From a virus, in the IMG/VR virus record IMGVR_UViG_3300022837_000056, positions 1 through 30,244 of that record: a stretch of 30,244 bases of DNA; one strand, given 5' to 3'. The notes under the pieces were generated by a model. It was not told the origin of the DNA. It did not search any database and saw nothing but the letters and a program-made list of their open reading frames with translations. The translations under genes were made by a program, and so were the position numbers. Below, one piece after another: positions 1-30,244 of the stretch (position 1 is its first letter; every line of letters begins with the position of its first letter).

Positions 1-1
1 T

Positions 2-646
2 TACTTAAATATTAAGTATGATAAAGCCTTCCCAGCTCTTTACTCTAGGATAATCCCAGGTGCCAGCAAGATTAGAACGTACTGCGTATCGTCCTACTAT
101 GGAAGCCCATATGGTGCAGAGTTTTTAGTATTCAATACTACCGATACAGTTATTAGTCTGGATTCAAGCACAAACTCAGCCCTTAGAATTCAAGGTATAA
201 CATTTACTCAGCAGTCTAGTAACGAGCTAACTGTTGACGAATTCTTTAACAAAAAGAGTGATCTTTCAAATCCCGTAATAGAAAATGGTGTAGTCGTTTC
301 TTCACCACTATATTCTAAAGAAAAATTCTTGGACATAAGGAACAGCCGGTCGACGTATGGAAGAAAAGAATTTACCATAGATGCCCCCTACATACAAAGT
401 AGAGACACTGCTAACTCTATGATGAACTGGCTTGCAGAAAAGATCATGGTTCCAAGAAAGTCTTTGGGTCTGAGCGTGTTCTCTTTGCCAACTTTGCAGC
501 TGGGAGATATTGTTAGCGTAAAGTATAGCTCAGATGAAATAGATCAGGTAAGGGAGGATGACCGCTTTGTTATTTACCAAATAGATCATTCCAGGTCTAG
601 CGGGTCCGTAGAGATGTCAATATACTTAAGTGAGGTAAAGTCCTAA
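2..646 (+). CDS. Tail/baseplate-type structural protein, C-terminal part (cut by left edge)
   Basis: An open frame runs from the left edge without a stop to TAA at 644-646; the start lies outside the window. About 214 residues are visible. A TTG at 329 could be read as a start, but the upstream sequence is coding-like in the same frame (beginning YLNIKYDKAFPAL), so I treat the whole stretch as one truncated gene. The protein is rich in Ser, Thr, Asn and beta-prone segments, without signal peptide or membrane segment. The segment LGLSVFSLPTLQLGDIVSV near the end resembles a beta-rich domain of siphovirus tail or baseplate proteins. It overlaps the next gene by one base (TAATG) and heads a run of structural genes, which is the main reason for the call. 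The exact role is not known. Confidence 0.55.
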   Translation, partial: YLNIKYDKAFPALYSRIIPGASKIRTYCVSSYYGSPYGAEFLVFNTTDTVISLDSSTNSALRIQGITFTQQSSNELTVDEFFNKKSDLSNPVIENGVVVSSPLYSKEKFLDIRNSRSTYGRKEFTIDAPYIQSRDTANSMMNWLAEKIMVPRKSLGLSVFSLPTLQLGDIVSVKYSSDEIDQVREDDRFVIYQIDHSRSSGSVEMSIYLSEVKS

Positions 647-1164
647 TGGTTCAACCAAAAGCAAATCAAGCTTCGAGGGTAGTCAATGTGGGGTCAGCGA
701 ATACAGCGGTAAAGATCCCAGAACTTTATAACGTAGATATTAACACTGATGTGGTGCCGGAGTCTGTTCTAGAGTTTCTGCTTTTTGAGCAGATAGCTGG
801 ACAAGAGCTCCTGCTAACTTCTAGGACAGATCTTCTTAACGGGCAGAACGTATCCTATGGCGTTATCAGCAACCTAACGGATCTGCAGCTAGACTATTCT
901 CCGTCAAACATTCTAGCAGTGCCAAACACCTTACCAGACTTATTTAAAGTTTATGGTCTAGTTCTTGAGAGTTACGTCCCCGTTTTGGATTTACAGTCTG
1001 GTGGGCCTCTGTCAGGCAACGAATCCCCGAATGCATACATAGACTTGGGAGATGAGTCCACTACAAAGAATCAGCTTATCATAGAGTTTAAAAATATGCA
1101 GTCTAATTACGATGTGGAAATTCAGGTCCTTTCTTCTGGTATAATTGAAGATACCGTAATATAA
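646..1164 (+). CDS. Putative tail/baseplate protein
   Basis: 172 residues; ATG at 646 overlaps the previous stop (TAATG), suggesting translational coupling. I do not recognise a named domain. The sequence is acidic to neutral, beta-prone, with no signal peptide or transmembrane segment and no cysteine. The middle carries an NGQNVSYG-type turn region and the C-terminal third (around YDVEIQVLSSG) alternates hydrophobic residues as in a beta-sandwich. It lies between a tail-like gene and the 385-residue gene at 1181, so a structural role in the tail tip is likely by position only. Confidence 0.45.
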   Translation: MVQPKANQASRVVNVGSANTAVKIPELYNVDINTDVVPESVLEFLLFEQIAGQELLLTSRTDLLNGQNVSYGVISNLTDLQLDYSPSNILAVPNTLPDLFKVYGLVLESYVPVLDLQSGGPLSGNESPNAYIDLGDESTTKNQLIIEFKNMQSNYDVEIQVLSSGIIEDTVI

Positions 1165-1180
1165 AGCAAAGAGAGTTAAG

Positions 1181-2338
1181 ATGATTACAGATAAAGGGAA
1201 AGAAATATTTGGAAAGTACCTGGTAGGTTCTGCACCAGCGTATGCTTCTTACATTGCCATTGGCTGCGGGGCTGCCCCTAACCCCAGTGGATACGAGACA
1301 ACAGCCGGAGACCTTTCAGCTTGGCCCCAGAAGACTAGCCTAGACTTCGAGATGTTCAGGGTTCCGATAACCTCTAGAGGATTCGTGCAAGACGAAGATG
1401 GAAACTCTCAGGTTGTGTTTTCAGCAGAGGTGCCTACCACAGAACGATATGAAATTACAGAAGTCGGAATATTTTCTGCATCCTCCAACCCTTCCTCTGT
1501 TGGTTACGATAGCAGAACTCTTTATGCTTTTACAAGGGAAGAGCCTTGGAAGTACCTGGAAGCAGCTCTATTTACAGAGGACCAACCTTTAGATAATCTG
1601 TCTGCGTCAAAGGATCTGTCTCTTAGCTTTCGTGATAATCCAGCTATTCAGACTAATGCTACTAACAGAATGTTCAGAGCCGAAAGAGTTGTTCGTTCCG
1701 AGCAATCAAGATACTTTAACAACATGATTATGTTGTCTAGTAATTTTTCTGACTTGTCGGATTCTTCGTCAATTGCTGGGGAATGGGATTTGACGGACCA
1801 AGATAAGATATCACTTGCAACATCAGTAGACCTGTCCAGGAACTCTCCCCTTGACCAGGTTAAGCTAGCCCTATCCGTTGTTGATGTAGACGGAACAGCT
1901 GGGGTTGCCCCAAACAGGGTAAGGGTTACCTTAGAATTCACTACGGTTAACAGTGGTGGATCCTTTAGGTTAGACTTTGAGTCTGAGGTTGGAGCTTTTT
2001 CACCCAGTAGGTATAGAGTGTTAGAGCAAAGTATCGGTGAAGGCAAGACCTATGGGACATTCCTTTGGTCTGCTGTGAACAACGTTAACATTTATGCTGC
2101 GGCTGTTGATGAGTTCGGGGAAGTTATTGTTGAGGCAGGAACTGACTTACCATATTACTACATTGCCCTAGACGCTATTCGCCTAGAAAACATTGGATCT
2201 AAGAATCCACTGTATGCAATGACAGGATACACTGTTATAGAGAACACGGAAAACGGTGTTGCTCGTCCCATAGTTAAGTTACCAAATACATCGGCTATGG
2301 TTGAGTTTAGGTTGGGTGTAGGAGTCTTTAATGGCTAA
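1181..2338 (+). CDS. Putative tail fibre/baseplate protein
   Basis: 385 residues; ATG 1181 is preceded by a purine-rich AAAGAGAG site. The N-terminal 120 residues (MITDKGKEIFGKYLVG, then IAIGCG, then YEITEVGIFSA) resemble the N-terminal attachment part seen in phage tail-fibre and tail-collar proteins, where an IxxIGxG segment and an EITEVGLF-like segment are common. The remainder is beta-rich and has a lectin- or jelly-roll-like look (IRLENIGSKNPLYAMTGYTVIEN near the end), so it may carry the receptor-contacting part. It overlaps the next gene by eight bases. Family resemblance is from memory of such motifs; no catalytic residues are evident. Confidence 0.5.
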   Translation: MITDKGKEIFGKYLVGSAPAYASYIAIGCGAAPNPSGYETTAGDLSAWPQKTSLDFEMFRVPITSRGFVQDEDGNSQVVFSAEVPTTERYEITEVGIFSASSNPSSVGYDSRTLYAFTREEPWKYLEAALFTEDQPLDNLSASKDLSLSFRDNPAIQTNATNRMFRAERVVRSEQSRYFNNMIMLSSNFSDLSDSSSIAGEWDLTDQDKISLATSVDLSRNSPLDQVKLALSVVDVDGTAGVAPNRVRVTLEFTTVNSGGSFRLDFESEVGAFSPSRYRVLEQSIGEGKTYGTFLWSAVNNVNIYAAAVDEFGEVIVEAGTDLPYYYIALDAIRLENIGSKNPLYAMTGYTVIENTENGVARPIVKLPNTSAMVEFRLGVGVFNG

Positions 2339-2777
2339 TGGAAGAATATTACTAGGACCAGCTTCTTGGGTCGTAAATGAAGACCACGAAGTAAGCTTTA
2401 GGTATCGGGTTGTGACAAATGACTTAAACGTTAGGTCTGCATTTTCTCCGACATATGTAGTGGCCGTTCCAGCAGTTGCAGAAATATTCAACACAATAGA
2501 TTATGGAATAAGCTCTAGAGCTATCGGCTCTCAAAACCTAGTAGACATCGTGTGGTCCTTATTGCCCAGGTATGACAATATGCCTTATTACGTATTTATT
2601 AAAGCCCCTGGGGCAACAGACTTCTCTTATCTTAAATTAACTTACGAAACATCCTTCTCACACATCCTTCCAGCCTCGAGCCCCACGGGTGTCTACAATT
2701 TTACAGTGACAATGCCGACAACTGGCAAAACAGCTTTAGCAAATGCAATACTTTTTTCAGCCACAATAACGATTTAA
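2331..2777 (+). CDS. Small structural protein of the tail module, unknown
   Basis: 148 residues, ATG 2331 inside the end of the previous gene. The sequence starts MANGRILLGPASWVVN and has a Tyr/Val/Thr-rich beta pattern throughout, with a possible fibronectin-III-like or Ig-like shape (VVTNDLNVRSAFSPTYVV, then FTVTMPTTGK). No cysteine, signal or membrane segment. The tight overlap with the gene before it and the location in the tail block suggest a tail-tip or fibre component; no specific family recognised. Confidence 0.45.
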   Translation: MANGRILLGPASWVVNEDHEVSFRYRVVTNDLNVRSAFSPTYVVAVPAVAEIFNTIDYGISSRAIGSQNLVDIVWSLLPRYDNMPYYVFIKAPGATDFSYLKLTYETSFSHILPASSPTGVYNFTVTMPTTGKTALANAILFSATITI

Positions 2778-2786
2778 TGGTATACT
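2778..2786 (+). promoter_or_regulatory. Possible extended -10 promoter (TGGTATACT)
   Basis: TGG followed by TATACT at 2781-2786, an extended -10 element. No convincing -35 is seen. The predicted start of transcription is near 2793, only about three bases before the ATG at 2796, while an AGGAG ribosome-binding site at 2787-2791 would be lost from that transcript. It may therefore serve a near-leaderless message, or the AGGAG may be used on read-through transcripts. Confidence 0.35.
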
Positions 2787-2795
2787 AGGAGAACT

Positions 2796-3242
2796 ATGGC
2801 AAAGATTCCAACACCAGACAGAGGTCAGCCTCTAGATGTTTCTTACATCTACCAGATGGCTACGGCTATTAATGAGCTATCTTCTCAGGTATCGTCTCCT
2901 ACTTACAAGTATGCTTCTATTGACACTTCGAGTGGAACCCAGAACAGTCTGATCTCAAACACAAAGATAGTCGCTGGATCAATAGACATCTACTCAACTC
3001 TGACAGATGTGTCCCCAGGCCTTGCTATTGACAAGTCTTACTCCTTTAACACTGGGGAGTTTAAGTATCCACCGATTGTAACAGCAAGCCCAGTTCTAAC
3101 TTCAAAGTCTGAAAACGGTTCAGACCTTAGCGTTACAATTAAGCAGATCACTACCTCTAGGGTTGATCTTACGGTGACATTCTTTGGAACCGGTAAGGCT
3201 GCCTTGAAGGTAAACCTTATCGCTATTGGCCTACCGCTCTAG
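2796..3242 (+). CDS. Small tail-fibre-like protein, last gene of the tail block
   Basis: 148 residues, ATG 2796 with AGGAG five to nine bases upstream. It begins MAKIPTPDRGQPLDVSYIYQMATAINELSSQV, a short helical start of the type seen at the head of fibre and tip proteins, then a beta-rich domain with alternating hydrophobic residues (FKYPPIVTASPVLTS; VDLTVTFFGTGKAALKVNLIAIGL), resembling the H-type beta domain of phage fibre tips. No cysteines or membrane segments. Last of the structural run before the DNA-metabolism genes begin. Function inferred from position and fold appearance. Confidence 0.45.
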   Translation: MAKIPTPDRGQPLDVSYIYQMATAINELSSQVSSPTYKYASIDTSSGTQNSLISNTKIVAGSIDIYSTLTDVSPGLAIDKSYSFNTGEFKYPPIVTASPVLTSKSENGSDLSVTIKQITTSRVDLTVTFFGTGKAALKVNLIAIGLPL

Positions 3243-3255
3243 TCGTTATCCTACT

Positions 3256-3804
3256 ATGCCTCCCAACCCAAAGCGCGGATACAGGACTCGAGAAGAGTAT
3301 AACGAGGCATCTGTAATACCGGGGAATAAAAAAGTATACTTCTTAAACGGTAAGCTGGTCAGGGCCTATCACATCAACAGGTCCAATGGCATAATGTCTG
3401 TCTACAATATAATCGACGACCAAATAGAGAGCTGTCTTATTAGTGATTTTAAAAAGAATCGTGAGAAGGCATACACTGTAGGTGAAACCGCAGACTTAGT
3501 GAACAGACACAAGAAGTACATGCCATCGCTGATGAAGCGTGAGGAGATCCCCAGGCCTACGGGAAGTCAAAAGGGTGGGGCAACAGGCTGGCAAGTTAGA
3601 AGTTATTATTCAGAGTCACAAGTAAAAGAGATACGAGACATTCTTGCATCTTATCATATGGGTAGGCCAAGAGGTGACGGCCTCCTTACGAACAACATAA
3701 CACCTACGGCCCCAGAGTTGACAAGGCGCATGGGGCATGGTATGCTTACATATACCAAGACAGAAGATGGAAGATTTATTCCTACTTGGTCGGAGAGTAT
3801 TTAA
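3256..3804 (+). CDS. MerR-like helix-turn-helix protein
   Basis: 182 residues from ATG 3256; an in-frame TTG at 3226 would add ten residues but neither start has a clear ribosome-binding site. The N-terminal part (KVYFLNGKLVRAYHIN) looks like a small beta domain. From about residue 75 the order YTVGETADLVNRHKKYMPSLMKR, then EEIPRPTGSQKGG, then RSYYSESQVKEIRDIL is the MerR-type winged helix arrangement (helix-turn-helix, wing, then the Tyr-Ser-x-x-x-Val helix). The C-terminus ends with FIPTWSESI, a tail I associate with a family of actinophage DNA-binding proteins. It lies between the tail and replication genes on the same strand. DNA binding is likely; the target is unknown. Confidence 0.55.
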   Translation: MPPNPKRGYRTREEYNEASVIPGNKKVYFLNGKLVRAYHINRSNGIMSVYNIIDDQIESCLISDFKKNREKAYTVGETADLVNRHKKYMPSLMKREEIPRPTGSQKGGATGWQVRSYYSESQVKEIRDILASYHMGRPRGDGLLTNNITPTAPELTRRMGHGMLTYTKTEDGRFIPTWSESI

Positions 3805-3877
3805 AGACATTTGGGTATTGCATGTCTCCCAGATCTGTGGTACTATATATTACAATAAGTTCTATGAGAGGGACATT

Positions 3878-4087
3878 ATGGAAATCGAAAGTACAAAAAT
3901 AACGGTAGCGTTGGGGTATACCCTAAACCTAGGTAACTTTCAGTCATTGAGAGTAGACATTGGAGTAACAGACTCCAAGCGTGACGGAGAAAATACTGAC
4001 CAAGCCTTCGATCGCATTTACGCATTTGTAGAAAGTAAACTTGGAGATAAGGTTGCTGAGGCATCCCAGGAGCTAGAGACTAAGTAA
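3878..4087 (+). CDS. Small protein, unknown
   Basis: 69 residues. The frame is open from 3737, but ATG 3878 is chosen because it has a purine-rich GAGAGGGA site just upstream and because the preceding part would overlap the gene before it. Sequence begins MEIESTKITVALGYTLNLGNFQSLRVDIGV, a two- to three-strand beta segment, followed by an acidic helix (DQAFDRIYAFVESKLGDKV). No cysteines or membrane segments. The beta-beta-alpha order with GNFQS resembles small proteins often found near replication genes of actinophages, but I cannot name a function. It overlaps the next gene (TAATG). Confidence 0.5.
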   Translation: MEIESTKITVALGYTLNLGNFQSLRVDIGVTDSKRDGENTDQAFDRIYAFVESKLGDKVAEASQELETK

Positions 4088-4395
4088 TGGCAGATCGCAA
4101 GGAGAGGTTCTCCTTGCTCAGCCGATACAGCAAGCATCATACTGCACGTTATGAGCAAAGACCTCAAATCAACCTAAACGTAGAACAGTGGGCAGCCGAT
4201 GCCTTGATCGAGTCATACACTTTACAAGGATGCTATGACCTGCTAGAATATTATTTCGAAGTAGCCCAGAATCCAGCGTGGAAGTATTTTGCCAACTATG
4301 CGCAAGATATCATTTCAAAGCGTGACCAGTACAACCAAGATCTAATCGACAGGAAGCAGCGCAGAGCTGCAGCGAAGAAGTGGTTAAGTGAGTAA
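4087..4395 (+). CDS. Unknown protein upstream of helicase
   Basis: 102 residues; ATG 4087 overlaps the previous stop (TAATG) and the end overlaps the helicase start by eight bases, so all three genes are probably translated together. It is basic at both ends (MADRKERFSLLSRYSKHH; C-terminal RKQRRAAAKKWLSE) with an aromatic, mostly helical middle. The C-terminal helix is strongly positive. Position directly before a replicative helicase is compatible with a loader or accessory role, but this is only an inference; no family recognised. Confidence 0.5.
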   Translation: MADRKERFSLLSRYSKHHTARYEQRPQINLNVEQWAADALIESYTLQGCYDLLEYYFEVAQNPAWKYFANYAQDIISKRDQYNQDLIDRKQRRAAAKKWLSE

Positions 4396-5617
4396 TACAG
4401 AGTCTAAACTAATATCAGCCGTCCTAGAGGACAAGCAGGTGCACGTTTTGCTACAGGCAAACGTGGACAACCTTCTCCGTACCCATAAAGACATCTGGGA
4501 GTTTATACGAACCTACTCCGAGAGGAATGGGTCCGTACCTCCAACTTCAATACTTGTAGAAAAGTTTAGGGACTTTCAGCCTGTCCCAGGAATCGGAACC
4601 ACTAAGTATCACTTGGAGGAGTTGCAGGCAGAGTATCTTAATGATAGCCTAAAGGACATGATCCGAACGGCAGCATCAGATATTCAAAATGGTGAAGGTG
4701 TCAAGGTGTTAGAGTCCCTAATTACTGACACGTCTGCCCTAAAGAAAAACACCTCTGCCATCAGGGACATCGATGCCACAGACATCGAAGACGCTGTTGC
4801 CTATTACGAACATGTCCAAAAGCAAACTGCTCTTGGAGTACAAGGTATTAGAACGGGGCTTCCCGGATTTGACAACTATTTACCAGCAGGAATTACTGCA
4901 GGACAGCTAGGAGTGTTCCTTGCTTATCCCGGTATTGGTAAGTCTTGGCTGTCCCTATACTTTGCGGTACAGGCATGGAAGCTCGGCAAGACTCCTATGG
5001 TAGTAAGCCTAGAGATGAGCGAGACAGAAGTTCGTAACCGTGTGTTTACAATTATGGGCGAAGGTCTTTGGTCTCACAGAAAGCTTTCCGCAGGTGACGT
5101 AGAAGTTGACGACCTTAGAAGGTGGCACAAGAGCAAGCTAGAGGGCAAACCAGAGTTTCACATCATATCAAATGACTCTGGTGGGGAAGTTACTCCATCG
5201 GTTCTTCGAGGAAAGATTGACCAGTACAAGCCAGACTTCATTATCGTTGATTACCTACAGCTGATGTCTCCTAATCAAAAATCTGAGAATGAGACTGTTA
5301 GGATGAAGAATCTTTCTCGTGAGCTAAAGCTAATGGCCATCTCTGAGGAGATACCTATCTTAGCCATATCCTCAGCAACCCCTGACGACGTCACCAAGCT
5401 AGATACAGTTCCAACCCTAGGACAGACAGCCTGGAGCCGTCAGATCGCTTACGACGCCGACTGGGTGCTTGCCCTGGGCCGAGCTGCAAACTCTGATGTA
5501 ATCGAATGCGTATTTAGGAAAAACCGTAATGGGTTTATGGGAGAGTTCCTTGTTCAGGCAGACTTTGACAAGGGGTGGTACAAGTACAAGGACTACGAAG
5601 GTGGAAGCTCTTCGTAG
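4388..5617 (+). CDS. dnaB: DnaB-like replicative DNA helicase
   Basis: 409 residues from GTG 4388 (overlaps the previous gene). A short helical N-terminal part (about 1-130) is followed by a RecA-like motor domain. Walker A is AYPGIGKS at residues 179-186; the next segment, MVVSLEMSETEVRNRV, matches motif H1a of the DnaB family; Walker B is IIVDYLQLM; the later SRELKLMAISEEIPILAIS and the WSRQIAYDADWVLAL segments match H3/H4. It would be the hexameric helicase that unwinds the phage replication fork and partners the primase encoded downstream at 5904. Slightly shorter than cellular DnaB, mainly in the N-terminal domain. The fold is certain; the replicative role follows from the neighbours. 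Confidence 0.9.
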   Translation: MSNTESKLISAVLEDKQVHVLLQANVDNLLRTHKDIWEFIRTYSERNGSVPPTSILVEKFRDFQPVPGIGTTKYHLEELQAEYLNDSLKDMIRTAASDIQNGEGVKVLESLITDTSALKKNTSAIRDIDATDIEDAVAYYEHVQKQTALGVQGIRTGLPGFDNYLPAGITAGQLGVFLAYPGIGKSWLSLYFAVQAWKLGKTPMVVSLEMSETEVRNRVFTIMGEGLWSHRKLSAGDVEVDDLRRWHKSKLEGKPEFHIISNDSGGEVTPSVLRGKIDQYKPDFIIVDYLQLMSPNQKSENETVRMKNLSRELKLMAISEEIPILAISSATPDDVTKLDTVPTLGQTAWSRQIAYDADWVLALGRAANSDVIECVFRKNRNGFMGEFLVQADFDKGWYKYKDYEGGSSS

Positions 5618-5646
5618 TAGATCTATCAATTTTCAAAGATGTCTAG

Positions 5647-5652
5647 TATAAT
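5647..5652 (+). promoter_or_regulatory. -10 element placing the transcript start on the next ATG
   Basis: A consensus TATAAT. Counting its last T as -7 puts +1 on 5659, exactly the A of the next gene's ATG, so the product would be a leaderless mRNA, a common mode in Actinobacteria. No clear -35 hexamer at the usual distance (TTTTCAAA lies nearby). Confidence 0.5.
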
Positions 5653-5658
5653 ATATGT

Positions 5659-5991
5659 ATGGGAAGTTATCATCACAAAGCTATAAAGAGTTTTAACATT
5701 AGTGGAGAGATCTACGACGACTCTGCAATAATAAGACTGCGAGATGAATACTCTAGAATATTGCATACAGGTATGAGACTTTCTGGATACGTTCCAAGGC
5801 TAGACATTTTAGAAGATTTCACAATAGAATACGAAGAAGCAACTTTAATATTTAAATTTAAGCTAACAATATATGGTTCATACATAGGAAAGAAAAAAAG
5901 CGAATGGGTGATGGGATTAAACGGTACAGCTCCAGTCTATACTCAGAGGAGCAAGTCAAGCGAGTTATTACGGGATCCGGCCTCACCATAG
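5659..5991 (+). CDS. Unknown small protein, AT-rich, probably leaderless
   Basis: 110 residues, ATG 5659 directly at the predicted transcription start, with no ribosome-binding site. No family recognised. The sequence starts MGSYHHKAIKSFNISG and its central part (FTIEYEEATLIFKFKLTIYG) has clear beta-strand alternation. The codons are richer in ATA, TTA and AAT than those of the helicase before it. The last 88 bases overlap the primase gene in another frame, an unusually long overlap for this genome, and the C-terminal residues after about position 80 look low in quality; the true functional part may end before the overlap. The gene is plausible but not certain. Confidence 0.5.
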   Translation: MGSYHHKAIKSFNISGEIYDDSAIIRLRDEYSRILHTGMRLSGYVPRLDILEDFTIEYEEATLIFKFKLTIYGSYIGKKKSEWVMGLNGTAPVYTQRSKSSELLRDPASP

Positions 5992-6848
5992 AAGGCGAAG
6001 TCGATATTGACTTCCTACTGTTCTGCCCATTTCACCCAAACCATCGAACTCCAGCTGGAGAAATTGATAAATCCAAGGGCACGTTCTTTTGTTTCTCCTG
6101 TCACAAAGTCGCAGACTTAACAGAGTTTGTTATGCACACAACCGGAAGGACTTACTTCGAGTCCGCTAGGTTTATTAAAAGTAAAGAGACTGAGACTAAC
6201 ATAGAGGCAGAGGTGCAGAGGGCTCTTACAGAGCGACCAGAGTACGTGCCTTTCGATGAGGTTACTATTCAGCGCCTTTCTCAGCAGGCACTAGATTCCC
6301 CAAGGGCGGTCAACTATTACCTTGGCAGGAATATATCTAAAGAGTCCATGGAAACTTTTAAGCTTGGGTTTTCGGAGAAGCAAGACATGGTCACGATACC
6401 TGTGCATGCCCCCAACGGGATGCCTGTAGGTTTTGTTGGTAGGTCTATAGAGGGCAAAGAATTTAAGAACACCCCAAAACTTCCCAAAGGCAAAGTCCTG
6501 TTCAACCTGCATCGCGTAAAAAACGCAGATAAGATTTATGTTGTGGAGTCCTCATTTGATGCGATAAGACTACATCAATGTGATTTTCCAGCGGTAGCTA
6601 CGTTGGGATCAAATGTATCCAACATACAAACAGACCTACTACAAAAATACTTCAATAACGTAATAGTTATTGCTGATAATGATGAAGCAGGCGGAAACAT
6701 GAAAGACAGGATAATTAAAAAACTTGGCTCTAGAGTATCCGTAATACAGTTAGAAAAGCAATACAAAGATATAGGCGATATGTCAGATAACGATATAAGA
6801 AACTTAGAGTATTCGTTTGACAAATCAATAGCCAGCATGCTAACATAA
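5904..6848 (+). CDS. dnaG: DnaG-type DNA primase
   Basis: 314 residues from ATG 5904, with AGGAAAGA ten bases upstream. The N-terminus holds a CHC2 zinc ribbon: C41, H44, C63 and C66 (CPFH then CFSC). The TOPRIM domain follows: VVESSFDAIRL supplies the acidic residue of motif one, VATLGSN the following strand, and VIADNDEAG the DxD motif. It lacks the long C-terminal helicase-binding domain of cellular DnaG (about 580 residues in E. coli), as usual for phage primases. It would synthesise RNA primers for the DnaE-type polymerase at 7637 and work with the helicase at 4388. The last 250 bases are noticeably AT-rich, as is the gene before it. Confidence 0.88.
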   Translation: MGDGIKRYSSSLYSEEQVKRVITGSGLTIEGEVDIDFLLFCPFHPNHRTPAGEIDKSKGTFFCFSCHKVADLTEFVMHTTGRTYFESARFIKSKETETNIEAEVQRALTERPEYVPFDEVTIQRLSQQALDSPRAVNYYLGRNISKESMETFKLGFSEKQDMVTIPVHAPNGMPVGFVGRSIEGKEFKNTPKLPKGKVLFNLHRVKNADKIYVVESSFDAIRLHQCDFPAVATLGSNVSNIQTDLLQKYFNNVIVIADNDEAGGNMKDRIIKKLGSRVSVIQLEKQYKDIGDMSDNDIRNLEYSFDKSIASMLT

Positions 6849-6873
6849 TACATACAAACAAGGAGAACAAAAC

Positions 6874-7530
6874 ATGAGCATTACAAGAGGACTAAAAGAC
6901 ATCAACGCACTACTAGACAAGCCGAAGTATGAATCTAACGGAGAGAAGGTTCGATGGCTTAAGCTTGTAGACGGACAGTCAGCAAAGATTCGATTCATCG
7001 AAGAGCTGGACGAAGAGTCCGCAGGTTACGCCGAGGGCAGGGGTCTTGCAATCGTCGTTAAGGAGCACACAAATCCAAAGGACTACAAGCGCAAGGCTTT
7101 GGACACCATGGACTCTGAGGGTCGTGACTGGGCAGAAGAGATGAGCCGCAAGGATCCCAAGGCAGGCTGGAAAGCCCGTCTACGCTTCTACTGTAACGTC
7201 CTTGTGGATGACGGTCTCGAGCCTCCATACGTTGCTGTGTGGTCCCAGGGTGTCGGCAAGCAGTCGGCATTCAACAACCTTAGAGAGTACGCTTTGGAAA
7301 CTGGCAGTATCTCTAACATGTCATGGAAGATCAAGAGAAACGGTCAGGGAACAGAGACTAGCTACACTCTGATCCCCACAGCACCAGACTCTGAGCCATT
7401 CGACTGGTCAGGACATGAGCCTTTCGATTTGGAGAAGGTCGTAAGACACGTACCTTATTCAGAGCAGGAAAGTTTCTACCTTGGGTTTGACGGCCCATCC
7501 TCTGTAACTGCAACCAACATAGACTGGTAA
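6874..7530 (+). CDS. Probable single-stranded DNA-binding protein
   Basis: 218 residues; ATG 6874 preceded by AAGGAGAA at a good distance, probably highly translated. The N-terminus MSITRGLKDINALLDK is short and helical, followed by a beta-rich core (VRWLKLVDGQSAKIRFIEEL; WKARLRFYCNVLVDD; PPYVAVWSQGVGKQ; ETSYTLIPTAPDSEP), the layout seen in gp32-like OB-fold ssDNA-binding proteins of many phages. No zinc-binding cysteine cluster (a single Cys), unlike T4 gp32. It sits between primase and polymerase and is followed by a strong terminator. Function is inferred from fold appearance and context; a structural role at the fork other than SSB cannot be excluded. Confidence 0.55.
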   Translation: MSITRGLKDINALLDKPKYESNGEKVRWLKLVDGQSAKIRFIEELDEESAGYAEGRGLAIVVKEHTNPKDYKRKALDTMDSEGRDWAEEMSRKDPKAGWKARLRFYCNVLVDDGLEPPYVAVWSQGVGKQSAFNNLREYALETGSISNMSWKIKRNGQGTETSYTLIPTAPDSEPFDWSGHEPFDLEKVVRHVPYSEQESFYLGFDGPSSVTATNIDW

Positions 7531-7538
7531 TTTATATT

Positions 7539-7570
7539 GGGAGGGGTGGCCACTCGCTGCCCCTCCTTTT
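7539..7570 (+). terminator. Rho-independent terminator after the SSB-like gene
   Basis: GGAGGGG (7540-7546) pairs with CCCCTCC (7560-7566), a seven-base GC-rich stem with a 13-base loop, followed by TTTT. It lies nine bases after the stop codon and just before a new promoter, so it separates the helicase-primase-SSB unit from the polymerase unit. Confidence 0.8.
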
Positions 7571-7581
7571 ACACACCCCTA

Positions 7582-7610
7582 TTGACATCACGCGCTCACT
7601 GTGCAATAAT
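7582..7610 (+). promoter_or_regulatory. Sigma70-type promoter for the polymerase operon
   Basis: TTGACA at 7582-7587, a 17-base spacer and AATAAT at 7605-7610. Transcription should start near 7617, giving a 20-base leader with an AGAGG ribosome-binding site before ATG 7637. This is one of two textbook -35/-10 pairs in the window. Confidence 0.75.
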
Positions 7611-7636
7611 TATTGTACGCATAACAGAGGATCTTA

Positions 7637-10600
7637 ATGAGCTACAACGGCCTGCACGTTCACACACACTACTCGCTCTTTGACGGGATTGCTACTCCTC
7701 AGGAGTATGTTGACCGTGCCAAAGATTTGGGCATGTCTGCCATTGCTATTACAGACCATGGATCCCTTTCTGGACACAGAGAGTTTTATCGTATGGCTAA
7801 GGACAAGGGGATTAAACCTGTCCTTGGCGTAGAGGCCTACATCACAGCCGATAGGTTCGACCAACGAGGTAACGATGCTCGCGACGGATTACTAGACTTA
7901 GTTTACAACCACGTAATCATTCTTGCAAAGAATAAGGTTGGGCTTTACAATTTAAACAAGCTAAACGAAATTGCTTGGACAGAAGGTTTCTTCAAGAAGC
8001 CACGTATTGACTACGAGGTGTTAGAGAAATATGCGGAAGGCCTAATCGTTCTTTCTGGATGCCTCTCTGGTGCTCTAGCAAAAGCTATTGAGGCAGAAGA
8101 GCTTGCGGAAGCAAAAACTATTATTGAGTGGCACAAGAGGGTCTTCAAGGACGACTACTACATTGAGGTTATGCCACACAACGGGGAGGCTGTTAACAAG
8201 CAGCTTCTGGCTTTGGCAGACCAGTACAACGTAACCCCCATCATCACCCCAGACTGTCACCATGCTGATGCGGGGCAAAAAGAAATTCAGGAGCTTAAGC
8301 TTATCCTTAACAGCTACTCTAATAAAGTACAGAAGGATGTTACTTACAACAAGTCTTTAAAGCATGACAACCTAATGGATAGACTAGATTACCTGTACGG
8401 CGAACGCCAAATATCATTTGCTAAGTTTGATATTCATCTTCTATCTGATGAAGAGATGCGTTCTGCTATGGTTTCACAAGGTGTTGACCGAGAAGACATG
8501 TACACTGCAACCCAAGAAGTTGCCGATAAGGTTCAGGACTACGAGATAGAAGACTACGCAGACTTGCTACCGGTTCAGTACCAGGATCCTAATGGCGAGC
8601 TGAGGATGCTGGCTGAGCAGGGGCTCAAGAAGCGTGGCGTTGATTCCCAAGAATATCGTGATAGGTTAGACGAAGAGCTTAAGGTTATTCAGGACAAGAA
8701 CTTTGGTCCATACTTTCTCGTTGTTAGGTCTATGATTTCTTGGGCTAAAAAAGAGGGGATCATGGTTGGTCCTGGTCGAGGTTCTTCTGCTGGATCGCTT
8801 CTGTGTTACGCATTAGAGATTACAGACATTGACCCCATCGTTCATGGATTGCTCTTTTTTAGATTCATTAACCCTGAGCGTAGCGACTTCCCAGACATCG
8901 ACACCGACATCCAGGATTCTCGAAGAGAAGAAGTAAAGGACTACCTTGTAAGGCAGTACAAGCACGTGGCATCCATTGCTACTTTCTTGCAGTTCAAAGA
9001 TAAGGGGGTAGTCAGAGACATCGCCAGAGTCCTTCATATACCTCTTACAGACGTCAACAAGGTCCTAAAGGTTATTGATACGTGGGAAGACTATTGCCGA
9101 TCCCGTCAGGCCGAATGGTTCAGAGAGAAGTACCCGGAGATTGAGGTCTATGGAGAGCAGCTACGTGGACGAATTCGTGGGACTGGCATACACGCAGCTG
9201 GTGTTGTGACGTCAAAGCAGCCTATCTTCAAGTTTGCCCCTATGGAGACCAGGGTCTCTCCTGGAACTAAGGAGAGAATCCCTGTGGTAGCCGTAGACAT
9301 GACCGAGGCAGAGCGTATTGGTCTAATCAAGATCGATGCTTTGGGCCTTAAAACTCTATCAGTCCTAAGAGACACCCTAGACATAATAGAGGGGCGTCAC
9401 GGAAAGAAGATTGACCTACTAGAAATTGACATGGACGACTCCAATGTTTACAAAATGCTATCAGACGGTTATACCAAGGGGGTATTCCAGTGTGAGGCTA
9501 CCCCGTATACAAATCTTCTAGTTAAGATGGGCGTCAAGAACTTCTCTGAGCTAGCAGCTTCTAATGCTTTGGTTCGACCAGGTGCCGCAAACACCATTGG
9601 TAAGGACTACATCGCTCGCAAGCAAGGCAGACAGAACATTAGTTACCACCACAAAGTCTTTAAGGAGTTCACGGCTGAAACTTACGGCTGTGTCTTGTAT
9701 CAGGAGCAGGTCATGCAGGCATGTGTATACCTAGGCGGTATGAGCATGTCTGAAGCCGACACTGTTCGTAAGATTATTGGAAAGAAGAAAGACGCTAAAG
9801 AGTTTGACGTCTTCAAAGATAAGTTCGTAAAGGGTGCATCTAACTACCTAAGCCCTAATGCTGCACTAGACCTTTGGACAGACTTCGAGGCTCACGCTGG
9901 GTATTCGTTTAACAAGTCTCACGCCGTGGCGTACTCAACTCTTTCCTATTGGACAGCATGGTTAAAGAATAGATACCCACTAGAGTTTATGTACTCTATC
10001 CTTAAGAATGAAAAGGACAAGGACGCCAGAACAGAATACCTGATTGAGGCTAAGCGTATGGGAATATCTATCAAGCTTCCTCATATCAATGATTCAGATG
10101 CTGACTTCAAGATCGAAGGCAAGGGCATCAGGTTCGGACTCACAGGCATAAAGTATATCTCAGACAACATTGCCGAGAAGTTTTTAGCAGTGCGTCCATT
10201 CAAGTCTTATAGCGACCTAGAGGCCTTCACTTCCAAGAAGGGCAGTGGTGTCAACAGCAGGTCCCTGCAGGCCCTACGGGTAGTCGGTGCAGCAACATTT
10301 GAAGACAACCCTCGTAAGGACGATGAGATTCGTGAAAACCTTTACGAGTTCCTGAACCTCCCAGAGTTTAATATATCTGTGCCACAACACTTTCACGCAT
10401 TCATTAATGATGTTGAAGACTTTGACGACAAGGGATCCTTCATACTTATGGGCATGGTCAAGAGTATAAAGAGGGGACCTGGATGGTCAAGGATAGAGTT
10501 GCTAGATAAGACTGGTAGTGTTGGCATCTTTGACGACGAGCAGACGACTATAGAACCAGGGAAGACCTATCTATTACTAGCAAGTGACAACAGAGTTCTT

Positions 10601-10912
10601 AATGCGATACAGATTGACGACATTGGTAAGGTAGAGTCATCACTAATTAAATACTTAAACTACAAGACTCTTCCTTTTAAGGGTGATGAGATGTATGTTG
10701 TATCGTTTAAATCACGGGTAACTAAGGCAGGAAAGAAAATGGCATACCTAACCCTTGCAGATACCGCCAGAGAGCTTCACCCCGTAACGGTGTTCCCAAC
10801 CCAGTTCTCAAAGGCTTACATGAAAATAAAAGAAGGCAGCTCGTATGTCTTCAGCTTCGCAAAAACAAAAGATGGAACAATAATTATGGAGGACGTACAT
10901 GACAACAATTGA
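7637..10912 (+). CDS. dnaE: DNA polymerase III alpha subunit (DnaE-type, family C)
   Basis: 1091 residues. An N-terminal PHP domain begins HVHTHYSLFDG and keeps its metal-ligand pattern (H9, H11, D16, then TDHG, GVEAYI, LSGCLSG and the DCHHAD segment). The palm follows with GPGRGSSAGSLLCYAL and the catalytic aspartates D422 and D424 in PDIDTDI, plus D567 in IKIDALGL. Then come finger and helix-hairpin-helix regions (HAAGVV; NKSHAVAYS) and an OB fold near the end (FILMGMVKSIKRGPG; a second OB-like stretch after residue 1020). Replicates the phage genome with the primase, helicase and exonuclease encoded nearby. Family C polymerases are less common in phages than family A or B. First gene after its own promoter; overlaps recA-like gene by 14 bases. 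Confidence 0.95.
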   Translation: MSYNGLHVHTHYSLFDGIATPQEYVDRAKDLGMSAIAITDHGSLSGHREFYRMAKDKGIKPVLGVEAYITADRFDQRGNDARDGLLDLVYNHVIILAKNKVGLYNLNKLNEIAWTEGFFKKPRIDYEVLEKYAEGLIVLSGCLSGALAKAIEAEELAEAKTIIEWHKRVFKDDYYIEVMPHNGEAVNKQLLALADQYNVTPIITPDCHHADAGQKEIQELKLILNSYSNKVQKDVTYNKSLKHDNLMDRLDYLYGERQISFAKFDIHLLSDEEMRSAMVSQGVDREDMYTATQEVADKVQDYEIEDYADLLPVQYQDPNGELRMLAEQGLKKRGVDSQEYRDRLDEELKVIQDKNFGPYFLVVRSMISWAKKEGIMVGPGRGSSAGSLLCYALEITDIDPIVHGLLFFRFINPERSDFPDIDTDIQDSRREEVKDYLVRQYKHVASIATFLQFKDKGVVRDIARVLHIPLTDVNKVLKVIDTWEDYCRSRQAEWFREKYPEIEVYGEQLRGRIRGTGIHAAGVVTSKQPIFKFAPMETRVSPGTKERIPVVAVDMTEAERIGLIKIDALGLKTLSVLRDTLDIIEGRHGKKIDLLEIDMDDSNVYKMLSDGYTKGVFQCEATPYTNLLVKMGVKNFSELAASNALVRPGAANTIGKDYIARKQGRQNISYHHKVFKEFTAETYGCVLYQEQVMQACVYLGGMSMSEADTVRKIIGKKKDAKEFDVFKDKFVKGASNYLSPNAALDLWTDFEAHAGYSFNKSHAVAYSTLSYWTAWLKNRYPLEFMYSILKNEKDKDARTEYLIEAKRMGISIKLPHINDSDADFKIEGKGIRFGLTGIKYISDNIAEKFLAVRPFKSYSDLEAFTSKKGSGVNSRSLQALRVVGAATFEDNPRKDDEIRENLYEFLNLPEFNISVPQHFHAFINDVEDFDDKGSFILMGMVKSIKRGPGWSRIELLDKTGSVGIFDDEQTTIEPGKTYLLLASDNRVLNAIQIDDIGKVESSLIKYLNYKTLPFKGDEMYVVSFKSRVTKAGKKMAYLTLADTARELHPVTVFPTQFSKAYMKIKEGSSYVFSFAKTKDGTIIMEDVHDNN

Positions 10913-11909
10913 TGAGGCTCTAGCTTTATTAGATCCAAAGTTACGAAAGAAGGTGGCACCAGCGGTGGGAATCAAGACAGAGTTTCAGAAGACTCCTAGC
11001 CCAGGTCTTAATAAGGCCTTGGGTGGTGGGTTTCCGTATGGCAGACAGGTTCTTCTTTGGGGGAGCAAGTCTAGCGCCAAGTCTTCTCTGTGTTTGCAGA
11101 CAATCGGGTTGGCACAAAAAGAAGGAAAACTTTGTGCTTGGGTTGATGCAGAGATGTCATACGATGCAGAATGGGCTGAGAGGCTAGGGGTAGACCCCAC
11201 ACAGCTGATTTACTCAGAGGCAAGGAGCATCAACGACATGGTAGATGTTGTCGTAGCCCTGCTGCATGCAGGCGTAGACATGATTGTGATAGATAGTATA
11301 AGCTCTCTTCTTCCAGCGGTATACTTCGAGAAAGACTCTACAGAGTTAAAGCAGCTGGACAACACTAAGCAGATTGGGTCAGAGTCAAAGGACCTAAAGC
11401 ATGCTTGGATGATGATTAACTATGCGAATAATCAGGAGAAGCCAGCTCTGATTGTTGCTATCTCTCAGGCTAGGAATAACATTACAGCAATGTATACTCA
11501 GTCTATTCCAACTGGAGGTAATGCAACTCAGTTCTTCTCCTCAACTATCGTAAAGCTGTTCTCATCCTCGTCTGATGGTCAGGCCATTAAAGGCAAGATT
11601 CAAGTTGGAGACAAGCTTATAGAACAAAAGCTAGGTCGGACAGTTCGCTGGGAGGTTCAAAACTCTAAGACCTCCGCACCAGGAGAGTCTGGAGAGTATG
11701 GGTTTTACTATAAGGGAGACCTTATTGGAATTGATGTTATTGGAGACCTTGTAGATACGGCAGAGATGGTGGGCTATGTGGAGCGTACAGGTGCTTGGTA
11801 CATCCTTCCAGACGGTACAAAGGTTCAGGGAAGAGACGCGTTCGTAAAGCGTGTCAGAGAGGACTCTGCCCTTCAGCAAGAGCTTAGGGACAAGGTCAAT
11901 GGGCTCTAG
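10899..11909 (+). CDS. RecA-like recombinase with altered Walker A
   Basis: 336 residues from ATG 10899, which lies in the end of the polymerase gene and follows a GGAGG site. The RecA core is clear: SPGLNKALGGGFPYGRQVLLWG, Walker A at 55-62, the WVDAEMSYDAEWAERLGVD segment (RecA has DAEHALDP), Walker B VIDSISSLLP (D132), and the SQARNN region for the switch glutamine. Walker A reads GSKSSAKS: the usual second Gly before Lys is Ala60 (codon GCC). It should promote strand exchange or annealing for recombination-dependent replication and repair. The DNA-binding loop L2 region is preserved in length (TQSIPTGGNATQFFSS). Start, length and frame are consistent with one intact gene. Confidence 0.85.
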   Translation: MTTIDEALALLDPKLRKKVAPAVGIKTEFQKTPSPGLNKALGGGFPYGRQVLLWGSKSSAKSSLCLQTIGLAQKEGKLCAWVDAEMSYDAEWAERLGVDPTQLIYSEARSINDMVDVVVALLHAGVDMIVIDSISSLLPAVYFEKDSTELKQLDNTKQIGSESKDLKHAWMMINYANNQEKPALIVAISQARNNITAMYTQSIPTGGNATQFFSSTIVKLFSSSSDGQAIKGKIQVGDKLIEQKLGRTVRWEVQNSKTSAPGESGEYGFYYKGDLIGIDVIGDLVDTAEMVGYVERTGAWYILPDGTKVQGRDAFVKRVREDSALQQELRDKVNGL

Positions 11910-12084
11910 CCGATACAGCATATACACCGGAAAGTTTAACTGTCATGTATGCAAGGACCCCGTGACCTCACTTAGGCATTATCCAGAGGTAACGGAACTT
12001 ACTTGGATGTGTGGACAAAACCACCTAACTAAGGTACAATTAACTATAAAGAAAACAAAGAGAGACTATGAGCGAGAGATCTGA
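11899..12084 (+). CDS. Small zinc-ribbon protein
   Basis: 61 residues. ATG 11899 overlaps the end of the recA-like gene and has GGGACAAGG upstream; an earlier in-frame ATG at 11851 lies deep inside recA and is less likely. CHVC near residue 16 and a later MCGQNH provide three cysteines and a histidine, the pattern of a small zinc ribbon. The C-terminal third is basic. Small zinc proteins of this kind are often found in actinophage replication regions; the role is unknown. Overlaps the next gene by 17 bases. Confidence 0.55.
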   Translation: MGSSRYSIYTGKFNCHVCKDPVTSLRHYPEVTELTWMCGQNHLTKVQLTIKKTKRDYEREI

Positions 12085-12355
12085 GTCCAAGAGAATTGGT
12101 GCTACACAGCACAAAAACTCTGGAAGAAATAACAAGAAGGGCGATGCCACTTGGCAAAACTTTGTTGTTGACTTTAAAGAATATCCAAAGGGTATGCGAA
12201 TAGACCAAGACATCTGGGCAAAAGCAGTAACAGATGCCATGAAGTCAAACGCAGACCCAGCACTCGTCTTAGTAATGGGCGACGGTAACCGCAAGACAAG
12301 ATTAGCTATCATAGAGCTATCACTACTAGAGCAGCTATTGGAGAATCAAAAATGA
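12068..12355 (+). CDS. Small PD-(D/E)XK-like protein, possible Holliday-junction resolvase
   Basis: 95 residues, ATG 12068. The N-terminus is basic (SKRIGATQHKNSGRNNKKGDATW), followed by GD-x-TWQNFVVDFKEYPKG, in which an Asp, a strand and D-x-K lie in the order of a minimal PD-(D/E)XK nuclease core, then a helix (IDQDIWAKAVTDAMKSN) and a strand (PALVLVMGDGN). Phage proteins annotated as Holliday-junction resolvases share this order and size. The usual Glu of ExK is Asp here. It lies between recA-like and exonuclease genes and overlaps both neighbours, fitting a recombination role. An alternative is a DNA-binding protein with the same fold but no activity. Confidence 0.45.
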   Translation: MSERSESKRIGATQHKNSGRNNKKGDATWQNFVVDFKEYPKGMRIDQDIWAKAVTDAMKSNADPALVLVMGDGNRKTRLAIIELSLLEQLLENQK

Positions 12356-13092
12356 AAACACTATTTCTAGATATAGAGACTACACCTATCCTTGCTTACA
12401 CGTGGGGACTTTGGGATCAGAATATTAGTATCGGACAAATCGTAAAACCTACGGAGATGTTGTGCTTCGGTGCAAGGTGGGGAGACAAGAAAAAGGTTGT
12501 GTTTAAGTCTTTGCATCATGACGGTAAAGAAGAAATGCTTAAGGAGCTTCATTCCCTGATGCACGAAGCTGACGTCATGGTTGGTTGGAACTCTACAGGG
12601 TTTGACCATAAGCACATTAATCGAGAGTTCCTAGAGAACGGGCTGCTTCCTCCTTCACCAACAAAAGACCTGGACCTCATGTCTGTCACCAAGGCAAACT
12701 TTAGGTTTCCGTCAAACAAGTTGGATTACGTTGCGCAAGCTCTTGGTGTGGGGTCCAAGGTTAAGCACTCAGGGTTTTCGCTATGGTTGGACTGCATGGC
12801 CGGTGATGAAAAAGCTTGGGTAGAGATGAAGAAATATCAGATCCAAGACGTAAACCTGCTACTGGATGTTTACGATAAGCTACAGCCATGGATTAATGCA
12901 CACCCAAACCGTGCGCTACATGATGGGGTAGAAGAAGGATGTACAAACTGTGCGTCCTATGCCCTCATACCAAGCGGTGAAGTCACAAACTCAACAGCAA
13001 CTTATCAGCGATACCAGTGCATGGATTGTGGTAAGTGGTTGCGAAGCACTAAAAGCATGACATCTGCCACGATCACTTCAGCATCCTCCTGA
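12352..13092 (+). CDS. DEDDy 3'-5' exonuclease with C-terminal zinc finger
   Basis: 246 residues, ATG 12352 overlapping the previous stop by four bases. Exonuclease motif I is LFLDIETTP (D7, E9), motif II is VGWNSTGFDHKHI, and motif III is YQIQDVNLLLDVY (Tyr-x3-Asp, the DEDDy type), the RNase H-fold 3'-5' exonuclease family. After residue 195 the protein adds CTNC and CMDC about 35 residues apart, a probable zinc finger that could bind DNA. Because the polymerase is a separate DnaE-type protein without such a domain, this may act as the proofreading subunit, or in end processing during recombination. Reads as intact. Confidence 0.82.
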   Translation: MKTLFLDIETTPILAYTWGLWDQNISIGQIVKPTEMLCFGARWGDKKKVVFKSLHHDGKEEMLKELHSLMHEADVMVGWNSTGFDHKHINREFLENGLLPPSPTKDLDLMSVTKANFRFPSNKLDYVAQALGVGSKVKHSGFSLWLDCMAGDEKAWVEMKKYQIQDVNLLLDVYDKLQPWINAHPNRALHDGVEEGCTNCASYALIPSGEVTNSTATYQRYQCMDCGKWLRSTKSMTSATITSASS

Positions 13093-13097
13093 TGGTG

Positions 13098-13103
13098 TAT
13101 AAT
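13098..13103 (+). promoter_or_regulatory. Possible -10 element before the 13120 gene
   Basis: TATAAT with expected start near 13110, giving a leader of about ten bases that contains AAAGG. A second TATAAT at 13114-13119 abuts the ATG and is unlikely to drive this gene. No clear -35. Confidence 0.35.
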
Positions 13104-13119
13104 AGAGTAAAGGTATAAT

Positions 13120-13434
13120 ATGGAAATCAGTAACCAAGACAGAAGCACACTAGAGCAGATCAATGGGTTGGCAGAGATAGCAGACTTCATGCAAGATGAA
13201 GAGCTAACCTCAGCACTTGTAATGGTTGCTAAGATAATTATTAAGCCAGATATTCCACTTCCAGTGGCAACTATTGAGATTGTAAGGCTGCAAGCAATTG
13301 CAGCTAAGATGTCACTTAGGGCCACTTGGATGGTAAACGTAGATAAGGGAGATAGAGCGAAGAAGAATATATACTTTACTGCAGCAGAGTCTATTAATAG
13401 TCTTGTAGCAGCGTTAAAATATATTATTCGCTAG
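13120..13434 (+). CDS. Unknown helical protein
   Basis: 104 residues, ATG 13120 with AAAGG upstream. Predicted from sequence pattern to be almost all helix (LEQINGLAEIADFMQDEELTSALVMVAKII; then VATIEIVRLQAIAAKMSLRATWM). No cysteines, no signal peptide. The helical bundle look and the C-terminal KKNIYFTAAESINSLVAALKYII recall small phage proteins placed next to the Cas4-like nuclease in actinophages. Function not known. Confidence 0.55.
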   Translation: MEISNQDRSTLEQINGLAEIADFMQDEELTSALVMVAKIIIKPDIPLPVATIEIVRLQAIAAKMSLRATWMVNVDKGDRAKKNIYFTAAESINSLVAALKYIIR

Positions 13435-13441
13435 TATTAAT

Positions 13442-14236
13442 ATGGTAAGCAATTTATTAAGTCAGATAATGATAAAGGCAGCAGCTAATAGGTCCTTCTT
13501 GGACCACGATGCCCTTATTGACAAGATAAGAACCGGTTACACAGTAAAGCGTGTTGACAAGTTCCAGACAAAGAAAAGCTTTGCACCTAGCACCATTGCC
13601 TTTTCTCATGGGGAGTGCCCTAGGTATTGGTACTTAGCTTTTAATGGTGCGACCTTCGCAGACAATGCGGACGCTTACGGTGGAGCTAATATGAACTCCG
13701 GTACCAAGGCTCACGAGCGCATACAGGAAGCCATGGGGAACGTGGACGACTTCTTAATTGACTCTGAGTTTAAAGTGACATATGATGACCCACCAATTTT
13801 TGGGTACGGGGATGTCATGCTGAACTGGGAAGGAAAGAATCTCTTAGGAGAGATCAAGACCATGCCCATGGAGGGGTTCGAGTATAGAAAGAAAACTGGT
13901 AAGGCAAAGGCTGGTCACATCATACAGCTTCTTCTTTACATGAAGATCTTAAATAGAACTGAAGCAGTTCTTATTTATGAAAACAAAAATAATCACGAGT
14001 TACTGATCATACCAGTACAGATAAGTGATTATTACATTAAGTGGGTTAATGCAGCTTTTGATTGGATGAGGTCAGTTCGGAAAGCCTGGGAAGATCAAAC
14101 TCTTCCACAGAAGAACTACAGATCTAATTCAAAGATTTGCAAGACGTGTCCTATCCAGGCCGCGTGTGCAGAGGCTGGTCAGGGAGATATCAAACTACCG
14201 TCCTTGGAGCCCTTAGATGAACCAAAAACATTGTAA
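13442..14236 (+). CDS. Cas4/RecB-like PD-(D/E)XK exonuclease with Fe-S cysteines
   Basis: 264 residues from ATG 13442. Four cysteines are placed as in Cas4 and AddB: C59 (GECPRYWY) and C233, C236, C242 near the C-terminus (CKTCPIQAAC), which would hold a 4Fe-4S cluster. The nuclease core has H91 (SGTKAHERIQ), D124 (GYGDVML), E137 and K139 (GEIKT), and Q162 (IQLLLYMKIL). Such phage proteins degrade or resect DNA ends and can feed a RecA-like recombinase. No CRISPR array or other cas gene is visible, so the gene is best read as a recombination nuclease. No clear ribosome-binding site; overlaps the next gene by 20 bases. Confidence 0.85.
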   Translation: MVSNLLSQIMIKAAANRSFLDHDALIDKIRTGYTVKRVDKFQTKKSFAPSTIAFSHGECPRYWYLAFNGATFADNADAYGGANMNSGTKAHERIQEAMGNVDDFLIDSEFKVTYDDPPIFGYGDVMLNWEGKNLLGEIKTMPMEGFEYRKKTGKAKAGHIIQLLLYMKILNRTEAVLIYENKNNHELLIIPVQISDYYIKWVNAAFDWMRSVRKAWEDQTLPQKNYRSNSKICKTCPIQAACAEAGQGDIKLPSLEPLDEPKTL

Positions 14237-14522
14237 AAGATGTGGTAACGCTTTTGTTACTGGCATATCTTACCAGATTTACTGCTCTGCAGAATGTCGG
14301 GAGGAAGCCACAAAAGAAAAGATATCAGAACGATACGCCATTGTAAAAAGAAAAAAGAGGGCAAAGAATTTAAAGACCTGCAGGTCTTGCCCTACAAAGC
14401 TTTCTGTATACAACGAAGACTCAATATGTTCTACGTGCGCTATCGACCCAGATATCGTATCCAAGACGTTGCGTGAGCTAAGGGGGATATCCAATGGTAA
14501 ACCTATCAGCGATGAATCCTAA
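14217..14522 (+). CDS. Small zinc-finger protein
   Basis: 101 residues, ATG 14217 with GGAG at 14205-14208. CKRCGNAF and YCSAECRE form a first four-cysteine cluster resembling a ribosomal-S14-like or HNH-like zinc ribbon; CRSCPTKL and CSTC form a second, so two zinc-binding sites. The middle is strongly basic (KRKKRAKNLK), consistent with nucleic-acid binding. No HNH catalytic histidines are evident. Overlaps the RuvC-like gene by 29 bases. Confidence 0.6.
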   Translation: MNQKHCKRCGNAFVTGISYQIYCSAECREEATKEKISERYAIVKRKKRAKNLKTCRSCPTKLSVYNEDSICSTCAIDPDIVSKTLRELRGISNGKPISDES

Positions 14523-15069
14523 GCCACAAAGAGTTTGCTCAATTGACGCAAGTACCAACAGTATGGCATTCGCTATCTTTGATGGACAGACCTTAACGCA
14601 CAGCGGAAAGATAAACTTTAAAGGTGTAAGCACTTACTCTAAAGTTTCTGACTCTGCAAAGAAGTGTGTATCGTTCTTTAAATTATTTGACATAGACGCT
14701 ATAATCATTGAGCATACTGTGTTTATTAATTCACCAAAGACTGCCGCAGACCTAGCTCTTGTGCAGGGTGCCATGCTCGGCGCAGCAGCCCAAAACGGAA
14801 TCCGAATTGCTGGATCAATTAACCCCATCACTTGGCAGATATATCTTGGAAACGGCAAGTTAACAAAAGAAGAAAAGCTTGGGATACAGGCAGAGACCCC
14901 AGGCAAGTCTGCTTCCTGGTACAAGAACCGTGAACGCGAGTTTAGGAAACAAAGAACTATTAACGTTGTTAATATTATTTATGATAAGTCCGTAACAGAT
15001 AATGACGTAGCCGATGCAATAGGCATTGGTCATTACGCAATTAATAATTGGGGAAAGGTTGACAAGTAA
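14494..15069 (+). CDS. RuvC-like Holliday-junction resolvase
   Basis: 191 residues; ATG 14494 is favoured by AGGGGG seven bases upstream, with another in-frame ATG at 14512. RNase H-fold motifs are visible: CSIDASTNSMAFAIFD (D18) on strand one, IIIEHTVF (E73) on strand four, and TDNDVADAIGIGHYA (D171/D174) on the last helix. These acidic residues match the RuvC active site. The enzyme would cut branched DNA left by recombination or before packaging. A second possible resolvase lies at 12068. Confidence 0.75.
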   Translation: MVNLSAMNPKPQRVCSIDASTNSMAFAIFDGQTLTHSGKINFKGVSTYSKVSDSAKKCVSFFKLFDIDAIIIEHTVFINSPKTAADLALVQGAMLGAAAQNGIRIAGSINPITWQIYLGNGKLTKEEKLGIQAETPGKSASWYKNREREFRKQRTINVVNIIYDKSVTDNDVADAIGIGHYAINNWGKVDK

Positions 15070-15070
15070 T

Positions 15071-15229
15071 ATGTCCTCTGCTAAACTGTATACATCAGAA
15101 AACTGGTTGCGCAAGCGATACCACACAGATAAGAAGAGCCCCGAGCAAATCGCAAAAGAGTGTGGAGCAAGCGTAGAAACTATATACGTCTACCTAGCAA
15201 AATTTGGATTAAGGAAATCACGCAGATGA
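15071..15229 (+). CDS. Small helix-turn-helix protein
   Basis: 52 residues; ATG 15071 is one base after the RuvC-like stop. The frame is open slightly upstream (15026) but that part lies inside RuvC. The sequence WLRKRYHTDKKSPEQIAKECGASVETIYVYLAKFGLRKSRR has the spacing of a homeodomain-like helix-turn-helix (SPEQIAKECGAS as helix-turn, VETIYVYLAKF as recognition helix) with a basic end, so it probably binds DNA. Similar mini-HTH proteins are frequent in phages; target unknown. Overlaps the next gene by ATGA. Confidence 0.6.
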   Translation: MSSAKLYTSENWLRKRYHTDKKSPEQIAKECGASVETIYVYLAKFGLRKSRR

Positions 15230-15489
15230 GTGTGCAAACAGAACAAGATATTGAACGGGTAGCTAATCAGGTAAAAGATATGTTAGTGGCTAAGAATCGA
15301 TCCTACGGCGACTCAGCCCTACACCCCACAAGAGTCTTCTCCAAGTCAGACAACGTGGAGCAGATCTTGGTTCGTATTGACGACAAGCTATCTAGGATAC
15401 AAAACGGCCATGACTGGCCAGGAGACAATGACATCGACGACTTAATAGGATATCTGGTATTATTGAAGATAGCAAAGGAGAGAGTATAA
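15226..15489 (+). CDS. DUF1599/Nmad1-like protein
   Basis: 87 residues from ATG 15226, overlapping the previous stop (ATGA); the frame extends upstream inside the HTH gene but that part is not needed. KNRSYGDSALHPTRVFSKSD, then VRIDDKLSRI, then DDLIGYLVLLKIA matches, as I recall it, the DUF1599 (nucleotide-modification-associated domain 1) family. Members of that family are proposed to take part in modified-base pathways or nucleotide handling. No partner such as a hydroxymethylase or glycosyltransferase is visible here. Confidence 0.55.
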   Translation: MSVQTEQDIERVANQVKDMLVAKNRSYGDSALHPTRVFSKSDNVEQILVRIDDKLSRIQNGHDWPGDNDIDDLIGYLVLLKIAKERV

Positions 15490-15779
15490 TGGCTAGACGT
15501 AAGCGTTCAAGCGTAGTTCACCACAGCATCTTTGAGACAGAGCCTAGCTTTGAGATCAACGGGTTTGTTATAAGCGCAGGAGATACTGTAAAGGTTAGAG
15601 GAGAGTATGGGTCTAAGTTTAAGGTTCGAGGCCTCACCACTAATACAGAGACTGGCAGCACATGGATAGATGTTTTTGAGTTAGTCCGAGGAATCCCCTG
15701 TCAGTTTAGAGCATTTAAGATTGATAGAATTAAGAGAGTCCCACAGAGGGGTAAGAGGGCGAAGCGTGTCAACCCCTGA
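15489..15779 (+). CDS. Small SH3-like beta-barrel protein
   Basis: 96 residues; ATG 15489 overlaps the previous stop (TAATG). The sequence has a basic N-terminus (MARRKRSS), then FVISAGDTVKVRGEYGSKFKVRGL and a hydrophobic strand with TGSTWIDVFEL, the pattern of an SH3-like or KOW-like small barrel, and a basic tail (RVPQRGKRAKR). It may bind nucleic acid. Position just before small terminase is common for such proteins in actinophages. Function not known. Confidence 0.5.
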   Translation: MARRKRSSVVHHSIFETEPSFEINGFVISAGDTVKVRGEYGSKFKVRGLTTNTETGSTWIDVFELVRGIPCQFRAFKIDRIKRVPQRGKRAKRVNP

Positions 15780-16299
15780 GGATCAGCTAGTAGAACACTT
15801 AGACATCGTTAATAAGGTTGTCGAGAGGTACTTGTCTGGATCGGAGCCAACCCAGATATCTAAAGAGCTAGCTATGCCTAGGCAAAAGGTGGTGGGTTAT
15901 CTAAACGAGTGGCGAGCCATGGCTTCAGACAACGCTGCTATTCGTGCTAGAGCTAAGGAAGCTCTTGTCGGTGCAGACACCCACTACAGCAAGCTTATCT
16001 CAAAGGCTTATGAAGTAATAGACGAGGCAACTATGGTTGCAAACCTGGGAGCTAAGACTGCAGGCATCAAGTTGGTAATGGACCTAGAGCGAACCCGAAT
16101 AGACATGTTGCAGAAAGCCGGTCTTCTTGAGAATAAAGAGCTAGCAGAAGAAATGGTAGAGATCGAAGAGCGCCAGCAAGTCTTAATACAAATTCTAAAG
16201 GATGTTGCGTCTGAGCACCCAGAGATTCGAGATAAAATTATGAAGCGTCTGTCCCAGGCAACCAAGCCAGGAGAGACCATTACGATTGTGAACGAATAA
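15766..16299 (+). CDS. Terminase small subunit
   Basis: 177 residues from GTG 15766, chosen because a TAAGAGGG site lies just upstream; an in-frame TTG at 15721 would add 15 residues inside the gene before. PTQISKELAMPRQKVVGYLNEWRAMA (about residues 26-51) is a helix-turn-helix as found in small terminases. The rest is a long helical region with coiled-coil character (LAEEMVEIEERQQVLIQIL) suited to oligomer formation. It directly precedes the large subunit with a TAATG overlap. It should recognise the packaging site and recruit the large subunit. Confidence 0.72.
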   Translation: MSTPEDQLVEHLDIVNKVVERYLSGSEPTQISKELAMPRQKVVGYLNEWRAMASDNAAIRARAKEALVGADTHYSKLISKAYEVIDEATMVANLGAKTAGIKLVMDLERTRIDMLQKAGLLENKELAEEMVEIEERQQVLIQILKDVASEHPEIRDKIMKRLSQATKPGETITIVNE

Positions 16300-18080
16300 T
16301 GTTTGATGATTTCTTAGAGGCGCTGCAAGATAGCCCATTCGCAGAGGTTCCCGTAGACGCCAAGACCTTTGTTGAGGGAATTGACTATCTTGGTCAGCCG
16401 ACCTTATCCCAGAGTCAGTATGACATTGTGGAAGCTATGAGTCAGATCTACAGAAAAGAAGACCTCATAGAGCTTATGGGTTTTGAAGAGGGCACTCGCT
16501 ACTATAAAAAATATACCAAGAACGAAGTCATCCTCCAGCTGGGAAAGGGTAGCGGAAAAGACTTTACCTCTACAGTTGCCTGTGCATATATCGTGTACAA
16601 GCTTCTTTGCTTAAAGGACCCCGCAAGATATTTTGGAAAGCCCGGCGGAGACGCCATCGACATTATTAACATTGCTATAAATGCACAGCAGGCAAAGAAC
16701 GTTTTCTTTAAAGGCTTTAAATCTAAGATCGAAAGGTCTCCTTGGTTTCAAGGTAAGTACTATGCAAAAATGGATAGCATAGAGTTTGACCATTCAATAA
16801 CGGTTTATTCTGGACACTCCGAGCGTGAGTCTCACGAGGGCCTAAACCTGATCTTGGCAGTTCTAGATGAGATCTCTGGCTTCGCCTCTGAGGTTGGAAC
16901 AGGCAATGAGCAGGCCAAGACCGCAGATAATATATACAAGGCATTTCGTGCTTCGGTAGACTCTCGGTTCCCAGACTTGGGTAAGGTTGCATTGCTATCT
17001 TTTCCACGTTACCCAGGAGACTTCATCTCTCAAAGATATGACGATGTCGTAATGGAAAAAGAGGTAGTGACAAAGCATCACAAGTTTATTATGAATGATG
17101 AGTTGCCAGAAGACGCCCCAGGAAATTCTTTAGAGATTGACTGGGAAGAGGACACAATCCTTACTTACAAGTATCCAGGGATGTTTGCCCTAAAGCGTCC
17201 CACTTGGGTGGTTAACCCTACACGTAAGATCGATGACTTCAAGATAGCCTTTTACACAGACCTTGCTGATGCCATGCAGAGGTTTGCTTGCGTTCCAAGG
17301 TTCTCCTCAGATGCTTTCTTTAAGCAGAGGGACAAGGTCCAAAACGCTATGACCATCAGAAACCCCATAGACGGTTTCAAGAGGTTCGAGGAAACGTTTA
17401 AGCCAGACCCAACTAAGAAGTATTATGTTCACGCTGACCTTGCACAACGACACGACAAGTGTGCTGTTGCCATTGCTCACGTAGATCGTTGGGTAAATAT
17501 TCAGGTAATTAAAGATTATGAGCAGGTAGCTCCAGTAGTAGTGGTAGACGCTGTAGTCTATTGGGAGCCACGTGTTGAGGGGCCAGTAGATCTTTCAGAG
17601 GTTAAGCAGTGGATTCAGAACCTACGCAGGCTAGGATTCGATATTGGAATGGTCTCCTTTGACCGCTGGCAGTCCTTTGATATTCAGAATGAGCTAAAGG
17701 CTGTTGGGATCAGAACTGAGACGGTATCGGTAGCCAAGAAACATTACGAGGATATGGCAATGCTTATCTATGAAGAGCGACTAGCGATGCCAATGATTGA
17801 TTTGTTGTTTGAAGAGCTAACAGAGCTAAAGATTATGAAGGGTAATAGGGTAGACCACCCGAGAAAGTCCTCCAAAGACCTAGCAGACGCTGTTTGTGGA
17901 GCCATCTATGGAGCTATATCCCATACACCAAAGAACACTAACCAAGAAGTTCAAATCCACACGTTTAGAGATAGAGCCAAGTCACCACAAGAGCTTGCGG
18001 ATAAGGACAGAAATGTGATAAGATATAGGCCAGAGCAAAAAGATTTAGAAGACTATCTGGGTCAGTTTAATTTAATCTAG
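16299..18080 (+). CDS. terL: Terminase large subunit (DNA-packaging ATPase/nuclease)
   Basis: 593 residues, ATG 16299. The ATPase has Walker A LGKGSGKD (G82-D88), and Walker B LILAVLDE (D190, E191). The RNase H-like nuclease has D380 (YYVHADLAQRHDKCAVA), D455 (MVSFDRWQSF) and an acidic residue among D527/D530 (SSKDLADAVCGA), which fits a metal-dependent headful or cos nuclease. It powers DNA entry into the prohead and cuts the genome. Strikingly, the head genes are not adjacent: replication genes come before and nucleotide genes after it, and head-type genes reappear near the right edge. Confidence 0.93.
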   Translation: MFDDFLEALQDSPFAEVPVDAKTFVEGIDYLGQPTLSQSQYDIVEAMSQIYRKEDLIELMGFEEGTRYYKKYTKNEVILQLGKGSGKDFTSTVACAYIVYKLLCLKDPARYFGKPGGDAIDIINIAINAQQAKNVFFKGFKSKIERSPWFQGKYYAKMDSIEFDHSITVYSGHSERESHEGLNLILAVLDEISGFASEVGTGNEQAKTADNIYKAFRASVDSRFPDLGKVALLSFPRYPGDFISQRYDDVVMEKEVVTKHHKFIMNDELPEDAPGNSLEIDWEEDTILTYKYPGMFALKRPTWVVNPTRKIDDFKIAFYTDLADAMQRFACVPRFSSDAFFKQRDKVQNAMTIRNPIDGFKRFEETFKPDPTKKYYVHADLAQRHDKCAVAIAHVDRWVNIQVIKDYEQVAPVVVVDAVVYWEPRVEGPVDLSEVKQWIQNLRRLGFDIGMVSFDRWQSFDIQNELKAVGIRTETVSVAKKHYEDMAMLIYEERLAMPMIDLLFEELTELKIMKGNRVDHPRKSSKDLADAVCGAIYGAISHTPKNTNQEVQIHTFRDRAKSPQELADKDRNVIRYRPEQKDLEDYLGQFNLI

Positions 18081-18090
18081 AAAGGTCCCA

Positions 18091-18484
18091 GTGTCCATAA
18101 CTATTGTATATTTTTCAAACTATTCTGGTAACACCAAGAGATTCGCGGAGAAAATAAATGAGAACGCTATTCCTATTCCTATTAAGTCTAGTGATAGCGA
18201 GCCTCTTATTATGCATAATCCTTATGTTCTCTTTGTTCCGACTTATGGTAGTGGCAGCGACACGCATGCAATCCCAAGACAGGTTCGAAGATTCTTAAAT
18301 AACAGAAACAATCGTGAAAAGCTCCAGGGAGTAGTTGGCTTCGGCAATACTAACTTTGGAGAAGATTTTTGTAAAGCAGCACACATGATATCTAGCAAAG
18401 CAGGAGTACCACTGGTCGCTAGAATAGAAATTTTTGGTACACAAGATGACGTCATAGAGGTCAAGAATAGGTTGGAAATACTAT

Positions 18485-18495
<11 letters not shown>
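18091..18495 (+). CDS. nrdI: NrdI, flavodoxin for class Ib ribonucleotide reductase
   Basis: 134 residues from GTG 18091, with AAAGG upstream. [20 protein letters not shown] is the FMN phosphate-binding loop of the NrdI flavodoxin; [22 protein letters not shown] and [15 protein letters not shown] are the other two NrdI signatures. NrdI supplies the oxidant for assembly of the dimanganese-tyrosyl radical in NrdF. It precedes nrdE with an eleven-base overlap and begins the nucleotide-supply operon. Full length for the family (about 130-150). No nrdH (thiol donor) is seen between nrdI and nrdE, so a host redoxin is probably used. Confidence 0.92.
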
Positions 18496-21598
<3,103 letters not shown>

Positions 21599-21599
<1 letters not shown>

Positions 21600-22834
21600 T
21601 GACGTTCTATCAAACACTCGAAGAGGCAGACTCTGAGGTATTTAATTTCATACAACAAGAAAAGTCAAGACAAAACAACACTCTTGAGATGATTGCAAGT
21701 GAAAACTTTGTACCGTTGTCGATCATGGAGGCACAGGGTTCAGTCCTCACCAATAAGTACGCTGAGGGTTACCCTGGAAAGCGTTACTATGGAGGCTGTG
21801 AGTTTGTAGATGAGATAGAGAACCTAGCAATCTCCAGGGTAAAACAACTCTTTGGTGCAAAGTATGCAAACGTTCAACCTCACTCTGGCTCAAGTGCTAG
21901 TGCAGCTGTGCTTCATGCGTTGGCTTCACCAGGAGATACTATTCTCGGGATGGAGTTGTCTCACGGTGGTCACTTAACCCACGGGATGAAGCTCAACTTT
22001 TCGGGTAGAAACTATAAAGCTACATCATACGGTGTAGATCCATTAACTAACTTAATAGACATGGATGAGGTAAGAGACAAAGCTCTAGAGCACAGGCCTC
22101 AAGTTCTAATTGCTGGCTGGTCTGCATACTCCAGGCACCTTGATTTTGATGCCTTTAGAAGCATCGCTAATGAGGTTGGAGCAAAGCTTTGGGTAGACAT
22201 GGCTCACTTCTCTGGACTGGTTGCAGCTGACCTGCACCCAAGCCCATTCCCTTTTGCTGATGCAGTTTCTACAACAGTTCATAAAACATTGGGAGGGCCA
22301 AGGTCCGGAGTAATCCTTAGCCAGGATGCAGACATTGCCAAAAGAATAAACTCCGCAGTGTTCCCTGGACAGCAGGGCGGTCCTCTAATGCATGTGATAG
22401 CTGCCAAGGCCGTCGCGTTTAAGTTAGCTATGCTTCCAGAATTTAAAGAGCGTCAAGAGAGAACAATCTCTGGAGCAAAAGTTATAGCAGAGACACTGGT
22501 AGATCGAGGAATAAATGTCTTAACTGGGGGAACAGATGTGCACCTCTTAATAGTAGACTTGTCTAACTCTAATATTAGTGGCAAAGAAGCAGAAGATCTT
22601 CTTCATAGCTCTGGCATCACAGTTAATAGAAACTCAGTACCTTTTGACAGCAGATCGCCTATGGTCACTTCTGGACTTAGAATCGGAACTCCTGCCTTAG
22701 CTACAAGAGGCTTCGGGGATGAGGAATTCCAAGAGGTAGCAGATGTTATCGCAGACCTCCTGTTAAGCAAAATGTCTCCTAACTCTGCAATGGACAGAGT
22801 AAAGCTTTTGACTCAGGCATTTAAGCTTTATTAG
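21599..22834 (+). CDS. glyA: Serine hydroxymethyltransferase (GlyA)
   Basis: 411 residues from GTG 21599, overlapping the nrdF stop by one base. PLP-dependent fold: [67 protein letters not shown] (D200) and the PLP lysine K229 in [13 protein letters not shown]. The GGPRSG variant (not RGPRGG) is typical of actinobacterial enzymes and suggests acquisition from a host. It converts serine and tetrahydrofolate to glycine and methylene-tetrahydrofolate, the one-carbon donor for thymidylate synthesis, so it fits next to ribonucleotide reductase. No thymidylate synthase is seen in this window. Full length and apparently intact. Confidence 0.95.
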
Positions 22835-22846
22835 TCTAAACTTTGT

Positions 22847-22875
22847 TTGACAATCTCTTCTGTGTCCTGTATACT
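22847..22875 (+). promoter_or_regulatory. Strong promoter of the tRNA-Asn/tRNA-Gly unit
   Basis: TTGACA (22847-22852), 17-base spacer, TATACT (22870-22875). Start expected near 22882. A second -10-like TATAAT follows at 22879-22884. It begins 12 bases after glyA and drives the tRNA genes at 22922 onwards. Confidence 0.75.
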
Positions 22876-22921
22876 TAGTATAATATCCAAGTCGCAAGGC
22901 TTGTTAGTTAGTAATTTAGAT

Positions 22922-22994
22922 TGCCCCATAGCTCAATTGGCAGAGCGCAGAGCTGTTAACTCTGATGTTCCTGGTTCGAGTCCAGGTGGGGCAG
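22922..22994 (+). tRNA. tRNA-Asn (GTT)
   Basis: Full cloverleaf: acceptor TGCCCCA/TGGGGCA, T8-A9, D-stem GCTC/GAGC, anticodon stem CAGAG/CTCTG with loop CTGTTAA giving anticodon GTT (22955-22957), and T-stem CCTGG/CCAGG around TTCGAGT. Discriminator G. The 3' CCA is not encoded. Confidence 0.95.
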
Positions 22995-22995
22995 C

Positions 22996-23066
22996 GGGAA
23001 TATAGTTTAATGGTAAAACTACAGATTTCCAATCTGTTGTTGAGAGTTCGATCCTCTCTATTCCCT
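22996..23066 (+). tRNA. tRNA-Gly (TCC)
   Basis: Acceptor GGGAATA/TATTCCC, T8-A9, D-stem GTTT/AAAC, anticodon stem ACAGA/TCTGT with loop TTTCCAA giving TCC (23028-23030), T-stem GAGAG/CTCTC around TTCGATC. Discriminator T; CCA not encoded. One base separates it from tRNA-Asn. A weak A5/T6 hairpin follows at 23076-23091 and may end the transcript. Confidence 0.93.
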
Positions 23067-23102
23067 CTCAAGTTCAAAAACCGCATTTTTTATATACTCT
23101 AG

Positions 23103-23155
23103 TATAATGGTATTAGGGAGTCTATCTAGCTAACCCCGATAATCGTGTCACTCCC
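23103..23155 (+). promoter_or_regulatory. -10 element and 5'-terminal leader hairpin
   Basis: TATAAT at 23103-23108 predicts a start at 23115. The RNA would open with GGGAGT (23116-23121), which pairs with ACTCCC (23150-23155) and closes a 28-base apical region, before the AAGGAG site and ATG of the 23186 gene. An upstream TATACT at 23093-23098 is a second -10 candidate. The function of the hairpin (stability or regulation) is not known. Confidence 0.45.
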
Positions 23156-23185
23156 CTATAACTAAACCCCTAAGGAGTAAAAGAC

Positions 23186-23428
23186 ATGCGTAAACTACTT
23201 AAAATATTGGCAAGAATGCTTGCAGTATTCTTCGCATCTGCACTTTCAGTGCTAGGTGTTGGAGCAATCGTAGGGATTCAACTTTGGCAATCACTGCTTA
23301 TGGCAGGGGCATTGGGAGTGGCAAGAGTCCTGGAAGGGATAGCAAGAGCTTACATTGGCGATGGAAAGCTAACAGATCTTGAGATCGAGGAAGTCTTTCA
23401 GAAGGCAGCCGCCAGGAAAAAACCCTAA
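23186..23428 (+). CDS. Small membrane protein, possible holin
   Basis: 80 residues, ATG 23186 with TAAGGAG 12 bases upstream. The N-terminus is basic (MRKLLKILARM), followed by a hydrophobic stretch LAVFFASALSVLGVGAIVGI and a second, less hydrophobic helix (WQSLLMAGALGVARVLEGIARAYI), then an acidic tail (GKLTDLEIEEVF). Two membrane helices in a protein this short is compatible with a holin. It lies upstream of tmRNA and endolysin. A second, better holin candidate is at 27587, so which one times lysis is unclear. Confidence 0.5.
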   Translation: MRKLLKILARMLAVFFASALSVLGVGAIVGIQLWQSLLMAGALGVARVLEGIARAYIGDGKLTDLEIEEVFQKAAARKKP

Positions 23429-23436
23429 ACAATAGC

Positions 23437-23465
23437 TTGCAATGAGCGACACTTTAAGATACAAT
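23437..23465 (+). promoter_or_regulatory. Promoter before the 23496 gene
   Basis: TTGCAA (23437-23442), 17 bases, TACAAT (23460-23465). Start near 23472, leaving a 24-base leader with AGGAAGAGG before ATG 23496. Confidence 0.5.
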
Positions 23466-23495
23466 AGAGTATAAGCCGCAAAGGAAGAGGTTGTG

Positions 23496-23729
23496 ATGGA
23501 TGACTTTAACGTATGGTTAAGTCACGGTTATGTAATGGGTTGGTGTGGGCCGGCAGTTTGCGATACCCATGACGGAGTCCCAATGTCGGAGACAGAGTTA
23601 GCTGAGTTTGATGACGGTGGTGACCCATGCCTACACATTCTTCGTCTCTATGAGGACAAGGAACACAAAAAATCTATAGAAGAAAGCCACTCTCCGTCTA
23701 TTTGGAGAGCTATTAACAGCGGCCTATAA
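23496..23729 (+). CDS. Small conserved actinophage-type protein, unknown
   Basis: 77 residues from ATG 23496, preferred to GTG 23493 because of its distance to AGGAAGAGG. MDDFNVWLSHGYVMGWCGPAVCDTHDGVPMSETELAEFDDGGDPCLHILRLYED has three cysteines and a GWCGPxVCxTHDG segment like that of small proteins seen often in actinobacterial phages. Possibly metal binding. No membrane segment. Function unknown. Confidence 0.6.
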   Translation: MDDFNVWLSHGYVMGWCGPAVCDTHDGVPMSETELAEFDDGGDPCLHILRLYEDKEHKKSIEESHSPSIWRAINSGL

Positions 23730-23765
23730 CTCAGGCTACCACCGTAAAACCACATAATTAAACAT

Positions 23766-24070
23766 GGGAGTGATCGGTTTCGACAGTAAGTCTGAAGCTG
23801 GAGAAGCAAGCAGAGAATCCTGTACCTCTTGAATCGGGAAAAAGAATAACTGCAAACTCACGTTCTGCATTCGCACTAGCTGCTTAATAGCGCTCAGTGC
23901 ACCACGGGCAGCATTAGTTCTAAATGGGCACCCCTGGATTTAAGTAAATAGAACACCCACCAAGGTGGCGACCTTAACCGCAACCCGCAGCACCGTGGCT
24001 GGTAGAGCCTAAGCTTGTAGAAGAACAGTAGATTGCTTATTGGACGGGGGTTCAATTCCCCCCACTTCCA
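23766..24070 (+). ncRNA. ssrA: tmRNA (ssrA) with tag ANSRSAFALAA
   Basis: The 5' end GGGAGTG-ATCGGTTTCGACAG and the 3' end with GGTTCAATTCC and CACTTCC are diagnostic of tmRNA; GGGAGTG pairs with CACTTCC (one G-T pair) as the tRNA-like acceptor stem, followed by discriminator A. CCA is not encoded. The tag reading frame begins at GCA 23852: Ala-Asn-Ser-Arg-Ser-Ala-Phe-Ala-Leu-Ala-Ala, then TAA TAG (23885-23890). ALAA is the usual signal for ClpXP-type degradation. The middle has GC-rich pseudoknot-like arms (CACGGGCAGC; CACCAAGGTGG). A CATAAT -10-like element at 23753-23758 predicts transcription start within a base of position 23766. It would rescue stalled ribosomes and tag nascent proteins. 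Intact, so probably functional. Confidence 0.95.
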
Positions 24071-24102
24071 CAAATCTTCTCCTGCATGTATGGGGGTAAC
24101 CA

Positions 24103-24176
24103 GATCCTGTAGCTCAGCTGGTTAGAGCGCCGTTCTGTCACGGCGGAGGTCGCCAGTTCAAGTCTGGTCAGGGTCG
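24103..24176 (+). tRNA. tRNA-Asp (GTC)
   Basis: Acceptor GATCCTG/CAGGGTC, D-stem GCTC/GAGC, anticodon stem CCGTT/GGCGG (two G-T pairs) with loop CTGTCAC giving GTC (24137-24139), T-arm with TTCAAGT. Discriminator G; CCA not encoded. Thirty-two bases after tmRNA. Confidence 0.93.
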
Positions 24177-24180
24177 CTTT

Positions 24181-24252
24181 GCCTCCTTAGCATAACGGCT
24201 AGTGCACTGGTTTTGTAATCCAGGGATAAGTGTTCGATTCACTTAGGAGGCT
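24181..24252 (+). tRNA. tRNA-Thr (TGT)
   Basis: Acceptor GCCTCCT/AGGAGGC, D-stem GCAT/GTGC, anticodon stem CTGG/CCAG plus a T-T mismatch beside loop TTTGTAA giving TGT (24214-24216), T-stem AAGTG/CACTT around TTCGATT. Discriminator T; CCA not encoded. Four bases after tRNA-Asp. Confidence 0.9.
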
Positions 24253-24281
24253 CTTGGTTAATGTCGTGATTTAAAGCTCTG

Positions 24282-24290
24282 TGGTATAAT
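24282..24290 (+). promoter_or_regulatory. Extended -10 promoter of the endolysin unit
   Basis: TGG plus TATAAT (24285-24290), start near 24297. The 20-base leader carries AAGGAGAG before ATG 24317. No clear -35. Confidence 0.5.
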
Positions 24291-24316
24291 TGAATAGATT
24301 AGACAAGGAGAGCTAT

Positions 24317-25156
24317 ATGAACACCTATCAACAGCCCCTAGATGGCGTATATGGTAAAGACTGGAAGATTTCAAGCAAGATGGGTTGGAGAATTCACCCA
24401 ATTCACAAGACCAAGAAGCACCATAACGGTACAGATATTATAAGCCTTAGAAGCGGAACGACCTATGTGGAGGCGTTTGCAAACGGTCGGGTAGTCAAGG
24501 CACGTCAGTCAAACGCTGCTGGCGGAGGCTTTGGGTATTACGTAGTGCTTAGGCATTACCTAGACGGAGAGTACTACACCTCGTTGTATGCACACCTTGA
24601 GCCTAACTCTTTTCAGGTTAAGGTGGGTCAGCTGCTCAGTGCCGGAGATGTCCTAGGAAAAATGGGTACGTCTGGGATGAGCACCGGAAAGCACCTTCAC
24701 TTTGAGATTTGGAAAGGCAAGAAGCACGGATGGTCATCAGACGGTAAGGGATTTGTAGAACCAGTTGGCTTCATAAAGGCACTAAACGCTTCTGCACAGG
24801 CTAAGGCCTGGGCTAAGGAGTCAACTCCAGAAACAGATCCTGTGGAGCCAGAGCCTAACCACGAGCCAACAAAGAAGACAGCCAAGGGGCCTTCTGTAAA
24901 GGCCTTCGTTGTGCCCGTGACTGTTCCTATAGTTGTACCAGTTCCTAGGAAAGTCGTGAAGAAGCCAGCGGTAAAGCCTGTTGCTAAGCCTGTTGCGAAA
25001 AAGATTGAAAAGCCAAAAACTCATAAGATTGTTTCTGGAGATACTCTTGGAAAGATTGCTAGGAAGTATAGGACTAATGTCGCTACACTTACAAAGCTTA
25101 ATAAGATAAAGAGACCAGATTTAATTTTTGTAGGTCAGACAATTAAGTTACCATAA
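24317..25156 (+). CDS. Endolysin: M23 metallopeptidase with C-terminal LysM
   Basis: 279 residues from ATG 24317, favoured by AAGGAG; an in-frame TTG at 24290 lies inside the promoter. The M23 (LytM-type) domain covers about 1-155: H36 and D40 (HHNGTD), H93 (LYAHLE) and H126/H128 (GKHLHFEI) are the zinc and catalytic residues of this family, which cuts peptide cross-links of peptidoglycan. A Pro/Lys/Val-rich linker (about 170-230) with VAKPVAKK repeats follows, then a LysM (KIVSGDTLGKIARKYRTN through FVGQTIKLP) that binds the glycan. No signal peptide, so it needs a holin. Overlaps the next gene by one base. Confidence 0.9.
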   Translation: MNTYQQPLDGVYGKDWKISSKMGWRIHPIHKTKKHHNGTDIISLRSGTTYVEAFANGRVVKARQSNAAGGGFGYYVVLRHYLDGEYYTSLYAHLEPNSFQVKVGQLLSAGDVLGKMGTSGMSTGKHLHFEIWKGKKHGWSSDGKGFVEPVGFIKALNASAQAKAWAKESTPETDPVEPEPNHEPTKKTAKGPSVKAFVVPVTVPIVVPVPRKVVKKPAVKPVAKPVAKKIEKPKTHKIVSGDTLGKIARKYRTNVATLTKLNKIKRPDLIFVGQTIKLP

Positions 25157-25335
25157 TGGCAACATATGAATACAAGTGCAAGTCATGCAGGGCACACGAA
25201 GTAGTCCTGAGGTCAATCTCTGACAAAGAGGTTGTTCCTAAATGCAAGGCTTGCAATCTAGGCCTCACTAGGGTATACTCTAATGTAGGAGTTGCCTTTA
25301 GCGGTAGCGGATTTTATAGTAATGATAAGGGGTAA
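25156..25335 (+). CDS. FmdB-like zinc-ribbon protein
   Basis: 59 residues; ATG 25156 overlaps the endolysin stop (TAATG). MATYEYKCKSC, then VVPKCKACNLGLTRVYSNVGVAFSGSGFYSND is the FmdB-type ribbon: two CxxC pairs flanking a short strand, then the Phe-Ser-Gly-Ser-Gly-Phe-Tyr end. The gene is short and easy to miss. FmdB-family proteins are common in actinobacteria and their phages; their role (possibly regulatory) is not settled. Confidence 0.75.
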   Translation: MATYEYKCKSCRAHEVVLRSISDKEVVPKCKACNLGLTRVYSNVGVAFSGSGFYSNDKG

Positions 25336-25338
25336 CTT

Positions 25339-25584
25339 TTGCAAATATTAACAGATAAAATAGAGTGGACCCTTTCGGCAATAGACCGATGCGACTATGG
25401 TTGTTCAGCTCAGGCATACGTCCGTGCTGTAGGAGTTAGCGGAGAGCTTTTGTTTTGTTCTCATCACTATAATAAGGTTTCTAATGATCCTACAGGATAT
25501 CAAAACCTAGAGAAGTTTGCCTACCAGGTGGTGGACGAAAGAGAAAAGCTAATCGAGAATAGATTGCAAGGGTTAGACTCTTAG
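25339..25584 (+). CDS. Small DUF7455-like protein
   Basis: 81 residues from TTG 25339, with AAGGGG seven bases before it. AIDRCDYGCSAQAYVRAVGVSGELLFCSHHYNKV matches a small zinc-ribbon family of actinobacteria (annotated DUF7455, from memory), in which DRCDxCxAQAYVR is followed by LLFCxHH. Cysteines and histidines could bind zinc. Acidic helix at the C-terminus. Function unknown. Confidence 0.6.
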   Translation: MQILTDKIEWTLSAIDRCDYGCSAQAYVRAVGVSGELLFCSHHYNKVSNDPTGYQNLEKFAYQVVDEREKLIENRLQGLDS

Positions 25585-25594
25585 GTCGGTATTT

Positions 25595-25996
25595 ATGGAA
25601 TACTTAATAGGATCAATAACAACATTCTTTATTATAATCTTTGTTTATTTTAATGTATCTGCTAGCGTAAGACAAAACACTACGCCTACCCTAAGATTTT
25701 CCCAAAGCTACAGGTACCACCTGATATCCCCATACTCACCATTCGTCTACACAGGCTCATCTGCTGAAGAGGTTAAGACACAGGCAATGGTTCACTTTGA
25801 CAAGGTAAACTTAAAGATAGTTTTATTTGAGGACCAGGCTTATTGGATTCAAGACGAGGCTTTCTATACTGCAGAGCTCTCACCTGACGGGAAAATAGAT
25901 AAATTAACACAAAAAGTAGTTGACACAATGACCATGGATCCTGTACAATTGAATAAGATAATGATTATCGTAGAAACTCTTAGAGAAGGGAAGTAA
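25595..25996 (+). CDS. Small membrane-anchored protein, unknown
   Basis: 133 residues from ATG 25595. An N-terminal membrane segment (YLIGSITTFFIIIFVYFNVSA) is followed by a soluble part of about 105 residues (SPYSPFVYTGSSAEEVKTQAMVHFDKVNLKIVLFEDQAYWI). This would be an anchor with the bulk in the cytoplasm or outside, depending on orientation. No family recognised. Located between the endolysin and small genes, so could have a lysis-related role, which is not supported directly. Ribosome-binding site weak (TAGGTCGG). Confidence 0.5.
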   Translation: MEYLIGSITTFFIIIFVYFNVSASVRQNTTPTLRFSQSYRYHLISPYSPFVYTGSSAEEVKTQAMVHFDKVNLKIVLFEDQAYWIQDEAFYTAELSPDGKIDKLTQKVVDTMTMDPVQLNKIMIIVETLREGK

Positions 25997-25998
25997 GA

Positions 25999-26349
25999 AT
26001 GCTAATAGGAATTCAAGGCACCAAATCCTTTTCCGACTACGGAATCTTTCTTAGAGCTATGGGAACCGCATTGTCTTCAATGAGTACATCGGACAAGAAG
26101 TTTTACATTTACTCAACAGGGCCATCTAGCTTAAACTCTATGGCCCATGAGTTTTGTAACGTGTCGGAGAGAAGCCTTAGGGCCCGAGGCATTCGTGTAA
26201 GGGTCATAAAGGTGCCACCTAAGTGGATCAAAGAAAGCATCCTGGATATAGATTACTTTATCTACTTTAGCAAGCCAAAAGAACCAGTCTCAGATCTTGT
26301 AGATTATGCAGAATCAAAGGGCGTAGATATCGGAATATACAGATACTAA
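25999..26349 (+). CDS. Rossmann-like protein, possibly SLOG (DUF2493-like)
   Basis: 116 residues, ATG 25999. The N-terminus MLIGIQGTKSFSDYGIFLRAMGTAL, the strand KFYIYSTGPSSLNSMAHEF, a helix with RSLRARGIRVRVIKVPPKWIKES, the DYFIYFSKPKEPVSDLVDYAESKGVDIGIYRY end follow the alternation of a SLOG/DUF2493-type fold: first strand with GxxxF, a Gly-rich or Ser-rich loop, then a wrapped helix and a final strand with a sub-strand about binding. SLOG proteins bind nucleotides or nucleotide-derived signals. The fit is by order of elements only. No catalytic residue identified. Confidence 0.45.
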   Translation: MLIGIQGTKSFSDYGIFLRAMGTALSSMSTSDKKFYIYSTGPSSLNSMAHEFCNVSERSLRARGIRVRVIKVPPKWIKESILDIDYFIYFSKPKEPVSDLVDYAESKGVDIGIYRY

Positions 26350-26362
26350 CAGCTTAGCGGAT

Positions 26363-26446
26363 ATGCTTAGCCAGATAGACAACAAAATCAACGGACAAAA
26401 AAGGCAACGTACAGGTAAATCCAATGAACATAAAATCACTAGATAA
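26363..26446 (+). CDS. Possible 27-residue open frame
   Basis: ATG 26363 to TAA 26444-26446 encodes 27 mainly basic and polar residues (MLSQIDNKINGQKRQRTGKS and seven more). The frame is +1 relative to the gene at 25999 and remains open back to its last codons. No good ribosome-binding site. It overlaps the next gene by 23 bases. It could be a real small protein, or a chance frame in a 74-base gap. Confidence 0.25.
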   Translation: MLSQIDNKINGQKRQRTGKSNEHKITR

Positions 26447-26648
26447 TATGGAAAAGATTGTAAAAAGCAATTGGACTTTGTCGTGGAGTGGTTGGGACGT
26501 TATTCAGTCCTTTCCTAATCCAGCAGGGTGGTCGAAAAAGAACGGAGCATTTATGAAGAATAGATGGTTCGTGCAGCGTCGATTTAATGTCACAGAATCT
26601 GGCTGGGATCTTCCAGACAAAATCGTTAGCCTATATGAAGAGCGATGA
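26424..26648 (+). CDS. Small protein, unknown
   Basis: 74 residues from ATG 26424 (AGGT upstream); ATG 26448 is an alternative start that gives a 66-residue protein. Aromatic and basic (SNWTLSWSGWDVIQSFPNPAGWSKKNGAFMKNRWFVQRRFNV), with no cysteine. The WSGWDV and RWFVQRRF patterns recall small actinophage proteins found upstream of WhiB. Overlaps WhiB by 14 bases. Function unknown. Confidence 0.5.
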   Translation: MNIKSLDNMEKIVKSNWTLSWSGWDVIQSFPNPAGWSKKNGAFMKNRWFVQRRFNVTESGWDLPDKIVSLYEER

Positions 26649-26919
26649 TTGGAAAGACCAAGCCGCTTGTAAGGGGTACGACGTCAATTTATTCTTTGAC
26701 AAGTACGAGGACAATGAAACAGTAAGGCCAGCAATAGATAGCATCTGTGCTGCATGCCCTATCTCAAGAATCTGCTTTGCGGTTGGAGTTTCCCAAAAAG
26801 AATACGGTGTATGGGGGGGCGTCTATCTCGAGAAGGGTAAGATTTCTAGAGAGTTCGGCAGGCATCGGTCCAAGAAAGAATGGGCAGAGACCTGGAAATA
26901 TCTAACGATGGATAAATAA
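26635..26919 (+). CDS. WhiB-family regulator
   Basis: 94 residues from ATG 26635; the frame opens at 26587, but the shorter start begins just before the conserved DWKDQAAC motif. Four cysteines C12, C38, C41 and C47 (SICAACPISRIC) ligate a 4Fe-4S cluster, and GVWGG (58-62) is the beta-turn that follows. A basic C-terminal tail (HRSKKEW) would bind DNA. WhiB proteins occur only in actinobacteria and their phages, so the gene is a strong host marker. It probably reprogrammes host transcription by binding sigma factor. Confidence 0.92.
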   Translation: MKSDDWKDQAACKGYDVNLFFDKYEDNETVRPAIDSICAACPISRICFAVGVSQKEYGVWGGVYLEKGKISREFGRHRSKKEWAETWKYLTMDK

Positions 26920-27155
26920 TGTATACGGATGAAATGAGAAGGGCTTTCCGATCTCTGGCTGGCCCCAAAAACTTTTCCTTGCAAATCATAGACCATGACA
27001 ATTTCTTAACGGTTAAAGCCAGCGAGAACCAGTTCATGTCTCTGACGGGAGAGGGCAAAAGAAGTGCCGTAGAATACATGGCCAAAGTAAAGTCCGCACT
27101 AGAACTAAACGGTGCGATTGTGCTATTGGTTAGAGAAGGGGGTAAAGAGATATGA
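26919..27155 (+). CDS. Small protein, unknown
   Basis: 78 residues; ATG 26919 overlaps the WhiB stop (TAATG). Sequence MYTDEMRRAFRSLAGPKNFSLQIIDHDNFLTVKASENQFMSLTGEGKRSAVEYMAKVKSALE gives an alpha-beta-alpha look (helix, strands QIIDHDNFLTVKAS, helix KRSAVEYMAKVKSALELNG, final strand AIVLLVRE). No recognised family. Operonic with WhiB and the next membrane protein. Confidence 0.5.
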   Translation: MYTDEMRRAFRSLAGPKNFSLQIIDHDNFLTVKASENQFMSLTGEGKRSAVEYMAKVKSALELNGAIVLLVREGGKEI

Positions 27156-27520
27156 TAGACCTATTAATCCTTATCTTTTTTAGCATTGTAGTAGCCTTGG
27201 GCTTTTTAGTCATTGCTCGTCAATGGCTATACAAAAGAAAGCTTATGTCAATCATTACACAGCTAACTGCAGATAACATCCTATTAAAGTCTGAGATCCA
27301 GAGACTGTCCGAGCTATCTGGGAGCTTTCCTCACGAAGAAACAGAGGGCTTCATAAAGTTTCTCTCCCAGTCTAGAGATTGGGCCTTTACGTATATAGAG
27401 GACGTTCAAAAGGCAATGCAAGAACTTTTTGTAGCCTTAATGGGAGCGGAAGAGGAGCAGATAAAAAAAGCAGCAGCAGGACTAGTTAAGTTCTTGCCGG
27501 AAGAAAATAAAAAGAGCTAA
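27152..27520 (+). CDS. Membrane-anchored coiled-coil protein, unknown
   Basis: 122 residues; ATG 27152 overlaps the previous stop by four bases (ATGA). One membrane helix near the N-terminus (LLILIFFSIVVALGFLVIA), then RQWLYKRK as a positive border and a helical, coiled-coil-like stretch (LMSIITQLTADNILLKSEIQRLSEL), ending with helices that contain DVQKAMQELFVALMGAEEEQIKKAAAG. No enzyme motif. Possibly an inner-membrane accessory of lysis (spanin-like proteins are not expected in actinobacteria without an outer membrane), or of host takeover. Role unknown. Confidence 0.55.
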   Translation: MIDLLILIFFSIVVALGFLVIARQWLYKRKLMSIITQLTADNILLKSEIQRLSELSGSFPHEETEGFIKFLSQSRDWAFTYIEDVQKAMQELFVALMGAEEEQIKKAAAGLVKFLPEENKKS

Positions 27521-27556
27521 GCTCACAAATCGTGAGCGCACAACACACAGCTCTTT
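27511..27556 (+). other. Nested inverted repeat (two-level hairpin)
   Basis: AAAGAGCT (27511-27518) pairs with AGCTCTTT (27549-27556), enclosing an inner GCTCAC (27521-27526)/GTGAGC (27532-27537) hairpin with loop AAATC. It overlaps the last codons of the gene before and lies upstream of the 27587 gene. No U-tract follows, so it is not a standard terminator; it could be an mRNA-processing or stabilising structure. Confidence 0.5.
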
Positions 27557-27586
27557 GACTAATAATATAAACAGAAGGAATATAAA

Positions 27587-27982
27587 ATGAACAAAGCAAT
27601 GATTGATTCATACCTAAGAAACCTACTAGGAGTACTACTGGGCCTGATCACAACAACTATGGCAAGCACAGGGGTTGTATCACCACTAGCATTTGGCACA
27701 GGAGAGTGGCTTCTCATAGCTAACGGTGTCTGGGCAGCAGCAGTTCCGACCCTGCTTCGCTACCTGAACTCTAAGGACCCAAGCTTTGGTCGTATCGCAG
27801 AGGGAGTAGCTCTAGAAGTGAGCAAGAGGCTTCTTGCTGAATCCAAAGCAGCTACCGCAGAAAAGAAGGCTGCTGAAGCTAAAAAGAAAGCTGCCGAGGC
27901 TGCGGAAAAGAAAGCTGCTGCAAAGCTAGCTGTAAAGAAGCCTGTTGCAAAGCCAGTAACCAAGGCTCCAACTACTAAGTAA
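27587..27982 (+). CDS. Holin-like membrane protein with Lys/Ala-rich tail
   Basis: 131 residues from ATG 27587, with AGAAGGAA six bases upstream. Two membrane helices (LLGVLLGLITTTMASTGVV; WLLIANGVWAAAVPTLLRYL) are followed by SKDPSFGRIAEGVALEVSKRLL and a long Ala/Lys/Glu-rich tail (AEKKAAEAKKKAAEAAEKKAA then VKKPVAKPVTK). The layout YLNSKDPSFGRIA after the second helix is the one I recall from actinophage holins. The tail may bind the membrane or peptidoglycan. It sits at the end of the lysis-adjacent block. Probably forms the pore for the endolysin at 24317. Confidence 0.6.
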   Translation: MNKAMIDSYLRNLLGVLLGLITTTMASTGVVSPLAFGTGEWLLIANGVWAAAVPTLLRYLNSKDPSFGRIAEGVALEVSKRLLAESKAATAEKKAAEAKKKAAEAAEKKAAAKLAVKKPVAKPVTKAPTTK

Positions 27983-28001
27983 ATAATTATTCATTAAGAT
28001 A

Positions 28002-28032
28002 GGCGGATCACGACTGTGGTCCGTCTTTTCTT
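28002..28032 (+). terminator. Rho-independent terminator after the holin-like gene
   Basis: GGCGGATCAC (28002-28011) and GTGGTCCGTC (28016-28025) form a ten-base stem with two wobble pairs and a GACT loop, followed by TTTTCTT. It ends the lysis block. Confidence 0.85.
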
Positions 28033-28036
28033 ATGT

Positions 28037-28042
28037 TATAAT
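28037..28042 (+). promoter_or_regulatory. -10 element of the structured RNA
   Basis: TATAAT immediately after the terminator. Counting its last T as -7 gives +1 at 28049, the first base of the closing stem of the RNA. No clear -35. Confidence 0.55.
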
Positions 28043-28048
28043 AGAAGG

Positions 28049-28147
28049 GTCCTCATACAGGGCAAGGATTAGCCGCTTTAGGATGACTAGTTACCATTTT
28101 TATATCGGGTTACGCCAGGGTTTCTGTATGGGGACTTTAATATTTTT
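28049..28147 (+). ncRNA. Unidentified structured small RNA
   Basis: Twelve consecutive pairs close the element: GTCCTCATACAG (28049-28060) with CTGTATGGGGAC (28124-28135), with one G-T pair. The RNA starts on the first base of this stem, as placed by the -10 element, and the stem is followed by TTTAATATTTTT, which can terminate. The 63-base interior has a possible GGC/GCC hairpin (28061-28063 with 28072-28074) and a T-rich loop (CATTTTTATATC); I could not find a single convincing fold by hand. It is neither tRNA, tmRNA, nor a riboswitch I can name. A 22-codon frame (28083-28151) exists inside but has no proper ribosome-binding site. It stands as a strong candidate for a new phage RNA. Confidence 0.55.
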
Positions 28148-28168
28148 GTAGAAATTATCGCAAGATTA

Positions 28169-28200
28169 TGGTATACTTAACTGCTCCCCAGTTTAGGGGA
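28169..28200 (+). promoter_or_regulatory. Extended -10 promoter and 5'-terminal hairpin of the DUF3494 gene
   Basis: TGG plus TATACT (28172-28177), start near 28184. The transcript would begin with TCCCC (28185-28189) pairing with GGGGA (28196-28200) around AGTTTA, then a leader with AAAGGAAA before ATG 28227. So the gene has its own promoter, separate from the structured RNA. Confidence 0.5.
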
Positions 28201-28226
28201 CGATAGACTTCATACCCAAAGGAAAA

Positions 28227-29741
28227 ATGTTCTTGCGCGTTCATAAAAAACAAATCTCATTCGTAATTGCCCTAGCACTAGTTGGAGCTTTTCCTATCAA
28301 CTCCCCAAGCTACGCCAACAACCAAATAGATTTAGGCGGATCAGGCAGCTTTGCGGTACTAGCTAAGACTTATGTGACAACTGGAGCCAGCAGCACTATA
28401 CATGGCGACATCGGCTCTGGAGACGCTACAACAACTGGCGCCGATAGCACTCACAAAGGTAGTATCTACGCCGGCGGAGCAATAACTACTGGTGCTAGTA
28501 ATGATATAGATGGCAACTTACACGCAGTGGCTGCTATTACCTTAGGGGCTGGCAACGAAATTGCTGGAACAGTAGAAGCCGGTCAATCAGCAATAAAAGA
28601 CTCTTACTCTCAAGCAATGACGGCCATGGGCCAAGCAATCTCTGAGGCCATGGAGATCCCTGCTGAGACTGTAGCTACAGCTCTGGATGGAAGGACATTG
28701 GTCGGTGGCGCTTACACCGCTGCAGCTGGCGGGTTCTTAACCCTTGCGGGAAATCTTACACTGGACGCCGATGGCGATTCAAACTCAGTCTTCATAATCA
28801 AAAGCCCAACTTATATATCTACAGCTGCTGGTAGTTCTGTGACGCTAATCAATGGGGCTAAGGCTAGTAACGTCTTTTGGGTTACTGAGGGCTATATGTC
28901 CATGGGTGCCGATGCCAGAATATCTGGAAACATCCTAGCTAATGGTTACGTAACTGTCGGAGCAGGTGCAAGCGTTCTGGGTCGAGTCTTTTCTAAGACT
29001 AGCTACGTACTCTTTGGGCTCAGCGGTCCAGGTTCTTCTTTTGGCCTGATAGGTATTGGAACTGGGCCAACCCCTGCGCCGAGCCCCTCACCAGAGGCAA
29101 CATCAGAACCCTCACCAGAAGCAACATCAGAGCCCTCACCAGAGGCAACACAACCAGTCGTGACACCAGCACCAACCAGCACCACACAACCAGCAGTGCC
29201 AGTCCCTAGCCAGTCGCCTACGCAGAGCCCGATTCCGACACAGCCCCCAGCCCCCACACAAGTGCCTACACCAGTGCCTACGCCAGTTGCTAGCTCTGCG
29301 CCACCTACAGCCGAGCCTAGCCCTAAACCTAAGACCGAGGTTACTGTAAGTCCAATACCAGAGCCAGACCAAAAGCCTATAGTCGTTGGTGAAAGGGAAT
29401 CTTTTAGCCCTCTTGCTCTAGAATCTCCAGCACAAGAACCCTCGACACCTTATGTTGTAGACCTTGATATCCCGCAACACGATCATGAAAGCATGATAAC
29501 TGTAAACGTAGATGGATCGGGCAACCCAAACATAACAATAAACGTAAATATTGAGGTACCTAGCCATCCAGTACAGGAAGAGGTACCCCTTTGTGCAGCA
29601 AAGGCTGAAGACTTAAACCCAAAGGCCAAGACAACACTTAGATCCATAATGGACTTTTTAGGATTCGCCACTTCTCAAGTCACACGATCTATAAGGAATT
29701 TTCTGGTTGCACCTATTGTCAATATTCAGTTGCCTGTGTGA
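28227..29741 (+). CDS. Secreted DUF3494 (ice-binding-like) protein
   Basis: 504 residues from ATG 28227 with AAAGGAAAA. A Sec signal peptide is present: KK then a hydrophobic core (FVIALALVGAF) and a likely cut after SYA (residue 30). Residues about 35-275 are a DUF3494 ice-binding-like beta-solenoid: FAVLAKTYVTTGASSTIHGDIGSG, LTLDADGDSNSVFIIKSPTYISTA, then VTLINGAKASNVFWVTEG, GNILANGYVTVGAGASVLGRVFSK. These repeats (T/V-rich solenoid turns) and the NVFW motif are diagnostic. A Pro/Ser/Thr-rich linker with PSPEATSE repeats (about 283-385) and a C-terminal domain of about 120 residues follow. Members bind ice, or act as adhesins. A secreted host-type protein in a phage is uncommon; it may be a virion decoration, or a moron that changes the infected cell surface. 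Confidence 0.85.
   Translation: MFLRVHKKQISFVIALALVGAFPINSPSYANNQIDLGGSGSFAVLAKTYVTTGASSTIHGDIGSGDATTTGADSTHKGSIYAGGAITTGASNDIDGNLHAVAAITLGAGNEIAGTVEAGQSAIKDSYSQAMTAMGQAISEAMEIPAETVATALDGRTLVGGAYTAAAGGFLTLAGNLTLDADGDSNSVFIIKSPTYISTAAGSSVTLINGAKASNVFWVTEGYMSMGADARISGNILANGYVTVGAGASVLGRVFSKTSYVLFGLSGPGSSFGLIGIGTGPTPAPSPSPEATSEPSPEATSEPSPEATQPVVTPAPTSTTQPAVPVPSQSPTQSPIPTQPPAPTQVPTPVPTPVASSAPPTAEPSPKPKTEVTVSPIPEPDQKPIVVGERESFSPLALESPAQEPSTPYVVDLDIPQHDHESMITVNVDGSGNPNITINVNIEVPSHPVQEEVPLCAAKAEDLNPKAKTTLRSIMDFLGFATSQVTRSIRNFLVAPIVNIQLPV
29085..29150 (+). repeat. 24-base tandem repeat in the linker of the DUF3494 gene
   Basis: CCC-TCA-CCA-GA(A/G)-GCA-ACA-TCA-GA(A/G) (Pro-Ser-Pro-Glu-Ala-Thr-Ser-Glu) occurs at 29085-29108 and 29109-29132, and a third, partial copy (29133-29150). 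Prone to copy-number change; gives a flexible linker. Confidence 0.85.
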
Positions 29742-29747
29742 TATAAT
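29739..29747 (+). promoter_or_regulatory. Extended -10 promoter placing +1 on an ATG
   Basis: TGA plus TATAAT (29742-29747) starts inside the last bases of the DUF3494 gene. The expected +1 is 29754, which is the A of the next ATG, so this mRNA would be leaderless. TTGTCA at 29716-29721 is too far (20 bases) to be a standard -35. Confidence 0.5.
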
Positions 29748-29753
29748 ATAGAT

Positions 29754-30244
29754 ATGAATAATGATATGTTAGAAGATAGCAACGACGTTAACAAGCAATC
29801 TCCTTGTTGGGATGGATACGTTCAAAGAGGTATGAAGCCTGGACAAGATGGCGGAATGGTCCCAAACTGTGTACCCTCAAAGAAGGCATACGGTGCTGAC
29901 GAAGAAGAAGCCCCAGAGGGATACCACTACATGCCCGATGGTTCTCTGATGGCTAACGAGGACCATGAAGATGACAAGTCGCTGTTTGCAGGATTTGGAA
30001 AAGATGTTACAAAAGCAAAGAGGCTGACAGAAGTGTTCAAGGCGGATAATGTTCGTGTCGGTCAAATGGTTTCTTGGGGATCTTCCGGTGGAACTGCCAA
30101 GGGTAAGGTTAAGAGAATAATTCGTAGTGGCTCTTATAAAGTTCCAGGTACAGATGTAACAATCAATGCCAGCGAAGATAATCCTGCAGTGGTCTTAACG
30201 CTATATCGTAACGGAAAAGCTACAGATACTATCGTTGCGCATCG
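29754..30244 (+). CDS. Head-module protein with DUF2945-like domain, N-terminal part (cut by right edge)
   Basis: At least 163 residues, open to the edge. Early residues contain CWDGYVQRGMKPGQDGGMVPNCVPS, a segment seen in phage structural proteins (near prohead or portal genes). From about residue 98, VRVGQMVSWGSSGGTAKGKVKRI followed by a GSYKVPG loop, ASEDNPAVVLTLYRNGK and ATDTIVAH matches the DUF2945 (tudor-like) pattern as I recall it (GDxVxW...G...GxV, then ASxDxPxYxV, GK-A..). In actinophages this domain is often fused to a portal or prohead protease. Ribosome-binding site absent, consistent with a leaderless start. Likely the first gene of the head module. Confidence 0.6.
   Translation, partial: MNNDMLEDSNDVNKQSPCWDGYVQRGMKPGQDGGMVPNCVPSKKAYGADEEEAPEGYHYMPDGSLMANEDHEDDKSLFAGFGKDVTKAKRLTEVFKADNVRVGQMVSWGSSGGTAKGKVKRIIRSGSYKVPGTDVTINASEDNPAVVLTLYRNGKATDTIVAH

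Follow-up and report, generated by a model that had tools for sequence, protein, structure and literature searches.

Genomic context of the tmRNA locus

The window analysed here, a virus record from IMG/VR with 30,244 bases, carries a complete one-piece tmRNA gene (ssrA) on the plus strand at 23766-24070, counted from the mature G1 to the discriminator A, as had been predicted from the sequence and as was borne out by ARAGORN, the Rfam model RF00023 and covariation. The record is an incomplete fragment (30 kb) of a tailed phage and encodes a terminase, a DnaB-like helicase, a primase, a DnaE-type polymerase, a UvsX-like recombinase, ribonucleotide reductase and an M23/LysM endolysin. No phage record matches window positions 1-25000 at the nucleotide level, and the nearest named kin are Streptomyces phages of the Stanwilliamsviridae, with about 54% amino acid identity over full coverage for the terminase and DnaE of this 30-kb fragment. 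These two proteins, together with a WhiB protein encoded in the window, make an actinobacterial host plausible. Two pattern scans of genome contigs for this tag or this 5' sequence in a bacterial tmRNA gave no match, as did blastn of the tmRNA against plasmids, and a first blastn search with the tmRNA and its flanks matched tRNA genes only.

The tmRNA lies between two pairs of tRNA genes on the plus strand, as originally noted: tRNA-Asn (GTT, 22922-22995) and tRNA-Gly (TCC, 22996-23067) upstream and tRNA-Asp (GTC, 24103-24177) and tRNA-Thr (TGT, 24181-24253) downstream, all called by ARAGORN and Rfam. These four tRNAs match the most used synonymous codons of the contig (AAC, GGA, GAC and ACA). 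Two small ORFs stand between tRNA-Gly and the tmRNA. One of them, just upstream of the tmRNA (23493-23729, plus strand), codes for 78 amino acids with the pattern CxTHDG...DGGDPC; it has no Pfam or PHROG family match, and homologues occur upstream of the tmRNA or of tRNA-Asn in L003, L006, L013, L018 and L045 (L numbers denote related loci and contigs). An 80-residue membrane-like protein at 23186-23428 matches PHROG 26427 ('nuclease', E 4e-24) and, weakly, a holin. Further features of the region include a serine hydroxymethyltransferase gene (SHMT, GlyA-like, 21599-22834), situated between the ribonucleotide reductase genes, which it directly follows, and the tRNA block, and a gene for a secreted ice-binding-like protein at 28227-29741 (DUF3494, PF11999, E 8e-33). 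About 1.4 kb of the latter is absent in L005, with ACCCAAAGG at both edges of the gap, which therefore reflects a recent gain or loss.

Architecture of the tmRNA

ARAGORN called a tmRNA at 23766-24071 with the tag ANSRSAFALAA followed by two stops, and RF00023 matched 23766-24073 over the full model (positions 1-374) with 121.1 bits (gathering threshold 47, E 4e-47). No match to the permuted two-piece model RF04321 was obtained at gathering in the window, and RF00023 fits end to end. The hallmarks listed in the original prediction, among them the GGGAGTG acceptor, the GCA resume codon, the tag ANSRSAFALAA and the stops TAA TAG, were located in the sequence, and the proposed 3' end at 24070 is correct: the 5' acceptor strand GGGAGTG (23766-23772), with the third base contributing the G of G3-U70, forms seven of seven pairs with CACTTCC at 24063-24069, followed by the discriminator A at 24070. 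CCA is not encoded, the DNA after the acceptor reading A-CAA.

Acceptor, T-arm, PK1, tag frame, H5 and PK2 (the downstream pseudoknot placed) were positioned by hand, the 3' acceptor strand with additional support from covariation and the T-arm GGGGG-TTCAATT-CCCCC (24046-24062) with support from Rfam. All parts lie on the plus strand. The 5' strand of helix H2 (23785-23811; helices 2-4) pairs in three segments with 24013-24044, and is followed by pseudoknot PK1 (AGAG/CTCT and TCCTG/CGGGA, 23812-23839; helices 5 and 6). The tag reading frame called by ARAGORN (23852-23884) opens with the resume codon GCA at 23852 and is closed by the tandem stop codons TAA TAG (23885-23890). Helix H5 (23873-23900; helices 7 and 8, with 76-80% of cells paired) encloses the last part of the tag frame together with the stops, and pseudoknot PK2 (CCACGGG/CCCCTGG and GTTCTA/TAGAAC, 23902-23954; helices 9 and 10) has all cells paired and shows compensatory changes. 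Near the 3' end, a 30-nt block, GTGGCTGGTAGAGCCTAAGCTTGTAGAAGA (23995-24024), is conserved in relatives (exact match, 13 stretches) and marks the 3' edge of what is probably an exchanged mRNA-like domain (see below). The gene unites a full-length RF00023 match, an alanine-type acceptor and T-arm, a tag frame with its degron, and PK1, H5 and PK2.

Leader motif and candidate promoters

The original prediction had aligned the 5' start with a '-10-like element'. A conserved A/T-rich element is indeed present, ATAATTAAACA at 23754-23764 on the plus strand, just 5' of the mature end; a scan found no sigma-70 promoter there. This 11-nt motif, with the consensus A[TCA]AA[CT]T[AT]AA[CT]A (ATAAYTAAAYA-like), precedes all 13 of the 13 related tmRNAs and ends 1-6 nt before the mature 5' end, i.e. 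too close to G1 for an ordinary -10 box with a transcription start at G1. Several relatives (e.g. L014, L042 and L043) possess a TATACT-like hexamer about 19 nt upstream of the mature end, and we infer that transcripts in these start near the beginning of the motif, which would then be a short leader cut off by RNase P. No TATACT-like hexamer is evident at the matching place upstream of the tmRNA in the window itself, where transcription may proceed from a strong sigma-70-like promoter ahead of the tRNA/tmRNA region (TTGACA-17-TATACT, 22847-22875, plus strand, 11/12, identified by consensus match only) or from 23437-23465.

Conservation and selection among related phages

Relatives were gathered via the SHMT gene (11 loci) and further viral contigs via tmRNA patterns. 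About a dozen related viral contigs have the gene, as do complete Streptomyces phage genomes. L004 and L005 have the same tmRNA/tRNA arrangement as the window at 98% over the region, while the tmRNAs of L007/L008 and of L011 lie elsewhere and bear the tags ADKSQFALAA and ASNQSTYALAA, respectively. Acceptor and tag were intact wherever the gene was present, so this comparison did not refute the original prediction, and two relatives lack the whole gene: in L003 and L006, whose SHMT is 97-98% identical, the site is empty and no tmRNA occurs elsewhere on these fragment records of 20 kb and 56 kb. The existence of such close relatives without the gene implies that it is probably dispensable and not essential to the phage.

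An alignment of 11 phage tmRNAs was evaluated against a structure of 70 pairs including the pseudoknots. Paired cells made up 91.8%, a percentage favoured by the fact that the structure was partly taken from the window, and 23 pairs had changes on both sides, which are not expected from such a bias. The covariation score of 0.310 was not reached in any of 500 shuffles (mean 0.123) and fell to 0.074 or less when the 3' partners were slid; selection has therefore acted on the RNA. Compensatory changes are found in the pairs of both PK1 and PK2, and the G-U at the third acceptor pair (G3-U70), the alanine identity determinant recognised by AlaRS, is invariant (11/11). The gain of the minimum-free-energy fold over shuffles was only modest (z -2.1), which is what a pseudoknotted RNA would be expected to show. 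Moreover, every related tag that was read ends in ALAA, while the N-terminal residues differ, as do some of the codons (A[NE]SRS[AT]FALAA, ADKSQFALAA, ASNQSTYALAA, ANSKFAFALAA and ANSRNAFALAA). The suggestion of a ClpXP-type tag is supported. A complete and structurally conserved one-piece tmRNA is maintained in a family of related phages.

Probable mosaic structure of the gene family

The different parts of the gene do not share the same relationships. L015, L017 and L018 share the 222-nt mRNA-like domain of the window (23803-24024, plus strand) at 95-98%, whereas their tRNA-like ends are only 48.6% (5') and 51% (3') identical to those of the window. The background identity between window and L018 is 74%, both over 3.26 kb of nrdEF and in the small upstream ORF, and other family pairs at similar background have about 70% identity in the mRNA-like domain. 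For the pair window-L017, 43 of 85 positions are identical in the tRNA-like and 218 of 223 in the mRNA-like domain (Fisher p 2e-22, to be read as a guide given that sites are non-independent). The pattern occurs in other pairs as well: L013 and L014 have identical tRNA-like domains (84/84) and differ in the PK1 region (49/62), where L014 equals L043 (61/61), and L044 and L046 have near-identical tRNA-like domains but not the same PK1 and tag, L046 being equal to L043 in these. The two tRNA-like halves change together across the 220 nt that separate them in the gene.

We consider it probable that the mRNA-like domain (tag, PK1 and PK2) moves between phages as a cassette that becomes joined to unrelated tRNA-like domains, the tmRNAs of L015, L017 and L018 being chimeras that retain acceptor and tag but have no canonical T-loop. 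Most simply read, the mRNA-like domain would have been replaced through recombination inside the conserved helix strands GAAGCAAGC and GCTTGTAGAAGA. If only the L017-type tRNA-like domain had diverged fast, the 95-98% in the mRNA-like domain against 74% in nrdEF would be left unexplained, and a chimeric assembly is unlikely as the mosaic occurs in three mutually different contigs from three samples. Tree tests on the tRNA-like domain (83 usable columns) lend weak backing: a grouping of the window with L017/L018 was not rejected (p-AU 0.19) and a grouping of L014, L043 and L046 was barely rejected (p-AU 0.043, uncorrected and with the group picked after seeing the data), so that the contrast in identity is the main basis of the mosaic claim.

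The L017-type tRNA-like domain keeps the seven acceptor pairs and G3-U70, and its T-arm has GGCAGCT or a nine-base loop, not TTCAATT. These tmRNAs (L030 1501-1808; L015, L017/L030 and L018) are missed by ARAGORN and found by Rfam at 89-91 bits. Just upstream of them, at L030 1385-1460 and at the equivalent positions of L015 and L018, lies a tRNA-like gene whose anticodon loop has eight bases (CGTTTACG) and for which ARAGORN gives the anticodon TTTA; Rfam scores it at 42.5 bits in L030, and it is unlisted at gathering for L018. It could be a degenerate tRNA or one with a four-base anticodon.

A literature search, incomplete in its coverage and hence no proof of novelty, returned no description of tmRNA domain exchange between phages. 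The mosaic pattern suggests a trade in the tag-bearing domain among phages. It would offer a clean test of the natural interchangeability of the tRNA-like and mRNA-like domains of tmRNA.

Predicted function and alternative explanations

tmRNA releases stalled ribosomes and marks their incomplete protein for destruction, and one with parts such as these needs the AlaRS, EF-Tu, SmpB, RNase P, CCA-adding enzyme and ClpXP-type proteases of the host. SmpB was absent from the window and from 14 related records, including the complete genomes of Samisti12, Wakanda and Gilson (ten bacterial controls were positive), and must therefore be supplied by the host. It is highly likely that 23766-24070 is a functional phage ssrA gene, which most likely performs ordinary trans-translation, relying on the SmpB and proteases of the host. 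The tmRNA would be transcribed together with the tRNA block during infection, its precursor trimmed by host RNase P and 3' nucleases, and host enzymes would add CCA to the product and load it with alanine. Together with host SmpB the tmRNA would then enter ribosomes stalled on broken mRNA and append A-ANSRSAFALAA to the nascent protein; the ribosome would be released at the tandem stops and the tagged product passed to a host ClpXP-type protease. The benefit would probably lie in keeping ribosomes available, along with the four tRNAs, during mRNA degradation, with the phage tmRNA supplementing rather than replacing that of the host.

The lack of a phage SmpB would also suit a competitor or decoy that titrates SmpB or replaces the host tag and so alters which proteins are degraded. 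A precedent exists in mycobacteriophage DS6A, which has a tmRNA consisting of the tRNA-like domain only, and such a molecule is a strong inhibitor of host tmRNA, possibly because it titrates SmpB (PMC4131195). However, a decoy would need neither an intact tag frame with tandem stops, nor PK1, H5 and PK2 under covariation, nor an ALAA degron, all of which are kept here, and products tagged with a normal degron end would still be degraded; we regard this explanation as unlikely. The phage copy may override the host tag or speed up degradation of host proteins, as the original prediction proposed, but none of the results favours this; the degron end of the tag is conventional. For the tmRNA of marine phages, comparable proposals are in print (PMC9004378).

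Host ssrA is a common attB, and the locus might be an integration scar, i.e. a phage attachment site or a captured piece of host ssrA. The actinophages CrimD and Angelica, for instance, integrate at the host tmRNA and carry 23 bp of it (PMC3029335). The gene in the window, on the other hand, is complete and not a 3' fragment, searches of the window and 16 related records for a tyrosine integrase were negative (14/14 controls positive), and related phages keep the tmRNA with compensatory changes in a similar tRNA neighbourhood, which renders a scar very improbable. Least probable of all, to the point of being negligible, is that the sequence is a bacterial contaminant or the contig a chimera: the window is a metagenomic fragment and incomplete, but in the separate contigs L004 and L005 the genes follow in the same order, at 98% across the region, which already refutes this explanation, and the gene recurs in the related viral contigs and complete Streptomyces phage genomes mentioned above.

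Comparison with known phage tmRNAs

The literature agrees with the initial statement that tmRNA is uncommon in phages, as 402 of 18,146 phage genomes (2.3%) encode one (PMC9004378); yet it is a regular gene in Streptomyces cluster BE1, where all phages have it (PMC5764925), and mycobacteriophage tmRNAs have already been recorded (PMC4131195). Marine phages (Melnitz and pelagiphages) have a permuted two-piece tmRNA, while that of the window is one-piece with no riboswitch match; for the marine tmRNAs, roles in ribosome rescue or host protein turnover have been proposed (PMC9004378). Large tRNA-bearing actinophages of mycobacteriophage cluster C and Wildcat (Bxz1, Cali, Catera, ET08 and Wildcat) likewise carry a complete ssrA; blastn at E 0.1 found no similarity to the window tmRNA.

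Streptomyces phages of the Stanwilliamsviridae (Samisti12 MF347639, Wakanda NC_070785, Daubenski, Anedea and Riptide) also possess a one-piece tmRNA in a tRNA-rich region, and the records of Samisti12 and Wakanda annotate it. Their tags, ANSKFAFALAA (Samisti12) and ANSRNAFALAA, resemble ANSRSAFALAA of the window, but their tmRNAs are shorter (267-280 nt), only about 38% identical to that of the window over the aligned mRNA-like domain, and accompanied by many more tRNA genes. A probable tmRNA was also noticed in Streptomyces phage Gilson (NC_048742, 77165-77434, RF00023 82.5 bits, above the cut-off). About a dozen environmental actinophage tmRNAs are hereby added to a poorly studied set, and the divergence among them is sufficient to support helices and tag by covariation. 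In itself, the tmRNA of the window is an unexceptional representative of a known phage gene, and such genes are known in related viruses.
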